Origin: Ignavibacteria bacterium
GTDB taxonomy: Bacteria > Bacteroidota > Ignavibacteria > Tepidaquicellales > Tepidaquicellaceae
DNA: 64,000 bases
Assembly (NCBI GenBank): GCA_036262055.1
Contig: DATAJP010000003.1
Location: forward strand, 372,001-436,000
Reading direction: 5' to 3'
Shown here in pieces: positions 1 through 64,000 of this stretch. The notes under the pieces were generated by a model that saw nothing but the letters and a program-made list of their open reading frames with translations, ran no database searches and had not been told where the DNA came from. The position numbers and the translations under genes are program-made. Within the stretch, counting starts at the first letter, position 1; each line of letters opens with the position of its first letter.

Positions 1-1
1 A

Positions 2-952
2 AAAAAGTCTGAAGATTCATTGCTCGACGTTGAATATACAGCATGTATATCTAAACATCGTCAGGGACAGGAACTTGCTGATATTCCTGCTTTACATAAA
101 GCAGGAGCGAAATGGTTCACCGATGATGGTTCTCCTGTTGAGAATCCACAACTGATGCGGAGAGCGTTTGAAGAGACGGCAAAACTTGGCTCGATTATCA
201 TTCAGCATGCTGAAGATATGCAGCTTTCAAATCACGGAGTTATCAATGAAGGTCGTGTTTCAAGAAAACTCGGCTTAAAGGGAATTCCTTCAATCAGCGA
301 AACTGTAATTATTGCAAGAGATGTTGAGATTTGTAAGTTTGTTAAAAATGCGCGCTATCATGTTCAACATGTTTCGTGTGCTGACAGTGTTGATATGATA
401 CGAAATGCAAAGTGGAAAGGAATAAATGCTACTACTGAAGTTTGCCCTCATCATTTTATTCTGACGGATAATTCTTTAATGAAATACGGAACGAATGCAA
501 AAATGAATCCACCATTAAGAACAAAAAATGATGTTGAAGCGATATTGGAGGGATTGAGAGATGGAACGATTGATGTTATATGCACAGACCATGCTCCACA
601 CTCTGCAAAAGAAAAAGCAATGGGATTAAATAAGGCTCCGTTTGGAATTGTCGGACTTGAAACATGCATAGGGCTAACATATACATATCTTGTTCAGAAA
701 AAAATTATTTCATTCAAAGAAATGATTTACAGATTATCGATTAATCCTCGAAAGATTATGAAACTGAACCCTATAAAAATGCAGGAAGGCGTAAAAGCCA
801 ATTTGACTATTTTGGACACTAATAGAAAATGGAAAATTGATAAAAGTAAATTTTTATCGAAGTCAAAGAATACTCCGTTTGATGGTTTTAATGTAACTTG
901 CAGACCGTTTTGTGTGATTAACAATAACAAAATTACTTATTCAAGTTTATAA
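2..952 (+). CDS. pyrC: Dihydroorotase, class I (5'-truncated by the window edge)
   Basis: Dihydroorotase closes N-carbamoyl-aspartate to dihydroorotate, the third step of pyrimidine synthesis, using a metal centre in an amidohydrolase barrel. The frame is open to the window edge, so about 316 C-terminal residues of a protein usually near 430 are present and the N-terminal HxH metal motif lies upstream. Visible family motifs, in order, are QHAED, VQHVS, EVCPHH, the substrate-binding NPPLR and the catalytic TDHAPHS. These fit the class I (PyrC/PyrX) type better than the short E. coli class II form. Its stop overlaps the next start by one base (TAATG), so the two genes are probably translationally coupled. 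The family call is secure; whether it is active cannot be judged without the N-terminus. Confidence 0.93.
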   Translation, partial: KKSEDSLLDVEYTACISKHRQGQELADIPALHKAGAKWFTDDGSPVENPQLMRRAFEETAKLGSIIIQHAEDMQLSNHGVINEGRVSRKLGLKGIPSISETVIIARDVEICKFVKNARYHVQHVSCADSVDMIRNAKWKGINATTEVCPHHFILTDNSLMKYGTNAKMNPPLRTKNDVEAILEGLRDGTIDVICTDHAPHSAKEKAMGLNKAPFGIVGLETCIGLTYTYLVQKKIISFKEMIYRLSINPRKIMKLNPIKMQEGVKANLTILDTNRKWKIDKSKFLSKSKNTPFDGFNVTCRPFCVINNNKITYSSL

Positions 953-1629
953 TGCAAAAATTTTTGAACATACAGGGGTTGGGAGAGAGAATTCAGGTCA
1001 ATAATATTTATTGCATCGGCAAGAATTATCTCGACCATATAAAAGAATTTGCAAATCCCGAAGTGCCCAAAACTCCGGTTGTATTTTGCAAACCGAATAC
1101 AGCTTTGCTGAATTATGGTGAGACTGTTTCAATACCTGAAATCAACGGCAAGCAAATGTCAGAGAATATGCAGAATGAAGTTGAGATTGTCGTGGTTATC
1201 GGAAAAGACGGATATAAAATTCCTGAAGCAGATGCAGAGAAGCATATTCTCGGATACGCAATTGGTATGGATTTGACTCTTCGAGACTTGCAGGCAACTG
1301 CAAAGGAAAAAGGTCTGCCGTGGACGGTTGCAAAAGGTTTTTATACATCAGCGCCTGTATCGGATATTGTTTTGAAAGAAAATATCAAAGATATTCAGAA
1401 TATCGAATTTGGGTTGGATATAAACGGCAATAGAAAACAGTTTACTAATTCCAATTTAATGATTTTTAAAATCAACTATTTAGTAAGCTATCTTTCAAAT
1501 ATTTTCTATTTATCAAAAGGTGATTTAATTTTCACGGGAACACCTGAAGGAATCTCAAAACTTAACTCGGGCGATAAGCTGAAAGCTTATTTATCGGATT
1601 TAGTTTCATTAGAGGTAAACGTAAAATAA
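952..1629 (+). CDS. Fumarylacetoacetate hydrolase (FAH) family protein
   Basis: A 225-residue single-domain FAH-fold protein, similar in size to acylpyruvases and 2-hydroxyhepta-2,4-diene-1,7-dioate isomerases. Family motifs are CIGKNYLDH near the N-terminus (usually CVGRNY.DH), the metal-binding stretch NEVEIVVVIGK with the usual E.E pair, GYAIGMDLTLRDLQ, the WTVAKGF substrate loop and the C-terminal FTGTPEGIS. Members cleave or decarboxylate small 2-oxo-acids such as acylpyruvates or oxaloacetate with Mg or Mn. The substrate cannot be read from sequence. It is coupled to pyrC by a TAATG junction and followed without a gap by the ParA gene, so it sits in a co-transcribed run, although its neighbours do not share an obvious pathway. 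Confidence 0.88.
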   Translation: MQKFLNIQGLGERIQVNNIYCIGKNYLDHIKEFANPEVPKTPVVFCKPNTALLNYGETVSIPEINGKQMSENMQNEVEIVVVIGKDGYKIPEADAEKHILGYAIGMDLTLRDLQATAKEKGLPWTVAKGFYTSAPVSDIVLKENIKDIQNIEFGLDINGNRKQFTNSNLMIFKINYLVSYLSNIFYLSKGDLIFTGTPEGISKLNSGDKLKAYLSDLVSLEVNVK

Positions 1630-2418
1630 TTGGGTAAAGTTATTTCAATATGCATCCCTAAAGGGGGAGTCGGTAAAACAACAACTGCGGTAAATCTTGC
1701 AGCTTCGCTTGCCGTTGCCGAAAAGAAGACGCTTTTAATTGATGTTGACCCGTATGGTTCATCGGCACTTGCGTTGGGCTTTACCGCCGATAAAATCAAA
1801 GCAGGAATTGCCGATATATTTTCATTTGCCAAGTCATTATCGTTTGCAATTCATAAAACCGAACTTGAGTATCTTGATTATGTTCCGTCAAATGTTAACT
1901 CTATGATTTCCGATGAGAAAATTTCAAAGATGTCGGATAACCGTGTCATTTTAAAAAATTCACTCAAAGACATTAAGAATAACTATGACCTTATAATAAT
2001 TGACTGTCCACCGATATTGCGTGGTTTTACGACAAATGCTTTGACTGCATCGGATTCGGTTTTAATTCCGCTCAAAGCCGGACATTTGTCTCTTGATGCT
2101 CTTGATAAGCTATTTGAATTTTTGCAATGGATAAAAGATGTTTGCAATCCGGGCATTGATGTTGAGGGAATTTTAATTACAATGCATGAAAAATCAAAGG
2201 TAGCGGAGCTTTCAGAACACGAACTTAAGCAGAGATATAATAATTATATGCTTGAGACATATATTCCGACATCGGATTTATTAAATGAAGCAACATTTTA
2301 TGGCAAACCGTTATGTTTATACAATATAAATTCAGAAGGTGCGGTTGCTTATCTTAACCTTGCGAATGAGTTGTTAATTAAAAATCAAAATTTGTTTGTT
2401 ACGAATGGAAATTCCTAA
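1630..2418 (+). CDS. ParA/MinD-family ATPase (orphan ParA)
   Basis: A 262-residue P-loop ATPase of the ParA/Soj type. The deviant Walker A motif KGGVGKTT is at residues 11-18, with the conserved VNLAASLA helix after it, and Walker A' appears as LIIIDCPP. ParA proteins dimerise on ATP, bind DNA non-specifically and position chromosomes, plasmids or large complexes. The start is a TTG directly after the preceding stop; no ATG is available before the P-loop. No parB-like gene or obvious parS array is visible nearby, and the gene overlaps valS by 14 nt. It could be the chromosomal Soj with ParB encoded elsewhere, or an orphan positioning ATPase. Family is certain, role is not. Confidence 0.88.
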   Translation: MGKVISICIPKGGVGKTTTAVNLAASLAVAEKKTLLIDVDPYGSSALALGFTADKIKAGIADIFSFAKSLSFAIHKTELEYLDYVPSNVNSMISDEKISKMSDNRVILKNSLKDIKNNYDLIIIDCPPILRGFTTNALTASDSVLIPLKAGHLSLDALDKLFEFLQWIKDVCNPGIDVEGILITMHEKSKVAELSEHELKQRYNNYMLETYIPTSDLLNEATFYGKPLCLYNINSEGAVAYLNLANELLIKNQNLFVTNGNS

Positions 2419-5041
2419 AAATTACGATTACATATCGTCTGAAAAAAAATGGATAGATTTCTGGGAAGAACATAAGTTTTACTATTCAACACCAAATCTT
2501 TCTAAACCAAAATTTACTATTGTTATACCTCCGCCAAATATCACGGGTGTTCTGCACATCGGACATATTTTAAATAATACAATTCAGGATATTTATTGCC
2601 GCTGGAAAAGAATGTCCGGCTTTGAAGTTTGCTGGGTTCCCGGCACTGACCACGCGGGCATTGGCACGCAAATCGTAATCGAGAAAGAGCTTGCAAAGCA
2701 GGGAAAGTCGAAATACGATATTGGCAGGGAAGAGTTCATAAAAATAACCTGGCAATGGAAGGAAGAAAAAGGCGGACATATTTTAAAACAGCTTCGCAAG
2801 CTTGGTGCGTCCCTTGACTGGTCAAAAGAACGCTTCACGATGGATGATGGTCTTTCAAAAGCTGTGCGATCGGTATTCGTTGACTTATTTAAGAAAGGTT
2901 TGATATATAAAGGCAAACGCATTATCAATTGGGATCCAAAAACTATAACCGCAGTAAGTGATGATGAAATTTACTTTAAAGAACAGCAGGATAAGCTTTA
3001 TTATGTTCGTTATCCTCTTGCAGGCACTCAGGAGTTCATAACAATTGCCACGGCACGTCCTGAAACAATGTTCGGTGATGTTGCAGTTGCTGTAAATCCA
3101 AAAGATGAACGTTATAAAGAATATATCGGCAAAAATGTAATTCTTCCGATTGTGAATAAAGAAATTCCTGTTATTGCCGATGATTATGTCGATGTGGAAT
3201 TCGGAACAGGTTCATTAAAAATAACTCCGGCTCACGATGTTAATGATTTTGAAATCGGTTTACGCCATAACCTTGAAATCATAAACGTCCTTACTCCCGA
3301 TGCAAAGCTTAATGAATACGGACTTGAGTTCAAAGGTCTCGATGTTCCGACTGCACGAAAAGAAGTTGTCGAGCGTTTAAAAGAACTAAGCTTGCTTGAA
3401 AAAGAAGATGATTACGTTCATAATGTTTCATTTACGGAACGTTCAGGTGTTCAGGTAGAGCCGTATCTTTCTGACCAATGGTTTGTATCGATGAAAAAAC
3501 TTGCAGAGCCGGCAATTACCGTTGTTGAAAACGAACAGATAAAATTTTATCCCGAGAAATGGTTTAAGACTTATATGCACTGGATGAAAAATGTCCGTGA
3601 TTGGTGCATATCACGCCAGCTTTGGTGGGGACATCAGATTCCTGTCTGGTATCATAAGCATACAGATGAAATATATTGCGAAGTTGAACCGCCCAAGGAT
3701 ATTGAAAACTGGACTCAAGACGAGGATGTTCTCGATACCTGGTTCTCTTCATGGATCTGGCCGTTCAGTGTTTTCGGATGGGAAGATTCAGAGAAAGACA
3801 ATTACAACGAAGATTTAAATTATTATTACCCGACAGACTTGCTTGTAACAGGACCTGATATAATTTATCTCTGGGTTGCAAGAATGATTATGTCGGGACT
3901 TGAGTACATGCATGAGATTCCTTTCACTGATGTTTATTTTACTTCCATCATTCGCGATGAAAAGGGAAGGAAGATGTCGAAGTCACTCGGCAATTCTCCT
4001 GAACCGCTCGACATAATGGAAAAATACGGAACAGATGCTTTGCGCTTTACGCTTGTTTATCTTGCGCCGCTTGGAAATGATGTTTTGTTCGATGAGCAAA
4101 AAACTGAAATCGGCAGAAACTTTATTACAAAAATCTGGAATGCCGGCAGATATCTGATGATGAACAAGGAACAGATTGAAAGCTCGACAGAATACGCCAG
4201 TAAAGATTATAAAGATGATTTATCCGATAAATGGATTAAAAGCAGATTTAATTCTACGCTGAGAAGTATTGAATATCATCTGACAAGTTATCGTTTGAAT
4301 GATTATACAAAAAATTTATATTCGTTTATATGGTCTGACTTCTGTGACTGGTATATCGAATTTTTGAAAATAAAAATCAGCAATAATAAAGAATCAGCAG
4401 GAAAAATTATTGATGATGCAATTGAGATGTATGTTAATATTTTAAAAAGCCTGCATCCGGTAACACCGTTTGTTACCGAGGAAATGTGGCATCATTTGAA
4501 TCCTAATGAGACAAACACAAGTATTTCAGTTCAGGATTTCCCTGAGATAGATGCAGACTTAATTGATGCTGAGATTGAAAATGAATTTGAATCTCTTAAA
4601 GAGATTGTAGGCTCAATCAGGAATCTAAAAGCAGAAAACAATATTGCGCTTACAGCGCCCTGTCATGTTATTTTCAAAACTTCCGATAAAGATACTTTAA
4701 AAATGATTGATGACTTTGATGATTATGTAAAGCAATTATGTTTTGTTTCAAATCTTGAAATCATCAGCGAAGATGAAGAAGCTCCTAAGAATTCTGTGAG
4801 TGCCGTGTTAAACAATGTTGAAGTATATTTAATGCTTGAAGGACTTGTTGATTTTGCGAAAGTGAACGAAAAGATAAACAAAGAAATCGAAAATCTCGAG
4901 AAATATGTCGATACTCTTAACAAGAAACTTAACAACAAAGGATTTATAACGAAAGCTTCTTCTGAAGTTGTTGAACGTGAGAAAGAAAAGAGGGAAGAGG
5001 CATTGGATAAGCTCGATAAGTTAAGAGCTAAGGTTAGTTAA
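2405..5041 (+). CDS. valS: Valine--tRNA ligase
   Basis: Class I aminoacyl-tRNA synthetase that charges tRNA-Val. The 878-residue length is normal for bacterial ValRS. The HIGH signature appears as PPPNITGVLHIGH near residue 45, the editing (CP1) domain includes TARPETMFGD and ITPAHDVNDFE, and the KMSKS loop is GRKMSKSLGN. The anticodon-binding domain is followed by a charged C-terminal coiled coil (roughly the last 65 residues), as in other ValRS. I place the start at the ATG giving MEIPKNYDYI; a TTG nine bases upstream is also in frame. The start lies inside the end of the parA gene (14-nt overlap), implying coupled translation. It is the last gene of a plus-strand run facing the minus-strand arginase. 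Confidence 0.97.
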   Translation: MEIPKNYDYISSEKKWIDFWEEHKFYYSTPNLSKPKFTIVIPPPNITGVLHIGHILNNTIQDIYCRWKRMSGFEVCWVPGTDHAGIGTQIVIEKELAKQGKSKYDIGREEFIKITWQWKEEKGGHILKQLRKLGASLDWSKERFTMDDGLSKAVRSVFVDLFKKGLIYKGKRIINWDPKTITAVSDDEIYFKEQQDKLYYVRYPLAGTQEFITIATARPETMFGDVAVAVNPKDERYKEYIGKNVILPIVNKEIPVIADDYVDVEFGTGSLKITPAHDVNDFEIGLRHNLEIINVLTPDAKLNEYGLEFKGLDVPTARKEVVERLKELSLLEKEDDYVHNVSFTERSGVQVEPYLSDQWFVSMKKLAEPAITVVENEQIKFYPEKWFKTYMHWMKNVRDWCISRQLWWGHQIPVWYHKHTDEIYCEVEPPKDIENWTQDEDVLDTWFSSWIWPFSVFGWEDSEKDNYNEDLNYYYPTDLLVTGPDIIYLWVARMIMSGLEYMHEIPFTDVYFTSIIRDEKGRKMSKSLGNSPEPLDIMEKYGTDALRFTLVYLAPLGNDVLFDEQKTEIGRNFITKIWNAGRYLMMNKEQIESSTEYASKDYKDDLSDKWIKSRFNSTLRSIEYHLTSYRLNDYTKNLYSFIWSDFCDWYIEFLKIKISNNKESAGKIIDDAIEMYVNILKSLHPVTPFVTEEMWHHLNPNETNTSISVQDFPEIDADLIDAEIENEFESLKEIVGSIRNLKAENNIALTAPCHVIFKTSDKDTLKMIDDFDDYVKQLCFVSNLEIISEDEEAPKNSVSAVLNNVEVYLMLEGLVDFAKVNEKINKEIENLEKYVDTLNKKLNNKGFITKASSEVVEREKEKREEALDKLDKLRAKVS

Positions 5042-5052
5042 ATTTATTTTTT

Positions 5053-5218
5053 GTCATTCCCGCGAAGGCGGGAATCTTGTGTCGTCAGGTCTTATGACCT
5101 GACGAAAATTGTCAGGAAGTAATTCCTGACAACAAATGAAATCGGGTACGACAGACATTCCTGTCTGTCGCTACTGGGATTCACTCGTGACCCAAAGTGT
5201 ACCCCCGCGGGAATGACA
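5053..5218. repeat. Composite palindromic repeat element between convergent genes
   Basis: This 166-bp block fills the gap between valS and the arginase. It is bounded by inverted arms, GTCATTCCCGCG on the left and CGCGGGAATGAC on the right. Between them are three separate short hairpins: CGTCAGGTC/GACCTGACG (5083-5104), TTGTCAGGAA/TTCCTGACAA (5109-5132) and CGACAGACA/TGTCTGTCG (5149-5170). The left arm alone forms the common family A hairpin (5053-5076). The right half shares a GTGACCCAAAG core with the copies at 58364 and 62509. It may also serve as a bidirectional terminator for the two converging genes. No coding capacity is seen. Confidence 0.85.
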
Positions 5219-5246
5219 TATCTTAAATTTCTACTAATCCAAAACC

Positions 5247-6173
5247 TTATTCAAACAAAGTATTCTTACCAAATGCTGAAGCAATCAGCTCCGTTGCAAG
5301 AACTGCTGTGCGGTTTTTTATGTCGAGTATTGGATTTACCTCCAACATTTCAAGCGATGAAAGCTGTCCGCTTTCTGCAATCATTTCCATTAATAATTGC
5401 GACTCACGGTAAGTAAGCCCGCCGGGAACAGGTGTTCCTACTCCTTCTGCAATATCCGGGTCTATCCCATCAATGTCAAAGCTCACATGAAGAAAATCAA
5501 CTCTGCCTTTAAAATCATTGAGAACTTTTGAAATAATATGAGGCATTCCGAGCTTATCGATATCCGTCATCGTATAAACCTGCGGTTTCAATTTCTTTAT
5601 TGTTCTCGATTCAAGATAATCAACGTCTCTTATTCCGATAAGCGCAATATTTTCAATGTCCAGCTTCGGAGAAAATCCTCCGAGACGCACAAGTTTTTTA
5701 TCACCCAACCCGAGTGAAATCGCAAGTGGCATTCCGTGAATGTTTCCTGATGGAGTTGTTTCAGGTGTATTCATATCGGTATGAGCATCAATCCAGATTA
5801 CACCAAGAGTTTTATTATTTTCACGGCAATAAGATGAAATTCCCGCAATGCTTCCGATTGCTGTAGCGTGGTCACCTCCGAGAATAAGAGGGGAGTATTT
5901 ACGGTTTAAAATCGATTCTGTTTTCTTCGCAAGTAATTTTGAAGTCTTTATAATTTCGGCGTGATACTTTAACTTAGCATTTCTTACTTTTTGTGTTTCC
6001 GCAATCTCAACATCGATGTCACCGAAGTCTGTTACATTATACCCGAGCGCTTCAAGCTTACGCTCAAGCCCTGCATATCGAATTGCAGAAGGACCCATAT
6101 CCACGCCGCGTCTGTCGGCTCCCAAATCCATCGGAAACCCTATAATACCTATTTTTCTTGTTCTTTTTGCCAT
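5247..6173 (-). CDS. rocF: Arginase
   Basis: Hydrolyses L-arginine to ornithine and urea at a binuclear Mn centre. The 308-residue protein keeps the whole ureohydrolase signature: GGDHA (metal ligand H102), WIDAHTDMN (D129, H131, D133) and SFDIDGIDPD (D233, D235). The SGNIHGMPLA segment is typical of true arginases rather than agmatinases, and the N-terminal FPMDLGADRRGVDMGPSAIR matches RocF-type enzymes. The conserved second-shell residue is Gly in SFDIDG where many arginases have Ala. It is a single gene on the minus strand facing valS across a composite repeat. No urease or ornithine genes are adjacent. Formiminoglutamase or another ureohydrolase is the alternative, but less likely. Confidence 0.93.
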   Translation of the reverse strand: MAKRTRKIGIIGFPMDLGADRRGVDMGPSAIRYAGLERKLEALGYNVTDFGDIDVEIAETQKVRNAKLKYHAEIIKTSKLLAKKTESILNRKYSPLILGGDHATAIGSIAGISSYCRENNKTLGVIWIDAHTDMNTPETTPSGNIHGMPLAISLGLGDKKLVRLGGFSPKLDIENIALIGIRDVDYLESRTIKKLKPQVYTMTDIDKLGMPHIISKVLNDFKGRVDFLHVSFDIDGIDPDIAEGVGTPVPGGLTYRESQLLMEMIAESGQLSSLEMLEVNPILDIKNRTAVLATELIASAFGKNTLFE

Positions 6174-6306
6174 ATCATATAAGATAACGCATTTTAAAAT
6201 GAGAAAAAATTGAGGAAAAATGCTCTTACTTATGAAAATTTATATTTAATGTTTACCTTTATTTCTTAAGGTTTGTTTTGTAATTTGAAAGAATTAAAAT
6301 AAAAAT

Positions 6307-7719
6307 TTGAATTTATCTCAACCACTTTCTGTTTATTATCCAATTTCCTTACCTGAAATCAAACGTAAAATTGAAAAAAAGAAAGTTAGTAAAAGAAATA
6401 GTATACAACTTTCAACTATCACAGATTTTTCTAATATAAAAGAAATAACTAATAATTTTGGTGAAACTTTGATAAGAGTAGATGGTGATATACCCATTGA
6501 TTTACAACCCGAATCTGGACAAAGATTTTTATTTATAAGTTATCATCAAACAAGATTTTCACATGGCATTCATAGATATCCAGCAAAATTTTTCCCTGAA
6601 TTACCAAGATGGATAATAAAAAAATATAGTAATGAATATGATAATGTATTAGATCCATTCTCAGGTAGTGCGACAACAAATATAGAAGCGCTTTTGTTGA
6701 ATCGGTATACTGTTGGAATTGATATTGATCCATTTGCACAATTATTATCTAAAGTTAAGACAACCCCATTAAATTCGGATGAATTAAAAGCAACAATTGA
6801 TGAAGTTTTAAAGAAAATTGTTTTATACAATCCAAACAAAATTAATGAAAAAAATATACCCATTTTTCCATACAGAGACAATTGGTTTAAAAAAGAAATA
6901 TTATTGGAATTAACTTTCATTAAAAAAATTATTGATGAATTAAAAACGTCGAATGATATTAAAAATTTTTTACTAATTACAATGTCATCTATTATTAGAA
7001 GTGTATCAAATGCTGATGATAACTGTACGCGAACAGTCATAAGGAAAAAGTTAAATAAACAAGTTTATCCCTCTATGGCATTAACAAAATTTGCTGAAAA
7101 TTTATTAATTAATAATATATATATTAATGAATTTACAAATTTATTTCCTAATAATACTTATGCAGATTTTCCAAACCATAGTGATGCAAGATGTTTAAAT
7201 TATGATAACAATACATTCCATTTAGCTGTAACATCACCACCATATGTAAATGCTGTTGATTATCCAAGAACACACCAACTTGAAATGTACTGGTTAGGAT
7301 TAGCCAATGGTTCATTAAGTACACATAAACAAAACCATATAGGTACGGAAGTGGTAAAAGTCACCCAATACAAGGATTTAAATTTAATTGGTATTCCGAT
7401 AGCAGATGAAAAAATTAAATTAATATTTAAAAAAGATCCACGAAGAGCATATATTGCATACAAATTCTTATTTGATATGAAAAAGAATTTAGTTGAAACA
7501 CAGAGAGTATTAAAGAAAAATGGAAGATATGTAATAGTCATTGGAAATAATAAAATTAGAGGTGAGGTCTTTGAAAGTTGGAAATATTTAATGGAGATAG
7601 CGAATGATGTTGGCTTTAAAGTTGAAAATTATTTTGGTTCTGAAATTATAAAACATTTTATTAAAGTACCTCGAGGGGAAAGGATAAACACAGATTGGGT
7701 TATTGTTCTAAGAAAGTAA
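6307..7719 (+). CDS. DNA methyltransferase (TSPPY class, N4-cytosine or N6-adenine)
   Basis: A 470-residue SAM-dependent DNA methyltransferase. The SAM-binding motif DPFSGSATT is at residues 116-124, followed by TVGIDIDPFA. The catalytic TSPPY motif comes about 190 residues later (309-313), and VIVIGNN lies near the C-terminus. SPPY is commonest in N4-cytosine enzymes. The long segment between the motifs probably holds the target recognition domain. I start it at TTG 6307, because the first in-frame ATG falls too far inside. The region is visibly more AT-rich than its neighbours, with many ATA and TTA codons, which suggests recent transfer. The small gene 18 nt downstream looks like a partner nuclease, so the two are probably a type II restriction-modification system. 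The recognition site cannot be read. Confidence 0.88.
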   Translation: MNLSQPLSVYYPISLPEIKRKIEKKKVSKRNSIQLSTITDFSNIKEITNNFGETLIRVDGDIPIDLQPESGQRFLFISYHQTRFSHGIHRYPAKFFPELPRWIIKKYSNEYDNVLDPFSGSATTNIEALLLNRYTVGIDIDPFAQLLSKVKTTPLNSDELKATIDEVLKKIVLYNPNKINEKNIPIFPYRDNWFKKEILLELTFIKKIIDELKTSNDIKNFLLITMSSIIRSVSNADDNCTRTVIRKKLNKQVYPSMALTKFAENLLINNIYINEFTNLFPNNTYADFPNHSDARCLNYDNNTFHLAVTSPPYVNAVDYPRTHQLEMYWLGLANGSLSTHKQNHIGTEVVKVTQYKDLNLIGIPIADEKIKLIFKKDPRRAYIAYKFLFDMKKNLVETQRVLKKNGRYVIVIGNNKIRGEVFESWKYLMEIANDVGFKVENYFGSEIIKHFIKVPRGERINTDWVIVLRK

Positions 7720-7737
7720 CTTTTATACTAATAAATT

Positions 7738-8259
7738 ATGATTGATGACGAATTGCCTGTAATCCAAGATTCAGGAGAAATAGGAAGGCAAGCTTCAATT
7801 GAAGGATTTGCTAATGAACATATTGTTGCTGGAATATTAATGAAAAAATATAAAAATGTTTCATTAGTAGCACTTCCTCTATCACCCTATGATATAATTA
7901 TAGTTAGAAAACTAGATTCTGGTGGCGAAGATATTACCAGAGCACAAGTTAAAACTTCGAAAAAATCTGTAAGTTTTACAGGAGGAACTAGAGGTGGTGT
8001 CGATAGAACTTATAAATCTGATGTAAAAACTTATATTCAATCTCCTGATACATCTGACGTTGTAATTGGCATAACACAAAATGAATCAGGAGCCTTTGAT
8101 TTGTATTTTATTCCTACAGTATTAATCTCTATATGGGGAACTAAAAGTAAATCCATTGGAGTATTAAAACAATTAAAAAATAATTATGATTTTCTTGAGA
8201 ATTGTAAAAATCATGATTATGTAATTACAAAAGCAAAGGAATTGAAGTTAATCCCCTAA
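7738..8259 (+). CDS. Putative restriction endonuclease (PD-(D/E)XK-like)
   Basis: A 173-residue protein I do not recognise as a named family. It has the layout of a small PD-(D/E)XK nuclease: a helix with E27 (FANEHIVAGIL), then SPYDIIIV with D52, then RAQVKTSKK, where Q70 and K72 fill the (D/E)xK position as QxK. It lies 18 nt after the methyltransferase, on the same strand and with the same AT-rich composition, which makes a cognate restriction endonuclease the best guess. Its stop overlaps the next ATG (TAATG). The function is inferred from context and a three-residue motif, so alternatives such as another DNA-repair nuclease remain open. Confidence 0.6.
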   Translation: MIDDELPVIQDSGEIGRQASIEGFANEHIVAGILMKKYKNVSLVALPLSPYDIIIVRKLDSGGEDITRAQVKTSKKSVSFTGGTRGGVDRTYKSDVKTYIQSPDTSDVVIGITQNESGAFDLYFIPTVLISIWGTKSKSIGVLKQLKNNYDFLENCKNHDYVITKAKELKLIP

Positions 8260-8708
8260 TGAATATTTCTGATTTTAAACATTCTTATCAGGTTCGGGCG
8301 AGACAGTATGAAGTAGACTCACAGGGGATTGTTCACAACGCAGTTTATCTTGAATACTTCGAAACAGGCAGAATTGAATACCGCAGACAGTTCGGATATG
8401 TACTTCAGCCAAACGGAATTTTCACCGATGGCTTAAAAGTTGTGGTTGTAAATAACACAATCAACTATCACGTCCCGATAATCTTAGATGACGTAGTAAA
8501 TATATATACCAGAATTGCATGGATAAAAAATTCCAGCTTTTGCTTTCATCAGCTTATCGAGAATGATAAGAATAAGGAAGTAAACTGCACTGGAAGCGGC
8601 ATCCTTGTAAATCTTAACCCTTCAAATAACACTCCCGAAAAACTTAACGAAAAATTCATAAATGAAATCAAATCTTTTGAAAAAAATATCGAAATACTTA
8701 AAAGATAA
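8259..8708 (+). CDS. Acyl-CoA thioesterase, 4HBT hotdog family
   Basis: A 149-residue single hotdog-fold thioesterase like YbgC and 4-hydroxybenzoyl-CoA thioesterases, which hydrolyse acyl-CoA thioesters in the cytoplasm. The catalytic stretch reads YEVDSQGIVHNAVYLEYFE, with the conserved Asp at residue 20 and the usual YLEYFE helix. The ATG overlaps the stop of the putative endonuclease, so the R-M pair now sits directly ahead of it. Base composition returns to that of the core genes here. The last dozen residues are Lys/Glu-rich. The physiological substrate is unknown; in many Gram-negatives this family accompanies tol-pal genes, but none are adjacent here. Confidence 0.87.
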   Translation: MNISDFKHSYQVRARQYEVDSQGIVHNAVYLEYFETGRIEYRRQFGYVLQPNGIFTDGLKVVVVNNTINYHVPIILDDVVNIYTRIAWIKNSSFCFHQLIENDKNKEVNCTGSGILVNLNPSNNTPEKLNEKFINEIKSFEKNIEILKR

Positions 8709-8712
8709 AAAT

Positions 8713-8796
8713 GTGAAAGGTCAAACGTCAGAGGTGAGAAGTGTTTCCTCTGAAAAATCAAATTATTTAACGTCTCACGTTTCACGTTTCACTTCT
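8713..8796. repeat. Inverted repeat (family D) at the 5' end of a lipoprotein gene
   Basis: The left arm (8713-8743) contains GGTCAAACGTCAGAGGTGAG; the right arm (8770-8796) contains CGTCTCACGTTTCACGTTTC. They are inverted relative to each other and share words with the copy at 59584-59630. The element lies inside the open frame of the following lipoprotein and encodes its Ser/Arg/Val-rich N-terminal residues. Confidence 0.65.
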
Positions 8797-10263
8797 TTCT
8801 TTTTACCTCTTACATGCATACTTATTTGTTTAGTATTAATTACTCATCTGTCTTCCTGCGAGCAGGATTTTATAACTCCGGGCGAAACATCAACGTTTCC
8901 TGACAGCATTGCTCAGCTTTTTTCTACGCCATATAACAGCACAAACAACACCTGCGCAAGTGTTTCATGTCACAATTCAGAATCACATGCAGGAGGTTTG
9001 GATTTAATTAATTGGCAGAAAGCAATGAACGGTTCAGACCAGGGAACAATGATAATTCCTTATAACGGATTCTGGTCGCATATCACTGCAGTTGTCAACA
9101 GTGACACAAACGTTTCACCTGTTGTAGAAGTACTTCCCACCATTCATAAAATGGATGACCCGAATAAAATTCAAATGTTAATGAACTGGATGAATGCCGG
9201 TGCGCCCGATAAAAACGGTAACATAGCATTTAGCTCCATATCCAATCCTTGTTTCATAACAAACCAGGCATCTGATAATATTGCTGTGGTTAACACAACC
9301 AGCCGTCTTGTTACAAGAATTTTTCCTGTTGGGGGAAGACAGCAGATACTTGATGCTCCGCATTATGTGACTTCTGACCAGCAAAACAGATACATTTTTG
9401 TGAGCTTAATACAGGAAGGTTACATTGAAAAATATGATGCTTATACATATCAGCAGGTCGGGCGTCAAGCTGTTGGATTAAATCCCGCTCATTTAGTTAT
9501 TTCGACCGATAATCAATCAGGATTTGTAAGTAATTTTGATTCCGGAGGATTGGAACGATGCGTTAAAAAATTTAATGCAAATACACTGCAGGTCTTAGAT
9601 ACTGTTTCAGACCAAAAGATGAAAGCGCCGCACGGAATGGCAGCATCAACGGACGGTCAGTTTCTTTACGTTGCTGCCAATATCGGAGAATATATTTTTA
9701 AAATTGACTTATCAACTTTTGAGATTGTAGCGTCTGTTCCTGTTGGACCTGGCGTTCCTCCAAACGGCAATGGTTCGGGTTTATATAAACCATACCAGAT
9801 AATTCTCTCGAGCGACAACTCAAAACTGTTTGTAAGCTGCACAGCAGATGATGCAGTTAGAGTTTTTAATACAAGCGACATGACGCCATACAGCCCGACC
9901 TCAAGAATACAGGTAGGCGATAACCCGTTATTGATGAAGTTTTCGAGAAACAATCAATATATTTTTGTCTGCAACAGAAACTCGAATAGTGTTTCCGTGA
10001 TTGACGGAAGCTCATATTCTGTAATTAAAACAATCGACAGTGTAGGTGTGCAGCCTCACGGGGTTGATTTTACGGTTGACGGGCAGTACGCTATTATTGC
10101 ATGCGAAACTCTTGCCGGTTTTGACGGTCATCATCCTACAATCGGAAGCAATAAACCTGGAGTATCGAGAATAATAAGAATGTCGGATTTAATGGTTGAA
10201 TCAAGACGTCTTGAGATGTCGTCTTTCCCGGCAGGCATTGTTATTCTGCCGTTTTATTATTGA
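8713..10263 (+). CDS. Lipoprotein with cytochrome c-like domain and YVTN-type beta-propeller
   Basis: A roughly 516-residue exported protein. A hydrophobic stretch ending in the lipobox LSSC indicates a lipoprotein. The next 110 residues hold a possible haem site, CASVSCH (spacing CX4CH rather than CXXCH), and a region resembling the small cytochrome-like domains found in front of propellers. The rest has about seven 40-residue repeats of YVTN/40-residue beta-propeller type, such as FVSNFDSGG and VFVCNRNSNSVSVIDG. The start is uncertain: an ATG at 8662 overlaps the thioesterase by 47 nt, while GTG 8713 lies 5 nt after its stop. The first 30 or so residues come from a repeat element, giving an unusually long n-region before the signal. 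A rho-independent terminator follows. Confidence 0.8.
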   Translation: MKGQTSEVRSVSSEKSNYLTSHVSRFTSFFLPLTCILICLVLITHLSSCEQDFITPGETSTFPDSIAQLFSTPYNSTNNTCASVSCHNSESHAGGLDLINWQKAMNGSDQGTMIIPYNGFWSHITAVVNSDTNVSPVVEVLPTIHKMDDPNKIQMLMNWMNAGAPDKNGNIAFSSISNPCFITNQASDNIAVVNTTSRLVTRIFPVGGRQQILDAPHYVTSDQQNRYIFVSLIQEGYIEKYDAYTYQQVGRQAVGLNPAHLVISTDNQSGFVSNFDSGGLERCVKKFNANTLQVLDTVSDQKMKAPHGMAASTDGQFLYVAANIGEYIFKIDLSTFEIVASVPVGPGVPPNGNGSGLYKPYQIILSSDNSKLFVSCTADDAVRVFNTSDMTPYSPTSRIQVGDNPLLMKFSRNNQYIFVCNRNSNSVSVIDGSSYSVIKTIDSVGVQPHGVDFTVDGQYAIIACETLAGFDGHHPTIGSNKPGVSRIIRMSDLMVESRRLEMSSFPAGIVILPFYY

Positions 10264-10310
10264 TAAAATTATTCAGCATAAACGGCAAAACATACTGCAA
10301 TTTTATAAAT

Positions 10311-10337
10311 AAAACCCTGTATTTGCAGGGTTTTTTA
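10311..10337 (+). terminator. Rho-independent terminator
   Basis: Stem AAAACCCTG/CAGGGTTTT with a six-base loop and a T-run, about 50 nt after the beta-propeller lipoprotein gene. Confidence 0.85.
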
Positions 10338-10430
10338 TCATATATTGAGAATAATTACCTTGTAATTTTTTTTAATAATGTTAAACTTAATTGTTTATTT
10401 TCTTAACCTCAAAATATTTTTTAAAAACTT

Positions 10431-13400
10431 ATGAAAAAACTTTTATTACTTTTAACATTTGTTTTAATCTCAAGTAATTTATTCGCTCAGGCAGAGGTTA
10501 CTGAAAGATTAAGACAAAGAATGCAGTCCTTGAATCCTTTGGAATATACAAGGACTATGGTCTTGTTAAGAGACCATGTTGACATTTATACACTTGATGC
10601 ACAGCTTTATGCAATGAATGTGGATTTAAAAGAACGGGCAAGAATAGTTATTACGACTCTTCAGAACAAAGCTAACTCAACACAAGGACCGATACTTACT
10701 TACGTTCAGTCACAGATGAGTGCCGGTAAAGTGCGTGAATATATACCGTTCTGGATTACTAACATGATATATGTTGATGCTACTCCCGACGTGCTTCTTG
10801 CCTTGTCACAAAGAAATGATGTTGCAATAATGGATTATGATGAGAAAAGCTTAATGGATATGCCGGTTGGTGACTATACAAATGTTTCGAGAGATGCCGA
10901 ATCGGTTGAAAACGGTTTAAGAGCCATTAAAGCAGATTCATTATGGATGATGGGTTATACGGGTGTTGGAAGAACCGTTATGCACATTGACACGGGTGTT
11001 GACGGAAATCACGTTGCTTTAAGCTCAAGATGGTGGGGAAATAACGGCCGCCCCTGGTGGCAAGCATGGTTTGACCCGATTGCACCATCATCTACTTTTC
11101 CTTTTGACTGCGGAAGCCATGGAACACATACAATGGGTATTATGACCGGTAGAGGTGCGAACGACACCGTTGGTGTTGCTCCTGATGCACGGTGGATGTC
11201 AGCGGGTGTTACTGATTGTCCGGGAGCTTCATATCCTACAATGAATATTGCAGCATATCAATGGGCTATGAATCCTGACAGCAATGCCGGAACCAATAAC
11301 GATATGCCGGATGCAATAAGCTGTTCATGGCAGGATCCAAGCCAGGCAGGAAGCGTTCAATGTAATACTTCGGGAATATATGCTCTTACACTAACAGCTA
11401 TTGAAGCTGCAGGTATAGGTGTTGTATTCTCAGCAGGTAACTCAGGACCGGGAGCATCGACAATTACTCCTCCAAAAAACTTAAATCTTGACTCTGTTAG
11501 CACTATGTCAGTCGGTAATGTTGACGGAAACAACGTGGGATTGCCTATAAGTAATAGCTCAAGCCGTGGTCCATCAACATGCGGTGGAACAGGTACTCTT
11601 TTAATTAAACCTGAAGTAGTTGCTCCCGGAACAAACGTCCGTTCAACTTTACCGGGAAATACGTATGGAAATAATTCAGGTACATCAATGGCTTCACCTC
11701 ACGTTGCAGGCGCAATTGCTTTGTTAAGACAGGTTGCACCTAATATGACCGGAAAACAAATAAAAGCCATATTATTTACAACTGCACGTGATTTAGGAAC
11801 TGCAGGTGAAGATAATACTTATGGAAGAGGCGTAATTGACTTAATGGCTGCCTTTAGAAGAATAGCTAATTATCCTTTAAATTCCTATAACTTGCAAAGC
11901 CCAGCCGCAGGAATTACTTTAACTTCATTACCCGGTTCACCCACAGTATATACTTTCAATTGGGATACTTCAGCAACAGGTGCGTCATATAAATGGATTT
12001 TTGGTTCACCTAATGCAACAAACAGGCAAATTACTCTAAGCGGCAGTTCTAATGTGCTTACTGTTACTTCAGGACAGCTTGATGCAATTCTTGCAGGTCT
12101 TGGAGTAGCTCAAGGCGGACAGTTAGTAGGGCAATGGGATGTATGGGCTTTCAGACCTACAGGAAGTGATTCAATGAAAGCAACAAATGGTCCGAGATCT
12201 ATAACTTTAAGACGAGGAACTCCTGTAAATACACCTGTTAATTTAATATCACCCGCAACAAATACGACTATTGTAACATCTGTATTTAATACTTCTAACG
12301 TTGAGTTCAAATGGAGCAGGTCAAGCGAAGGAATTTCATACAAATGGATGTTTGATTCACCGAATTTCTCAGGTCCTGTTACTCTGAGTATGACACCCGG
12401 AAATAATGGTTTTGATACCTCTGTTTCTGTTGTTAATTCATCTCTTGATGCAATACTCGGGGGAATTGGATTAAATCCTGGTGATTCATTGGTTGGTCAG
12501 TGGAGAGTTTACGGATACAGACCGACAGATTCAGCTGCATCAAACCAAACATTTAATTTAACACTAAAGAGACAGGCAAAAGGTGATGTAATAGTTTTAT
12601 ACGATTCAACTGTCGCTAATTGCAGAATCTCAAAAGACTCAATCATTGCGGGACTTAACTCAAGAAATGTTACTTATGATTTATTTAACCGCGCAGGAAA
12701 TACTTCAACAAACGGAATTTCACTAAGGGGTTACAAGAAAGTCATTCTTCTCGGTGAAGGAACGTCGGTTGCTTCGAACAGAATGAAAGATTCAATTAAA
12801 GCGTATCTTGCTTCAGGCGGAACATCAATTGCAACAAAATCAAAACTCATTATCTTTGCTGAAGACGTCGGTTATCACTGGGGAAGAACGGGCTCAACTT
12901 ATCTTGATGCCGATTTTGCTAATAATACTCTTGGTTTTACTTTTGTTTCTGACAGACCGACAGGAAGCACAGGTCCAGAGGGATTAATAGGTGATAGAGT
13001 AAACGCAGGATTAAAAGACAGCACTTCAGGTCCATGGCCTGACGTTCTTGCTAAGTCAACTGTTCCGAGTTTATCATATTTATATGCATTTACAAGAGTA
13101 GCCGGTAATTACAGTGGCGTGGGAAGAATGGCAAACAACTTTAACGTTGCTACTTTTGCAGTTGATTTTGAATCTCTTAAAAATGCAGTCGGCGGTGCAA
13201 GCGGCTCACCTCAAAGAAGATGGATCAATGCAGGTCTTGATTATGTTGACCAAATTACACCGACCAATATCGAAGATCCGAATGCTATCCCTACGGTTTA
13301 TGAATTAAAACAGAATTTCCCGAATCCGTTTAATCCTGTAACAAAAATAAACTTTGCAATTCCAAAGCAAGGATTTGTAACTATGAAAGTTTATGATGTA

Positions 13401-13556
13401 ACAGGAAGATTAATTGCGCAATTGGTAAACGAAATGAAATCACCGGGATATTACTCAGTTGATTTCAACGCAACAAATCTTGCATCGGGAGTTTACTTCT
13501 ATAGATTAGAATCAAAAGAATTCGTTGATGTGAAACGAATGATGCTGATAAAATGA
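10431..13556 (+). CDS. Secreted subtilisin-like (S8) serine protease with T9SS sorting domain
   Basis: A 1041-residue exported protease. The signal peptide (residues 1-20) ends LFAQ. The catalytic triad of family S8 is complete: D187 in HIDTGVDG, H230 in CGSHGTHTMG and S419 in NSGTSMASPHVAGA. After the catalytic domain come two similar segments of about 100 residues (YKWIFGSP... and YKWMFDSP...) that look like duplicated beta-sandwich domains, then a further region and a C-terminal sorting domain starting NFPNPFNPVTKINF and ending in MMLIK. The sorting domain predicts export by the type IX system and cell-surface attachment or release. It stands alone as a transcription unit between terminators. 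Substrate is unknown; nutrient proteolysis is an inference. Confidence 0.93.
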   Translation: MKKLLLLLTFVLISSNLFAQAEVTERLRQRMQSLNPLEYTRTMVLLRDHVDIYTLDAQLYAMNVDLKERARIVITTLQNKANSTQGPILTYVQSQMSAGKVREYIPFWITNMIYVDATPDVLLALSQRNDVAIMDYDEKSLMDMPVGDYTNVSRDAESVENGLRAIKADSLWMMGYTGVGRTVMHIDTGVDGNHVALSSRWWGNNGRPWWQAWFDPIAPSSTFPFDCGSHGTHTMGIMTGRGANDTVGVAPDARWMSAGVTDCPGASYPTMNIAAYQWAMNPDSNAGTNNDMPDAISCSWQDPSQAGSVQCNTSGIYALTLTAIEAAGIGVVFSAGNSGPGASTITPPKNLNLDSVSTMSVGNVDGNNVGLPISNSSSRGPSTCGGTGTLLIKPEVVAPGTNVRSTLPGNTYGNNSGTSMASPHVAGAIALLRQVAPNMTGKQIKAILFTTARDLGTAGEDNTYGRGVIDLMAAFRRIANYPLNSYNLQSPAAGITLTSLPGSPTVYTFNWDTSATGASYKWIFGSPNATNRQITLSGSSNVLTVTSGQLDAILAGLGVAQGGQLVGQWDVWAFRPTGSDSMKATNGPRSITLRRGTPVNTPVNLISPATNTTIVTSVFNTSNVEFKWSRSSEGISYKWMFDSPNFSGPVTLSMTPGNNGFDTSVSVVNSSLDAILGGIGLNPGDSLVGQWRVYGYRPTDSAASNQTFNLTLKRQAKGDVIVLYDSTVANCRISKDSIIAGLNSRNVTYDLFNRAGNTSTNGISLRGYKKVILLGEGTSVASNRMKDSIKAYLASGGTSIATKSKLIIFAEDVGYHWGRTGSTYLDADFANNTLGFTFVSDRPTGSTGPEGLIGDRVNAGLKDSTSGPWPDVLAKSTVPSLSYLYAFTRVAGNYSGVGRMANNFNVATFAVDFESLKNAVGGASGSPQRRWINAGLDYVDQITPTNIEDPNAIPTVYELKQNFPNPFNPVTKINFAIPKQGFVTMKVYDVTGRLIAQLVNEMKSPGYYSVDFNATNLASGVYFYRLESKEFVDVKRMMLIK

Positions 13557-13631
13557 TTTAATCATTTTATTAGTAGTCCCGCCTTGGCGGGGATGCTGAT
13601 AAAGTAAGATATTTAACAAATTTATAAAAAC

Positions 13632-13666
13632 AAAAACCTCATTGAGAAATCAATGAGGTTTTTTTA
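13632..13666. terminator. Bidirectional rho-independent terminator
   Basis: Stem AACCTCATTG/CAATGAGGTT, loop AGAAAT, with A-run and T-run on the two sides. It lies 75 nt after the subtilase gene. The 304-bp gap 13557-13860 contains only this, a second terminator with the same loop sequence, and two or three dispersed repeats. A fragment CCCGCCTTGGCGGGG at 13577-13591 resembles a decayed family A copy. Confidence 0.85.
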
Positions 13667-13726
13667 TGCTTAATTCTATTAAGAATTTTATTGTAAAAAT
13701 TATTCTTGCAATTAAAATTTTAGCTT

Positions 13727-13751
13727 GGATTCCCGCCTTCGCGGGAATGAC
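13727..13751. repeat. Family A palindromic repeat
   Basis: A complete 25-bp copy in inverse orientation: GGATTCCCGC, a CTTC turn, then GCGGGAATGAC. It lies between two terminators in the gap between convergent T9SS-protein genes. Confidence 0.85.
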
Positions 13752-13770
13752 ACTTAATAAAAGTATAACA

Positions 13771-13806
13771 AAAAAGCCCTGTTGAGAAATCAACAGGGCT
13801 TTTTTA
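13771..13806. terminator. Bidirectional rho-independent terminator
   Basis: Stem AAAAAGCCCTGTTG/CAACAGGGCTTTTTT around the loop AGAAAT. It probably ends transcription of the minus-strand T9SS protein gene at 13861-14769 and backs up the subtilase terminator. Confidence 0.85.
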
Positions 13807-13823
13807 TTGTTAACAATTTGTAT

Positions 13824-13851
13824 GGGGATTCTTCGCTTCGCTCAGAATGAC
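13824..13851. repeat. Family B repeat (partial copy)
   Basis: GGGGATTCTTCGCTTCGCTCAGAATGAC: one arm of the family seen in full at 21804-21878 and in part at 21289 and 47678. Confidence 0.7.
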
Positions 13852-13860
13852 ACGCAGGCT

Positions 13861-14769
13861 TTACTTCGCGAGCATCATTTTAAAGACTTCCGTTCTGTCG
13901 GAAGTTTTGATGCGGTAAAAATAAATTCCGCTTGGAAGTCCTGAAGCGTTAAACTCTATTGTGTGTTCACCCGCACCTAATTGCTGGTCCATTAAAACAC
14001 TTACTTCACGTCCTATTCTGTCATAAACTGTTAATGAAACATTATCAGATTGAGACAAAACAAAAGAGATTGTCGTACTTGGATTGAATGGATTAGGGTA
14101 ATTTTTTGCTTTAAAATATGTTTCCTCGGGATTTTTGTGAGAAGAACTTTCGCTTGAAATTAAATTCTCGGTATTTGTAATTTCAGAAACTAAAGCAATT
14201 CCTGATTCAAATTTTGCAGGTGTGAAATCGGGACCTGATTCAAATTCGATTCTTATTGACATTGCCGGCTCTTCGGTGACGGTAAAATCATCTTTATGTT
14301 TTGAAATCAATTTAAAGCTTTCTTCGTCAAGCTTAAATTTTACTTCTTTCCATCCTTTAAAGTTTAAAGAAATCGGTTTTGCCATCAGCATAATATCAAC
14401 ATCTTCTTCATATGCATTATCATTATCAACATCATAAATGAGCGAAACTTTTACAAGACAATTGTTCTCAACACCTTTTAACATAAGATTTACAAAATTG
14501 CCTGCTGTAAATAAAAACTTTTTTTGTTTCTCGATTTTTCCGATATAAGAATTAGGTTTAACTATATCGTTTGAATAAATTTCAGCATAGCCATTTTCTT
14601 TATTATCTTCTGCATGTGAATATTTCATATCAACACCGCCCCAAATCCAATCGGGAAGTGCTTTCTTTGAAAAATCATCTAATATGAGGGAAGACTGTGC
14701 TGATAGGGAATTGCTAAATATTATCGTTAAGAATAATATAAATACACTGCTGCTTATGAATTTTTTCAT
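13861..14769 (-). CDS. Secreted protein with T9SS sorting domain
   Basis: A 302-residue protein with a clear signal peptide (residues 1-24, ending SLSAQ). A central region of about 180 residues, with WIWGGVDMKYSHAEDNKENG near its start and several Trp and Phe positions, resembles carbohydrate-binding or CIA30-like beta-sandwich folds, but I cannot name the family. The C-terminal sorting domain starts NYPNPFNPSTTISF and ends MMLAK. It probably reaches the cell surface through the type IX system. It is the second gene after the 127-residue T9SS protein on the minus strand (40-nt gap) and is followed by a terminator and repeats. Export is well supported; molecular function is unknown. Confidence 0.85.
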   Translation of the reverse strand: MKKFISSSVFILFLTIIFSNSLSAQSSLILDDFSKKALPDWIWGGVDMKYSHAEDNKENGYAEIYSNDIVKPNSYIGKIEKQKKFLFTAGNFVNLMLKGVENNCLVKVSLIYDVDNDNAYEEDVDIMLMAKPISLNFKGWKEVKFKLDEESFKLISKHKDDFTVTEEPAMSIRIEFESGPDFTPAKFESGIALVSEITNTENLISSESSSHKNPEETYFKAKNYPNPFNPSTTISFVLSQSDNVSLTVYDRIGREVSVLMDQQLGAGEHTIEFNASGLPSGIYFYRIKTSDRTEVFKMMLAK

Positions 14770-14809
14770 TTAAAGATTACTGATTAATAAAAAGTAAAAA
14801 ATAGGGAAA

Positions 14810-15193
14810 TTACTTAACTAAGGTCATTCGTCTTACGGACGTATAACCGTTCATTTGTAATTTATAGATATAAATCCCTGTTGTTAATTCAGAGCCGTCG
14901 AACGTAACAGCATATGTTCCGGCTTCCTGAAAATCATTAACCAATACTTTCACTTCCTGACCGATAAGATTATAAACAACTAAGGATACAAATCCGTTAG
15001 CATTCAGTTTATAATTAATTTTAGTAACAGGATTGAAAGGATTAGGGAAGTTTTGATAAAGTTTGAAATCGTCTCCGTATCCGGCGCCGATTCCATCCGT
15101 TTCGTTGTAGAAGTGCTTATTATTACCGGCTTTTGCATTTGAGCCGCTAATAAGAACCACCAAAACAATCAAAATTGTATAAACTAATTTCAT
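14810..15193 (-). CDS. Small protein consisting almost only of a T9SS sorting domain
   Basis: 127 residues. The signal peptide covers about residues 1-20, only about 22 residues of mature sequence follow, and from residue 43 onward the protein is a complete type A sorting domain (FKLYQNFPNPFNPVTKINY to RRMTLVK). There is no room for a folded cargo domain. It could be the remnant of a larger secreted protein whose cargo was deleted, or a free-standing domain that acts on the secretion or attachment machinery. No upstream pseudogene fragment is recognisable: the 122 bp between it and htrA hold only the htrA terminator and AT-rich sequence. Confidence 0.85.
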   Translation of the reverse strand: MKLVYTILIVLVVLISGSNAKAGNNKHFYNETDGIGAGYGDDFKLYQNFPNPFNPVTKINYKLNANGFVSLVVYNLIGQEVKVLVNDFQEAGTYAVTFDGSELTTGIYIYKLQMNGYTSVRRMTLVK

Positions 15194-15260
15194 AATATAC
15201 TTTTCCTAATGCAAAATTAAGAATTAAATATTAAAAAAACAACCCTTTTTAAGATACAAT

Positions 15261-15301
15261 ACAAAAACCCCTCAAAATTATTTAAAATGAGGGATTTTTG
15301 T
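15261..15301 (-). terminator. Rho-independent terminator for the htrA gene
   Basis: An imperfect hairpin, CAAAAACCCCTCA.../...TGAGGGATTTTTG, 15 nt beyond the htrA stop, with flanking A and T runs. Confidence 0.75.
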
Positions 15302-15315
15302 ATAATTTACAACTA

Positions 15316-16830
15316 TTAGAGACCTAAAGCTATAATTCTGACTTCCTTTTCAGGTGTCATAACTTTTAAAATTATAACGTCGCCTTTATTTTTATTATTT
15401 AAAATTGAATTCAAGTCTTCCACGCTACTTACATCTTGTTTATCCGCTTGTAGAATAACAAATCCTTTTCTTATTCCACGCTGATAAGCTTCTGACATCA
15501 TCTGAACATTCGTTACCAAAACACCTTTGCTTATATCCATGTTTTTCAACATAGAACCTGCCATATCTGATACTGATAAACCAATAGATTCAAAGCTTTT
15601 TGAATTAAAACTTTCGCTTTGATTATTATCGTTTGACATATTCTTTGCAAGAGCATCATTATCCTCAGCTCTTGGTTTCAAAGTAACAGATTTATTTAGT
15701 GTATTTCCATCTCTGAAAATTTCCAGGCTGACTGCATCGCCGGGTCTCTTTTGACCGATGATAGTCTGCAATTGATTGGAAGCATTTACTTCCTGACCAT
15801 CAACTTTCAAAATAATATCACCGATTTGCACACCTGCTTCTTCACCGGCTCCGCCTTTGACAACTCCCTGAACTAAAACACCTCTTGCTTTGTCAAGACC
15901 TAAACCTTTTGCTTCTTTCATATCAACATCTTTAATCTGAACACCAATGTATCCACGTGTAATTTTTCCGCTTCTTATCAATTCATCTGCAACGTTTCTT
16001 GCTAAGTTTATTGGAATAGCAAAACCATAACCCTGAAAATATCCTGTGTTAGATTTTATTGCTGCATTAATTCCGATAACTGAACCGGAAATATCAACTA
16101 AAGCACCACCGGAGTTACCGGGATTAATAGCTGCATCAGTCTGGATAAAATTATTAATTGAATATGCATCGCCGCTAACCTGAACATTTCTCCCTAATGC
16201 TGAAACAATACCTGATGTAACTGTATTGTTTAAACCAAGCGGATTACCGACTGCCAAAACCCATTGTCCAACCTGAACATTATCTGAATTTCCGATTGTT
16301 GCGGTAGGGAAGCCGCTGCCTTCAATTTTGATTACTGCAACGTCAGTATTAGGATCTGTTCCAATTAACTTTGCTTCAAACTCTCTTTTGTCTGTTAATA
16401 CGACTCTTATTCCATGCTCGGAAGCATTTGCAACAACGTGATTATTTGTCATAATATAACCGTCATTACTGATAATAACACCCGAACCTGAACCCTGTGA
16501 AGGCATTTGCTCTCCAAAATCCTGGTCAGGACCAAAGAAAAACTCAAATCCTTCCGGTACTTTCTGGTCGCCTTTGTTATTTGATTTTCCTTTGTTGGTT
16601 ACTTCAATATACACTACTGTAGGTGTTACTGCTTTTGAAATTTCTACAAATGCGTTATTCATATCCGTAACGCTCGGATTTATATTTGTTATAGGTGGGG
16701 TAGTCTTAAACTCTATTCCTGAGCTGCCTGCTTTCAAATTTCCTTTACTTAAAGCAGCAATCAATATTGCTCCGAAAGAAAGAGCAATTAACAAGAGAAT
16801 AGCTCCCGCAAATATTGATTTCTTTTTCAT
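15316..16830 (-). CDS. htrA: Do/DegQ-type periplasmic serine endoprotease
   Basis: A 504-residue HtrA-family protease and chaperone for misfolded envelope proteins. The N-terminus has a membrane-spanning segment (about residues 8-27), which may act as anchor or signal. The triad is H131 (MTNNHVV), D163 (NTDVAVIKI) and S240 (GNSGGALVD). Two PDZ domains follow, roughly 285-375 and 415-500. Both are needed for the oligomer and substrate gating in DegP/DegQ. An AGGAG sequence lies just before the ATG. It is monocistronic with its own terminator, upstream of the small T9SS proteins on the same strand. The DegP/DegQ subfamily cannot be fixed by sequence reading alone. Confidence 0.94.
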   Translation of the reverse strand: MKKKSIFAGAILLLIALSFGAILIAALSKGNLKAGSSGIEFKTTPPITNINPSVTDMNNAFVEISKAVTPTVVYIEVTNKGKSNNKGDQKVPEGFEFFFGPDQDFGEQMPSQGSGSGVIISNDGYIMTNNHVVANASEHGIRVVLTDKREFEAKLIGTDPNTDVAVIKIEGSGFPTATIGNSDNVQVGQWVLAVGNPLGLNNTVTSGIVSALGRNVQVSGDAYSINNFIQTDAAINPGNSGGALVDISGSVIGINAAIKSNTGYFQGYGFAIPINLARNVADELIRSGKITRGYIGVQIKDVDMKEAKGLGLDKARGVLVQGVVKGGAGEEAGVQIGDIILKVDGQEVNASNQLQTIIGQKRPGDAVSLEIFRDGNTLNKSVTLKPRAEDNDALAKNMSNDNNQSESFNSKSFESIGLSVSDMAGSMLKNMDISKGVLVTNVQMMSEAYQRGIRKGFVILQADKQDVSSVEDLNSILNNKNKGDVIILKVMTPEKEVRIIALGL

Positions 16831-16879
16831 ATTATGTTGTGTCTCCTTTATTAGACTTATTTAGCTTTAAAAAGCAGTA

Positions 16880-17590
16880 TTAATTTGCTATATCTTTTAA
16901 AATTTGTTTTGTCCTGAAATTTCTGTTTGATAAAAAATTGTTCTTTATAATCGTGTCAAAAGCGTTTATAAACTTGTCAACCTGTTGTTCAGTTAAACTT
17001 TCCTTGCTGTTACTTGATTCAAAACTCATACCATTTCCATAAAATTCCCTGATTTGGTCAAAATCTTCAATTTTAATATTAAATGCGTCACTAACCAAAT
17101 TAGTTTCATATAAGCTTTTGACATTACTGACACTTAGAAAGTTTAAGCCCATCTTCTCTAAAAACCCAATCTGAAAATATAATAGAAATGATTTCCCTGA
17201 GTTTTGTGTATTATTTATTTGATTTAAAAGAACATTTGTAAAGTTATACAAATTTTGATTAATATAATATTCCGTTAACGACAAATTCAAAATCTCGATA
17301 ACTCTGTAACCTATGCTAAGACTGTCAAAATCGCTCTTAAGATTATTATAAGAGTCTAAAACCTCCGCTTTTGAAATTACCTGTAAGTCCCGTGTTTCTT
17401 TTTTATTAAAATGAACGTCGATTTTATTTATCAGGTTATAAATTCCCGAAGTTTTCGATTTTAAATTTCGAGCTCCTTTCACAAGAGCATTGAACTTTCC
17501 GGTTTCTTTGCTGAAAATTGTAACAATTTTACTTGAATCACTATACTTAAAAGTTTTAAGTACGATACCTTCAGTTCTTACTAAACTCAT
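16880..17590 (-). CDS. recO: DNA repair protein RecO
   Basis: A 236-residue protein of the RecFOR recombination mediator. It starts with the family's OB-fold signature, VRTEGIVLKTFKYSDSSKIV, followed by FSKETGKFNALVKGARN. The helical C-terminal domain is divergent and lacks the CxxC zinc pair that some RecO proteins carry. RecO binds SSB-coated DNA and helps load RecA. It lies between htrA and a small lipoprotein gene on the same strand, with a 21-nt gap to the lipoprotein gene. Confidence 0.9.
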   Translation of the reverse strand: MSLVRTEGIVLKTFKYSDSSKIVTIFSKETGKFNALVKGARNLKSKTSGIYNLINKIDVHFNKKETRDLQVISKAEVLDSYNNLKSDFDSLSIGYRVIEILNLSLTEYYINQNLYNFTNVLLNQINNTQNSGKSFLLYFQIGFLEKMGLNFLSVSNVKSLYETNLVSDAFNIKIEDFDQIREFYGNGMSFESSNSKESLTEQQVDKFINAFDTIIKNNFLSNRNFRTKQILKDIAN

Positions 17591-17611
17591 ACGACAATTT
17601 GCTTTTGCAGG

Positions 17612-18076
17612 TTACGGTTTTTTTACAAAGCTAACCATTTCATTTAAAGAATTTAAGGCATTATTTGCTCTAAATGGTGATGAAATATATTCGCTGTTTT
17701 CACCGATTATTAAGGTAACAATAGGGGAGTCCTGATTTCCGGCAAGATCACCGGAGAGTGGAATGAAAATTTTTTTTAAATTGATTAGACCTGTCGCACT
17801 TGATTGAAAAGGTTTTGCTTCCGAAAATTCTATTTCAATTGCGCTGTAGTTATTTTTGATGTTGTTAATATATTCCTCATCGGCATATAATCTTAATATT
17901 TCATCTGTGTTTTTAAAAACATTATCAATGAATGGTTTTAAATCGTCAAAATTTTTGTTATAAACAGTAACCCTGCCGGATTCATATAAATTTATTTTCA
18001 CATTATCATTTTGATTAAGCTGTTTAGATGTGTTGCACTGCACTGAAAAAAACAAAATTAATAATAAATAAAACAT
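17612..18076 (-). CDS. Predicted lipoprotein of unknown function
   Basis: 154 residues. A hydrophobic N-terminus of about 13 residues ends in the lipobox FSVQC, so it is probably a lipoprotein with a mature chain of about 140 residues. The rest is rich in charged and aromatic residues, with no motif I recognise. It lies 21 nt upstream of recO on the same strand and could share its transcript. It is separated from the larger lipoprotein gene by a strong terminator. Confidence 0.7.
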   Translation of the reverse strand: MFYLLLILFFSVQCNTSKQLNQNDNVKINLYESGRVTVYNKNFDDLKPFIDNVFKNTDEILRLYADEEYINNIKNNYSAIEIEFSEAKPFQSSATGLINLKKIFIPLSGDLAGNQDSPIVTLIIGENSEYISSPFRANNALNSLNEMVSFVKKP

Positions 18077-18097
18077 AATAAAAATATTTAAATATGA

Positions 18098-18129
18098 AAA
18101 ACTGCCTGCTTAAATTAAGCAGGCAGTTT
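18098..18129 (-). terminator. Rho-independent terminator
   Basis: A perfect stem, AAACTGCCTGCTTAA/TTAAGCAGGCAGTTT, with a two-base loop. It follows the large lipoprotein gene on the minus strand and precedes the small lipoprotein gene. Confidence 0.85.
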
Positions 18130-18138
18130 AAAATAAAG

Positions 18139-20226
18139 TTAATTGATTAATATCTCATCGAGCAATATTGCTGTGTCATAAATACTATCACCGACATCGC
18201 CTGCAGAGAATTTTATGTTAATAATCATTCCTCTGAATGCAGTAACATTAAGAGTTAATGTCTGCCAGTTTGTCATATAAACATCACCCTGGTCAAAAAC
18301 AATGCCGGGGGATACGCGAACAAGACTTCCCGGATTTTGCTGTGTGGCTCCAAACATTGCGGCAATTTCATCAATTGTTTTTCTATATAAAATAACTTCA
18401 ACACCGTCAGGCTTCGTAACACTAATCTGGAAGAAATCCTGAAACTGCGAATTAATGAACTCTAAGAATTCCTCAGATAAGAAGTTCCATTTGAGCGTGA
18501 GGTTGGATTGGTTGTCTTCAATCTTAACGCATTGCGCAATCGAACCGCTTGAAGTAGTAAAGCCCAATCCCGTTGAGATGATTCCCATGAATGAACCTTG
18601 TGTCGGATTTACAACGTTTAATCTTGTGATAACTCTTCCGTCACCTTCTTTTGTAAATCCTTCAAGTGTTCCTGCATCGAAATTTCCGTTCAATAATTTT
18701 AATGAGAATGACATATCGTTTGCACCGTTCATCTGGAATACTGCATTAGGAGCAACAGGATCTGTTGAAGCCATAAATGCCTGTCCGGAATTTAAGCCGC
18801 GTGCAAATCTCTTTGATACTGTATCTGCAATTGTTACGCAAAATGCGCTGTTGACAACTTTGCTGTAACCATAATAAGTCTTTGCACCTTTGTTTCTGAA
18901 TGCATTACTTAAATCAGGATTCATTGTTCCTTCACAAGAGTTGTTCAGAATAATGCTGTTAGGGAATGTTCCTGTTCTTGATGAAATAAATGAATGATGA
19001 ATTGCATATACATTTTTTCTTGTAACGACTCCGCCGGTATTTGATATTACGATATTGTTTGCAATACCAAGACGACCTGCTGTAATCAAAGGTTTATATA
19101 TCGTTTTGTAATCATTCGATGCAGTATCAACAGTTTCTGCAGTATAAAACCATCTTCCCTGAACACCGTGAGTTGCAAGAATTACAAATCCATATTTGGT
19201 AATATCCATTATGGATTTTACAGTTGCTTCCTGATTGACGAGAGAAGTAACTTCGAATCCTCTGCATTCGGCATTATTGAGATTATTTATAATCGTGTTG
19301 CGCTCATTTGCAGGAGCAAATGCCGCTTCATACGGTGCAAATATAAGAACATTTCTGTTACCGATAATATTCGGTTCTAAGTTTGGATTATCAATGTTTT
19401 CAATGACTTCTCTCTGAGGTCCGAATAAATTTTCACCTCTGGTTTGTCGTTCAATCGGTATGGTCGGACCCTTAGCTCTTTTCTTAAGCGGGTCATCATC
19501 CAATTGACCGCCTCTGGTTAAAACAGTTCCGTTTGCATTGGCAAGTGAGAGAGTTAAGGTTCCATGCACTCCTGAAGAGAAAGTAACTTCCATGCTTGTG
19601 CTTCCGCTTCCTGCATCAACTGATGTAACACCTGATTGAGTTTGTAGAAACGTTGCAGTCGAATTAAATGCGCTTGCATAATTTCCGACATTTCCGGCAA
19701 GTGCAGTTACAAAATGATTCTCACCTGCAGTGAGAACAGTCATTACTTGTCCGACAGTTGAATTGCTTAATGCATTATAAACCGTTATGGTGTCAATTTT
19801 TGACATACCTGTAACGGTTTGACCTTCAACAATAAGTGATGCCGATGCTGCATATCTTGAAACACCGACCGCTGATTCAACAATAGAAAAAATCCCACTG
19901 TAAACCCCATCACCTGCGATGTCATCACCGTTCGCAAGGTTTCCATTATCCTGCAAAATTCCTAACTGTGTGGAAAGATTTCCTGAGTTATCAACTTTGT
20001 TAAGTTTTACAAGAGAATCTACAAGAGAAATTCCACTTGCAATTGAATATCTGAATGTAATATTTGTTGTTGTATTTACCTCAATATCAATAATGCTGGA
20101 TTCTAAAGTTCCTATTTGCGGCGCGGTAGGAACAACAGGTGTGACCGGGTCTTTATCACAGCTTCCGTAAAAAGAAGTCAGGTAAATTACAAAAGAAAGC
20201 AACAAAAATTTGTGAACAAATTTCAT
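18139..20226 (-). CDS. Large lipoprotein with a clan CD-like (gingipain/caspase-type) peptidase core
   Basis: 695 residues with a lipoprotein signal ending FYGSC. An N-terminal beta domain follows (about 35-150, with NGDDIAGDGVYSG). A central domain contains VILATHGVQG (H353) and SIILNNSCEG (C431). A strand followed by THG, then a second strand ending in a Cys within an alpha/beta fold, is the arrangement of clan CD cysteine peptidases. The C-terminal 140 residues (NFLSEEFLEF... to ILLDEILIN) resemble the beta-rich anchor modules of Bacteroidota surface proteins. No sorting domain is present. Peptidase activity is inferred from two residues and their context; a non-catalytic relative is possible. 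Confidence 0.65.
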   Translation of the reverse strand: MKFVHKFLLLSFVIYLTSFYGSCDKDPVTPVVPTAPQIGTLESSIIDIEVNTTTNITFRYSIASGISLVDSLVKLNKVDNSGNLSTQLGILQDNGNLANGDDIAGDGVYSGIFSIVESAVGVSRYAASASLIVEGQTVTGMSKIDTITVYNALSNSTVGQVMTVLTAGENHFVTALAGNVGNYASAFNSTATFLQTQSGVTSVDAGSGSTSMEVTFSSGVHGTLTLSLANANGTVLTRGGQLDDDPLKKRAKGPTIPIERQTRGENLFGPQREVIENIDNPNLEPNIIGNRNVLIFAPYEAAFAPANERNTIINNLNNAECRGFEVTSLVNQEATVKSIMDITKYGFVILATHGVQGRWFYTAETVDTASNDYKTIYKPLITAGRLGIANNIVISNTGGVVTRKNVYAIHHSFISSRTGTFPNSIILNNSCEGTMNPDLSNAFRNKGAKTYYGYSKVVNSAFCVTIADTVSKRFARGLNSGQAFMASTDPVAPNAVFQMNGANDMSFSLKLLNGNFDAGTLEGFTKEGDGRVITRLNVVNPTQGSFMGIISTGLGFTTSSGSIAQCVKIEDNQSNLTLKWNFLSEEFLEFINSQFQDFFQISVTKPDGVEVILYRKTIDEIAAMFGATQQNPGSLVRVSPGIVFDQGDVYMTNWQTLTLNVTAFRGMIINIKFSAGDVGDSIYDTAILLDEILIN

Positions 20227-20351
20227 ACTTCCTCCTTTATTTTTTGGTAACGGAAGTTAAGGAATTTATTTATAATAAAAACAATAAATTTTTAGCTAAA
20301 ATAAGCTAAAATCAGCCGATTTATTTGTTTCAATTCTTGGGTATTTAGGAA

Positions 20352-21257
20352 TTAAAATTCTGTTAAGCTTTTAAATTCCCTGAATCTTGCCATAATTCTT
20401 TCTTCAGTTAAGTTACGCAAATTATCAACTGAAAACTCTTCAACAACAAGTGATGCCATTGCGCTGCCATAAATCATCGCCAATCTCATATTCTGAACCG
20501 AGTAATCATTTGTTTTAGCAATCCATCCCATAAATCCGCCTGCAAAAGTATCTCCTGCCCCGGTCGGGTCAAAAACTTTTTCAAGAGGGAAGGCGGGTGC
20601 AAAGAAAACATAATTGTCTTTAAAGAGCAACGCGCCGTTCTCTCCTTTTTTAATCACAACAACTTTCGGACCCATCGACATTATGCTTCGTGCAGCAGTA
20701 ACAAGATTATAATCTCCGGTTAGTTCTCTTGCTTCACTGTCATTAATTAATAATATATCAACTAACTTTAAAGTTTCGAGAAGCTGCGGTTTCATGCTTT
20801 CAATCCAGAAGTTCATCGTGTCGCACATTACAAGCTTTGGTTTTTCAACCTGCTCGATTAATGCCCGTTGAATTGTAGGGTCAATGTTGCCAAGAACTAA
20901 GTAATCTGGTTTTTTAAAATTCTCAGGAACCTTCGGATTAAAAACAGTAAGCACGTTCAAATCCGTTGCAAGCGAATCGCGTGTGTTCATGTCAAAATGA
21001 TATTTACCATGCCAGTAAAAAGTTTTCATGTCTTTAATTTTTTCTATGCCTGTAATATCAACGCCTTTCGATTTTAGAAACTCGAGCTCCTTTTCAGGGA
21101 AGTCATATCCTATAATGCTTATAAGATTAATGTCATTAATAAAATAGCTTGCAGATACGGATATGTATGTCCCTGAACCGCCAAGCGCCATATCTGCTTT
21201 GCCGAAGGGTGTTTCGATTGTATCAAATGCAACAGTTCCTACAACAAGTAAACTCAT
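20352..21257 (-). CDS. PfkB-family carbohydrate kinase
   Basis: A 301-residue ribokinase-fold kinase. The family signature DPTGAGDTFAGGFMGW near the C-terminal third carries the catalytic Asp and anion hole. An earlier LINDSEARELTGD matches PfkB motif positions. The glycine-rich N-terminal pattern (GGSGTYISVSASYF) binds the sugar or nucleoside. Substrates across the family include ribose, fructose, adenosine and tagatose-6-phosphate, and none can be chosen here. It is monocistronic on the minus strand, preceded upstream by a family B repeat. Confidence 0.88.
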   Translation of the reverse strand: MSLLVVGTVAFDTIETPFGKADMALGGSGTYISVSASYFINDINLISIIGYDFPEKELEFLKSKGVDITGIEKIKDMKTFYWHGKYHFDMNTRDSLATDLNVLTVFNPKVPENFKKPDYLVLGNIDPTIQRALIEQVEKPKLVMCDTMNFWIESMKPQLLETLKLVDILLINDSEARELTGDYNLVTAARSIMSMGPKVVVIKKGENGALLFKDNYVFFAPAFPLEKVFDPTGAGDTFAGGFMGWIAKTNDYSVQNMRLAMIYGSAMASLVVEEFSVDNLRNLTEERIMARFREFKSLTEF

Positions 21258-21288
21258 TTATGTTTTTTCCTTTCTTTAATTTAAATGT

Positions 21289-21354
21289 GTCATTCTGAGG
21301 AGTGAAACGACGAAGAATCCCAAATGTGATCCTTCGCTATACTCAAGAGGACAC
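21289..21354. repeat. Family B repeat, imperfect inverted copy
   Basis: Begins GTCATTCTGAGGAGTGAAAC, continues with GACGAAGAATCCC, and has a degenerate right half with GATCCTTCGCTATACTC. It lies between the divergent PfkB and DUF3467 genes. Confidence 0.7.
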
Positions 21355-21450
21355 CATCTTTTGCCAATTAACTTATTCGTGGCTTGATAATCAATAAAAA
21401 TACTCATAATATTAATTTAATTAAATTTATTAAATCATATATTTTTCAAA

Positions 21451-21792
21451 ATGGATAACAAAGATAAAACTGTTCAGAACCCGCAGCAGATAAACATTGA
21501 GCTTGGAGAGAAAGAAGCAGAAGGCATTTACTCAAACCTTGCTATAATTTCACATTCACCGGCAGAATTTATACTCGATTTCACGAGAGTATTTCCCGGA
21601 ATACCTAAAGCAAAAGTTCACGCAAGAATTATAATGACTCCGCAGCACGCAAAACTTTTTTTAATGGCATTAAAAGAAAATGTGGGGAATTATGAAAAGC
21701 AATTCGGAGAAATTTCGACTAATGTTCAACCGCCCGACCAGACATTCGGTTTTCAAGTGCCGGTAAAACCAAAAGATGAGAAGATAAATTAA
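21451..21792 (+). CDS. DUF3467-family protein
   Basis: A 113-residue cytoplasmic protein. The core YSNLAIISHSPAEFILDF followed by FPGIPKAKVHARIIMTPQHAK and LKENVGNYEKQFG matches the DUF3467 family, small proteins widespread in Bacteroidota and other phyla. No function is established. The C-terminal 25 residues are Pro/Gln-rich and probably disordered. It stands alone between two family B repeats. Confidence 0.85.
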   Translation: MDNKDKTVQNPQQINIELGEKEAEGIYSNLAIISHSPAEFILDFTRVFPGIPKAKVHARIIMTPQHAKLFLMALKENVGNYEKQFGEISTNVQPPDQTFGFQVPVKPKDEKIN

Positions 21793-21803
21793 AAAACTTA
21801 TGT

Positions 21804-21878
21804 GTCATCCTGAGCGTAGCGAAGGATCCCATTTCTTTCACGAATGGGATTCTTCGTCGTTTCACTCCTCAGAATGAC
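21804..21878. repeat. Family B long inverted repeat
   Basis: A 75-bp hairpin. The left half begins GTCATCCTGAGCGTAGCGAA, the right half ends TTTCACTCCTCAGAATGAC, and the centre is GGATCCCATT...AATGGGATTC. It fills the gap between convergent genes (DUF3467 and lptG) and could terminate both. Confidence 0.8.
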
Positions 21879-21887
21879 AAGAAAGAA

Positions 21888-22994
21888 TCATATCCTCATC
21901 CTTAAAAAATTCACAACTGCAATTGCAAGAAAAATTATGTTTGCAAACCATGCTGTCAAAACCGGACTCATCTCACCGTTATAACCAAAAACCTGAGAGA
22001 TTTTTACAAAGCCGAGATATATAAAACTTACCAATATACTTATCCCGAACTGCAGTGCTGCGCCACCGCGACGGCGGTTCACCGAAATTGATGCACCGAA
22101 CAGTATCGTAATCAAGCTTGCGAAAGGGAAGGAGAACTTTGAATAATAATCAACCTCGGCGCGCTCGCTTGCCAATCCGCTGGATTTAAGATTATCAATG
22201 AACTGCCTGTACTCTGATATACTTAGTTCATCCGGCTTTAACTGGTTTTTAGTTATTATACCCGGTGTTAGATTGATTTTTCCAATCTGTTGAAAATCGC
22301 TTATGTTTCGTTCTTTGTATTCCTCTAAACTAACTGTAGAATCATTAATAAACTCGCGGTATATAATATTTTTACCTTTCCAGTCTGAATTAACACTGTC
22401 CCATTTCATCTCATATATATCTAACCTATACTTTAAGTTAGTAAGTGTATCTGCATTAAAAACCTGAACAGAAACGTTCTGCGCCTTATTTTCTGCTTCA
22501 TTATATACACCGAGTGTTATTATGCGGTTGAAATTGTCCTGTAAATATAAATTCTGAACCTGTGCTCTTATTTGATTTTTACCCAAATACGTTCTTTCCA
22601 GAGCAAATTTTGTTTTATTTGACTCAGGGACAATCCATCCGTTAAAATAAAGTGAGAATATGGTTAAAATTAATCCAAAGCCGATTATGGGAGTTAAGTA
22701 ACGCGCTAAGCTCATTCCGCCTGACTGCATCGCGGTAAACTCAGAATATGTATTAAACCGGGAAATAGTGAATAGGGAAGCAAGCAATGTTGCAACTGGA
22801 ATAAGCAATTTTATTATTTCCGGAACAAAATTTAAATAATAGTTTATGATAATGCCGGTCGGAACCTGTCTGTCAACAAATTTATCCAGATTTTCAAATA
22901 AATCAATCAGAATGAAAATAATTATAAAGCAGAACAGCCCGAAAAAGAAATTCTGTATGAAATTTTTTAATATGTACCTGTCTAAAATCTTCAA
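21888..22994 (-). CDS. lptG: LptF/LptG-family lipopolysaccharide export permease
   Basis: A 368-residue YjgP/YjgQ-family permease. It has about six membrane helices in two groups around a periplasmic beta-jellyroll domain of about 170 residues. It begins MKILDRYILKNF, with FTAMQSGGMS between helices as in LptG. Two such subunits with LptB form the ABC transporter that pulls LPS out of the inner membrane. No lptB or partner permease is adjacent, so the complex is encoded at scattered sites. LptF is the alternative name. Confidence 0.88.
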   Translation of the reverse strand: MKILDRYILKNFIQNFFFGLFCFIIIFILIDLFENLDKFVDRQVPTGIIINYYLNFVPEIIKLLIPVATLLASLFTISRFNTYSEFTAMQSGGMSLARYLTPIIGFGLILTIFSLYFNGWIVPESNKTKFALERTYLGKNQIRAQVQNLYLQDNFNRIITLGVYNEAENKAQNVSVQVFNADTLTNLKYRLDIYEMKWDSVNSDWKGKNIIYREFINDSTVSLEEYKERNISDFQQIGKINLTPGIITKNQLKPDELSISEYRQFIDNLKSSGLASERAEVDYYSKFSFPFASLITILFGASISVNRRRGGAALQFGISILVSFIYLGFVKISQVFGYNGEMSPVLTAWFANIIFLAIAVVNFLRMRI

Positions 22995-23094
22995 GTGCTA
23001 TAAGCGATTATATTAAATCTACTTTATAATAATTAAGTTAAGTAATTTACAAAACTAATAATTATATTAATGCTCAAAAATTAAATTTTAGTAT

Positions 23095-23679
23095 ATGTTA
23101 AGCAAAGAAAATATATATCTTGTTAAGGTCGTTTCTTGCATTGCAGCAAATAAGTCAGACAAATTACCTGTTTTATTAAAACGTGCTAAATCAGATAAAG
23201 TTAACTCCAGAAAACTTTATGAAGCAATATTGCAGACGTATCTTTTTTGCGGATTTCCATCGACCATAGAGTCTTTAAAAGCATTTAATAACGTCTTTAA
23301 TTATAAGACAGATGAATATAATGCTGTAAACATAAAATCGTCAGGTAAAAAAGTCTGTAAAATCATTTATGGTTCTAATTATCACAAGCTGTTAAAGAAC
23401 ATGTCATCCATAAGTCCTGAGTTAAAAACTTGGATGATTCAGGAGGGCTATGGTAAAGTATTATCACGTCCGTTTTTAACCTTAAAGCAACGCGAATTAA
23501 TCAACGTATCAATCCTCAGCACGTCATACTTTCCGGTTCAGTTATTATCACATCTTATAGGAGCTTTAAATGCCGGTTCAAATACTAAAGAGTTAAGAGA
23601 AGTAATTGATCTAACCAAGCCATATAATCGCAAATCAAACATTTCAAAAACCTTAAAATTGTTATCATCAATCAGTTAA
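23095..23679 (+). CDS. Carboxymuconolactone decarboxylase (CMD/AhpD-like) family protein
   Basis: A 194-residue protein with the CMD helical fold. The C-terminal half shows SRPFLTLKQRELINVSILST followed by FPVQLLSHLIGALNAG, the usual pattern of this family. The N-terminal half has a related stretch, YEAILQTYLFCGFPSTIESL. There is no CxxC pair, so AhpD-type peroxidase chemistry is unlikely. The role is unknown; relatives include lactone decarboxylases and stress proteins. It is monocistronic, divergent from lptG, and followed by a 457-bp gap. Confidence 0.75.
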   Translation: MLSKENIYLVKVVSCIAANKSDKLPVLLKRAKSDKVNSRKLYEAILQTYLFCGFPSTIESLKAFNNVFNYKTDEYNAVNIKSSGKKVCKIIYGSNYHKLLKNMSSISPELKTWMIQEGYGKVLSRPFLTLKQRELINVSILSTSYFPVQLLSHLIGALNAGSNTKELREVIDLTKPYNRKSNISKTLKLLSSIS

Positions 23680-23835
23680 AATGTTAATAATTTTCATATA
23701 ATATGTTATATAATATATATTATGTAAAGTTATTCATATAGAAGTGTTTATAAGTTGTTTAAAGGTTTCAGTATTTATAATTCTTTAAATCCTTTCAAAC
23801 GTTATTGTCATTCCCTCTCTATTCTGCTCTTCGGT

Positions 23836-23965
23836 GTCATCCCAGCGAAGGCTGGGATCCAGACAACAGTAATTTATTAGTCTATGGTTTTAATAATCTA
23901 ATTTGATTACAGGAGCATTTCTTTTAGAAACTTCTAGACTAGATTCCAGCTTCCGCTGGAATGAC
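23836..23965. repeat. Composite repeat element in a 457-bp gene-free gap
   Basis: A 130-bp block bounded by inverted hairpins: GTCATCCCAGCGAAGGCTGG on the left and CCAGCTTCCGCTGGAATGAC on the right. About 80 bp of unrelated AT-rich sequence lies between. The whole gap 23680-24136 holds no gene that I can support. The remainder is very AT-rich and includes a probable promoter for nuoK near its right end. Confidence 0.75.
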
Positions 23966-24098
23966 ATTATTTATCATATTTTAAAATTAATCAAATTAAA
24001 ATCTTTATAATTTTTTGTACAATATTTTAAATTCGTATAATTCAAAAAATTCTTACTAAGTTTTAATTGATTAATTTAATTTTAATTAAAAATTCGCT

Positions 24099-24106
24099 AT
24101 TTTTGT
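24099..24106 (+). promoter_or_regulatory. Possible -7 box for nuoK-nuoL
   Basis: TATTTTTG matches the Bacteroidota TAnnTTTG promoter box, 30 nt before the nuoK start. No good -33 TTG is seen at the expected distance, so this is tentative. Confidence 0.35.
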
Positions 24107-24136
24107 TAAATTTTCTAATTATACATTTGCTATATA

Positions 24137-24439
24137 ATGATTGAATTAAACAATTTTCTGATTTTAAGTACGATTTTGTTTTCAATTGGTGTTGTGGGAG
24201 TTTTGGTTCGCAGAAATGCCATTATAATATTCATGAGCATTGAGCTTATGCTGAATGCCATTAATATATCATTCGTGGCATTCTCATCGTTTTTAGGTGA
24301 TATAAACGGTCAGATTTTTGTGTTTATGGTGCTCACTGTTGCGGCTGCTGAAGCGGCAATCGGACTTGCCATAGTAATTTCATTGTTCAGGAATAAAGAG
24401 ACCGTCAATATTGACGAAATCAATATTCTTAAGTGGTAA
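24137..24439 (+). CDS. nuoK: NADH-quinone oxidoreductase subunit K
   Basis: 100 residues with three membrane helices, the standard NuoK/ND4L length. It keeps the conserved Glu in the second helix ([12 protein letters not shown]), the one essential for proton translocation, and the Glu/Ala-rich third-helix start [10 protein letters not shown]. It is part of the membrane arm of Complex I. It is followed 40 nt later by nuoL. Subunits A-J and M-N are not nearby. Confidence 0.95.
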
Positions 24440-24479
24440 AATATAATTTTCAATTCAGACAAATTTAGAATAAAACTAA

Positions 24480-26390
24480 ATGGCGCAATACTTCTATCTT
24501 GTTGTTCTCTTACCTTTAATCGGCTTTTTAGTTAACGGAATATTCGGCAGAAGAATCAACAATGAAAAACTTTCCGGTTGGTTCAGCTCGCTGATGGTGT
24601 TAATCCCCTTTCTTATCGGATGCTCAATCTTCTTTGAGTTTATGTCCCTGCCTCCTGAAGCTCGGGTTCTCAATCTGAATTACTTCAGCTGGATTGCAAC
24701 AGGAAATCTTTCAATCGATTATGCGTTTTATGTCGATACTCTTTCCATTTCTTTATTCTTAATTGTAACTGGTATAGGATTTTTAATCCACGTTTATTCA
24801 ATCGGCTATATGCACGGCGACCCCGGGTTTGCAAAGTTTTTTGCATTCCTGAATTTGTTTATCTTCGCAATGCTTAACTTGATTCTTGGAAGTAATTTTC
24901 TACTTGTGTTCCTCGGATGGGAAGGCGTTGGTTTAGCTTCATATTTGCTTATCGGTTTCTGGTATGATAAAACATTTACAGGAGTCGCGGCAAAGAAAGC
25001 ATTTGTCGTTAACAGAATCGGTGACTTTGGTTTTATGATTGCGATGTTTTTAATTTTTACAACTTTTGGAACTCTTGACATACAGGGATTTTTAGGAAAC
25101 ATTGCCGGACTCGAAGTTGGTAACTCACTGCTTCTCGCAATTGCGTTATTGCTCTTCCTTGGTGCTTGCGGTAAGTCCGCGCAGATTCCTTTGTTCGTAT
25201 GGCTTCCTGACGCTATGGCAGGTCCGACACCGGTATCTGCACTCATCCACGCGGCTACGATGGTAACTGCAGGTATTTATCTTGTTGCAAGAACTTCCCT
25301 GCTTTATGCGCTTGCGCCTGTTGCTACAAACGTTGTTTTAATCATAGGCGTGCTGACTGCTTTAATAGCAGCAACGATTGCCCTCAAACAAAATGACATC
25401 AAAAAAATTCTTGCATATTCAACCGTCTCACAGCTTGGATTTATGTTTATTGCACTTGGCAGTTTTGCATTTCACGTTGCAATATTTCACTTAATAACTC
25501 ACGCGTTTTTCAAAGCATTGTTATTTCTTGGTTCGGGTTCTGTTATTCACGGAATGCACGGCGAACAGGACATTACAAAAATGGGCGGATTGAAAAACAA
25601 AATGAAAATTACTTTTGTAACGTTTTTCATCGGCTCGCTTGCGATATCTGGTATTCCTCCCCTATCAGGGTTCTTTTCGAAAGACGAAATTATGTTTGAC
25701 ACATACGTTACTGATGGACCAATATTTTATATTTTAACTGTAATAACTGCCGCATGCACGGCATTTTATATGTGGCGTTTGATGGGGCTGACTTTCTACG
25801 GAAAGCCAAGATATGATGAAGCGCACGTTCACCCGCATGAGTCCCCTTCGACAATGACCATTCCATTAATTATTCTTACTGTTTTAGCGACTCTCGGCGG
25901 ATTTATCGGGCTTCCTCATTTCTTAGGACCAAATCTTTTGGGTGAATGGCTTGCTCCGGTTTTTGCCAATGCAGTTGCTGTAGTTTCTACATACCATCCC
26001 GAACATCATGTATCGCTTGCGCTTGAGCTCGGACTTCTAGCCATATCTGTTGTTGTTGCTGTAACAATGATTATACTTGCTATGAAGAAGTTCACAAAGC
26101 AGGAAACTTTCCCTGAGCCGCAGGGATTCGGAAAGGTTCTCGAGAACAAATATTATGTTGATGAAATTTATGAAGCAGGTATCGTAAAGCCGATTCAGGA
26201 AGGTTCGGATAAAATTCTCTGGAAAATTTTTGATGTTAAAATAATCGACGGCTTTGTTAACGGAGTCGCAAATTACATATCACGCCTCAGCTTCGACTGG
26301 CGTAAAATCCAAACCGGCGTTATTCAGGATTATACAACTTTAACTGTATTGGGAATTGTTGTTGTGCTGGTGTATTTGTTATTTAAGTAA
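24480..26390 (+). CDS. nuoL: NADH-quinone oxidoreductase subunit L
   Basis: 636 residues, a Mrp-antiporter-like proton-pumping subunit of Complex I with about 16 membrane helices. The family core is visible: FLGWEGVGLASYLLIGFWY, AKKAFVVNRIGDFGFM, the PTPVSALIHAATMVTAGIYL segment with its key Lys/His residues, and LAYSTVSQLGFM. The long C-terminal part, including FGKVLENKYYVDEIYEA, corresponds to the lateral helix region that separates NuoL from NuoM and NuoN. With nuoK it forms a two-gene unit closed by repeats and a terminator. Confidence 0.95.
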   Translation: MAQYFYLVVLLPLIGFLVNGIFGRRINNEKLSGWFSSLMVLIPFLIGCSIFFEFMSLPPEARVLNLNYFSWIATGNLSIDYAFYVDTLSISLFLIVTGIGFLIHVYSIGYMHGDPGFAKFFAFLNLFIFAMLNLILGSNFLLVFLGWEGVGLASYLLIGFWYDKTFTGVAAKKAFVVNRIGDFGFMIAMFLIFTTFGTLDIQGFLGNIAGLEVGNSLLLAIALLLFLGACGKSAQIPLFVWLPDAMAGPTPVSALIHAATMVTAGIYLVARTSLLYALAPVATNVVLIIGVLTALIAATIALKQNDIKKILAYSTVSQLGFMFIALGSFAFHVAIFHLITHAFFKALLFLGSGSVIHGMHGEQDITKMGGLKNKMKITFVTFFIGSLAISGIPPLSGFFSKDEIMFDTYVTDGPIFYILTVITAACTAFYMWRLMGLTFYGKPRYDEAHVHPHESPSTMTIPLIILTVLATLGGFIGLPHFLGPNLLGEWLAPVFANAVAVVSTYHPEHHVSLALELGLLAISVVVAVTMIILAMKKFTKQETFPEPQGFGKVLENKYYVDEIYEAGIVKPIQEGSDKILWKIFDVKIIDGFVNGVANYISRLSFDWRKIQTGVIQDYTTLTVLGIVVVLVYLLFK

Positions 26391-26400
26391 CATCACAGGT

Positions 26401-26460
26401 GTCATTCCCGCGAAGGCGGATAAAATAAAAATTTTGTCATTCCAGCGAAAGCTGGAATCC
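26401..26460. repeat. Two adjacent family A repeats (one truncated)
   Basis: 26401-26420 is a truncated copy (GTCATTCCCGCGAAGGCGGA). 26436-26460 is a complete copy, GTCATTCCAGCG followed by AAAGCTGGAATCC. Both follow the nuoL stop directly. Confidence 0.8.
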
Positions 26461-26484
26461 AGGCAAAGAACATTTTTAATCTAA

Positions 26485-26529
26485 TAAGCTTACAATCTAT
26501 AATCATTTTAGAATGTAAGCTTTTTTTAT
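26485..26529 (+). terminator. Rho-independent terminator for nuoKL
   Basis: Stem AAGCTTACA/TGTAAGCTT with a 19-base loop and a run of seven or more T. Confidence 0.65.
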
Positions 26530-26548
26530 TTAATACTTATATTTCTTT

Positions 26549-26573
26549 GGATTCCTGCCTTCGCAGGAATGAC
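26549..26573. repeat. Family A palindromic repeat
   Basis: GGATTCCTGC, CTTC turn, GCAGGAATGAC. It is inverted relative to the copies at 26401-26460, so a terminator lies inside a pair of opposed repeats. Confidence 0.8.
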
Positions 26574-26581
26574 AAAAGTGT

Positions 26582-27013
26582 TTATCTCTCCATCACTTTC
26601 TTTACACCCTGCAAAAATCCTTTTACACCGCTTTTCATATGGTTATATTGCTCTTCGCCTGCAAAACCTTTCTGAGTCCAGGTGAATCTTGTCTTGTTAT
26701 CCGAAATTTTATCGACGGTGTAGGTTATGATGGAATGATTTTCCGGTGTATTCTCCAATCCTGAGAAACCGCTCCAGTAAGTGTAAACAAGTTTTTTTTC
26801 AGGAACGAATTCAAGTATCTCGCCGCCGTCTTTATATTGTTTCCCTTCGTACTCACCCTGAAAAGTAATTTTGCTTCCGGGCTTCCAATCAGTAATCGTA
26901 TCGGTTCCGTATAAATAATCTTTTATGATTGCAGGATTTGTAAGTGCATCCCATACTTTTTCAACGCTTGCATTAACGTCAACAGATTCTTCAACTACTA
27001 AATCTTTTCTCAT
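26582..27013 (-). CDS. SRPBCC/AHSA1-type ligand-binding protein
   Basis: A 143-residue START/Bet v1-like helix-grip protein of the AHSA1 (Hsp90 ATPase activator homologue) group. Features are the opening ESVDVNASVEKVWDALTNP, a central WKPGSKITFQGEYEGK, and FTWTQKGF before the last helix. Members bind small hydrophobic ligands or act as stress factors, and the ligand here is unknown. It is on the minus strand with 54 nt to the downstream racemase gene. Confidence 0.85.
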   Translation of the reverse strand: MRKDLVVEESVDVNASVEKVWDALTNPAIIKDYLYGTDTITDWKPGSKITFQGEYEGKQYKDGGEILEFVPEKKLVYTYWSGFSGLENTPENHSIITYTVDKISDNKTRFTWTQKGFAGEEQYNHMKSGVKGFLQGVKKVMER

Positions 27014-27067
27014 AATTTTATTAAAGTTTATATATTAAAACGGCAAGAAATGAAAATTAATTCCATT

Positions 27068-27757
27068 TTAGGAAAGTGAAAAGTCAACCGCGGCTTTGCA
27101 GTGAATTTGTATCGTGTCAAAAACTTTTATATCCAAATCTTTTTGATTAAGAAGTAAATTAATTTCAGTACATCCTAATATAACTCCTTCTATTCCCTGC
27201 TGCTTCAGCTTATCGATTATGTTAAGATATCCCTGTTTTGTTTCAGGTTTGAAAATATCTTTGCAGAATTCATTAATAATCGTGTGATGAATGTATGCTC
27301 TGTCCTTTTCATCAGGAATGATGGTTTCAATTCCAAGCTGTGCGAGTTTTTCATTATAAAATTTGCTGTCCATCGTAAACTTCGTTCCGAGCAGACCTAT
27401 TTTCTTAATATTGTTTTTCTTAATTTCTTTTCCTGTTTCTTCTGCAATGTGAATTAAAGGAAGATTAATTCTTTTGCGCACTTTATCCGCAAGTAAATGA
27501 GGAGTATTTGAACAAATCACTATGCATTGCGCTCCTGCATTTTCGAGTAAGCCCGAAATTTCCGTCAGACTATCTTCCATTCCCTGCCAGTTTCCTGAAT
27601 CGGCAAACGTCCGGTAATCCTGAAAATTTAATGAATAAAGAAGAAGCCTGGCAGAATTTTCTCCGCCAAGCTTCTCGTATGTAAGTTCGTTAATTGTTTT
27701 ATAATAAGTCAGAGTCGAAACATAGCTCAACCCGCCTATAAGTCCTAAAGTCTTCAT
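27068..27757 (-). CDS. Aspartate/glutamate racemase family protein
   Basis: A 229-residue PLP-independent racemase of the YgeA/RacD type. Both catalytic cysteines are present: C82 in IVICSNTPH and C196 in VILGCTEINLL. The N-terminal LGLIGGLSYVSTLTYY is the family's substrate-binding start. It interconverts D- and L-amino acids, usually aspartate or glutamate, through two Cys acid/base residues. It starts 2 nt from the stop of the upstream cytochrome gene, so they are probably co-transcribed, although no functional link is obvious. Broad-specificity racemase is an alternative. Confidence 0.85.
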   Translation of the reverse strand: MKTLGLIGGLSYVSTLTYYKTINELTYEKLGGENSARLLLYSLNFQDYRTFADSGNWQGMEDSLTEISGLLENAGAQCIVICSNTPHLLADKVRKRINLPLIHIAEETGKEIKKNNIKKIGLLGTKFTMDSKFYNEKLAQLGIETIIPDEKDRAYIHHTIINEFCKDIFKPETKQGYLNIIDKLKQQGIEGVILGCTEINLLLNQKDLDIKVFDTIQIHCKAAVDFSLS

Positions 27758-27759
27758 TG

Positions 27760-28500
27760 TTATTTTTTTGCAGTAAGGAACGCAGTTAAATCGGCAATAT
27801 CCTGAGGAGATAATTTATCCATGTGATAAAAAGGCATCTGACCGTCACCGAGATAAACATTATATGAGACGCTTTTATAATTTCCTTCAAAATCATCGAA
27901 CAAATCAGGTACTTTTTTTATTTTGCTGTCAGGGTTATGACACAAGCCGCAGGCTTTATCAAAAAGCATCTTTCCATTGTCAGCATTGCCGGTAAGCTTC
28001 CCTATCTGCTCCTGCAAAGGTGCCAATTTTGTTTTATCTCTTGTCGGAAGAGCAATGGTCTGATAAACCATTACAGCAGTATCATTACCCGGAAGTGATT
28101 CATAATAAGCATTCAACGCATTAATCATATCACTCGGCATATCTTCTTTTTTCTTAAGATATGATTTATAACAAACTGTAGCTCCGCCGGCATTTTGCTT
28201 AACAGCATCCCCCGTGAACTTGCCTGAGTATGTCGAGGCGCGCTTGTCTGCTTTTATTACATTTGAAAAATATTGTGTAAGTGAATTTCCCGAGTTAGTC
28301 CCGTCGCTGTGGCAGTCGGCGCAGGCGAGGTTGTTCACATCAGACTTCATATAGAAAATTTCTTTTCCTTTTACAGCCAAATCATTTCCTGCAGTCGAGC
28401 CCGTTGTATTTGTCTGGTTGCCGGTCTGATTATTTTGTTCGGTTTTTTTTCCGCATCCGATTGCGGCAAAAAGTAAAAAAAGAATTATAAATTTTTTCAT
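27760..28500 (-). CDS. Di-haem c-type cytochrome lipoprotein
   Basis: 246 residues with a lipobox (AIGC, Cys16) and a Asn/Thr/Gly-rich linker. Two CXXCH haem sites, CADCH (60-64) and CGLCH (184-188), divide it into two cytochrome c domains. Later Met residues (GQMPFYHMDKLSP) could be axial ligands. There are extra cysteines, for example in TVCYKSYLKKK. It resembles periplasmic di-haem electron carriers and SoxA-like proteins, but no sox genes are adjacent. It is probably an electron shuttle at the periplasmic face of a membrane. Confidence 0.85.
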   Translation of the reverse strand: MKKFIILFLLFAAIGCGKKTEQNNQTGNQTNTTGSTAGNDLAVKGKEIFYMKSDVNNLACADCHSDGTNSGNSLTQYFSNVIKADKRASTYSGKFTGDAVKQNAGGATVCYKSYLKKKEDMPSDMINALNAYYESLPGNDTAVMVYQTIALPTRDKTKLAPLQEQIGKLTGNADNGKMLFDKACGLCHNPDSKIKKVPDLFDDFEGNYKSVSYNVYLGDGQMPFYHMDKLSPQDIADLTAFLTAKK

Positions 28501-28593
28501 AAAGTAACAGTTTAATTTATTGATAATCCTTTCTCCCCCGAGAATGACTCAAAATAATTAAAACAAATTACATTAAAAAATTAAAACGGCTTG

Positions 28594-29502
28594 TTACTTT
28601 TTACCCGTGAGGGAACTTGGATAAAAATTTACTCCAACAAAAAATGATAACCAATTGATTTTCTTATCTTGCGCCTGATAGGGTGTAAATCTTGGCGCTA
28701 AATTCATCGGCAAATAAACGTTAGAATAAAATGGTCCGTTTTCATCGTTCAATGAAGCGTTGCTTGAACCCCAAATAACAGGGTCATTCATTGACTGATT
28801 TGTACCTTTGCCCAGTAAATTCGCCATATCATATTTTGCACCCAGCATAATTCCAAATTGAGGATTGATTTTGAATTCAATTCCTCCGGTAAGATTAGCA
28901 CCAAAACGTGTTCCGTTTGCGGTCACACGAGGTGTATCAATTCTTGAACCGCTCGTTCTTTCAAGTTCAGCATTTATGAAATTCATTGATACATTTGCTC
29001 CGAAAAATGGAGATATAAGATTGGTGAAGGAGGTAGGTGCAATTTCAAGTCCGACACCTAATGAAAAAACGCTTAAGCTGTAATTAAATGTTACGGATGC
29101 GGGCACAAAGACATTGCTTGTTCCCTGTGAAAAAGTCGTAAGCGTATTTCCCGTAACGCTGCTTTGAAATGTATTGAAGGAATTAAATGATGCAAACGCT
29201 ACACCTCTTACAATAGAGTATTTATCGAAGTTAATTTTTGCTGCGCCGTTAATATTTATTCCTGTCTTTGCCCTGTAATCATGAGTCATAAAATTGGTAT
29301 CAATAAACATAAGCTGCTGAGAAAAAGTCATCGTATCAAATTTATTGGTAAAATAATAATAGTTGCCCCCTTTCAACTGGTCAAGAGGCTCGGAAATACC
29401 GATGCTCAACTGAAACGACGGCTTATCAAACTGTGCGTAAGATTTAGAACCTGAACCTAAAAGAAGAGCAAATAAAACAAAAAGGGTAAATTTAATTTTC
29501 AT
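28594..29502 (-). CDS. Predicted outer-membrane beta-barrel protein
   Basis: 302 residues with a signal peptide ending SYAQ. Many alternating strands follow, with Gly/Asn turns such as FSLGVGLEIAPTSF, FFGANVSMNFINAEL and FGANLTGGIEF, typical of 8-12-stranded porin-like barrels. I cannot assign a family. It lies 10 nt from rsmE and is probably an independent surface protein. Confidence 0.75.
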   Translation of the reverse strand: MKIKFTLFVLFALLLGSGSKSYAQFDKPSFQLSIGISEPLDQLKGGNYYYFTNKFDTMTFSQQLMFIDTNFMTHDYRAKTGININGAAKINFDKYSIVRGVAFASFNSFNTFQSSVTGNTLTTFSQGTSNVFVPASVTFNYSLSVFSLGVGLEIAPTSFTNLISPFFGANVSMNFINAELERTSGSRIDTPRVTANGTRFGANLTGGIEFKINPQFGIMLGAKYDMANLLGKGTNQSMNDPVIWGSSNASLNDENGPFYSNVYLPMNLAPRFTPYQAQDKKINWLSFFVGVNFYPSSLTGKK

Positions 29503-29512
29503 ACTGTTATTT

Positions 29513-30226
29513 TTAATTGTTTAATATTCTGTATAGGGAAACTATGGCGGCAGTTTCAGCTCTTAATTTTCTTTCTCCGAGTGATTTAACTTTCCACCCG
29601 TTATTTTTAAGCTGATTTATTTCATCTTCAGAAAAACCTCCCTCAGGACCAATCAGCAAATTAATCGTATCCGAAGAGATTTTTTCATCAAGCTTGTTTT
29701 CCGAACCTGAGAATTCATACATCACAATTTTCTCTTTATCGTTTCGCGTCAATTCAAGCAACTCATCAAAACTAACCGATTTATGAAGAATAGGTAAAAA
29801 ACACCTCTGCGACTGCGACATTGCAGAGATGATAATTTTACTTAACCTTTTAAGTTTTGTTTCATTTAATTTTTCGTTGGTAACCGTGTATTTAGAAATG
29901 ACCGGGTAAATTTGATTTACTCCCAGCTCAACTGCTTTTTCTATTGCAAATTCAAACCTGTCATGGTTTCGCAGCTGTCCTATAAACAACCTGATTTTTA
30001 ACGCAGGTTCGTTTACGTTATGCTTCTTATTTATAATTTCACATTTTATCCGCTCTTTTTCAATTTCGATAATTTTGCATTCATAAACACTTAACTCACC
30101 GTCAGTAACTTCAATTTTATCACCTATCTTTTTTCTAAGAACCTTTGCAAGATGCTTGCGCTCATCTCCAATTATATACAAATAATTCTTATTAATGTTT
30201 TCTTTAGGAGTGTAATAATATTCCAT
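29513..30226 (-). CDS. rsmE: 16S rRNA (uracil1498-N3)-methyltransferase
   Basis: A 237-residue SPOUT methyltransferase that modifies U1498 of 16S rRNA in the decoding centre. The N-terminal PUA-like domain starts with HLAKVLRKKIGDKIEVTDG. The SPOUT knot motifs are LLIGPEGGFSEDEI and SLGERKLRAETAAI, both diagnostic. It is followed 1 nt upstream by the Omp85 gene end, so these form one minus-strand run. Confidence 0.94.
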   Translation of the reverse strand: MEYYYTPKENINKNYLYIIGDERKHLAKVLRKKIGDKIEVTDGELSVYECKIIEIEKERIKCEIINKKHNVNEPALKIRLFIGQLRNHDRFEFAIEKAVELGVNQIYPVISKYTVTNEKLNETKLKRLSKIIISAMSQSQRCFLPILHKSVSFDELLELTRNDKEKIVMYEFSGSENKLDEKISSDTINLLIGPEGGFSEDEINQLKNNGWKVKSLGERKLRAETAAIVSLYRILNN

Positions 30227-30227
30227 A

Positions 30228-31607
30228 TCAGAAGGAAGCTCCTAAATTAAAAATAATCTGACCTTTATACTTATCATTTTCCCGTCTGAATGCCCAATCC
30301 ATTCGTCCCACAAAATTAAAGGGCAATAGTGCATTTAATCCTATACCGAAACCTCTTCTGAACTGAGTTTTAGAAAGTTTATCACTTTTATTCCACACTC
30401 CGCCCATATCGAAAAATAATGTTGTGTATAACCCGAATTTATAACTCATTTCTTTTAAGAAAGAAATGTTTTTTATCAAAGGTATGTCCGTTCCGCTGAC
30501 AAAAAACGGTTGTATAACAGGAACACGTAATTCGGTAAATACACCAAGCAAATTATCACCTTCAAATGCAACATCATCCCATCCGCGAATTACCCTGCTA
30601 AAGCCGAATGCTTCTTTTAAGTAACTCGGTATAGCGCCGCCAAAAGAAATTATTCCGTTCACTCTGTTTGCCCATGTTACTGCATAATCGTCAGACAATT
30701 TTATGAGAATATATCTCCGAACATCAGCTCGCATGCGGTTAAAATCAATGTAACGATTTGCAATTCCATATTTTGAATATCCTGCCTCAACCAAAGTTCC
30801 GCTGAGAGGATATGCAAATAAATCACGTGTGTCTCTGATATAATTAAGATTCAAAGTCATATATCTATCTTTGGCGTTTGGTGATAGCGTTCTTCCTATA
30901 ACATATTCGGAAAGATTAATTGAATTATACCCTAAACCCAGCGAAAGTGAATTACTTCTGTCAAATTTTTTGCCGAACTCTACGGCTGCATTATAATTGT
31001 CTGCGCTGTAACGCGGTGCATCTTTTAAATTAACAGGAGCAGTTGATGTATCATAAATCAAATTATATGTTCTCGAGTATCCGGCACTGAATGAAGTAAA
31101 AAATCTGTTTTGTGTAATCCATGGGACAGAATATGAAGCTCTAACAAAAGGTTCATAACCAATGCCAAAACTGAAATTCAAATCTTCGTTTCGTCCCCTG
31201 AAATTTTTCCAGTTAAGCTTTAACCCGACCCATACTTTTTTTAGACTCCCCTCTTTAATTCCGCCTTGCGGAACAGGGATAATATAAAACGATTCTTGAA
31301 CGTCAAATATAAGTTTCATGCTATCGTTAGATACTGGAACCGGGATAATATCGACTTTTGTAAATAATTTCAGATTATTAAGACGGTCGACGTCTTCTTT
31401 TAGAGTTACAAGGTCAAGAGTTTTTCCGGGCTTGCTTTCAATTTCACGAAGGATTATTTCTTTTTCTGTTACTTCATTTCCCGTAATAATAACTTCATCT
31501 ATTATTATTTCTTTTTTTGTTCCCGGTTCCTGAGAGTAGCAGAAATTATGTGCGGATATTAAAGATAAAATTAATAATAAAAATAATATTGATGAAACAT
31601 ATTTCAA
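30228..31607 (-). CDS. Omp85/BamA-family outer-membrane protein with one POTRA domain
   Basis: 459 residues with a signal peptide ending FCYSQ. A single POTRA domain spans about 30-110 (IIIDEVIITGNEVTEKEIIL... FTKVDIIPVP), and a 16-strand barrel of about 330 residues follows. The barrel ends in a strand closing on Phe (IFNLGASF), as outer-membrane insertion signals require. BamA has five POTRAs, so this is a shorter TamA-like or Bacteroidota-specific member. Its start overlaps the upstream DUF2723 gene by 4 nt. Cargo or partner is unknown. Confidence 0.85.
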   Translation of the reverse strand: MKYVSSILFLLLILSLISAHNFCYSQEPGTKKEIIIDEVIITGNEVTEKEIILREIESKPGKTLDLVTLKEDVDRLNNLKLFTKVDIIPVPVSNDSMKLIFDVQESFYIIPVPQGGIKEGSLKKVWVGLKLNWKNFRGRNEDLNFSFGIGYEPFVRASYSVPWITQNRFFTSFSAGYSRTYNLIYDTSTAPVNLKDAPRYSADNYNAAVEFGKKFDRSNSLSLGLGYNSINLSEYVIGRTLSPNAKDRYMTLNLNYIRDTRDLFAYPLSGTLVEAGYSKYGIANRYIDFNRMRADVRRYILIKLSDDYAVTWANRVNGIISFGGAIPSYLKEAFGFSRVIRGWDDVAFEGDNLLGVFTELRVPVIQPFFVSGTDIPLIKNISFLKEMSYKFGLYTTLFFDMGGVWNKSDKLSKTQFRRGFGIGLNALLPFNFVGRMDWAFRRENDKYKGQIIFNLGASF

Positions 31608-33511
31608 TTTTTTTGCTGTAAGCTTCTAAGTTCTTTTAATTTATTTAACAAACGGTATGCATCCTGGCTCTGAGGCACCTCCAAAGCAAATGCTTTATTG
31701 ATTAATGCTTCTGCCTCATCATACTTGCCAAAATTCATCAGATAATTTGCACGGTTGAGATAGGCATTAAAATATGCAGTCATCAGAAATTCATAATGAT
31801 AACCTTCCTGTTTTGTAGCTTCAAACTTAAAATCAGGTTCCGTGTAATTATCAAATCCTGTTTCCGTCGTATATCTTACCAATAAGCCCTGAGGAATTCG
31901 TTTCATGTCAGCACCAAATCTTTCCTGAGCCGCTGATTGCTCTATTTCAAACGTTGTATAAAAAGGTCTGGTTTGATTTTTTGCCGGTAATGATTGCAAT
32001 AATTTCAAAAAAGCATTTTGTATCTTCATTAGGTCTTGACGGTCTGCCTCAGTGCTTGGCTTTGTATACCGGTCAGTAAACCTTTCAAACTTTGTCAGTT
32101 CTGTTTTATATGCTTCAAACTCAGCTCTCGAATTATTATAAACCTCAGAATAATTTTTTTCAATATGATTTAAATACCAGCCGCGTCTTAGAAGTTCTTT
32201 ATCAATGACAATTATGTCGGGTCTTATGTTCTCAACATATTGATAATAAAACGATGCCGAGACCCAAAAATCCCATTGCGTAGAAAAAATAATTGCGTTC
32301 GGAGCCGCTGATGCAAAAACATTCATAGTATAATCCTGTACATAAAAATTATCATTCTCGTTTGCCTGTGAGTAATTCTGATAAATTAATATTAGCGGAA
32401 TTACAAGACCTATATAGACAAACTTCCTGAAAAAATCCAACTTCTCATATAAAAATAACAATCCGAAGGCAATCCAAATTCCCGAAACAATGTACGCTAA
32501 GAGAAAATACGAATCTATATCGTATATATCATAATTTATTGCATATAAGACCGTAAAAATGAAAAGCAGAAAAGTATAATAAAAAACTTTTCTGTTTGCC
32601 TGAAATAGTCTGATAACACCGGATATTGCAAGTATCAGGAATACATATCCAAATTCTTTAGGGAAAGAATTTGTAAAATATCCGAATTGTTTTGCTGCAT
32701 TTTCAGATGAAGAAAACATCCATACACTAAACTGCTTGCCCGATACATGTCTGTAAAAATTTTCCCAATCATGAGGATTCCCCCAGCTTAAAACCCCGTT
32801 ATCAGCTCTCACAGGCAGATAAATATATACCGTCAATCCGATTATGAAAAATACCGCTATCCATAAAATTTTTTTGAAAGCTGCCTGATTGAATCCATTT
32901 ATTGAAAAAAAGAGATATAATGTGCCGATGCTGAGAAATATAGTAGTAAGGTGATTTGTGAAGCTAAGCCCAAGCACAAACCCGAATAATAACCAGTATT
33001 TTGCATTACCTTCAAAACAAGCTTTTAAGAAAATATAGATTATTGTTACAAGAAAAAATATGTGCAAAGCATAAACTTCGATTGCATTACTCGATGACCA
33101 AAACGTAATTGAGAACGCTAATGTTAAAGTCGAAATCAGCGATATAACATATATATTCTTCTTGTCACTAACACTTTTGGGTAAACAATTTTCTAATATG
33201 TTTTTGCTGGTAAAAAGATAAGCCAAAAGATTGAAAAACATCACACAAGCAAGCGAAGATATAACCGCGCACATTAGATTAAGACGGTAGATTTCCTCTC
33301 CTATCGGCATCTTAGAAAACACGTTTCCTAAGATGGTAAAAAGCGGGTATCCTGTCGGGTGAGCAACACCGAGCTTTATGCAGACGGTTGCAAGCTCGCC
33401 TGAGTCAATAAATGAAACAGTAGGAGCAAGTGTATAAATGTAAACAATAAGCGGAATTATGAAAGACGCTATCTGAAAATATAATTTTGTTGAGGATTCT
33501 TTCAGATTCAA
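31604..33511 (-). CDS. DUF2723 multi-spanning membrane protein with C-terminal TPR-like tail
   Basis: 635 residues. The opening, with FIDSGELATVCIKLGVAHPT and then GYPLFTILG, is the DUF2723 signature. This places it with GT-C-like membrane glycosyltransferases (related to protein O-mannosyltransferases), which carry an acidic residue in the first loop. About eleven to twelve membrane helices are visible. The last 70 residues are a soluble helical tail with one or two TPR-like units (ANYLMNFGKYDEAEALINKA). A polyprenyl-sugar donor and a protein acceptor are inferences from the fold. It is 4-nt-overlapped with the Omp85 gene. Confidence 0.82.
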   Translation of the reverse strand: MNLKESSTKLYFQIASFIIPLIVYIYTLAPTVSFIDSGELATVCIKLGVAHPTGYPLFTILGNVFSKMPIGEEIYRLNLMCAVISSLACVMFFNLLAYLFTSKNILENCLPKSVSDKKNIYVISLISTLTLAFSITFWSSSNAIEVYALHIFFLVTIIYIFLKACFEGNAKYWLLFGFVLGLSFTNHLTTIFLSIGTLYLFFSINGFNQAAFKKILWIAVFFIIGLTVYIYLPVRADNGVLSWGNPHDWENFYRHVSGKQFSVWMFSSSENAAKQFGYFTNSFPKEFGYVFLILAISGVIRLFQANRKVFYYTFLLFIFTVLYAINYDIYDIDSYFLLAYIVSGIWIAFGLLFLYEKLDFFRKFVYIGLVIPLILIYQNYSQANENDNFYVQDYTMNVFASAAPNAIIFSTQWDFWVSASFYYQYVENIRPDIIVIDKELLRRGWYLNHIEKNYSEVYNNSRAEFEAYKTELTKFERFTDRYTKPSTEADRQDLMKIQNAFLKLLQSLPAKNQTRPFYTTFEIEQSAAQERFGADMKRIPQGLLVRYTTETGFDNYTEPDFKFEATKQEGYHYEFLMTAYFNAYLNRANYLMNFGKYDEAEALINKAFALEVPQSQDAYRLLNKLKELRSLQQKN

Positions 33512-33527
33512 TTTTAATTCTAATTAA

Positions 33528-33929
33528 TTATAAATTTGAGTGTTCGATATATAAACACCTGTTGTCTATGTAAATTATGCCGTTGTCCTCGGCAATTCTT
33601 TGTGCTTCAGGATTACCAACACCAATTTGTGTCCAGATAACAGGCACTTTATAGTCTAGTTTAAGAACTTCTTCTACAACTCCGACAACAGCATCAGGTC
33701 TTCTGAATATGTCAACTATTTCTATCGTATCGGGAATGTCTTTTAATACTGAATAACATTTCATTCCATCGACAACTTTTCCGTCTAACTTAGGGTTAAC
33801 TCCATAAACTGTATATCCTTGTTTGTGCATGTACCGTGCAATCTTTAAGCTGTCACGAGCCGGATTATCAGACATGCCAACTACTGCTATCTTCTTATAT
33901 TTGCTGAGAACATCTTCAATGATATCCAC
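33528..33929 (-). CDS. CoA-binding domain protein (YccU-like)
   Basis: A 133-residue Rossmann-fold protein. KIAVVGMSDNPARDS at the N-terminus is the CoA/nucleotide-binding loop, followed by YTVYGVNPKLDG, VDIFRRPDAV and VIWTQIGVGNPEA, all family positions. It is related to the CoA-binding domain of succinyl-CoA ligase and acts in the cytoplasm, but its role is unknown. It ends a minus-strand run and is 16 nt upstream of the DUF2723 gene. Confidence 0.88.
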   Translation of the reverse strand: MDIIEDVLSKYKKIAVVGMSDNPARDSLKIARYMHKQGYTVYGVNPKLDGKVVDGMKCYSVLKDIPDTIEIVDIFRRPDAVVGVVEEVLKLDYKVPVIWTQIGVGNPEAQRIAEDNGIIYIDNRCLYIEHSNL

Positions 33930-33975
33930 AATTATCTCCTATTCCTTTTTCATTTAACATCACCAACATATATAA

Positions 33976-34013
33976 ATAAAAAAAGGGTTTAAATTTATTA
34001 ATTTAAACCCTTA
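33976..34013 (-). terminator. Rho-independent terminator for the CADD gene
   Basis: Stem AAGGGTTTAAATT/AATTTAAACCCTT with loop TATT. On the minus strand it is followed by a T-run. Confidence 0.85.
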
Positions 34014-34033
34014 GCTTCAATAAAAAATTTCAA

Positions 34034-34723
34034 TTAATTAACGCAATATGTGTTATAAATTCCGTCAAGGAAATTCCACTGCAAAGCAGCAGCTTCATCA
34101 ACAGTAGTAACGACTCTTTTTTGGTCTTCCTCTGTTTTACAGCTTGCAATTATTGCATCAAGCTCTTCTTTTGAGTGATAAACATCGAACTCTTCGTGAA
34201 CAGTGAAATATGCAATGTCTTCAGGTTTGTTAATTCCATAGAATTTATTCAAACCATCAATTTTAGTTTTTGAAATTTCAGGAACCTGTGATTCATATGC
34301 ATATAAAGCAGCTATTCCAAGCTGTGATTCGTTTGAACGTGAAAGCTCATACATTCCGTCAACGAGATATTCTGTTTCTCTAAGCGGGGTTGTATTTCTT
34401 ACTTCGTCTTCTTTCAATCCTAAGCTCTTTGCAAAATCCATCCAGAGCGCAGGATGATTTTTAAACTCTGATTTATATCCTTCCTCATCAGCAAGGTTAG
34501 CCATAAGCATCTCTCTTGTCTTGAAGTCATCGCAATTTGAGTGAACACAGCTAACAAATCTCGGGAAGTGTTTTACGAAGTGATAATATTGTTTTGCGTA
34601 TTCCTTTAACATTTCCTGAGTAAGAGTACCTTCATTCCATTTCTGATAAAACGGATGATTTAATAAGCTCTTGCTCGCGATTTTATCATTTATTTCTGTA
34701 ACAAATAATTCTGTTTGCATCAT
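34034..34723 (-). CDS. CADD-family protein, probable self-sacrificing pABA synthase
   Basis: A 229-residue helical haem-oxygenase-like di-metal protein (TenA/PqqC superfamily). It aligns closely with Chlamydia CADD (CT610), which makes p-aminobenzoate from its own Tyr27 with help from Lys152. Here the equivalents are Tyr26 (NHPFYQKW) and Lys154 (SKTKIDGL). The metal ligands also match: E81, H90, E144, H176, D180 and H183 (YESQ and HEEFDVYH). No pabA, pabB or pabC is visible in the window. It is on the same strand as gcvP, 173 nt downstream of it, with its own terminator. Residue equivalences come from recalled CT610 sequence, so the function is strong by analogy, not proven. Confidence 0.82.
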   Translation of the reverse strand: MMQTELFVTEINDKIASKSLLNHPFYQKWNEGTLTQEMLKEYAKQYYHFVKHFPRFVSCVHSNCDDFKTREMLMANLADEEGYKSEFKNHPALWMDFAKSLGLKEDEVRNTTPLRETEYLVDGMYELSRSNESQLGIAALYAYESQVPEISKTKIDGLNKFYGINKPEDIAYFTVHEEFDVYHSKEELDAIIASCKTEEDQKRVVTTVDEAAALQWNFLDGIYNTYCVN

Positions 34724-34803
34724 TTGTATAATTATTTAAGTTAGTCTAAAATATAAAAATTGAAAATTATTTTCAATTAAGCAATTCTTCCATTAACTAA
34801 GAA

Positions 34804-34881
34804 GTCATTCCCGCGAAAGCGGGAATCCCAGTAGTTTTAATAAAACATATCCTCCCCCTTAATCCCCCTCCAAAGGAGGAA
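34804..34881. repeat. Family A repeat plus a C-rich repeat
   Basis: 34804-34828 is a complete family A hairpin (GTCATTCCCGCG, then AAAGCGGGAATCC). At 34850-34881 is a second element, CTCCCCCTTAATCCCCCTCC with AAAGGAGG. A related C-rich/G-rich piece occurs at 62290-62320. Both lie between gcvP and the CADD gene. Confidence 0.75.
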
Positions 34882-34896
34882 TTGAAATAGAATTAT

Positions 34897-37785
34897 TTAC
34901 GTTGCTTCAATTTCCACATAATCCGATATTGGATTACATGAGCAAATCAAGTTTCTATCGCCGTAAGCATTGTTAATTCTGCTAACAGGAGGCCAGAATT
35001 TGTTTTTCTTTGTGAAATCCGTCGGGAAAGCCGCTCTTTCACGCATATAAGGATGTGACCAGTTATCACTCGTTACCTCCAATGCCGTATGAGGAGCATT
35101 TTTCAAAAAATTATCTGTCATATCGGCTTCGCCTTTTTCGATTTCTTCGATTTCTTTTCTAATTGCAATCATTGCCTCAACGAATCTGTCCATTTCAGCT
35201 TTTGCTTCGCTTTCAGTCGGTTCAATCATCAACGTTCCGGGAACAGGAAAGCTGACTGTCGGAGCATGGAAACCATAGTCCATTAATCTCTTTGCAATAT
35301 CCTCTACTTCAACTTTTGCTGATGTTTTGAAATCTCTGCAATCAAGAATCATCTCATGTGCTACTCTTCCGTTTTTGCCGGAATACAATGCTTTATAATA
35401 AGGAGCTAATTTTTCTTTTATATAATTTGCATTTAAGATTGCGATCTTGGTTGCGTTGGTTAATCCTTCAGCTCCCATCATTTTTATGTAAGCATATGAA
35501 ATCAAAAGAATGCTTGCGCTTCCCCATGGAGCTGCAGAAACTGCAGGTATCGCTTTACTTCCGCCGGTTGGAATAACCGGATTAGACGGTAAAAATTCTT
35601 TTAAGTGTTCTGCAACGCAGATGGGTCCCATTCCGGGTCCGCCGCCGCCGTGAGGTATGCAGAATGTTTTATGTAAGTTTAAGTGGCAAACATCAGCACC
35701 AATCATTTTAGGACTTGTTAGCCCAACCTGTGCATTCATATTCGCTCCGTCCATATAAACCTGTCCGCCGTTATCATGAATGATTTTGCAAATCTCCTGA
35801 ATCTCTTCTTCAAATACTCCGTGAGTCGAAGGATAAGTAACCATTAACGCAGCTAAAGTATCCTTATGTTGTTCAGCTTTTTTTCTCAAATCATCAAGCA
35901 TAATATTTCCATTCGTATCACATCCGACAACAATAACTTTCATTCCTGCCATAACAGCGCTTGCAGGATTTGTGCCGTGAGCCGATGAAGGAATTATGCA
36001 GACATTTCTTTGAGTGTCACCATTATTCAAATGGTATGCTCTAATTACAAGCAGACCCGCATACTCCCCTTGCGCACCTGAGTTCGGCTGTAATGAAACT
36101 CCCGGAAGTCCGGTTATTTCTGCAAGCTCGTTTTCAAGCTCGGCAATGATTTCCTGATAACCTTTTGCCTGTTCAACAGGAGCAAACGGATGCATTTCAC
36201 TATAAGCAGGAATGGTAATCGGAAGCATTTCAGTTGTTGCATTCAGTTTCATCGTGCATGAACCCAGCGGTATCATTGAATGTGTAAGAGATAAATCTTT
36301 ATTCTCAAGCTCTTTTATGTAGCGGAGCATTTCTGTTTCCGAACGATGAGTTTTGAAAACAGGATGAAACATATAATTACTGCTTCTGATTAAACTTGTC
36401 GGAAGAGTTGAGTAATCTTCGAATGCTTCTTCAAAATCTACGAGCTTATTTTGCGACTTAGCAAAAACTTTAGCAATTTCTTTTACATCTTCTACTGTTG
36501 TTGCTTCGTTAATTGAAATGGTAATAAAGTCTTTTCCATATCTGAAATTCATCTGCTTGTCTTCGGCATTCTTTTTTATCTTATTCAGAAGTTCTGCATC
36601 TTCAATTTTTACTTTCAGCGTATCAAAATAAAATTCATTCATCTGTTCATAGCCGAGTTTTTTCAGATTAAGGTCAGTCATAAACGCAAGTTTGTTAATT
36701 TTGCTTGCAATATTTTTTAATCCGTCAGGTCCATGATAAACTCCATACATTCCTGCAATAACAGCAAGCAGAACCTGAGCTGTGCAAATATTGCTTGTTG
36801 CTTTATCACGTTTTATATGCTGTTCACGTGTCTGTAATGCCATTCTGTAAGCACGGTTTCCCTGTGCATCGATTGAAACACCGATTATTCTGCCCGGAAC
36901 ATATCTTTTATATTTATCGAGCGTTGCAAAATATGCCGCGTGAGGACCTCCATATCCCATCGGGACACCAAATCTCTGAGTCGAACCCACAACAGCATCC
37001 GCACCAAGTTCTCCCGGAGGAGTAAGCAATGCAAGACTCATTATATCAGCTGCAACTGCAATGAAAATATTTTTTTCTTTTAGTTTTGCAAAAAGTTCTG
37101 AATAATCTTCAATGTTTCCGTCAGTTCCCGGGTATTGAGCAAGAACTCCTAAATAACCGCCATCGATATTTATTTTTTTCAAATCACCGACTTCAACTTC
37201 GATATTCAACGGGACTGCCCTTGCTTTTACTACATCAATTGTCTGCGGGAGACATTCATCAGAAACAAAAAATTTATTTGCGGTAGATTTATTTTGAGAA
37301 GCAAGATGCGAAAACATAAGCATTGCCTCAGAAGCTGCAGTGCCTTCATCAAGAAGTGATGCGTTTGCAATCTGCATTCCTGTTAAATCAATAACCATCG
37401 TCTGGAAATTCAACAATGCTTCGAGACGTCCCTGGCTTATTTCTGCCTGGTAAGGAGTGTATTGTGTATACCAGCCCGGGTTTTGAAAAATGTTTCTTAA
37501 AATTACAGTTGGAGTAATCGTCGGATTATATCCCAATCCGATATAAGATTTAAAAACTTTATTCTTCTTTGCAGTTTCTCTTATGAATTTCAAAAACTCA
37601 TCTTCACTCAGTGGTCTTCCTAAATTCAACTCTGATATATTGCGTATGCTCTGAGGAATTGTCTCTTCAATAAGCTTATCAACTGACTCGCAGTTTATTT
37701 CTGCAAGCATTTCATTTATTTCCTGGTTATCAGGTCCTATGTGCCTGTTCTGGAATTCAAAATCCGATTTAAAAAACTCTGTCAT
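34897..37785 (-). CDS. gcvP: Glycine dehydrogenase (decarboxylating), P-protein
   Basis: The 962-residue single-chain P-protein of the glycine cleavage system, which decarboxylates glycine with PLP and passes the aminomethyl group to lipoyl-GcvH. It is full length (the fused form, not the split GcvPA/GcvPB). The PLP lysine is K706 in [19 protein letters not shown]. Other family stretches are FQNRHIGP at the N-terminus, [17 protein letters not shown] and [12 protein letters not shown]. gcvT and gcvH are not in the window. No glycine riboswitch is recognisable in the 247-bp upstream gap. The CADD gene downstream gives a possible folate link. Confidence 0.97.
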
Positions 37786-37896
37786 TTAAAATTAAAATTG
37801 ATATTTTTGGGTAAATCATACAAATATACGATTTATAAACGCCAAACTAAATTCCCTTAAAATTCACTTTCCCAAAAACTTAATCTTAACTTTACA

Positions 37897-37924
37897 TTTG
37901 GGTTACCTTTATTTCTTAAATTTG
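37897..37924 (+). promoter_or_regulatory. Bacteroidota-type promoter before a T9SS protein gene
   Basis: TTTG, 16 bases, then TAAATTTG, matching the TTTG-n-TAnnTTTG pattern; the spacer is slightly short. The predicted leader would be about 100 nt. The segment TTACCTTTATTTCTTAA within the spacer also occurs at 6253-6269, before the methyltransferase gene. Confidence 0.5.
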
Positions 37925-38032
37925 TAATAAAAACCAGAGTAGTTTTTGAGCTCTTATTTTGTTATTTTATCGCATATAATCAGTCTCAATACCTCAAAAG
38001 TTTTAATAATAATTTAAACAATAAACACAAAC

Positions 38033-39067
38033 ATGAAAAAATTCATTTACGCTTTTCTTTTTCTTTTTTTAGCGTTTGGAAGCGCTAATTCACAAACTTT
38101 ATTCATTGAAAATTTCGATTACACCGCCGGTGACTCAATCGGTGCTCACGGATGGGTATATAACACAGGAGCAGTAAATCCATTGTTAGTCACTGCACCG
38201 GGATTAACTTACACCGGTTATCCGGGTTCGGGAGTTGGCAACGCCCTTACTTTGAAATCTACAGGTAACGATGCTTACAAAGGATTCGTTCAGGATAGCG
38301 TCGGAACATTTTATACCGCATTCATGATTCGTGTTGATACCTCAAGAGCAGGCGGAGATTATTTCTTTGCAATGCTTCCTTCAAATTCAACAACTTTCTA
38401 TACTGCAAGAACTTACATAAGTGACACAACGGGCGGATTTAGAATCGCATTAAGCAAAGGAACAGCAGCAACAGGAATTGCATATTCAAATGCTGTTTAT
38501 ACAAGAGGCACTACTTATGTTGTAATCGTAAAATACGAATTCGTTTCAGGAACAGGCAATGATAACTTAAGTTTATATGCGTTTAGCGGAGCTATTCCTC
38601 CAACCGAACCGGGAACTGCTACAATTCCTTCAGTTACTTCAACAGCAAATGACCTTACCAATTATGGAAGAGTTGCAGTGAGACAAGGAAGCGCTACCAC
38701 AGCTCCTTATATGATTATCGACGGTTTCAGAGTTGCAAAAACATGGGCAGGTATCATGACAAGCATTGAAAATACAAACACAGTTGCTGAATCATTTAAG
38801 CTTTCACAAAATTATCCAAATCCTTTCAATCCGACAACAAACATTAAGTTCAGCGTTCCTTCAAACGGAAATGTAACTTTGAAAATTTATAACACACTCG
38901 GAAAAGAAGTTTCAACTTTGGTAAATTCACAATTAACAACAGGTGAATATCAGGTTGACTTCAACGCTAAAAACCTAACTTCAGGATTATATTTCTATAA
39001 GCTTGAGTTTGCAGGTCTTAACGGAAATTACATCTCTGACATAAAGAAAATGATGTTAGTGAAATAA
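38033..39067 (+). CDS. Secreted protein with T9SS sorting domain
   Basis: 344 residues. The signal peptide ends SANSQ. Residues 22-240 are a beta-rich domain starting FIENFDYTAGDSIGAHGW and containing FYTAFMIRVDTS. This pattern is common in LamG/jellyroll-like modules of Ignavibacteria secreted proteins, but I do not recognise an enzyme. The sorting domain begins NYPNPFNPTTNIKF and ends MMLVK. It is monocistronic with a promoter and a strong terminator. Surface display through the type IX system is predicted; the ligand is unknown. Confidence 0.85.
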   Translation: MKKFIYAFLFLFLAFGSANSQTLFIENFDYTAGDSIGAHGWVYNTGAVNPLLVTAPGLTYTGYPGSGVGNALTLKSTGNDAYKGFVQDSVGTFYTAFMIRVDTSRAGGDYFFAMLPSNSTTFYTARTYISDTTGGFRIALSKGTAATGIAYSNAVYTRGTTYVVIVKYEFVSGTGNDNLSLYAFSGAIPPTEPGTATIPSVTSTANDLTNYGRVAVRQGSATTAPYMIIDGFRVAKTWAGIMTSIENTNTVAESFKLSQNYPNPFNPTTNIKFSVPSNGNVTLKIYNTLGKEVSTLVNSQLTTGEYQVDFNAKNLTSGLYFYKLEFAGLNGNYISDIKKMMLVK

Positions 39068-39077
39068 TTCTTTTTCT

Positions 39078-39120
39078 CGTAGAGACGCAACATTTTGCGT
39101 CTCTACGTTTTTATTTTTCT
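39078..39120 (+). terminator. Rho-independent terminator
   Basis: Stem CGTAGAGACGCAA/TTGCGTCTCTACG with loop CATT, followed by a T-rich tail. It lies 11 nt after the T9SS protein gene. Confidence 0.9.
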
Positions 39121-39190
39121 TATCCGCTCCTCCCTTTTAACCTTTCAGTTTTAATCTAATAAAAGTAATTTGTAATCTATCTTGTAACCT

Positions 39191-40441
39191 ATGATAAATC
39201 GCCCTAAAGGCACATACGATATTTTACCATCCGATGCTCATAAGCGTAATGTTTTATTCGGTATAATCCGCAATGTTTTCCAGAGATATAATTATAAGGA
39301 AATACTTACGCCTGCATTTGAACAGACAGAACTTTTCAAACGAGGCATCGGTGAGGAAACGGACATCGTCTCAAAGGAAATGTATTCGTTCGATGAAGGT
39401 AAATTTACTTTAAGACCTGAGCTTACTGCACCCGTAATACGCGCATATCTTGAAAACAGTATGTTCAATGATTCCCCTCTTAAGAAATTATTTTATATCG
39501 GTAATATGTTCCGTCATGAACGTCCGCAGGCAGGAAGATTCAGGGAATTCTGGCAGTTCGGCGCAGAGGCAATCGGCAGTTCGGACGTTTATATCGATGC
39601 GGAAATGATTGCAATTGCCGACAGCATTCTTAAAGAATTGAACACAAAAGATTATGTTGTTAAGATAAACAATATCGGCTCACGCGACGAACGCAAAGAT
39701 TATGTAAAAGCATTAAAAGATTATTTGCAAAATCATTATAACGATTTATCTGAAACCAGCAAAACACGTTTTGAAAAAAATCCTTTAAGAATACTCGACA
39801 CCAAAGATCCAAAAGAGAAAGAAATCATAAAAAATGCTCCGACGATTAACAATTTTTTAAAACCTGAAACACAAAAAGATTTTGAGAAACTTTTATCTTT
39901 GCTATCAGTCCAAAACATAAAGTATGAAGTTGATTATCTTCTTGTTCGGGGATTGGATTATTATACTAACACTACTTTTGAGTTTCAGTCCGATAAGCTC
40001 GGTGCGCAAAATGCAATTCTTGGCGGCGGCAGATATGATAACTTAATTGAAATTCTTGGCGGAAAGCCAACGCCTTCAATTGGTTTTGCTTGCGGAATTG
40101 AACGCTTGTTAATGGTTGCAGATGTATCGGGATTTAAATTCCCCGAAGAAAAAAATATTGATTTATATTTAATAACACTCGGAGATAAAGCAAAAGAGTT
40201 TGCTTTAACAAAAATAAATGCTTTGCGTCAAAACGCATTTATTTGCGAAACGGATTTTCTTAACCGCAGCATTAAATCACAGATGAAGGAAGCAAATAAA
40301 TATAACTCACGTTATGTTCTTGTCATTGCTGATGAGGAGTTAAATTCACGAACTGCAAAATTGAAACGAATGGAAGACGGGAATGAAACGGAAATAAGAC
40401 TCGACGACATTGATTCTATAATTAAAACTTTACAAGGTTAA
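39191..40441 (+). CDS. hisS: Histidine--tRNA ligase
   Basis: A 416-residue class II synthetase that charges tRNA-His. Motifs are the N-terminal RPKGTYDILPSD, motif 2 region FRHERPQAGRFREFWQFG, the histidine-binding LVRGLDYYTNTTFEF and GGGRYDNLIE, and motif 3 PSIGFACGIERL. The C-terminal anticodon-binding domain covers about the last 95 residues. It leads a plus-strand run with the 138-residue unknown and lgt. Confidence 0.97.
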   Translation: MINRPKGTYDILPSDAHKRNVLFGIIRNVFQRYNYKEILTPAFEQTELFKRGIGEETDIVSKEMYSFDEGKFTLRPELTAPVIRAYLENSMFNDSPLKKLFYIGNMFRHERPQAGRFREFWQFGAEAIGSSDVYIDAEMIAIADSILKELNTKDYVVKINNIGSRDERKDYVKALKDYLQNHYNDLSETSKTRFEKNPLRILDTKDPKEKEIIKNAPTINNFLKPETQKDFEKLLSLLSVQNIKYEVDYLLVRGLDYYTNTTFEFQSDKLGAQNAILGGGRYDNLIEILGGKPTPSIGFACGIERLLMVADVSGFKFPEEKNIDLYLITLGDKAKEFALTKINALRQNAFICETDFLNRSIKSQMKEANKYNSRYVLVIADEELNSRTAKLKRMEDGNETEIRLDDIDSIIKTLQG

Positions 40442-40452
40442 TTTAATACTTA

Positions 40453-40869
40453 ATGAGAACAAAACAAGTCCGACCTGAAAAGAAAGAATTTGAGTACAGC
40501 TTAGAAATATCAAAAGAAACTGATATGCTTACCGGGAAAGATTATATTCTTTTTGATTTTCAGACAGTAAAGGAATTTATCACTTATGAATATAAAATTG
40601 ATATTATTTCCTTATTCAACAAAAACAAAAATCAATTAACATTCAAAATAGAAGGGCTTTCCGCTCCTGTAATTTCATTCTCGCATTCCGGAACCGCCGG
40701 CTATCAATATAAATTTTATGATTTTGAAAATAAAGATTATGAACTGTTAATCAGTAATAACAAAAAACAAAAAAATCAATTTAAATTGAAAGTAACGGAC
40801 TCTGAATTAAAATTAGGAAAAAGTCCTGATGCAAAAATTGATAAATTTATTAATATTACTACGAAATAA
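40453..40869 (+). CDS. Hypothetical protein between hisS and lgt
   Basis: 138 residues, with no signal peptide, no membrane helix and no family I recognise. Its composition is Lys/Ile/Phe-rich and the predicted fold mostly beta. Its start is 11 nt after hisS and its stop overlaps the lgt ATG by one base (TAATG), so it is probably translated in the same transcript. That coupling, not a motif, is the evidence that it is a real gene. Confidence 0.7.
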   Translation: MRTKQVRPEKKEFEYSLEISKETDMLTGKDYILFDFQTVKEFITYEYKIDIISLFNKNKNQLTFKIEGLSAPVISFSHSGTAGYQYKFYDFENKDYELLISNNKKQKNQFKLKVTDSELKLGKSPDAKIDKFINITTK

Positions 40870-41669
40870 TGTTTCCAAAACTTTTTGAAATCGGTCCTGT
40901 TCCTGTTTATAGCTATGGCTTAATGCTGGGCATTGCATTTCTTGTGGGCAACTCAATTCTTGTCCGCCAGCTCCGGGCAAATAAAATGGATGAAGGCATC
41001 GGGGTTAATGTTACGTTCATTGCTTTGATTTCCGGGCTTGTCGGCGCAAAGTTATTTTATATTCTCGAAGAATGGAATTTTGGAAGCGGACTTCCTTTTT
41101 CTGCTTTGATGGCTCCAGATATTTTATTTTCTCCATCCGGCTTGACGTTTTACGGCGGATTAGTTTGCGCTGCTATCTCTTTAATTGTTTATTGCAAAAT
41201 AAAAAAAATCTCCGTGCTGGGTTTATTCGATTTGCTCTCCCCCGCAGCCGCTCTTGGGTACGGCATAGCGCGGATAGGATGTCATTTATCCGGAGATGGT
41301 GATTACGGAATATCAGTCAATGGCACCATATGGGAATTTTTGGGATACAGCTATGCAAACGGTACAGTCCCCACTCCACCCGGAGTTCTTGTCCAGCCGA
41401 CACCATTATATGAACTTGTTGTAGCAATTTTTATTTTCCTTTATTTATGGAAGCTCAAAGATAGAAAAACTTTCAACGGTCAGGTCTTTTCGGTTTATTT
41501 AGTTCTCGTCGGAGTAGCACGTCTTCTCGTCGAATTCATTAGACTTAATCCGCATGTAGTTTTTGGACTATCACAAGCGCAGCTTATTTCAGTATTTATG
41601 ATAATTGCAGGAATTTTGCTGTATTTATCAAGAAAGGATAAGAATTCGGTTTCTTTGAAGACAACGTAA
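40869..41669 (+). CDS. lgt: Prolipoprotein diacylglyceryl transferase
   Basis: A 266-residue inner-membrane enzyme with about seven helices. It transfers diacylglycerol from phosphatidylglycerol to the lipobox Cys of pre-lipoproteins. Signature: GYGIARIGCHLSGDGDYG, with the conserved Arg and the HGGL-equivalent segment FYGGLVCAAIS. Further family positions include QPTPLYELVVA and EFIRLNPHV. It serves the several predicted lipoproteins in this window. It is last in the hisS run and is followed by a family C repeat. Confidence 0.95.
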   Translation: MFPKLFEIGPVPVYSYGLMLGIAFLVGNSILVRQLRANKMDEGIGVNVTFIALISGLVGAKLFYILEEWNFGSGLPFSALMAPDILFSPSGLTFYGGLVCAAISLIVYCKIKKISVLGLFDLLSPAAALGYGIARIGCHLSGDGDYGISVNGTIWEFLGYSYANGTVPTPPGVLVQPTPLYELVVAIFIFLYLWKLKDRKTFNGQVFSVYLVLVGVARLLVEFIRLNPHVVFGLSQAQLISVFMIIAGILLYLSRKDKNSVSLKTT

Positions 41670-41679
41670 AATTTTATTT

Positions 41680-41730
41680 GGTAGGACAGGCATTCCTGCC
41701 TGTCCGGACAGACAGAATGTCTGTCCTACC
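41680..41730. repeat. Family C double palindrome
   Basis: GGTAGGACAGGCATTCCTGC..., then ...CAGAATGTCTGTCCTACC: two nested hairpins inside an outer perfect inverted repeat, GGTAGGACAG/CTGTCCTACC. The same words recur at 5149-5170 and 63119-63145. Confidence 0.85.
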
Positions 41731-41825
41731 CAAAATGAAAAACTGCAAAAAAACCTCAATTATCCCTTCCTTATCCCATTGAAAAAAAATCAAATTATGC
41801 TTAATTTAATGATTAACATAAAATT

Positions 41826-41984
41826 ATGAAAAGAACATATCAACCAAGCAACAGAAAAAGAAAAAATAAACACGGATTTAGGGAAAGAATGTCCACTAAA
41901 AACGGAAGAAAAGTCTTGGCAAGCAGAAGAAAAAAAGGCAGAAAAAAACTAACAGTCAGCGACGAATATACACGCAGAGCATAA
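41826..41984 (+). CDS. rpmH: 50S ribosomal protein L34
   Basis: A 52-residue, highly basic protein starting [20 protein letters not shown], then [20 protein letters not shown]: the invariant L34 sequence, with a short acidic C-terminal tail (SDEYTRRA). It is the first gene of the conserved rpmH-rnpA-yidD-yidC cluster; rnpA begins 1 nt after the stop. Confidence 0.97.
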
Positions 41985-41985
41985 T

Positions 41986-42426
41986 ATGAATGCCTCCGTC
42001 AACGGAACTGAATACATTGATTATTCACTCTCCAAAGATGAAATTGTAAGGGGCTTCAATAAGTTTAAAGAAGTTTTAGATAATTCAGTAAAGTATAAGT
42101 CAGTTTTTTTTAAAGCATTTGTGAATTTCACAATCTTCGATGAGTCCGAAAATCGCCCACCGTCAGGAAATGTAAAGGTGGGCTTTTTAGTTTCTAAAAA
42201 AAACGTGAACAAAGCAACACAGCGCAACAAGATTAAACGTTTGTTCCGTGAGCTTTATCGTAAAAGGAAATACCGGCTCTCCGATTTAAAAAAGAATGTT
42301 AACATAATTTTTTCTTTCCGGAAAGAAGGACAGAAAAAAATTTTTCAGGAAGATAAATTTAATTTCATAGAATTTTCTTCCGATTTTGATGAGTTATTAA
42401 CAAAGATATTACAGGCAAAGAATTAA
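41986..42426 (+). CDS. rnpA: Ribonuclease P protein component
   Basis: 146 residues. The RNR signature is TQRNKIKRLFRELYRKRKY, which contacts RNase P RNA and pre-tRNA leaders, preceded by GFLVSKKNVNKA. The N-terminal 50 residues (SKDEIVRGFNKFKEVL...) are slightly longer than usual. It is co-transcribed with rpmH. Confidence 0.94.
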   Translation: MNASVNGTEYIDYSLSKDEIVRGFNKFKEVLDNSVKYKSVFFKAFVNFTIFDESENRPPSGNVKVGFLVSKKNVNKATQRNKIKRLFRELYRKRKYRLSDLKKNVNIIFSFRKEGQKKIFQEDKFNFIEFSSDFDELLTKILQAKN

Positions 42427-42432
42427 GAATCG

Positions 42433-42669
42433 ATGAAATTATCTCTCTCAACACCTTTTATTTTAATCATAAAGTTATATCAGATTACTTTATCACCTCT
42501 TATGGGAAACTCATGTAAGTTTTATCCCACGTGTTCCAATTATGCAATCGAAGCGTTTGAGAAAAGAGGTGTTCTTGCAGGTATTTATCTGACAACAAAA
42601 AGAATTTTAAGGTGTAATCCCTTTTCAAAAGGCGGTTATGACCCGGTTCCATGCAACCACAAACACTAA
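42433..42669 (+). CDS. yidD: Membrane protein insertion efficiency factor YidD
   Basis: 78 residues with the full family motif: [49 protein letters not shown]. It is thought to help YidC-dependent insertion and always lies between rnpA and yidC, as here. Confidence 0.95.
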
Positions 42670-42682
42670 ATTTTAATTTTTA

Positions 42683-44566
42683 ATGGATAAGAAAACAATA
42701 GGTGCATTTGTATTAATAGGCGTGGTTCTTCTCGGATGGCTATACTGGACCTCGGAACAACAAAAGAAAGTTCAACCTGTAAAACCTCCTGTTACTCAAA
42801 CAGACACTACTACAAAAACTTCCGCCGATACCGGTTCTATAAAAAATATTCCCGTAAAAGATTCCGTTAAAACTAAGGATACAACGCAAAAAGCTGCTAA
42901 TGATTCACTCAGCATTGAAAAATATTCTTCCGAGTTTGGGAATGCGTTTTATAAACATGCTGTTCAATATGACAAAGACAATAACATAACGGGTCAGAAA
43001 AATATTGTTATCCAGAACGACCTCGTTATAATGGAATTCTCGAATTACGGCGGTACACTTACAAAGTTTATAACCAAGAAATTCAACACTTATGATGGTC
43101 ATCCCGTTCAGCTTGTTGACTGGAAAAAAGGCAAAGAGCTTCACATCATCTTCACGTCAAAAGACGGAAAAATGATTGACACAAAAGACCTTGTTTTCAG
43201 TTCTGCATATCAACCATGGGACAGTATTAACCTGAATGATAATGCGGAGTATAAGCTTGAATATCTTTTAAACATTGATTCGGCAAAAACTCAGCAGATA
43301 AAAATCATTTATACGTTTAAAAAAGATTCTTATGAGTTCGACGTTAACTACGAATTAGTAAATTCAATCGCATATATTTCCGATGCTAAATACCAGCTTG
43401 TATGGGGTTCGTCATTGAATTTAACCGAAGGACGAAGCGACGTTGAAGCTTCCTATGAAAAGGCATATGCCTACCTTGGAGGTGAGCTTGAAGATATAGA
43501 TGCAACAGATTTTGAGAAAGAAACCGTCGGAGATTATAACGGCAATACAGATTATGTTGCTTCACGTAATAAATATTTTGGCGTTTTTTTAATACCGACT
43601 TCACGCAAGGGAGACGGGGCATATCTTGAAGGAATAAACACTCATCTGAAAGATGCAGGACAGCGAAAAGAATATTCCATTGCAGTAAAGATGGACATCA
43701 AAAACGATAAAGTTAACAATGATAAGTTTATTATTCTTTTGTCTCCGATTGATTATAACATTCTGAAAAGTTATAACATGGAGCTTCAGCTTGTGCAATC
43801 ATTTGCTCTCGATTTTATCGTGAGACCTATTGCGCAATGGGTCATTATGCCGTTGTTTAATTTCCTGCATACGTTCATTCCGAATTTCGGTTTTGTCATC
43901 ATAGTATTTGCTCTGATTCTTAAGATTGTATTAAATCCATTAACCAAGAAGCAAATGGATTCAATGAAGCGTCTTGGTCAATTAAGTCCAAAGATGACGG
44001 CAATCCGCGAGAAATATAAGGATGACCCCGTCAAGATGAACGAGCAAATTATGAAGCTCTACAAGGAAGAGAAGATAAATCCGATGGGCGGGTGTTTGCC
44101 AATGCTGCTTCAGCTGCCTATACTTTACGCACTGTTCGGGGTTTTCAATTCTACAATCGAGCTGAGACAGCAGCCATTTATTTTATGGATTCATGACTTA
44201 TCAACACCGGATGTTATTTTTAATCTTCCGTTTAAAATCCCGATTTTTGGAATAGACCAGGTTTCGGGGCTTGCAACCCTGATGGGCATAACTATGTTCA
44301 TTCAGCAGAAAATGACCATTACTGATCCTAAGCAGAAAGCAATGGTGTATATTATGCCGATTATGCTTACACTTTTGTTCTTCAGTTTTCCTGCAGGTTT
44401 AAATTTATATTACTTTACGTTCAACCTTTTGTCAATAATCCAGCAATGGTATGAAACAAAGCTAAAAGCAAAAAAAGAAGGAAGTGTCGAGGTTATACAG
44501 GATAAACCCAAGCGGAAATCTTTTCAGGAAATAAAAGACGAACTGACCTCAAAAAAGAAGAAATAA
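42683..44566 (+). CDS. yidC: Membrane protein insertase YidC
   Basis: 627 residues of the Gram-negative long type. An N-terminal membrane anchor (about 6-24) is followed by a Thr/Lys-rich linker and a periplasmic beta-supersandwich of about 300 residues. The conserved 60KD insertase core (about 375-600) includes LTKKQMDSMKRLGQLSPKM and NPMGGCLPMLLQLPILYALF. The tail is basic. It inserts membrane proteins alone or with SecYEG. The gene is followed by a rho-independent terminator. Confidence 0.96.
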   Translation: MDKKTIGAFVLIGVVLLGWLYWTSEQQKKVQPVKPPVTQTDTTTKTSADTGSIKNIPVKDSVKTKDTTQKAANDSLSIEKYSSEFGNAFYKHAVQYDKDNNITGQKNIVIQNDLVIMEFSNYGGTLTKFITKKFNTYDGHPVQLVDWKKGKELHIIFTSKDGKMIDTKDLVFSSAYQPWDSINLNDNAEYKLEYLLNIDSAKTQQIKIIYTFKKDSYEFDVNYELVNSIAYISDAKYQLVWGSSLNLTEGRSDVEASYEKAYAYLGGELEDIDATDFEKETVGDYNGNTDYVASRNKYFGVFLIPTSRKGDGAYLEGINTHLKDAGQRKEYSIAVKMDIKNDKVNNDKFIILLSPIDYNILKSYNMELQLVQSFALDFIVRPIAQWVIMPLFNFLHTFIPNFGFVIIVFALILKIVLNPLTKKQMDSMKRLGQLSPKMTAIREKYKDDPVKMNEQIMKLYKEEKINPMGGCLPMLLQLPILYALFGVFNSTIELRQQPFILWIHDLSTPDVIFNLPFKIPIFGIDQVSGLATLMGITMFIQQKMTITDPKQKAMVYIMPIMLTLLFFSFPAGLNLYYFTFNLLSIIQQWYETKLKAKKEGSVEVIQDKPKRKSFQEIKDELTSKKKK

Positions 44567-44577
44567 AGTTTATATAT

Positions 44578-44603
44578 GGCAGCATTAAATGCTGCCTTTT
44601 TTT
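44578..44603 (+). terminator. Rho-independent terminator for rpmH-rnpA-yidD-yidC
   Basis: Stem GGCAGCAT/ATGCTGCC with loop TAA and seven T. It overlaps the ATG at 44589, which argues against using that codon as the glycosyltransferase start. Confidence 0.9.
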
Positions 44604-44609
44604 ATTGCT

Positions 44610-45569
44610 ATGAACTCCACCAAATCAATCCTCATAATTCAAACAGGTAAGCTTGGGGATATGATTTTAACAACTCCCCTGTTTTATGAACTCAACCGAA
44701 ATTTTCCGGATTATAAACTGTATGTTCTTGCCAGTGAAAGAAATTATGAAATTCCTTTAAGCATTCCGTTCATAAAGCAGTTTTATATATACAAAAAAAA
44801 TATTTTCTCAATATTACTTTTATTACTGAAATTAAGACGGATAAAATTTGACTACGTAATTGAAACCAAACCGGAATACTCAAGAACTACCGAACAGCTT
44901 CTTAAGCGCATTAAATACAAAACGTCAATAGGATATAATTCAGATAAAAAGTTGTTTGATATAGCATTAAATGATTACAAAAAAGGCAATCATGCTGTTA
45001 AAATAAATACAGCGCCTTTGTATTATTTTAAACCGGATTTTATGCCATTTTATGAAAGACCTGTTCTCGATTCATTCCTGAAAGATAAAAGCAGGTTTAA
45101 AAAAATTGATGTATTGATAAATATTTCTCCCGGATTGTCATCCAGAGATTGGACTCCCGAAAATTGGAAAAAATTAATTGAAACCATACAAGAATATACT
45201 TCCAAAATTCGCGTTATATATGATAAAAATAATGAGGTTACGGCTGATTATTTAAACCATAATCTAAATAAAAAAATATCTATCAATAAATACAGTTTAA
45301 CAAAGAAAGTTAAGGAAATTTATCTGTCCCGTTTGGTTATTTCACCTGATACAGCTATAATTCATATGGCATCTGCCTTTAATGTGCCTGTAATAGGATT
45401 GTATAATAATGTTGAGTGGAATTTAGAAAGATTTAAGCCGTTATCAGATAAAAGTGAGGTGATAATTTCAGATAATCCTGAATCAATTACTTCTATAACG
45501 CCTGAAGAAGTAGCGAAGAAATTTGAGGTATTGTGGAAATGCCGGGAGTCGAACCCGGGTCCGAAGTGA
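44610..45569 (+). CDS. Glycosyltransferase family 9 (heptosyltransferase-like)
   Basis: About 319 residues from ATG 44610; an earlier in-frame ATG at 44589 lies inside the yidC terminator. GT-B fold: the N-terminal ILIIQTGKLGDMILTTPLFYEL is the GT9 signature, followed later by INISPGLSSRDWTPENWKKL and LVISPDTAIIHMASAFNVPVIGLY. These enzymes add ADP-heptose or similar sugars to the LPS core. The last 12 residues (KCRESNPGPK and preceding) are read from the strand opposite the 3' end of tmRNA, so the native stop may have been lost when the two came to converge. Confidence 0.88.
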   Translation: MNSTKSILIIQTGKLGDMILTTPLFYELNRNFPDYKLYVLASERNYEIPLSIPFIKQFYIYKKNIFSILLLLLKLRRIKFDYVIETKPEYSRTTEQLLKRIKYKTSIGYNSDKKLFDIALNDYKKGNHAVKINTAPLYYFKPDFMPFYERPVLDSFLKDKSRFKKIDVLINISPGLSSRDWTPENWKKLIETIQEYTSKIRVIYDKNNEVTADYLNHNLNKKISINKYSLTKKVKEIYLSRLVISPDTAIIHMASAFNVPVIGLYNNVEWNLERFKPLSDKSEVIISDNPESITSITPEEVAKKFEVLWKCRESNPGPK

Positions 45570-45892
45570 AGCCAACTAAAACGTCTACATATTTAGTTTA
45601 TTTAATAATCTTGCAGCTGCTATTAAACAAACAAAATTCACAACTGCCAGACAACTGAATTTCGGTTAAAACGCGTTGTCAAAGCATTAACCTACTCTCA
45701 CTTAGTTGACGTTCTTAAAATCCCGTGAGAAAAGACCTTAAGAACGATTAGCTGATTTTATTAAGCAGCTAAAGCGTAGTTATTTGCAGTATTGTCTGCT
45801 GTTATTTTTTTTCTACCTTTTTTCAAGTGATGGTAGAAAGCACCATATGCAGTTTTAATCCTCTTTCACCCCGTCGAAGCCGTTGCATTCCC
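45534..45892 (-). ncRNA. ssrA: Transfer-messenger RNA (tmRNA)
   Basis: A 359-nt RNA. Acceptor stem 5' GGGAATG pairs with 3' CATTTCC, the T-arm is GGGTTCGACTCCC and the 5' region has GGCTTCGACGGGG. The tag frame, in an AT-rich linker at 45764-45799, reads ADNTANNYALAA, then two stops. It ends in the ALAA degradation signal seen in most tmRNA tags. Pseudoknot-like GC stretches flank the tag. CCA is not encoded; the gene reads ACAA after the acceptor. It rescues stalled ribosomes with SmpB, which is not in the window. The last 36 nt overlap the converging GT9 gene. Confidence 0.95.
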
Positions 45893-45910
45893 ATTAAAGA
45901 ACAAATAAAC

Positions 45911-46270
45911 TTATGCTGTCTTTATGTTACTCGAAACATTGCCTTTTGGTTTCGTGCCTGTTTCATCCTCTTTCACAAATGATAAATCACCTGAATCCGC
46001 TGTTTCTTTTGAAGGATTATCTTTTAATAATATCCCGACGGGAATTATTACGCAATACCCGACAAATAATAAAATCGGAGCGACTACCGTCGGCATAAAT
46101 CCGTCAACGGAATTTTGATCCATTAGGATATAACCGATTATAATTACGATAATTCCTAAAACTATAATCGAATAATTCTTCTTCGTCAAAGAAATATGAA
46201 GGTGTTCAGTGCTCTTCTTAGATTTCTTTTGCTTTAAATTCTGTAAATTTGATGTTTTTGTTTTTGCCAT
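45911..46270 (-). CDS. Small two-helix membrane protein, DUF3098-like
   Basis: 119 residues with a basic N-terminus (Lys-rich, residues 1-28). Helices span about 35-51 (IIVLGIIVIIIGYILM) and 60-80 (PTVVAPILLFVGYCVIIPVGI). The tail is acidic. Layout and the NYSIIVLGIIVIIIGYILM pattern resemble DUF3098 proteins of Bacteroidota, whose function is unknown. It lies between tmRNA and the M20 peptidase, 8 nt from the latter. Confidence 0.65.
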   Translation of the reverse strand: MAKTKTSNLQNLKQKKSKKSTEHLHISLTKKNYSIIVLGIIVIIIGYILMDQNSVDGFMPTVVAPILLFVGYCVIIPVGILLKDNPSKETADSGDLSFVKEDETGTKPKGNVSSNIKTA

Positions 46271-46278
46271 ATCTAAAA

Positions 46279-47652
46279 TTACTTAGTTTTGCCAAGTTCT
46301 TCAAGGAAATACGTAATACTCTCAATTCCCTTATAAAAGTTATTTAAATCAAAATGCTCGTCAGGAGAATGAGCATTTTCAGTATGCAGCCCGAAACCAA
46401 GTAAAATTGTATCAGAACCGAGTATTTCTTTGAATGTATTTACAATCGGAATAGAACCACCTTCACGCGTAAACAGCGGTTCCCTGCCGTATGCTTTCTT
46501 CAATGCTGTAACTGCGCATTTCACTGCTTCGCTTTCGATTGAAGTAATTGCCGGCTTTGCGTTGTGCAATGATTTTACTTCTACCTTAACAGATTTCGGA
46601 GCAATCTTTTTAATATAATCTGCAAATGCTTTATCGATTTTATTAGGGTTTTGGTCTGGAACAAGTCTCATTGAAATCTTTGCGCCTGCTTTTGAAGGTA
46701 AAACTGTTTTTGCACCTTCTCCTTGAAATCCACCCCATATACCGTTCACATCGAGAGTCGGTCTTGCAGTTCTGCGTTCTTCAGTTATATACCCTTCTTC
46801 TCCAAAAAGTTCATCCACTTCCAAATCTCCTTTGTATTTCTTCTCATCATAGGGAAGCTTTTTAAATTCTTCACGCTCTTTATCGGAAAGTTTTCTCACA
46901 TCATCATAAAATCCGGGAATCAAAATTCTTCCCTTATCATCCTTTAATTTTGCAATCATGTTAGCAAGGGCATTTGCAGGATTCTCAACTGTTCCGCCAA
47001 ATGAGCCTGAATGCAAATCTCTGTTAGGTCCCGTAACGAGAACTTCATTATATGATAATCCACGCAAGCCGTAAGTTATGGCAGGCATTCCTTCGTCATA
47101 CATTGCAGTATCTGAAACTACAACATAATCACATTTTAACATTTCTTTGTATTCCTGCAAAAACGGCTCAAGGTTTTCGCTTCCGATTTCTTCTTCACCT
47201 TCAATTATTACTTTTACATTCACCGGCACTTTACCGTCATTTTTCATAAATGCTTCTATGCTTTTTAAATACATATATGCCTGACCTTTGTCATCGGTTG
47301 CACCGCGTGCATAAATTTTATTGCCTTTTATCACAGGTTCAAAAGGCGGATTTGTCCACAAGTCAACAGGGTCAACAGGCTGAACGTCATAATGCCCGTA
47401 TATCAAAAGCGTCGGCTTATCAGCTCCTGCTTTAAGCCATTGTCCATAAACAACAGGATGACCTTTTGTCTCATAAATTTTAACGTTCTCAAGACCTGCA
47501 TTTATCATTTTATCTTTTACAAACTCAGCGCATTTGCGGACATCATTTTTGTTTTCAGGATTTGTGCTGATTGAAGGAATTTTTAAAAATTCCTTCAGCT
47601 CGTTTAAATATCTGTCTTTATTTTTTTCTATGTATTGTATTTCTTTTCCCAT
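46279..47652 (-). CDS. M20-family metallo-dipeptidase
   Basis: A 457-residue zinc peptidase (M20, dipeptidase group). Catalytic elements are LLIYGHYDVQPVD, with metal His and Asp, GATDDKGQ with the bridging Asp, and IEGEEEIGSEN with the catalytic Glu pair. The C-terminal FGLHTENAHSPDEHFDLNNF carries the last ligand. A lid domain with LHSGSFGGTVENP sits between. No signal peptide, so it is probably cytoplasmic and cleaves small peptides. Function in detail is unknown. Confidence 0.93.
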   Translation of the reverse strand: MGKEIQYIEKNKDRYLNELKEFLKIPSISTNPENKNDVRKCAEFVKDKMINAGLENVKIYETKGHPVVYGQWLKAGADKPTLLIYGHYDVQPVDPVDLWTNPPFEPVIKGNKIYARGATDDKGQAYMYLKSIEAFMKNDGKVPVNVKVIIEGEEEIGSENLEPFLQEYKEMLKCDYVVVSDTAMYDEGMPAITYGLRGLSYNEVLVTGPNRDLHSGSFGGTVENPANALANMIAKLKDDKGRILIPGFYDDVRKLSDKEREEFKKLPYDEKKYKGDLEVDELFGEEGYITEERRTARPTLDVNGIWGGFQGEGAKTVLPSKAGAKISMRLVPDQNPNKIDKAFADYIKKIAPKSVKVEVKSLHNAKPAITSIESEAVKCAVTALKKAYGREPLFTREGGSIPIVNTFKEILGSDTILLGFGLHTENAHSPDEHFDLNNFYKGIESITYFLEELGKTK

Positions 47653-47677
47653 TAAAAATTAAATTTAAATTTCTTGT

Positions 47678-47739
47678 GTCATTCTGAACGAAGTGAAGAA
47701 TCCCCCTAAGTTGGGGATTCCTGCTTTCGCAGGAATGAC
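47678..47739. repeat. Family B fragment joined to a family A repeat
   Basis: GTCATTCTGAACGAAGTGAAG (family B left arm, 47678-47706) passes into a hairpin (CCCCCTAAGTTGGGG) and then a full inverse family A copy at 47715-47739, ending GCAGGAATGAC. Confidence 0.75.
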
Positions 47740-47763
47740 TTCTGTTGATTTTTTTATAAAAAG

Positions 47764-47787
47764 AAAAAGGGGCATACGCCCCTTTTT
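47764..47787 (-). terminator. Rho-independent terminator for the TPR gene
   Basis: A perfect stem, AAAAAGGGGC/GCCCCTTTTT, with loop ATAC, 17 nt beyond the TPR gene stop. Confidence 0.9.
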
Positions 47788-47804
47788 GTTATTTCATTTA
47801 ACTT

Positions 47805-49310
47805 TTATCCCTGTGGTGCAGAGCTTTCAAGAACTTTTAAAGCTTCTATTGCGTCAGTATTATCAGGATCTAACACTAATACCTTCTTGAATTCGCGAAT
47901 TGCATCTTCTTTCTGATTCATCTGCGCATAAGAATATGCCAGCAATAATTGCGGAGAGATTGCATTTTCATTTAACACAATCGATTTTTGAAATTCCGTG
48001 ATTGCCTCAGGAAACTTCTTCTGGTCAAAATTTATGTAACCTCTGTAATATGCAATTCTGTAATCGTCAGCTCCGAACTTCTCAGCATTAGCAAGATTCG
48101 TCATCGCATTCTCATAATCTTTATTATTAAGCTGTGAAATTGCTATAGCAAGAAATTCATTTTTATCACTGTCGGTGCTGTCGATATTAATTGCTTTGGT
48201 ATAATAGTCATAAGAACTGGTTGGGTTCTTCAATGCAACATAAGCTTCTGCAACTTTTACATAATCTTCCTTATCAAGATATTCGACCGGAACTTTGTTG
48301 AAAAGCGTAATTGCTTCCTGCAAAGCTGTAGGATCAGGACTATCACTTGTTACCTGCCTGTCAATTATAATAAATGATTTATATTTATTTGCAATTTCAT
48401 CATTCGGATTTTTTGCAAGCATGTCATTTAATATTGCTATAGCTTCGTCATATTTTTTCTGCGCATAAAGCGTTCTCGAATAATATGCGTTACCTTCGTT
48501 AGTTCCAGGTTTCAAAGCAGCATATTTCTGGAAGTTTGAAGCTGCTTTGTCGTAATCAGCATTAAAATAATAAAGTCTGCCAAGACTAAAATATGCATCT
48601 GCAAAATTGGCATCAGACCTGATTGCTTTGTCATATTGCGAAGCTGCTTTTGCAAACAAATCAAGATTGAGTTTTCCCGTTGCATCATTTTCTGCTAACA
48701 TCTGACGGTAATAAACATTGCCCAAGCCATATTCGGCTGCTGCAAGGTTGCTTTTCAAACTCAAAGCTCTGATATAGTTATCAATTGCGGCAGGGTATGC
48801 CCTTCTGTAATAATAGGCATCACCCAAAGCAACATAAACTGCAGGATTGTCTTTGCTTATTGAAGTTGCTTTAGTCAGCATAAAAATTGCCGAATCAATG
48901 TTTCCTGCAATTGAATAAGTTCTTCCCCATGCAAGCAGTACGGGAACGTTTTCAGGGTCTGCTTTAACTCCCCTTTTATAAATAGCATATGCCTTCGCAT
49001 ATTCTTTTCTCTTTGTATATAATTCTCCCAAAGCAGTCATTGCATCAACGCCTTCATCATCTTTTTGTAATGCTTTATTAAGATACTGTTCCGCTTCTTT
49101 CAGCGAACCTGTTTCCATAAGAGCTTTACCATAATAATAATTTGCTTCATAACCTGAATTGCCCGGGGCAACGGTTTTAAGCAAATTTACTGCTGCTACA
49201 TAATCACCTCTTTTGACTGCATCGATACCTTTTTGCAGGTTATCCTGAGCCATTAGATTCACACTGAAAATAAAAAATAAAATGAGCGATATGATTAATC
49301 TTCTTTTCAT
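47805..49310 (-). CDS. Secreted TPR-repeat protein
   Basis: 501 residues with a signal peptide ending NLMAQ. Eleven or more tetratricopeptide units of 34 residues fill the rest (for example YAKAYAIYKRGVKADPENVP, PAAIDNYIRALSLKSNLAA, AITEFQKSIVLNENAI). TPR arrays hold protein partners and do no chemistry. It is 14 nt downstream of the PstS-like gene, which follows tonB on the same strand. This fits the tonB-substrate-binding-TPR arrangement found in many Bacteroidota, with a likely periplasmic role. Confidence 0.85.
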   Translation of the reverse strand: MKRRLIISLILFFIFSVNLMAQDNLQKGIDAVKRGDYVAAVNLLKTVAPGNSGYEANYYYGKALMETGSLKEAEQYLNKALQKDDEGVDAMTALGELYTKRKEYAKAYAIYKRGVKADPENVPVLLAWGRTYSIAGNIDSAIFMLTKATSISKDNPAVYVALGDAYYYRRAYPAAIDNYIRALSLKSNLAAAEYGLGNVYYRQMLAENDATGKLNLDLFAKAASQYDKAIRSDANFADAYFSLGRLYYFNADYDKAASNFQKYAALKPGTNEGNAYYSRTLYAQKKYDEAIAILNDMLAKNPNDEIANKYKSFIIIDRQVTSDSPDPTALQEAITLFNKVPVEYLDKEDYVKVAEAYVALKNPTSSYDYYTKAINIDSTDSDKNEFLAIAISQLNNKDYENAMTNLANAEKFGADDYRIAYYRGYINFDQKKFPEAITEFQKSIVLNENAISPQLLLAYSYAQMNQKEDAIREFKKVLVLDPDNTDAIEALKVLESSAPQG

Positions 49311-49324
49311 GTTATATGAATAAA

Positions 49325-50293
49325 TTAATTTAATTGTATAGTTCTAACCGGCTGAGTAACGGGTACCAAGCCATATTTTAAAACAATCTGCTGTCCTGCA
49401 GTTGATAATAAAAATGTTATAAATCCTGTTGCCACGTTAATATCTTTTTCTGTTGTTAATAACCAAACATTTCTTACATAAGGATACGTTCCGTTATAGA
49501 CCAAACCCTGATGAAATTGTATATAATCTGCCTGAAAACCATTCGGGTAAATTCTTGATATTCTCACAGGAACAACTGTGGAATCAAGCGTATCCTGCTT
49601 CCCGACTGAAAGCCAGCTTGAATTAGAGATACCGATTGCATTTACATTATTTCTGATTTCCTGCATCATCTGTGCGCTTGTAGAACACATTGTAGATGTC
49701 TTTGCGTAATCCATTCCGTTTAATACCGTGTCTTTAACATAACCGTACGTTACCGAATGAGGTCTTTGTATGAATAATTTTATTTTATCATCATTTCCTT
49801 TCATTGCTGATTTTACTTCTGCGTCCTGACCTTCGACATTCGATTTTATCTGCGTCCATAAAGTAAGTTCACCTGTAAAAATTTTCTTAATTTCATCAGA
49901 TGTCAAGCGTCTTACAGGATTTTTCGGATTAACAATAAATGCAATCCCGTCAACGGCAACTTTGTATGAATCTACTTCAATCTTATGTTGATTTAAAATA
50001 TCTCTTTCATCCGGGTTAAAATTTCTCGGTACAATTGCAGTTCTTATTTGTGAATTGATAAGCTCGGCAACAATTTCATTTGTCGGACCGTAATGCGCTT
50101 CAATTTTTGAGCCCTGATTTATTCTCATAAATTCATCGGTTGCAGCTTTCACAAGCGGCTCAAGATTATCGTCAGCACCAATTATTGCAGTTCCTGTTGT
50201 TGCCTTTGATTTAATCTGGCTGAAGTCACACGAACTAAATCCTAAAGCAATCAAAAACAAAAAACTAATATGTAAAAATTTATTTCTTCGCAT
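49325..50293 (-). CDS. PstS-like substrate-binding lipoprotein
   Basis: 322 residues with a lipoprotein signal (FSSC). A PBP-like fold: TAIIGADDNLEPLV, then DGIAFIVNPKNPVRRL and IKKIFTGELTLW, as in phosphate-binding PstS proteins, with VTYGYVKDTVLNG in place of the usual SGT site. It is clearly related to PstS, but divergent in the ligand loop, so the ligand may not be phosphate. A second, more typical pstS is at 55881. It overlaps the upstream small membrane protein by 14 nt and precedes the TPR gene. Confidence 0.82.
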   Translation of the reverse strand: MRRNKFLHISFLFLIALGFSSCDFSQIKSKATTGTAIIGADDNLEPLVKAATDEFMRINQGSKIEAHYGPTNEIVAELINSQIRTAIVPRNFNPDERDILNQHKIEVDSYKVAVDGIAFIVNPKNPVRRLTSDEIKKIFTGELTLWTQIKSNVEGQDAEVKSAMKGNDDKIKLFIQRPHSVTYGYVKDTVLNGMDYAKTSTMCSTSAQMMQEIRNNVNAIGISNSSWLSVGKQDTLDSTVVPVRISRIYPNGFQADYIQFHQGLVYNGTYPYVRNVWLLTTEKDINVATGFITFLLSTAGQQIVLKYGLVPVTQPVRTIQLN

Positions 50294-50531
50294 TCTTTAT
50301 TAATTCTTCTGTTTCCTGTCTCATTTTTTCACTGCGTTCCTGCATTTTCATAATTTTAATTTTAGTCTGAACATTAACAAACCTGTATATACCGTAAGCC
50401 ATAAACAAAATTCCGAAAATCATTCTTGTTGACATCTCCATTGACGGAGTTATAACTCCGAAAGCTATCAATAATCCGACCGCAAATACAATTACGCTCG
50501 TTAGAATATTTATTATTATCGTTGCATTCAT
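50280..50531 (-). CDS. Small membrane protein in the tonB cluster
   Basis: 83 residues from ATG 50531; an earlier in-frame ATG at 50549 lies inside the tonB terminator. There are two membrane helices (about 5-24 and 34-50), then a basic, coiled-coil-like tail (IKIMKMQERSEKMRQETEEL). No family recognised. It overlaps the PstS-like gene by 14 nt, so it is probably part of that transcript. Confidence 0.65.
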   Translation of the reverse strand: MNATIIINILTSVIVFAVGLLIAFGVITPSMEMSTRMIFGILFMAYGIYRFVNVQTKIKIMKMQERSEKMRQETEELIKNAKK

Positions 50532-50542
50532 ACATAAAAAAT

Positions 50543-50574
50543 ATGCCACTTCCGAAATACATCAAAAGTGGCAT
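50543..50574 (-). terminator. Rho-independent terminator after tonB
   Basis: Stem ATGCCACTT/AAGTGGCAT with a 14-base loop. Downstream on the minus strand is a T-run. Confidence 0.75.
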
Positions 50575-50598
50575 TCACAATTTTACTAAGTTAAGAAA

Positions 50599-51480
50599 TT
50601 ACTCGTTGTCTTCGTCGTCTTTCTTAAACTTTTTGCTGAGAGTGAAGCTAAACGGTACGCTTACCCAGCATTTTACCGGCTGTCCGTTCTGCAATGCAGG
50701 AGTAAACTGGAGATTGCCAACTTTATCTCTTACTTCATCATGGAATACATCAGGTCCGCTCATCCCGCCGACTTTTATTATGGAGCCATCGGTACCAACA
50801 AGAACCTTTACTGTTACTCTTCCTTCTGTTCCCTGACTTCTTGCTATTTCAGGATATCTCATTGAGCTTCTCACTGCACCTAAATTTACAGGACTCGGAG
50901 CTTTTTCAACTTCAAACTGCTGATAAATATCTTTCTTTTGAACTACTTTTTCTTCTTTCTTCTCTATTTGTTTCTCAACGGTTTTTTCTTTGATACCGAT
51001 AGGACCTGTATAATTAACTTTAGGAGCGTTCTCGACACCTTCTTTTGAAACCGGCTGAGTTATTTCTTCAAGCTGTTTCTGTTCTTTAATTGTTGAGATT
51101 TCAGAAAGCTCTTTTTTTACCGGTTCAATTTGCATTGCTTCAAGGTCTTTAAGCGCTACGACTGTCGGAGGTATCTCCATATCAGGCGGAGGAGGTTCTT
51201 GCTCCTCATCTGCTGCCGGTGGGACTTCAAGGTCTTCAAGCATTATCGGTGTTCTTTGAACTACTTCTTCGGTTGCTTTGCCGCTTGCGGAAATAACATT
51301 ATATGCTAATGTTCCTCCCGTTACAAGAATAAACAACAAAACCGCAATGATTAAACCCCGCAAAGTATACTTTTGCAATACTTTTTTAAGGTCTGGAGCG
51401 CCGTAAGGCATATTCAAAAGCTCTATTCCGTCAATCGGGGCTTTTGAAAAATCTGTATCCTGTGTAGTTGTTTTGGACAT
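50599..51480 (-). CDS. tonB: TonB-family energy transducer
   Basis: 293 residues from ATG 51480, preceded by GGAAGGAGA at a good distance; an in-frame ATG 27 nt upstream has no such site. The N-terminal cytoplasmic segment is about 40 residues, the membrane helix LRGLIIAVLLFILVTGGTLAY is at about 40-60, and a Pro/Glu-rich linker (EQEPPPPDMEIPPT) spans the periplasm. The C-terminal TonB domain has YPEIARSQGTEGRVTVKVLV and FTPALQNGQPVKCWVSVPFSF. It couples the inner-membrane proton motive force to outer-membrane receptors. exbB and exbD are not adjacent. Confidence 0.92.
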   Translation of the reverse strand: MSKTTTQDTDFSKAPIDGIELLNMPYGAPDLKKVLQKYTLRGLIIAVLLFILVTGGTLAYNVISASGKATEEVVQRTPIMLEDLEVPPAADEEQEPPPPDMEIPPTVVALKDLEAMQIEPVKKELSEISTIKEQKQLEEITQPVSKEGVENAPKVNYTGPIGIKEKTVEKQIEKKEEKVVQKKDIYQQFEVEKAPSPVNLGAVRSSMRYPEIARSQGTEGRVTVKVLVGTDGSIIKVGGMSGPDVFHDEVRDKVGNLQFTPALQNGQPVKCWVSVPFSFTLSKKFKKDDEDNE

Positions 51481-51610
51481 CTTTTTTCTCCTTCCACCCA
51501 TCCTCACTCCGGGTGTTTTCCTTGTAAACTTTTTTTAGGTATTTTTGTTCCTAATTGCTGTAATATAGAAAAAAATATGATATTTATATATTCTAAATAT
51601 CGTCTAAATA

Positions 51611-51913
51611 TTAACTTTTTGTAACATCCTCACCTATGTACATAATCACCAAATCCTTGGCAAATGACATTAATTGCTTTGCCGATGCTTTTCCCTCAGG
51701 TGAAGCCATAGCAGCATTCAAAGCATCCATATCATCGAAATACATTACTGCCTGCAAATAATATTTTACATCTCCCAAACTTTTAAGACGGCTGATTTCA
51801 GTTTTTCGCAAGCCCGGCATTTTATTTACAAGCGGAACATGCTCTTCAAAATATTGTCTGTCAAAGCTTTCTTTGTCTTCAGGTGTTTTATATAAAGCAA
51901 TTAATTTTGTCAT
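51611..51913 (-). CDS. EthD-family protein
   Basis: A 100-residue ferredoxin-like dimeric alpha/beta barrel protein. MTKLIALYKTPEDKESFDRQ, YFEEHVPLVNKMPGL and YYLQAVMYFDDMDALNAAM match EthD, a family whose members are needed for ethyl tert-butyl ether degradation in some bacteria but whose biochemical role is unknown. It lies between tonB and the L,D-transpeptidase with 19-nt spacing to the latter. Confidence 0.85.
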   Translation of the reverse strand: MTKLIALYKTPEDKESFDRQYFEEHVPLVNKMPGLRKTEISRLKSLGDVKYYLQAVMYFDDMDALNAAMASPEGKASAKQLMSFAKDLVIMYIGEDVTKS

Positions 51914-51932
51914 CAGATATTTATTCGATTAA

Positions 51933-53057
51933 TTATTTTTTAGGACCGTAATATGGAAGAATTCCAATCGGATTATGATAATATTTTTTTATCAAAGTTT
52001 CTTTTGATGTTACATCAACTACAGGGCTTTTTAAATTTTTAACTTCATTTTCATTTATGACTGCTTCATCCAGATTAAATTCACTCATTGCAGTTTCAGA
52101 GTCATATATATTTTCTTCACTGACTGAAACATTATCTCCTGCCATTCTGTCACTTTCCTGCTTGAAATTATAAATATGCTGGGGAGATTTTTGTCTCTTG
52201 GGAAGTTCCGCATCATAGCCGTTATATACACCCCACGGCGGAATTGCCTTAGGGTCAACTACAAAAAATTCTCTTTCTTCCGTGAAATAATTTCCGTGCA
52301 GAACATTATATAAATTCTTTGCAAGCATTTCTTTATATTCTTCTTTGGTATATTCCTTTTCCTGCTTATAACCTTTTGGAGCAAACCCGACGGTTCTTTT
52401 TGATATATCACCGTTGTGAGCGATAACCAAAGTCCCCATCTCAGCGTCTTTATATAGTTGTCTCGCATCTTCATGACGCATTCTAATGCATCCGTGTGAT
52501 GATGGTCTTACGCCAAGATTTCCGTAATATCCTGTTCCATCCAATGCGTGAAAACCAATTCCCTGATTAAATGTCTGAAAATGATACAACGATGCATCAC
52601 TGAATTGTGTTGATTTATGATGCTCATTCCTATAAAAAATGGCAAATAATCCGGGTCTCGCTTCTACAGCTTCATGTATGAATTTATTACCGGATGAAAT
52701 GGGAAAAGCAACCACTCTTCCATCACGCCAGTGCTCATAAACATATTGCTTGTCTACTCTGACTTCAAGCCACATGTCTTTATCTGTATAAACCGTATCT
52801 TTTATTGGAGAATTTATATCCGATGCGGACAAGAGATTAATCTTGCCGTCATTTTTCTTTTTTGAACCAAGTTCATAAAAACCATCATTTTTTGCTATAT
52901 GAACTTGTTCTTTGTTGTTTGAAATGAATCCTGAAAATAAAAATAGAGCTAAAATTACGGGAGTAATAAATGAAAATAATTTACCGCCGTTATCATTTTT
53001 ATGATTTCCTTCGTGACTTTCTTTCGATTCGTATATGTTTTCTGTTGTTAATTCCAT
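51933..53057 (-). CDS. L,D-transpeptidase (YkuD domain)
   Basis: 374 residues with one N-terminal membrane helix (about 28-46), so the rest is periplasmic. The catalytic motif FHALDGTGYYGNLGVRPSSHGC is split by convention: H170, then SHGC with nucleophile C190, followed by IRMRHEDA. It cross-links or remodels peptidoglycan, or ties lipoproteins to it. A long Glu/Ser-rich C-terminal extension (about 270-374) has no recognised domain. It is on the same strand as, and about 56 nt beyond, pstB. Confidence 0.92.
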   Translation of the reverse strand: MELTTENIYESKESHEGNHKNDNGGKLFSFITPVILALFLFSGFISNNKEQVHIAKNDGFYELGSKKKNDGKINLLSASDINSPIKDTVYTDKDMWLEVRVDKQYVYEHWRDGRVVAFPISSGNKFIHEAVEARPGLFAIFYRNEHHKSTQFSDASLYHFQTFNQGIGFHALDGTGYYGNLGVRPSSHGCIRMRHEDARQLYKDAEMGTLVIAHNGDISKRTVGFAPKGYKQEKEYTKEEYKEMLAKNLYNVLHGNYFTEEREFFVVDPKAIPPWGVYNGYDAELPKRQKSPQHIYNFKQESDRMAGDNVSVSEENIYDSETAMSEFNLDEAVINENEVKNLKSPVVDVTSKETLIKKYYHNPIGILPYYGPKK

Positions 53058-53113
53058 ATTTACACTAACTTACAAGATACCAAAATAAAAATAAAATCAA
53101 TATGTATTTTTTA

Positions 53114-53953
53114 TTATCCGAATTTTCCTGTAACGTATTCTTCAGTTAATTTTTCTTTTGGATTCGTAAATATGGTTCGTGTCTTAGAATACTCAACCAA
53201 TTTACCCATAAAAAAGAATGCAGTATGGTCGCTCACACGTGCGGCCTGCTGCATATTATGTGTAACAATAATTATGGTATAATCATTCTTCATCTTATAG
53301 ATTAATTCTTCAACCTTCAGGGTTGACATCGGGTCAAGCGCACTTGTAGGTTCATCCATTAAAATAATATCCGGATTTACCGCAATGCTTCTTGCTATGC
53401 ACAATCTTTGCTGTTGTCCTCCTGACAAAGTCATTGCAGAAACTTTTAACCTGTCTTTTACTTCATTCCATAACCCTGCAAGCACCAGACATTTTTCGAC
53501 ACGCTCGTCATAAAAACTTTTTGATTTTCCGTTTGTATATTTTATTCCTGAAATTACATTGTCATATATGGACATAGTCGGAAAAGGGTTCGGTTTTTGA
53601 AAAAGCATTCCGACTTTTTTTCTGAGGTCAATGGTATTGTAATCGGTTATAATTTTTCCGTTAATTTTTATCGTTCCTGTCATTCTCGCTTTCGGATTAA
53701 GCTCATGCATCATATTTAATGACCGGAGAAAGGTTGACTTCCCGCATCCGGAAGGACCAATGATTGCCGTAACCGATTTTTGTCTTATCTTGATGTTAAT
53801 ATCTTTTATCGCAGGAGTTTCATTGAAGTAAACCGATAAATTTTCGGTTATAACAGAAAATTTACTGTCAGGTTTTCCTTCCGGCTCGGTTTCAACCTGC
53901 GGCTCTTCGATAATTTCCTTTTCTTCTTCTTCTTTTATAATCTCAGCAGACAT
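53114..53953 (-). CDS. pstB: Phosphate ABC transporter ATP-binding protein
   Basis: 279 residues. Walker A is GPSGCGKST, the signature LSGGQQQR, and Walker [13 protein letters not shown]: a complete ABC ATPase with the PstB-specific [12 protein letters not shown] stretch. The first 30 residues form an unusual acidic extension ([20 protein letters not shown]). It drives phosphate import through PstCA. It lies 3 nt from pstA. Confidence 0.95.
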
Positions 53954-53956
53954 TTT

Positions 53957-54826
53957 TTATGAATTTGTAAACTTACTTTTTGTGAAAAATCTTACAATTA
54001 GATTTATGACAAAAACAAGCAAAATCAAAATCAATGCTCCTGCCCATGCCTGTTCGTGCCAGTCCGTATAAGGTGATTTTGCATAATTATAAATTTGTAT
54101 CGGCAATGATGCAATCGGCTCATCAAGCGATGTGCTAAAAAATTGATTACCGAATGCCGTGAACAAAAGCGGAGCAGTCTCCCCCGCTATTCTGGCAATT
54201 GCAAGAAGAATGCCTGTAATAATTCCCGACATCGCTGTTTTTAGAACAATGTTAAGCGTGGTTTTCCATCTTGAAATTCCCAGCGCAAGAGATGCTTCTC
54301 TTATCGATTGCGGAACAAGCTTCAGCATTTCTTCCGTAATTCGTATCACTGTTGGAATCATAATAATTCCTAATGCAATTCCTCCCGAGAGCGCTGAAAA
54401 TCCTCCCATCGGCATTACGACAATCGTATATGCAAATATTCCTATGACAATTGACGGAATACCGCTGAGAACATCTGTAACAAATTTTATTATGTTAGAA
54501 AAAAGTCCGCCGGAATATTCCGCGACATAGATACCTGCAAGTATCCCGATTGGTATTCCAATCACAGATGAAATTCCGATTAATATTAACGTTCCCACGA
54601 TGGCATTATACATTCCTCCGCCGGTTTCACCGACCGGCTTTGGCATTTCCGTAATGAAGTCCAGTGATAAAAATTTAAATCCTGATGCAGTCGTGTAAAA
54701 GAAAATATAGAGCAAAGGAACAATCGTAATTATAGCCATCAGCACACAAAGAATTAAAATAAGATTGCTCTTCGTTTTTCTGTATCTGAGATATTTATTT
54801 TTTTCTAATAAATCTTTTTCAGCCAT
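53957..54826 (-). CDS. pstA: Phosphate ABC transporter permease PstA
   Basis: 289 residues with six membrane helices. The EAA-type coupling loop is SIREASLALGISRWKTTLNIVL, and the PstA-typical IAGETAPLLFTAFG follows. The start overlaps the pstC stop by one base (TAATG), so the two permeases are coupled. Confidence 0.94.
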   Translation of the reverse strand: MAEKDLLEKNKYLRYRKTKSNLILILCVLMAIITIVPLLYIFFYTTASGFKFLSLDFITEMPKPVGETGGGMYNAIVGTLILIGISSVIGIPIGILAGIYVAEYSGGLFSNIIKFVTDVLSGIPSIVIGIFAYTIVVMPMGGFSALSGGIALGIIMIPTVIRITEEMLKLVPQSIREASLALGISRWKTTLNIVLKTAMSGIITGILLAIARIAGETAPLLFTAFGNQFFSTSLDEPIASLPIQIYNYAKSPYTDWHEQAWAGALILILLVFVINLIVRFFTKSKFTNS

Positions 54827-55647
54827 TATCTTGTTTCGTATTTTCTTGTAACGCTGTAAATTAAAAGTCTTGCAAGTGAATTTATTATGAAAGTAACGAC
54901 AAACAATATCAAGCCAACTTCAATCAATGCGCTGATATGCAATGCTTGGCTTGCCTCAGCAAATTCATTTGCAATAACCGAAGCCATTGAATACGCAGAG
55001 TTAAATAAACCCAGACTGATTTCAGCCCGGTTTCCGATTACCATTGTTACTGCCATTGTCTCACCGACCGCTCTTCCGAAGCCGAGAACTGTTGCGCCGA
55101 GTATTCCGCTCTTTGCATTCAACAGCGCCATTCTTATTGCTTCCCACCTTGTAGCTCCGAGCGCATAGGCTGCTTCTCGCTGAGCAGTCGGAATTGCGCG
55201 TATAACATCACGCGATATTGCGCTGATGATTGGAATAATCATAATTGCAAGAATCACTCCTGCTGTGAACATTCCCGTTCCAATGTTTGTCCCTGTAAAA
55301 AGCGGAATCCATCCCAATATAGAATTAAGAAACGGCTGTACCGATTCCCGCATATATGGAACAAGTACATACAATCCCCAGAACCCAAAAATAATACTTG
55401 GAATTGCGGCAAGAATTTCAATTAAAAAACTGAATACTGTTCTTATTGATTTTGGTGCAAGCTCCGATAAAAAAATTGCAACACCGATACTTACAGGCAA
55501 AGCAATTATCAATGCTATGAGAGACGAAACAACGGTTCCATATATAAAAGCTAACGCGCCAAACTTGTCTTTGACAGGGTCCCAGTCGGATGAAAAAATA
55601 AAACCAAATCCGAACGCTTCTCTCGAGAGGACAGAATGCAGAAACAT
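54826..55647 (-). CDS. pstC: Phosphate ABC transporter permease PstC (start upstream, non-AUG)
   Basis: 273 residues from the first ATG, with the coupling loop TAQREAAYALGATRWEAIRMAL and GRAVGETMAVTMV. Homologues have another helix at the N-terminus. Upstream, the frame stays open to a stop at 55855-55857 and encodes that helix (TLLFACIVIFLLLDIIYEM), preceded by KLLETPEKIIRSKKN. No ATG, GTG or TTG occurs between the stop and 55647. Translation probably begins near 55776 (ATA, giving a KLLETPEK start) or at CTG 55767. A palindromic repeat sits just upstream at 55801-55859. Alternatively the gene has lost its N-terminal helix. Confidence 0.85.
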   Translation of the reverse strand: MFLHSVLSREAFGFGFIFSSDWDPVKDKFGALAFIYGTVVSSLIALIIALPVSIGVAIFLSELAPKSIRTVFSFLIEILAAIPSIIFGFWGLYVLVPYMRESVQPFLNSILGWIPLFTGTNIGTGMFTAGVILAIMIIPIISAISRDVIRAIPTAQREAAYALGATRWEAIRMALLNAKSGILGATVLGFGRAVGETMAVTMVIGNRAEISLGLFNSAYSMASVIANEFAEASQALHISALIEVGLILFVVTFIINSLARLLIYSVTRKYETR

Positions 55648-55800
55648 TTCATATATGATGTCAAGGAGTAAGAAAATTACGATGCAGGCAAAAAGAAGCG
55701 TGATATTCTCGAAGATAATATCGGAAAGATTTTTTTTGCTTCTAATTATTTTTTCAGGAGTTTCCAGAAGCTTTATAGAATTTAATGATAATTGTATAAC

Positions 55801-55859
55801 AGTAGCCGAACTCTTTAGGGTTCGTTTAAAAATAACGAAAGCTAAAGCTTTCGGCTACT
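55801..55859. repeat. 59-bp inverted repeat upstream of pstC
   Basis: Outer arms AGTAGCCGAA and TTTCGGCTACT, with inner GTTCGTT/AACGAAAG around a short AT core. It lies between pstS and pstC. Confidence 0.8.
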
Positions 55860-55880
55860 CAGAATTTTAAATATAAATTC

Positions 55881-56945
55881 TTATAACGGCTGACCGTTAA
55901 AATTAATCGTTTTAATCTTCCCCTGTGTTTTTTCAACCACGGAAGATGGTAATGGAGCATAACCTAAATCAACAGCCATTTGCTGTCCCGAAGTTACCGC
56001 CCAGTTAAGGAATTCTTTTAAAATCTTGCCTTTCATCTGGTCTTTTTGATTTTGGAAAATCAAAATATAAGTATAACTTGAAATCGGATAAGCGCCAGCG
56101 CCGTTTGCATTTGTAATCGACTGTCTTAAATCATCAGGCATCTGTGCAACAGAAACTTCAGCGGCTTTGGTCAGGCTTTCGAGAGAAGGAGTAACAAACT
56201 CACCGCCGGGATTCTGCACGTTTGCATAGTTAAGTTTATTCTGAATTGCATAAACATACTCAACATATCCGATTGAATATGCAAGCTGTTTCACAAGTCC
56301 TGTTACGCCTTCATTTCCTTTTCCGCCCTGACCAACCGGAAACCTCACATCTTTTGCAGTTCCATGCTGGGCTTTCCATTCTTCACTTGCTTTGGAAAGA
56401 AAATCGGTGAATACATATGTTGTTCCGCTTCCGTCTGTCCTGTAACACACTATTATTTCTTTATCGGGAAGAGTAACACCGGGATTTGCGTTTGCAATTT
56501 CAGGATCATTCCATTTTTTTATTTTGCCTGAAAATATATCTACGATTGCTTTTTGTGTAAGGTTAATGTTTTGCTTTACTTCAGGAATATTATATGTCAA
56601 TACTACAGAGCCGATTACGGTTGGAATGTTCATAATATTGTTATTTCCATTTGCATCATTTGCTTTTTTCATTTCAGCATCAGACATCGGGCTGTCTGAA
56701 GCACCAAAGTCAACTGTTCCTTCGGTAATCTGTCTTACTCCGCCTCCGCTTCCGATTGACTGGTAATTTATGGTTGCATTAGGATTTAACTTATGATATT
56801 CAAAAAACCATTTTGAATACAAAGGATAAGGAAATGTTGCCCCCGCTCCGTTAATTAAAGTAGTTCCTCCATCTGTTCCCTGATTTTTTTTCCCGCAAGA
56901 AACCATCAGAAGAGCTGACAGTAAAACAACATAAATTAATTTCAT
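55881..56945 (-). CDS. pstS: Phosphate ABC transporter substrate-binding protein
   Basis: 354 residues with a lipoprotein signal (MVSCGKK). Typical PstS: INGAGATFPYPLYSKWF, NYQSIGSGGGVRQITEGTVDFGASD and YRTDGSGTTYVFTDFL, the residues that bind phosphate oxygens. It is first in the pstS-pstC-pstA-pstB run. No PHO box is recognisable. Confidence 0.95.
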   Translation of the reverse strand: MKLIYVVLLSALLMVSCGKKNQGTDGGTTLINGAGATFPYPLYSKWFFEYHKLNPNATINYQSIGSGGGVRQITEGTVDFGASDSPMSDAEMKKANDANGNNNIMNIPTVIGSVVLTYNIPEVKQNINLTQKAIVDIFSGKIKKWNDPEIANANPGVTLPDKEIIVCYRTDGSGTTYVFTDFLSKASEEWKAQHGTAKDVRFPVGQGGKGNEGVTGLVKQLAYSIGYVEYVYAIQNKLNYANVQNPGGEFVTPSLESLTKAAEVSVAQMPDDLRQSITNANGAGAYPISSYTYILIFQNQKDQMKGKILKEFLNWAVTSGQQMAVDLGYAPLPSSVVEKTQGKIKTINFNGQPL

Positions 56946-57039
56946 ATTTTATTATTAAGTTTGTGTTAAGTGCTTAATACAAAAATATGAAATTCGATTT
57001 TGTGTTATTGTTAAGAAATTGTAAAGGAATTTCCCAAAA

Positions 57040-57072
57040 ATAAAAAACCCGGCTTGCACCGGGTCTTTTTCA
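57040..57072 (-). terminator. Rho-independent terminator
   Basis: Stem AACCCGG/CCGGGTC with loop CTTGCA and A/T flanks, 52 nt beyond the LTXXQ gene stop. Confidence 0.75.
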
Positions 57073-57123
57073 ATAAACAGTCATAATTGCACTGTCTATT
57101 TATATTAGATATTGGAGTTAAAT

Positions 57124-57582
57124 TTATTTTTCAGGCAGCGGCTCTTTTCTGAGTTCTTTCATCTCGCCTTGAGTCTTGTTTTTGCGTTTTTCTTTATGCT
57201 TGCCTTTTTCTTTATGCTTTCCTTTATGATCCTGTTTATGTTTATTCCATTGCTCAAGCTGTTCGGCAGTTAAAACGCTTTCAATTCTTGAGTTAATATC
57301 TTTCATATATTGCTGTCTTTGTTCCTTCGATGGTTTTTCACCTGAATTCATCCTTGTCTGTCTGTCCAAAGCTGCCTGATAAAAAATATCATATACCTGT
57401 TTATACTGCGTATCTGAAAGACCTAATTTGTCTTTCATTTTTGATGCCTTTTTTTCGGCATATTGTTCCGGGGTTTTCTTAAGCTTCATTGGTTTATTAC
57501 TGTCATCATTCTGCGCCATTGAAATTGATGTAAACGCAAAAAGTAGAGTAAAAGCCACAAAAAATAATTTTAATACTTTCAT
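57124..57582 (-). CDS. LTXXQ/Spy-like periplasmic protein
   Basis: 152 residues. The signal peptide ends SMAQ. A helical core (KLGLSDTQYKQVYDIFYQAA..., SVLTAEQLEQWNKHKQ) has the L(S/T)xxQ repeats of Spy/CpxP-like proteins, and the tail is Lys/His-rich (KHKEKGKHKEKRKNK). Members bind unfolded proteins or metals in the periplasm. The role here is unknown. Confidence 0.8.
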   Translation of the reverse strand: MKVLKLFFVAFTLLFAFTSISMAQNDDSNKPMKLKKTPEQYAEKKASKMKDKLGLSDTQYKQVYDIFYQAALDRQTRMNSGEKPSKEQRQQYMKDINSRIESVLTAEQLEQWNKHKQDHKGKHKEKGKHKEKRKNKTQGEMKELRKEPLPEK

Positions 57583-57742
57583 TAATTTTTCCTTTAATTA
57601 TTAGAAATTTATAATATGACAATGAATTTAGCATTCGGTTTAATCATTACTTAAAATTTCTAAAATTTCTAAATTTTATTGATATTGATTTTACGTTTAT
57701 ATTAAGTCATTTTATTAATCATTTTCATTAAAGCTAAAACCA

Positions 57743-58354
57743 ATGAAATCAAAAATCTACTTTCTTGCAGTTTTTTTAGTTTTATTATTTAACTTACCCT
57801 CGTATTCACAAAATCTTAAATTAATACAATACATTTCATTTGAAATAGGAACCGGCAATACTGAAGTTTCTATTGCTAACAGAGACAGCATTGCTAACAA
57901 TTTCGGTATCACAACCAAAAGCGCTTTATTCGGCGGCGTATCTGTAAAGATTCCCTATCTTGTCGGAGGGTTATATTATTATGATAATAAATTTACTATG
58001 ACAGACAGAGGACAGACTTATGAAATCAACAACGGTTATTTATCATTGGTTGCTTTATATGATTTTTTGCAGTTAAACATGAATGATTTGATTTTTGCAA
58101 GTCTTAAGCTTGGCTTAAGCGGTTCGGTATTAATATCTAAAAAAGATAACGGTCCGAGATTTCAATATAAATCTGTGGTCGTTGGCATAAATGGTAAGGT
58201 TGACGCTACTATGAACGTTGCGCCAACAATCGGCATAACCGTCGGGCTTGATTATAACTATAACGGACTTTCAAATCCCATAATAGTTGATGACAAATAT
58301 CCGTTACGATTATCTTCGTTTAAGTTTTACGCCGGAATAAGAAAATATTTTTAA
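57743..58354 (+). CDS. Predicted outer-membrane beta-barrel protein
   Basis: 203 residues with a signal peptide ending SYSQ. About eight amphipathic strands, such as LIQYISFEIGTGNTEVSIAN and FASLKLGLSGSVLISKK, end in an aromatic C-terminus (FYAGIRKYF), as in OmpW/OmpA-like small barrels. No motif identifies a substrate. It is monocistronic with a family A repeat and a terminator after it. Confidence 0.75.
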   Translation: MKSKIYFLAVFLVLLFNLPSYSQNLKLIQYISFEIGTGNTEVSIANRDSIANNFGITTKSALFGGVSVKIPYLVGGLYYYDNKFTMTDRGQTYEINNGYLSLVALYDFLQLNMNDLIFASLKLGLSGSVLISKKDNGPRFQYKSVVVGINGKVDATMNVAPTIGITVGLDYNYNGLSNPIIVDDKYPLRLSSFKFYAGIRKYF

Positions 58355-58363
58355 GCTTCAGAA

Positions 58364-58403
58364 GTCATTCCCGCGGGGAACCCTTTGGGTCACGCGGGAA
58401 TCC
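58364..58403. repeat. Long-form family A repeat
   Basis: GTCATTCCCGCGGGGAACCC, then TTTGGGTCACGCGGGAATCC. The insert between the arms matches the reverse of the copies at 5176 and 62509. Confidence 0.85.
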
Positions 58404-58437
58404 TAGTAAGTATTATATATTTTTATTTATATAAAAC

Positions 58438-58471
58438 AAAAACCCGATGCTTATTCAACTTCGGGTTTTTT
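58438..58471 (+). terminator. Rho-independent terminator
   Basis: Stem AAAAACCCGA/TCGGGTTTTT, 13-base loop. Confidence 0.8.
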
Positions 58472-58483
58472 CATTACATCTCG

Positions 58484-58556
<73 letters not shown>

Positions 58557-58565
58557 ATTTATATA

Positions 58566-58573
58566 CAAATATA
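58566..58573 (-). promoter_or_regulatory. Possible -7 box for tRNA-fMet
   Basis: On the minus strand this reads TATATTTG, a TAnnTTTG match 10 nt before the tRNA 5' end. The -33 partner is not at the normal spacing. Confidence 0.4.
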
Positions 58574-58607
58574 AGCATTTTATTACAAAGATTAAAGGTG
58601 GTTTTAA

Positions 58608-58684
58608 ATGAAAAGGCAAAAGTAAAAAAGCAAAAATTTAGAAATGAATAATATTTTTTTGCCTTTTGCTTTTTGCCTTTTCAC
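58608..58684. repeat. Imperfect inverted repeat (family E)
   Basis: Left arm GAAAAGGCAAAAGTAAAAAA, right arm GCCTTTTGCTTTTTGCC, then TTTTCAC. It lies between tRNA-fMet and etfB and may form a long AT-rich hairpin. Confidence 0.6.
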
Positions 58685-58695
58685 TCGCAATTGAA

Positions 58696-58726
58696 TTGAT
58701 TTTCCCGCACGATAAAAGTATTTTTG
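58696..58726 (+). promoter_or_regulatory. Bacteroidota-type promoter for etfB
   Basis: TTG, 20 bases, TATTTTTG, a good match to the -33/-7 pattern. The start site would fall about 20 nt before the etfB ATG. Confidence 0.5.
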
Positions 58727-58752
58727 AATATTATATAATTCAAAGCTAATTA

Positions 58753-59502
58753 ATGAACATAATTGTCTGTGTTTCTTTAGTCCCCGACAGCACAACCAAA
58801 GTCAAAATCGCCCCCGATAACAAATCAATCGACCAAACCGGAGTTAGTTTCATCATCAATCCATACGATGAGTTTGCAGTAGAAGAAGCCGTTCAGTTAA
58901 AAGAGAAAAACGGAGGAGAAGTTACTGTCATAAGTTTTGGTACCGATAAATCGAAGGAAGCCATCAAAAAAGCTTTCCAGATGGGCGGAGATAAAGGCAT
59001 TTTGATTAAGTCTGATACGGAAAATTTCGATTCTTATACAGTTGCAAGAAACCTTGCCGATGTAATTAAGTCTAAAAATCCTGACATTGTATTATTCGGA
59101 AAGCAATCCATAGACTTCGACGGAATGCTTATTCCCAACATGGTTGGTGAAATGCTTGATTTGCCTGCCATTAACGTTGTAGTAAAGCTTGAAATCAGCG
59201 GCACAAAAGTTACTGCCGAGCGTGAAATCGAAGGCGGTATCGAGATTGTTGAGTCATCAATGCCAATCATAATCGGAACACAAAAGGGAATTAACAATCC
59301 TCGTTACCCGAACTTGAAAAGTATCATGGCTTCAAAATCAAAACCGATTGAAGAAGCAAAGCCGACTTATACCGGCAACAAAACTGAAATTCTTGAAATG
59401 GCTTTACCTGCCGCAAAAGGAAAAGGAAAAATTCTCGAAGGCGGCGCTGACCAGGTACCTGAATTAGTAAGATTATTAAGAGAAGAGGCCAAGGTAATAT
59501 AA
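58753..59502 (+). CDS. etfB: Electron transfer flavoprotein beta subunit
   Basis: 249 residues. MNIIVCVSLVPDSTTKVKI opens the ETF alpha/beta fold; NPYDEFAVEEAVQLKEKNGG and LFGKQSIDFDGMLIPNM are ETF-beta signatures that bind AMP. It passes electrons from acyl-CoA and other dehydrogenases towards quinone together with EtfA, encoded just downstream. Between the two genes lies a family D repeat. Confidence 0.95.
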   Translation: MNIIVCVSLVPDSTTKVKIAPDNKSIDQTGVSFIINPYDEFAVEEAVQLKEKNGGEVTVISFGTDKSKEAIKKAFQMGGDKGILIKSDTENFDSYTVARNLADVIKSKNPDIVLFGKQSIDFDGMLIPNMVGEMLDLPAINVVVKLEISGTKVTAEREIEGGIEIVESSMPIIIGTQKGINNPRYPNLKSIMASKSKPIEEAKPTYTGNKTEILEMALPAAKGKGKILEGGADQVPELVRLLREEAKVI

Positions 59503-59583
59503 CAATTAGTGATTAGTAATGTGCAATTAATAATTACTAAAAAAATTAATTTGTGAAAATTTGTGTTAATATGTGGTCAGGTT

Positions 59584-59630
59584 TTTACATTTTACGTCTC
59601 ACGTTTGACATTTCACATTTGACCTTTGAC
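59584..59630. repeat. Family D repeat between etfB and etfA
   Basis: TTTACATTTTACGTCTCACG, then TTTGACATTTCACATTTGAC and CTTTGAC. It shares the CGTCTCACGTTT word with 8770-8796. The rest of the 185-bp gap has no other clear feature. Confidence 0.65.
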
Positions 59631-59687
59631 AGAACCATAGATACTTTAAAATTAATTCTCAAAATAGAATAGTAAAATAAAGAAAGA

Positions 59688-60704
59688 ATGTCTAATAAAA
59701 TACTTGCCTTTGTTGAAGCAAAGGAAAATAAATTCAGAAACTCTGCATTTGAAGTAATCACCGAAGCAAAGAAGCTTTCAGAAGAGCTTAAATGCGAGTT
59801 TGAAGTTCTTGCAATCGGAAACGCAGCTGCAGAAGAAGATACAAAGAATCTCGGAACTTACGGAGCAACAAAAGTAAATTTTGTGAACAATGATGAGCTT
59901 GATTCGAAAGCGCCTGCAGGCGGATTTATATACTCACAAACTGCATTTGGAAAAGTAGTGAGTGCGTATGCAAAGAATAATAACTGTAACATAATCGTTT
60001 TATCGGCTACATCACTTGGCAAGGACATTGCTCCGAGAATTGCGGTGCAAACTGAATCCGCAGTATGTCCTGATTGCGTTGACATAAAAGTTGATGGTGA
60101 AAATATTATTGCTAAACGTCCGGTTATTGCCGGAAAATCCTATGTAACATTAAAATTCAATTCCCCTAATGTTTTGATTACTCTCAGACCGAATGTTTTC
60201 AAAGCCCATAAAGCAAGCGATGCTCAGGCAGAAATTGCAAAAGTTGATATTGGTTCGCTCGGAATTTCGGATAAAGATTTTAAAACTACGGTTAAAGAAA
60301 TTAAAGTTTCTTCCGAAAAGCTTGACGTTGCGGAAGCTGACATTATAGTATCAGGCGGACGCGGATTGCGCGGACCTGAGAACTTCCATCTAATCGAAGA
60401 GCTTGCAAAAACAGTCGGAGGCGCAACGGGTGCTTCACGTGCAGTAGTTGATGCAGGATGGAGACCTCACGGCGAGCAGGTCGGACAAACGGGAAAAACT
60501 GTCTCCCCTTCTCTTTATATTGCCTGCGGTATCAGCGGAGCTATTCAGCATCTTGCAGGAATGTCTTCTTCAAAATGCATAGTTGCAATAAACAAAGATA
60601 AAGATGCTCCGATTTTTCAGATTGCCGATTACGGTATTGTCGGAGATTGTTTTGAAATTCTCCCTGCGCTAAATGAAGAATTAAAGAAAGTCCTAGCTCA
60701 CTAA
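59688..60704 (+). CDS. etfA: Electron transfer flavoprotein alpha subunit
   Basis: 338 residues. The C-terminal FAD-binding domain is complete: SGGRGLRGPENFHLIEELA, GATGASRAVVDAGWRPHGEQ, QTGKTVSPSLYIACGISGAI and DAPIFQIADYGIVGD. With EtfB it forms the soluble electron carrier. The quinone oxidoreductase partner is not in the window. Confidence 0.96.
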   Translation: MSNKILAFVEAKENKFRNSAFEVITEAKKLSEELKCEFEVLAIGNAAAEEDTKNLGTYGATKVNFVNNDELDSKAPAGGFIYSQTAFGKVVSAYAKNNNCNIIVLSATSLGKDIAPRIAVQTESAVCPDCVDIKVDGENIIAKRPVIAGKSYVTLKFNSPNVLITLRPNVFKAHKASDAQAEIAKVDIGSLGISDKDFKTTVKEIKVSSEKLDVAEADIIVSGGRGLRGPENFHLIEELAKTVGGATGASRAVVDAGWRPHGEQVGQTGKTVSPSLYIACGISGAIQHLAGMSSSKCIVAINKDKDAPIFQIADYGIVGDCFEILPALNEELKKVLAH

Positions 60705-60750
60705 GATTTTTTTATGAAACGAAGTATAAAATTCCATTGTTAATATACTT

Positions 60751-60812
60751 GTCATTCCTGCGAAGGCAGGAATCCATCAACGTTTCGTTGACCCTGAAAC
60801 AAGTTCAGGGTA
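60751..60812. repeat. Composite repeat: family A hairpin plus two short palindromes
   Basis: 60751-60775 is family A (GTCATTCCTGCG, then AAGGCAGGAATCC). It is followed by CAACGTTTCGTTG and ACCCTGAAACAAGTTCAGGG, each a small hairpin. It may terminate etfA. Confidence 0.8.
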
Positions 60813-60912
60813 ACAATATAACAAGTATTTAAACAATTGTTTCTAATTTGATTTAATTAATGAAACAATTTATTTTTAACTGTGTAAAAATATTTAAGAA
60901 GTAAAAGTTTAT

Positions 60913-61536
60913 ATGGATAATAACGACATAATACAAGTTGACATATATGGTTTATCACTTTCCTCTTCATTGCAGGGCGGCGGATATGCTATAATTTTAA
61001 AAGAAGTTAGCGGCGATAGAAGAATTCCGATTATTATCGGGCATTCCGAAGCTCAGGCAATTGCATTCGAACTTGAGGGCATTAAACCCCCAAGACCGCT
61101 TACACACGACCTTACAAAAAATATAATTGAAGCTCTCGGCTTCAATGTAACGAGCGTCATAATAAACGAGCTTAAGGATTCGACATTCTACGCAAAGATA
61201 AAGTTCGATGCTTCATCTCTTGATGAAATGGATGCGCGTCCTTCCGATGCCATTGCTCTCGCATTAAAATTTTCAGCGCCGATTTTTATTTCTTCATCGA
61301 TTATGGACGAAATAGGGTTTGTGCCGGAAAATGAAAATCAGGAAATTGGAAAAATTGAAAATGTTTCTGAGTATGCAGAAAGCAGTTCAGAGGAAACAAT
61401 CAACGAATCTCCAAAGGAAAGAAAATTAAGAAAGCTCAAAGGCGAACTTGACGAAGCTATCGCGAAGGAAGATTACGAAAAAGCTGCTACGCTGAGAGAC
61501 GAAATAAGAAAAATTGATTTATCAAACTTAAATTAA
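60913..61536 (+). CDS. Bifunctional nuclease (DUF151) with UVR domain
   Basis: 207 residues. The N-terminal DUF151 domain (about 1-130) has GYAIILKEVSGDRRIPIIIG, EAQAIAFELEGIKPPRPLTH and DARPSDAIALALKFSAPIF, as in Thermotoga TM0160, a bifunctional DNase/RNase. A linker of about 30 acidic residues leads to a UVR helix-hairpin (LRKLKGELDEAIAKEDYEKAA), the UvrB/UvrC-interaction motif also seen in ClpC. This combination is common in Bacteroidota. In vivo role is unknown. Confidence 0.9.
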   Translation: MDNNDIIQVDIYGLSLSSSLQGGGYAIILKEVSGDRRIPIIIGHSEAQAIAFELEGIKPPRPLTHDLTKNIIEALGFNVTSVIINELKDSTFYAKIKFDASSLDEMDARPSDAIALALKFSAPIFISSSIMDEIGFVPENENQEIGKIENVSEYAESSSEETINESPKERKLRKLKGELDEAIAKEDYEKAATLRDEIRKIDLSNLN

Positions 61537-61557
61537 TTAACTTTAAAAAATAACTAA

Positions 61558-62178
61558 GTGAAAAAAACAACCATTTCTTTCATCATCGTTTTAGCTTTAT
61601 TATTCACTTCAAACGCATTTTCACAAAACTTAAATTCCCTTAAAAACGATTCACAAGAACAGACTTCTTATCTTAATTCTGTTCTTAACAAAAAATTGGA
61701 TTTAAACAGCAACAAAAAGCTTATGCTTGTTAATCCCGCAACTGCAAAAACATCTTTGGGAGTAAATGTTGGGTTCGCCAATATAGAAAAAGGAACAGGT
61801 ATAGCACTTGGATTGTTTGCGGAGGTTAGATTAACAGATTTTTCTTTTGTTCCGCAGGCGAATTACTGGAAAGTTAATGATATGACGAATTTTGAGTTGG
61901 CTGCAATTGCAAGAATGAGATTCAAATCAGTTCAGATTGAACCGTATATTGATGGCGGTTTAGGTTTGAATTTTTTGACCTTAAACGTTCCTCCGAATAA
62001 TAGATCTGAATCAATCACAAAGCTCAGCATAGATGTCGGCGGCGGAATAGAGCTGCTCACAATTTCTCCGAGCTATTCATTGATTTTTGATGCAAAGTAT
62101 AAAATTATCATTAAAGACGAAGGGAACATTGACGGTTTTGTTGTAACCGGCGGAATTAAATTCCCCATGAATCCTTAA
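61558..62178 (+). CDS. Predicted outer-membrane beta-barrel protein
   Basis: 206 residues from GTG 61558. The signal peptide ends AFSQ. A coiled leader (LNSLKNDSQEQTSYLNSV) precedes an eight-strand barrel-like region (FVPQANYWKV, PYIDGGLGLNFLT, GGIELLTISPSY). It resembles small OmpA/OmpX-type or DUF3575-like barrels, but no family is certain. It lies 21 nt after the nuclease gene, with a terminator after it. Confidence 0.75.
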   Translation: MKKTTISFIIVLALLFTSNAFSQNLNSLKNDSQEQTSYLNSVLNKKLDLNSNKKLMLVNPATAKTSLGVNVGFANIEKGTGIALGLFAEVRLTDFSFVPQANYWKVNDMTNFELAAIARMRFKSVQIEPYIDGGLGLNFLTLNVPPNNRSESITKLSIDVGGGIELLTISPSYSLIFDAKYKIIIKDEGNIDGFVVTGGIKFPMNP

Positions 62179-62196
62179 AATAAAATAAAACTTTTT

Positions 62197-62237
62197 AAAA
62201 AAAGCGTATCTGATTGAATATCATTTACGCTTTTTTT
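62197..62237 (+). terminator. Rho-independent terminator
   Basis: Stem AAAAAAAGCGTA/TACGCTTTTTTT with a 17-base loop. Confidence 0.8.
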
Positions 62238-62289
62238 GTTTATACTTGTTCTGCCTGCAAAGGCACAAAGACGTAAAGGGAAACAAAAT

Positions 62290-62353
62290 AATTCCCCCTT
62301 AGTAAAGGGGGTTAGGGGGTTGTTTGAAGTCATTCCCGCGGAAGCGGGAATCC
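62290..62353. repeat. C/G-rich repeat and family A copy upstream of coaX
   Basis: 62290-62320 (ATTCCCCCTTAGTAAAGGGG, then GTTAGGGGG) relates to 34850-34881. 62329-62353 is a family A hairpin ending 14 nt before the coaX start. Confidence 0.8.
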
Positions 62354-62367
62354 CAATACAGTTTTAA

Positions 62368-63123
62368 TTGAATCTTTTAATCGACATAGGTAATTCACGA
62401 ATTAAATATTGCATGTCAAAAAATGGCAAGCTTGGGAAAGTATTTTCTTTAGAATATAAAAAAGAAAAATTTAGGTCAATCTTCAAAAAGGTATTATCAA
62501 TAAATAATGGGATGACCCAAAGGGTGCCCCCCGCTTTCGCGGGAATGACTTCCCCTGAAAAAATTTATGTTTCAAATGTCGTGCCGGAATTTAATCAGGT
62601 AATTAAACGAAGCGGTGCCAAACTTATTAACATAAACTCGAAGCTTCCTATTAAATTTAATTACAAAGGTAATCTCGGCTCTGATAGAATCTGTTCAACA
62701 ATCGGAACAAGAGCTGAATTTCCAAAAAGGAAAAATATTCTTATTGTCGATTTCGGAACGGCAACAACATATAACTTGTTAAGAGGAAATAACTTTGCAG
62801 GCGGATTGATTATGCCCGGGCTTAACACGGCACTCTCTTCCCTTCTCTCAAAAACCAGCCTGCCTAAAGTAAATTTGAAATACGATAAAAAACTTCTTGC
62901 CAGCACAACTGATAAAAATATAATCAATGGTGTCTTTGCACAGCAAATATTTACGTTTTATTATATTACAAGTGAGCTAAAGAAAAAACATAAAGATTTA
63001 TTTGTTGTTTTGACGGGCGGAATGAGCAAAACGATTTTAAAATATCTGAAGAAAAATTCTTATAACGCAATAGATTTAAACTTAGTTTTAAAAGGATTAA
63101 ATTATTTAGCAAATAACGGGTAG
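62368..63123 (+). CDS. coaX: Type III pantothenate kinase with repeat-derived insertion
   Basis: 251 residues from TTG 62368 (no ATG available). It phosphorylates pantothenate, the first step of CoA synthesis. Motifs of type III enzymes are intact: LLIDIGNSRIKY, GSDRICST, VDFGTATTYNLL, GGLIMPGLNTALSSL and LTGGMSKTI. Residues 48-61 (NGMTQRVPPAFAGMTS region) are encoded by a family repeat and have no counterpart in the usual motif spacing. They lie in a loop just before KIYVSNVVPE. The stop TAG is supplied by another repeat (family C). The kinase core is probably functional despite both. Confidence 0.9.
   Translation: MNLLIDIGNSRIKYCMSKNGKLGKVFSLEYKKEKFRSIFKKVLSINNGMTQRVPPAFAGMTSPEKIYVSNVVPEFNQVIKRSGAKLININSKLPIKFNYKGNLGSDRICSTIGTRAEFPKRKNILIVDFGTATTYNLLRGNNFAGGLIMPGLNTALSSLLSKTSLPKVNLKYDKKLLASTTDKNIINGVFAQQIFTFYYITSELKKKHKDLFVVLTGGMSKTILKYLKKNSYNAIDLNLVLKGLNYLANNG
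62509..62549. repeat. Long-form family A repeat inside the coaX frame
   Basis: GGGATGACCCAAAGGGTGCC, then CCCCGCTTTCGCGGGAATGAC. The copy matches the inverse of 58364-58403 and 5176-5218. The frame is kept open through the insertion. Confidence 0.85.
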
Positions 63124-63145
63124 GACAGACATTCCTGTCTGTCCC
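63119..63145. repeat. Family C palindrome carrying the coaX stop codon
   Basis: GGTAGGACAGACATTCCTGT, then CTGTCCC. The TAG at 63121-63123 within GGTAGG ends coaX. Confidence 0.85.
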
Positions 63146-63153
63146 CAACTAAC

Positions 63154-63573
63154 ATGAAAATCATTAATAAAGAAATAGTTAAGAAAACTAAGGGTGATAA
63201 CGATATTATAAACCTGACAGATGACCTCATTGATTTATTAAACCAATCAAAGCTTCAGAAAGGAAACTGTACGGTGTTTTCAATTGGTTCGACCGGCGGA
63301 ATTACAACGCTTGAATACGAGCCCGGTTTGCTGAAAGACATTCCTGACTTTCTCGAAAAAATTGCTCCCAAATATGAAAAATATTTTCATAACGATACCT
63401 GGGGCGATGGCAACGGGCATTCGCATATTCGCTCGGCATTGTTCAAAACTTCTTTTGTAATTCCTTTTGACAAAGGAGAATTTTTTCTCGGCACCTGGCA
63501 GCAGGTTGTCTTCATTGACTTCGATAACAGACCCCGAACCCGAAGAATAATAGCGCAATTCATTGGTGAATAA
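63154..63573 (+). CDS. YjbQ/UPF0047 family protein (secondary thiamine-phosphate synthase-like)
   Basis: A 139-residue protein with the YjbQ signature: FSIGSTGGITTLEYEPGL, HNDTWGDGNGHSHIRSALFK, LGTWQQVVFIDFDNRPRTR. Conserved His residues of the NGHSH motif surround the presumed active site. E. coli YjbQ has weak thiamine-phosphate synthase activity, but the physiological role is unknown. Its end overlaps the next gene by 8 nt. Confidence 0.92.
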   Translation: MKIINKEIVKKTKGDNDIINLTDDLIDLLNQSKLQKGNCTVFSIGSTGGITTLEYEPGLLKDIPDFLEKIAPKYEKYFHNDTWGDGNGHSHIRSALFKTSFVIPFDKGEFFLGTWQQVVFIDFDNRPRTRRIIAQFIGE

Positions 63574-64000
63574 GATCCAAAATAAACTCGACCAAAAACT
63601 TCAAAACATTCCGGACGAAAAGGCTCAGAAGCTTTTTAAGATACTGATTCTTCTCTCAATCTTAATTACTCTTGTCATCCGCATATACAACATCGAACAA
63701 AAAAATGTATGGTTTGATGAAGTTTATTCGTGGAAGATTGCTCAGGAAAGTTTTTTTCAGGTAATTGCTTTATCATCAGGCGACATACATCCTCCGTTAT
63801 ATTATATAGTTCTCAAAATCTGGATGATGATATTCGGCGATTCAATTTTCTCGATCAGATTTCTAAGTGTCGTTTTCAGCATGCTGAGTTTGGTTTTCAT
63901 TTATAAAATCTGCAATTTAATTTTTAAAGATTCATTACAAACCTTTCTTGTTATATTTTTATATGCTGTCTCACCGCTGAATATTTATTACTCTCAGGAA
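63566..64000 (+). CDS. GT39/ArnT-like membrane glycosyltransferase (3'-truncated by the window edge)
   Basis: The 145 N-terminal residues of a larger membrane protein. It starts at GTG 63566 within the end of the yjbQ-like gene (8-nt overlap). A first membrane helix (about 28-44) is followed by VWFDEVYSWKIAQ and DIHPPLYYIVLK, the acidic first-loop motifs of GT-C enzymes that use polyprenyl-phosphate sugars, then further helices. The acceptor is unknown. The rest lies beyond the window. Confidence 0.8.
   Translation, partial: MNKIQNKLDQKLQNIPDEKAQKLFKILILLSILITLVIRIYNIEQKNVWFDEVYSWKIAQESFFQVIALSSGDIHPPLYYIVLKIWMMIFGDSIFSIRFLSVVFSMLSLVFIYKICNLIFKDSLQTFLVIFLYAVSPLNIYYSQE

Follow-up and report, generated by a model that had tools for sequence, protein, structure and literature searches.

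Introduction

The REPs of the CGTC superfamily, which includes the dRS3 repeat of Neisseria, carry an unpaired GTC tag at the foot of an 8-9 bp stem that starts with AT, followed by a short loop and a CC-type tail, and they form head-to-head dimers. Few dispersed repeats are as common in bacteria as GTC-tagged REPs, and the survey that defined the superfamily described no dedicated transposase or other enzyme for it (Di Nocera et al. 2013, PMC3733652). In the neisserial intergenic mosaic elements (NIMEs), facing dRS3 copies surround other repeats in intergenic gaps. A second described arrangement, the REPtron, links REPINs or BIMEs with a REP-associated tyrosine transposase (RAYT), an HUH enzyme whose gene is flanked by the same palindrome that forms the inverted pairs (PMC2817692, PMC3116915). 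Nucleases are not mentioned in a 2025 survey of REPs (PMC12306157).

Here, we compare these systems with a 166-bp block of hairpins in an Ignavibacteria bacterium. The window is the whole stretch of 64,000 nucleotides that was analysed; REP statistics are based on an 864-kb sample, which consists of an 800-kb stretch of C2 plus the window.

Results

Composition of the block in the valS/arginase gap

The gap was delimited from open reading frames and Pfam matches. It contains the following features.

2396-5041, plus strand: valS, left neighbour of the gap
5042-5246, no strand: convergent intergenic gap of 205 bp, with the putative pile-up
5053-5076, plus strand: left arm, family A REP, GTC-tagged (assigned to the CGTC class), tag outward, GTCATTCCCGCGAAGGCGGGAATC
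5082-5105, no strand: hairpin 2, left half of an inverted pair of B REPs, TCGTCAGGTC-TTAT-GACCTGACGA
5109-5132, no strand: hairpin 3, right half of this B-B pair, in the opposite orientation to hairpin 2, TTGTCAGGAA-GTAA-TTCCTGACAA
5146-5170, plus strand: hairpin 4, family C REP with a GTAG-type tag (GTAC here), GACAGACATTCCTGTCTGTC
5177-5217, minus strand: right arm, family A REP, GTC tag outward, enlarged loop, GTCATTCCCGCG[GGGGTACACTTTGGGTCA]CGAGTGAATCC
5188-5205, minus strand: nested module L (GGGNACCCTTTGGGTCA), 18 nt, inside the right-hand REP
5247-6173, minus strand: arginase-family gene, right neighbour of the gap

The first-pass annotation had described five hairpins between opposed GTCATTCC arms, and all of these are present in the 166 bp. 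The left arm consists of the GTC tag, the stem-loop ATTCCCGC-gaag-GCGGGAAT and a closing C. The loops of the B-B pair differ (GTAA in hairpin 3 versus TTAT in hairpin 2), and the stem-loop of hairpin 4 occupies 5149-5170 (CGACAGACA-TTCC-TGTCTGTCG). What had been counted as the fifth hairpin does exist, as a family A REP with a module inserted in its loop; it begins with GTCATTCC at 5217 on the minus strand, ends at about 5177, and has relatives at 58364, L013 and L016. Together, this REP and hairpin 4 make up a head-to-head A-C dimer; a second A-C dimer lies at C2:312237. Read from left to right, the block thus comprises one lone A REP, the B-B pair and then the C-A dimer.

GTCATTCC occurs 14 times in the window, as compared to 1.65 expected (0 of 100 shuffles reached this count). 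The predicted folding energy of the block is -48.8 kcal/mol, versus -19.8 kcal/mol for shuffled sequences (z -9.1; 0 of 200 shuffles as good). valS and the arginase gene are convergent in other members of the family as well; they lie 54 bp apart in the nearest relative and 2-22 bp apart in most others, and in two relatives another gene sits between them. Because the gap is small in relatives, the pile-up is specific to this lineage.

Strong folding and a convergent location are consistent with retention of the block for an RNA-level function, as a bidirectional terminator or stabiliser of mRNA 3' ends, whatever its origin. Convergent gaps account for only 9,560 of the 75,953 intergenic bp of the sample, yet hold 53 of its 191 intergenic elements. 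However, the relatives manage with 2-54 bp, and the content of such gaps differs from one to the next, so that we regard this function as doubtful. It would be compatible with a mobile origin.

The block is probably a pile-up of separate units

The block had initially been read as a MITE-like or modular element that recurs elsewhere. On that reading, one MITE with GTCATTCC terminal repeats captured the hairpins and moves as a unit, as its inverted arms and its one truly nested module might suggest. However, no second copy of the whole 166 bp was found by BLAST in its own genome, where all matches were partial and the best spans 64 bp; a MITE should instead recur at several loci as one unit with constant ends. 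The target-site duplications that a MITE should leave were also looked for, and none was seen at the block (tttatttttt before GTC..GAC, atatcttaaa after it). Gaps with at least two REP units numbered 21, versus approximately 28 expected under random intergenic placement. The sharing of gaps by REP units therefore does not exceed what random placement would give, and no special clustering process is needed; clustering beyond chance was rejected on these counts. The contents of the 'composites' vary as well, and the three that had been listed as similar (23836-23965, 26401-26573 and 60751-60812) proved to differ in kind:

23836-23965, no strand: A-A head-to-head REP dimer, inner ends resembling those of the GIY-YIG unit L151
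26436-26573, no strand: A-A head-to-head REP dimer, within the second listed composite
60751-60814, plus strand: A-T head-to-head REP dimer, 64 bp, spacer of 17 bp, one of five copies in 864 kb

The first of these has CCAGACA after its left REP and CTAGATTCCAGC before its right REP, as in L151, and another A REP, in degraded form, lies at 26401-26423. A single MITE is therefore a very improbable explanation. We consider it probable, jointly with the account of the arms given below, that REP units of three families, each dispersed independently, piled up by chance in one convergent gap to give the block.

Hairpins 2 and 3 match a RAYT-linked REP pair

Hairpins 2 and 3 had been thought to occur only here. 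They are unique within the window, but not in the genome: the B-B pair recurs at C3:1108610-1108673 with 89% identity and, more diverged, at C2:430060-430117. Like a REPIN, it is thus an inverted REP pair found at several loci. Its palindrome family also flanks a Y1_Tnp ORF (L006, C3:500.4-501.1 kb), as REPs flank a RAYT gene in the REPtron, and L006 is identified as a REP-associated tyrosine transposase by NCBIfam NF047646 (105.5 bits; cut-off 80). On these sequence matches, hairpins 2 and 3 are classed as a RAYT-linked inverted REP pair.

Four RAYT-like genes were found in the genome (L006, L007, L008 and L009). A search for a TnpA-REP source, which the first-pass annotation had proposed, thus yielded a RAYT for the two inner hairpins, but none of the four is bracketed by the arms. 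As a source of the arms, RAYTs were rejected; the four carry other palindromes, none of the arm family. The palindromes flanking L007 are CGAACCC..GGGTTCG and CGAAAGC..GCTTTCG, that flanking L008 is GTTGTTGGTG..CACCAACAAC, and that flanking L009 is GTAGAGACGCAA..TTGCGTCTC.

The arms match REPs of the CGTC superfamily

The arm palindrome is a high-copy repeat, with 147 exact copies in this genome; a looser pattern gave 190 matches, versus 1 in the reversed control. Exact copies number 0 in the nearest genus and are patchy elsewhere (0-45). Nearly all of the 86 family A matches listed in the 864-kb sample begin with GTCAT.

The arms have the unpaired GTC tag at the foot of an 8-9 bp, AT-starting stem, and a CC-type tail. 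A loop of 4-5 nt is found in the left arm and most copies, but not in the right arm, whose nested 18-nt module sets it apart from the published CGTC REPs. Pairs of GTC-tagged REPs within 150 bp were predominantly head-to-head (26, versus 0 tail-to-tail and 10 head-to-tail). Because of the tag, the AT-starting stem and the head-to-head pairing, the arms are assigned by sequence to the published CGTC superfamily that includes dRS3. The block also resembles NIMEs in its layout, but differs in its inner repeats, which here are REPs of other families, one of them tied to a RAYT. The published trait of having no mobility gene does not hold in this genome, where cognate REPs bracket genes for GIY-YIG nucleases. 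This contradicts a published negative result, not a defining structural feature of CGTC REPs.

Inverted GTC-tagged REPs bracket small GIY-YIG genes

A screen for genes with REPs at both ends pointed to small GIY-YIG genes. Eight genes of the genome exceed the PF01541 cut-off, six of them small and two in long frames (650 and 573 aa). Inverted GTC-tagged REPs, tags outward, stand on both sides of five of the six small genes, which makes units of 359-379 bp; the sixth belongs to another subfamily and lacks GTC REP bracketing. The conserved catalytic residues of the domain (Y-x-Y, YxG, R, E and N) are invariant in 12 aligned proteins. By sequence profile, these proteins share their domain with the single-domain UPF0213/GIY-YIG proteins (PDB 1zg2, 1ywl; E 3.7e-7), entries with no stated function to which the REP-bracketed proteins are a related group. 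In the 864-kb sample, the bracketing test was passed by 3 of 3 GIY-YIG genes, versus 6 of 752 other genes (Fisher p 1e-6).

The left and right REPs match within each unit and differ between units, as in these three:

L148 unit: family E REPs around the GIY-YIG gene
L151 unit: AGCGAAAGCT variant of family A around the GIY-YIG gene
L152 unit: CGCGAAAGCG variant of family A around the GIY-YIG gene

The paralogous units L150 and L152 share 82-83% identity over 379 and 383 bp. Their homology spans from tag to tag, starting exactly at GTCATT and ending at GACTTC. The L152 unit splits the gene pair for biotin carboxylase and biotin carrier, leaving a gap of 443 bp; in 20 of the 21 relatives with both genes in view, these are at most 32 bp apart or overlap, with no nuclease gene between them. 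No target-site duplication was seen at the flanks of the nuclease units. The idea that the arms act as terminal inverted repeats, which had been put forward for the block, is thus borne out elsewhere, around the GIY-YIG genes.

Bracketing in other genomes

Among relatives, 22 of 34 testable genes were bracketed, the source genome included. A wide scan of bacterial genomes found bracketing at 48 of 76 loci in many phyla, a proportion (about 63%) that describes the clade scanned for, rather than GIY-YIG proteins in general, because the query was built from REP-bracketed proteins. None of 26 arginase loci was bracketed, and no shuffled flanks passed; since REPs have a common consensus, mismatched pairs of flanks from different loci still exceeded the shuffle threshold 10% of the time. 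Bracketing is not recognisable at about a third of the related loci, and an inward-tagged REP pair was also detected at 13 of the 76. The REP nearest the gene pointed outward in 126 of 162 cases.

Bracketed copies were found in records of Neisseria gonorrhoeae, where the REP is dRS3, and of Shinella, Rhizobium CIAT894, Sphingobium and Azospirillum; the R. tumorigenes relative showed no bracketing. In Azospirillum lipoferum, a REP-bracketed copy lies between sufB and sufC, and three close relatives have a short gap with no such gene. No empty site exact to the base was found: presence and absence are clear in Azospirillum and Shinella, where the junctions are too diverged, and the Sinorhizobium record compared also carries a GIY-YIG gene. 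Phage records yielded no GIY-YIG relative.

No close GIY-YIG match was found in some REP-rich relatives (G005, G006 and G033), and some GIY-YIG carriers have none of the arm family, although REP types vary. Across 59 genomes, the copy number of family A correlated moderately with that of close GIY-YIG genes (Spearman 0.48), a value that is not decisive because REP types vary.

A candidate enzyme for GTC-tagged REPs

The comparisons of these sequences demonstrate bracketing, matched REP variants, tag-to-tag homology and the presence or absence of units at conserved junctions. From the bracketing, it seems fairly probable that the GIY-YIG nuclease mobilises GTC REPs. The arms, as the second part of the joint reading judged probable above, would then serve as terminal repeats in a distinct and minimal mobile unit, composed of a tagged REP, a GIY-YIG gene and an inverted REP with its tag. 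Its REP-gene-REP layout is analogous to that of the REPtron, with a GIY-YIG nuclease in place of the HUH tyrosine transposase.

In the proposed mechanism, the nuclease would recognise its own REP hairpin when this is single-stranded or extruded, and would nick it at the unpaired GTC tag. Replication or repair would then copy the REP, a REP dimer or the whole unit into a new intergenic site, with no target duplication, and single REPs or REP dimers could be copied by the nuclease in trans. Nicking of this kind is plausible, not proven, because the GIY-YIG class counts both classic homing endonucleases and structure-specific nucleases among its members (PMC1564403).

That same enzymatic background suggests the main alternative: the GIY-YIG gene might encode a free-standing endonuclease of the homing type and insert itself into head-to-head REP dimers that are already in place, while something else disperses the REPs. 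Gene-free REP dimers are indeed common, and among the RAYTs and other transposases found in this genome, none explains the GTC REPs. However, the L150/L152 homology takes in both REPs and stops at the tags, relatives lack the whole L152 unit, along with its REPs, at the operon junction, and the REP variants match left and right at each locus but differ between loci. A homing invader is therefore an unlikely explanation, and we favour mobilisation of the REPs by the nuclease.

More broadly, and with about equal chances for and against, there may exist bacteria-wide minimal mobile elements of ~360 bp, in which a nuclease of ~100 residues and its own GTC-tagged REPs move themselves and generate the GTCATTCC, GTCATTGCGAG and GTCATCCTGAG repeats, including Neisseria dRS3. 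If so, these would be among the smallest candidate autonomous mobile units and would bring in a nuclease class with no earlier link to REPs; the composite would then be the ordinary debris left by several small families of this kind. The REP-bracketed nuclease gene, found in many phyla, offers a concrete and testable candidate enzyme for GTC REPs. We found no paper linking GIY-YIG genes to REPs or dRS3; because the search covered open-access full texts, the novelty of the link is provisional.

A nested module in the right-hand REP

Nested insertion, as had been proposed, holds for one piece, the 18 nt inserted into the loop of the right-hand REP; it does not hold for the block as a whole, which does not recur. 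This loop carries GGGGTACACTTTGGGTCA, which is close to the module L sequence. The 13-nt core of module L, ACCCTTTGGGTCA, has 22 exact copies in the genome versus 0 in the reversed control, and 19 of 20 copies in the 864-kb sample sit inside REPs. These REPs belong to at least four unrelated families, and the module always lies at the position where plain copies have AA after G. The module is rare or absent in most relatives. It might be a derivative of the RAYT-linked CGAACCC..GGGTTCG palindromes at L007, to which it bears a weak, 13-nt resemblance. Within the window, it is found at 5188-5205, 58375-58392 and 62513-62530. The module-bearing REP at 62513-62549 lies in frame within ORF 62368-63123, with the translation MTQRVPPAFAGMT.

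REP dimers and further repeats

The 864-kb sample contains 221 oriented REP-type elements of several families. Close pairs, taken over all families, comprised 34 head-to-head, 0 tail-to-tail and 16 head-to-tail cases, and the recurrent dimer types were A-T (64 bp), C-C (49 bp, with a spacer of mostly 2), E-E, A-A and A-C. Family C has 32 matches in the 864 kb, often as 49-bp head-to-head dimers. One such GTAG-tagged C-C dimer lies at 41681-41729, with eight copies among the matches listed in the sample; no cognate RAYT was identified for it. In one relative, seven copies of CCCTTTGGGTCA follow one another at a spacing of ~160-250 bp (G018:C42:66634-67998). In the window, a 113-aa ORF at 21451-21792 lies between two E-E REP dimers that are mutually inverted copies (21289-21878), and it has the top matched-flank score among 755 genes.
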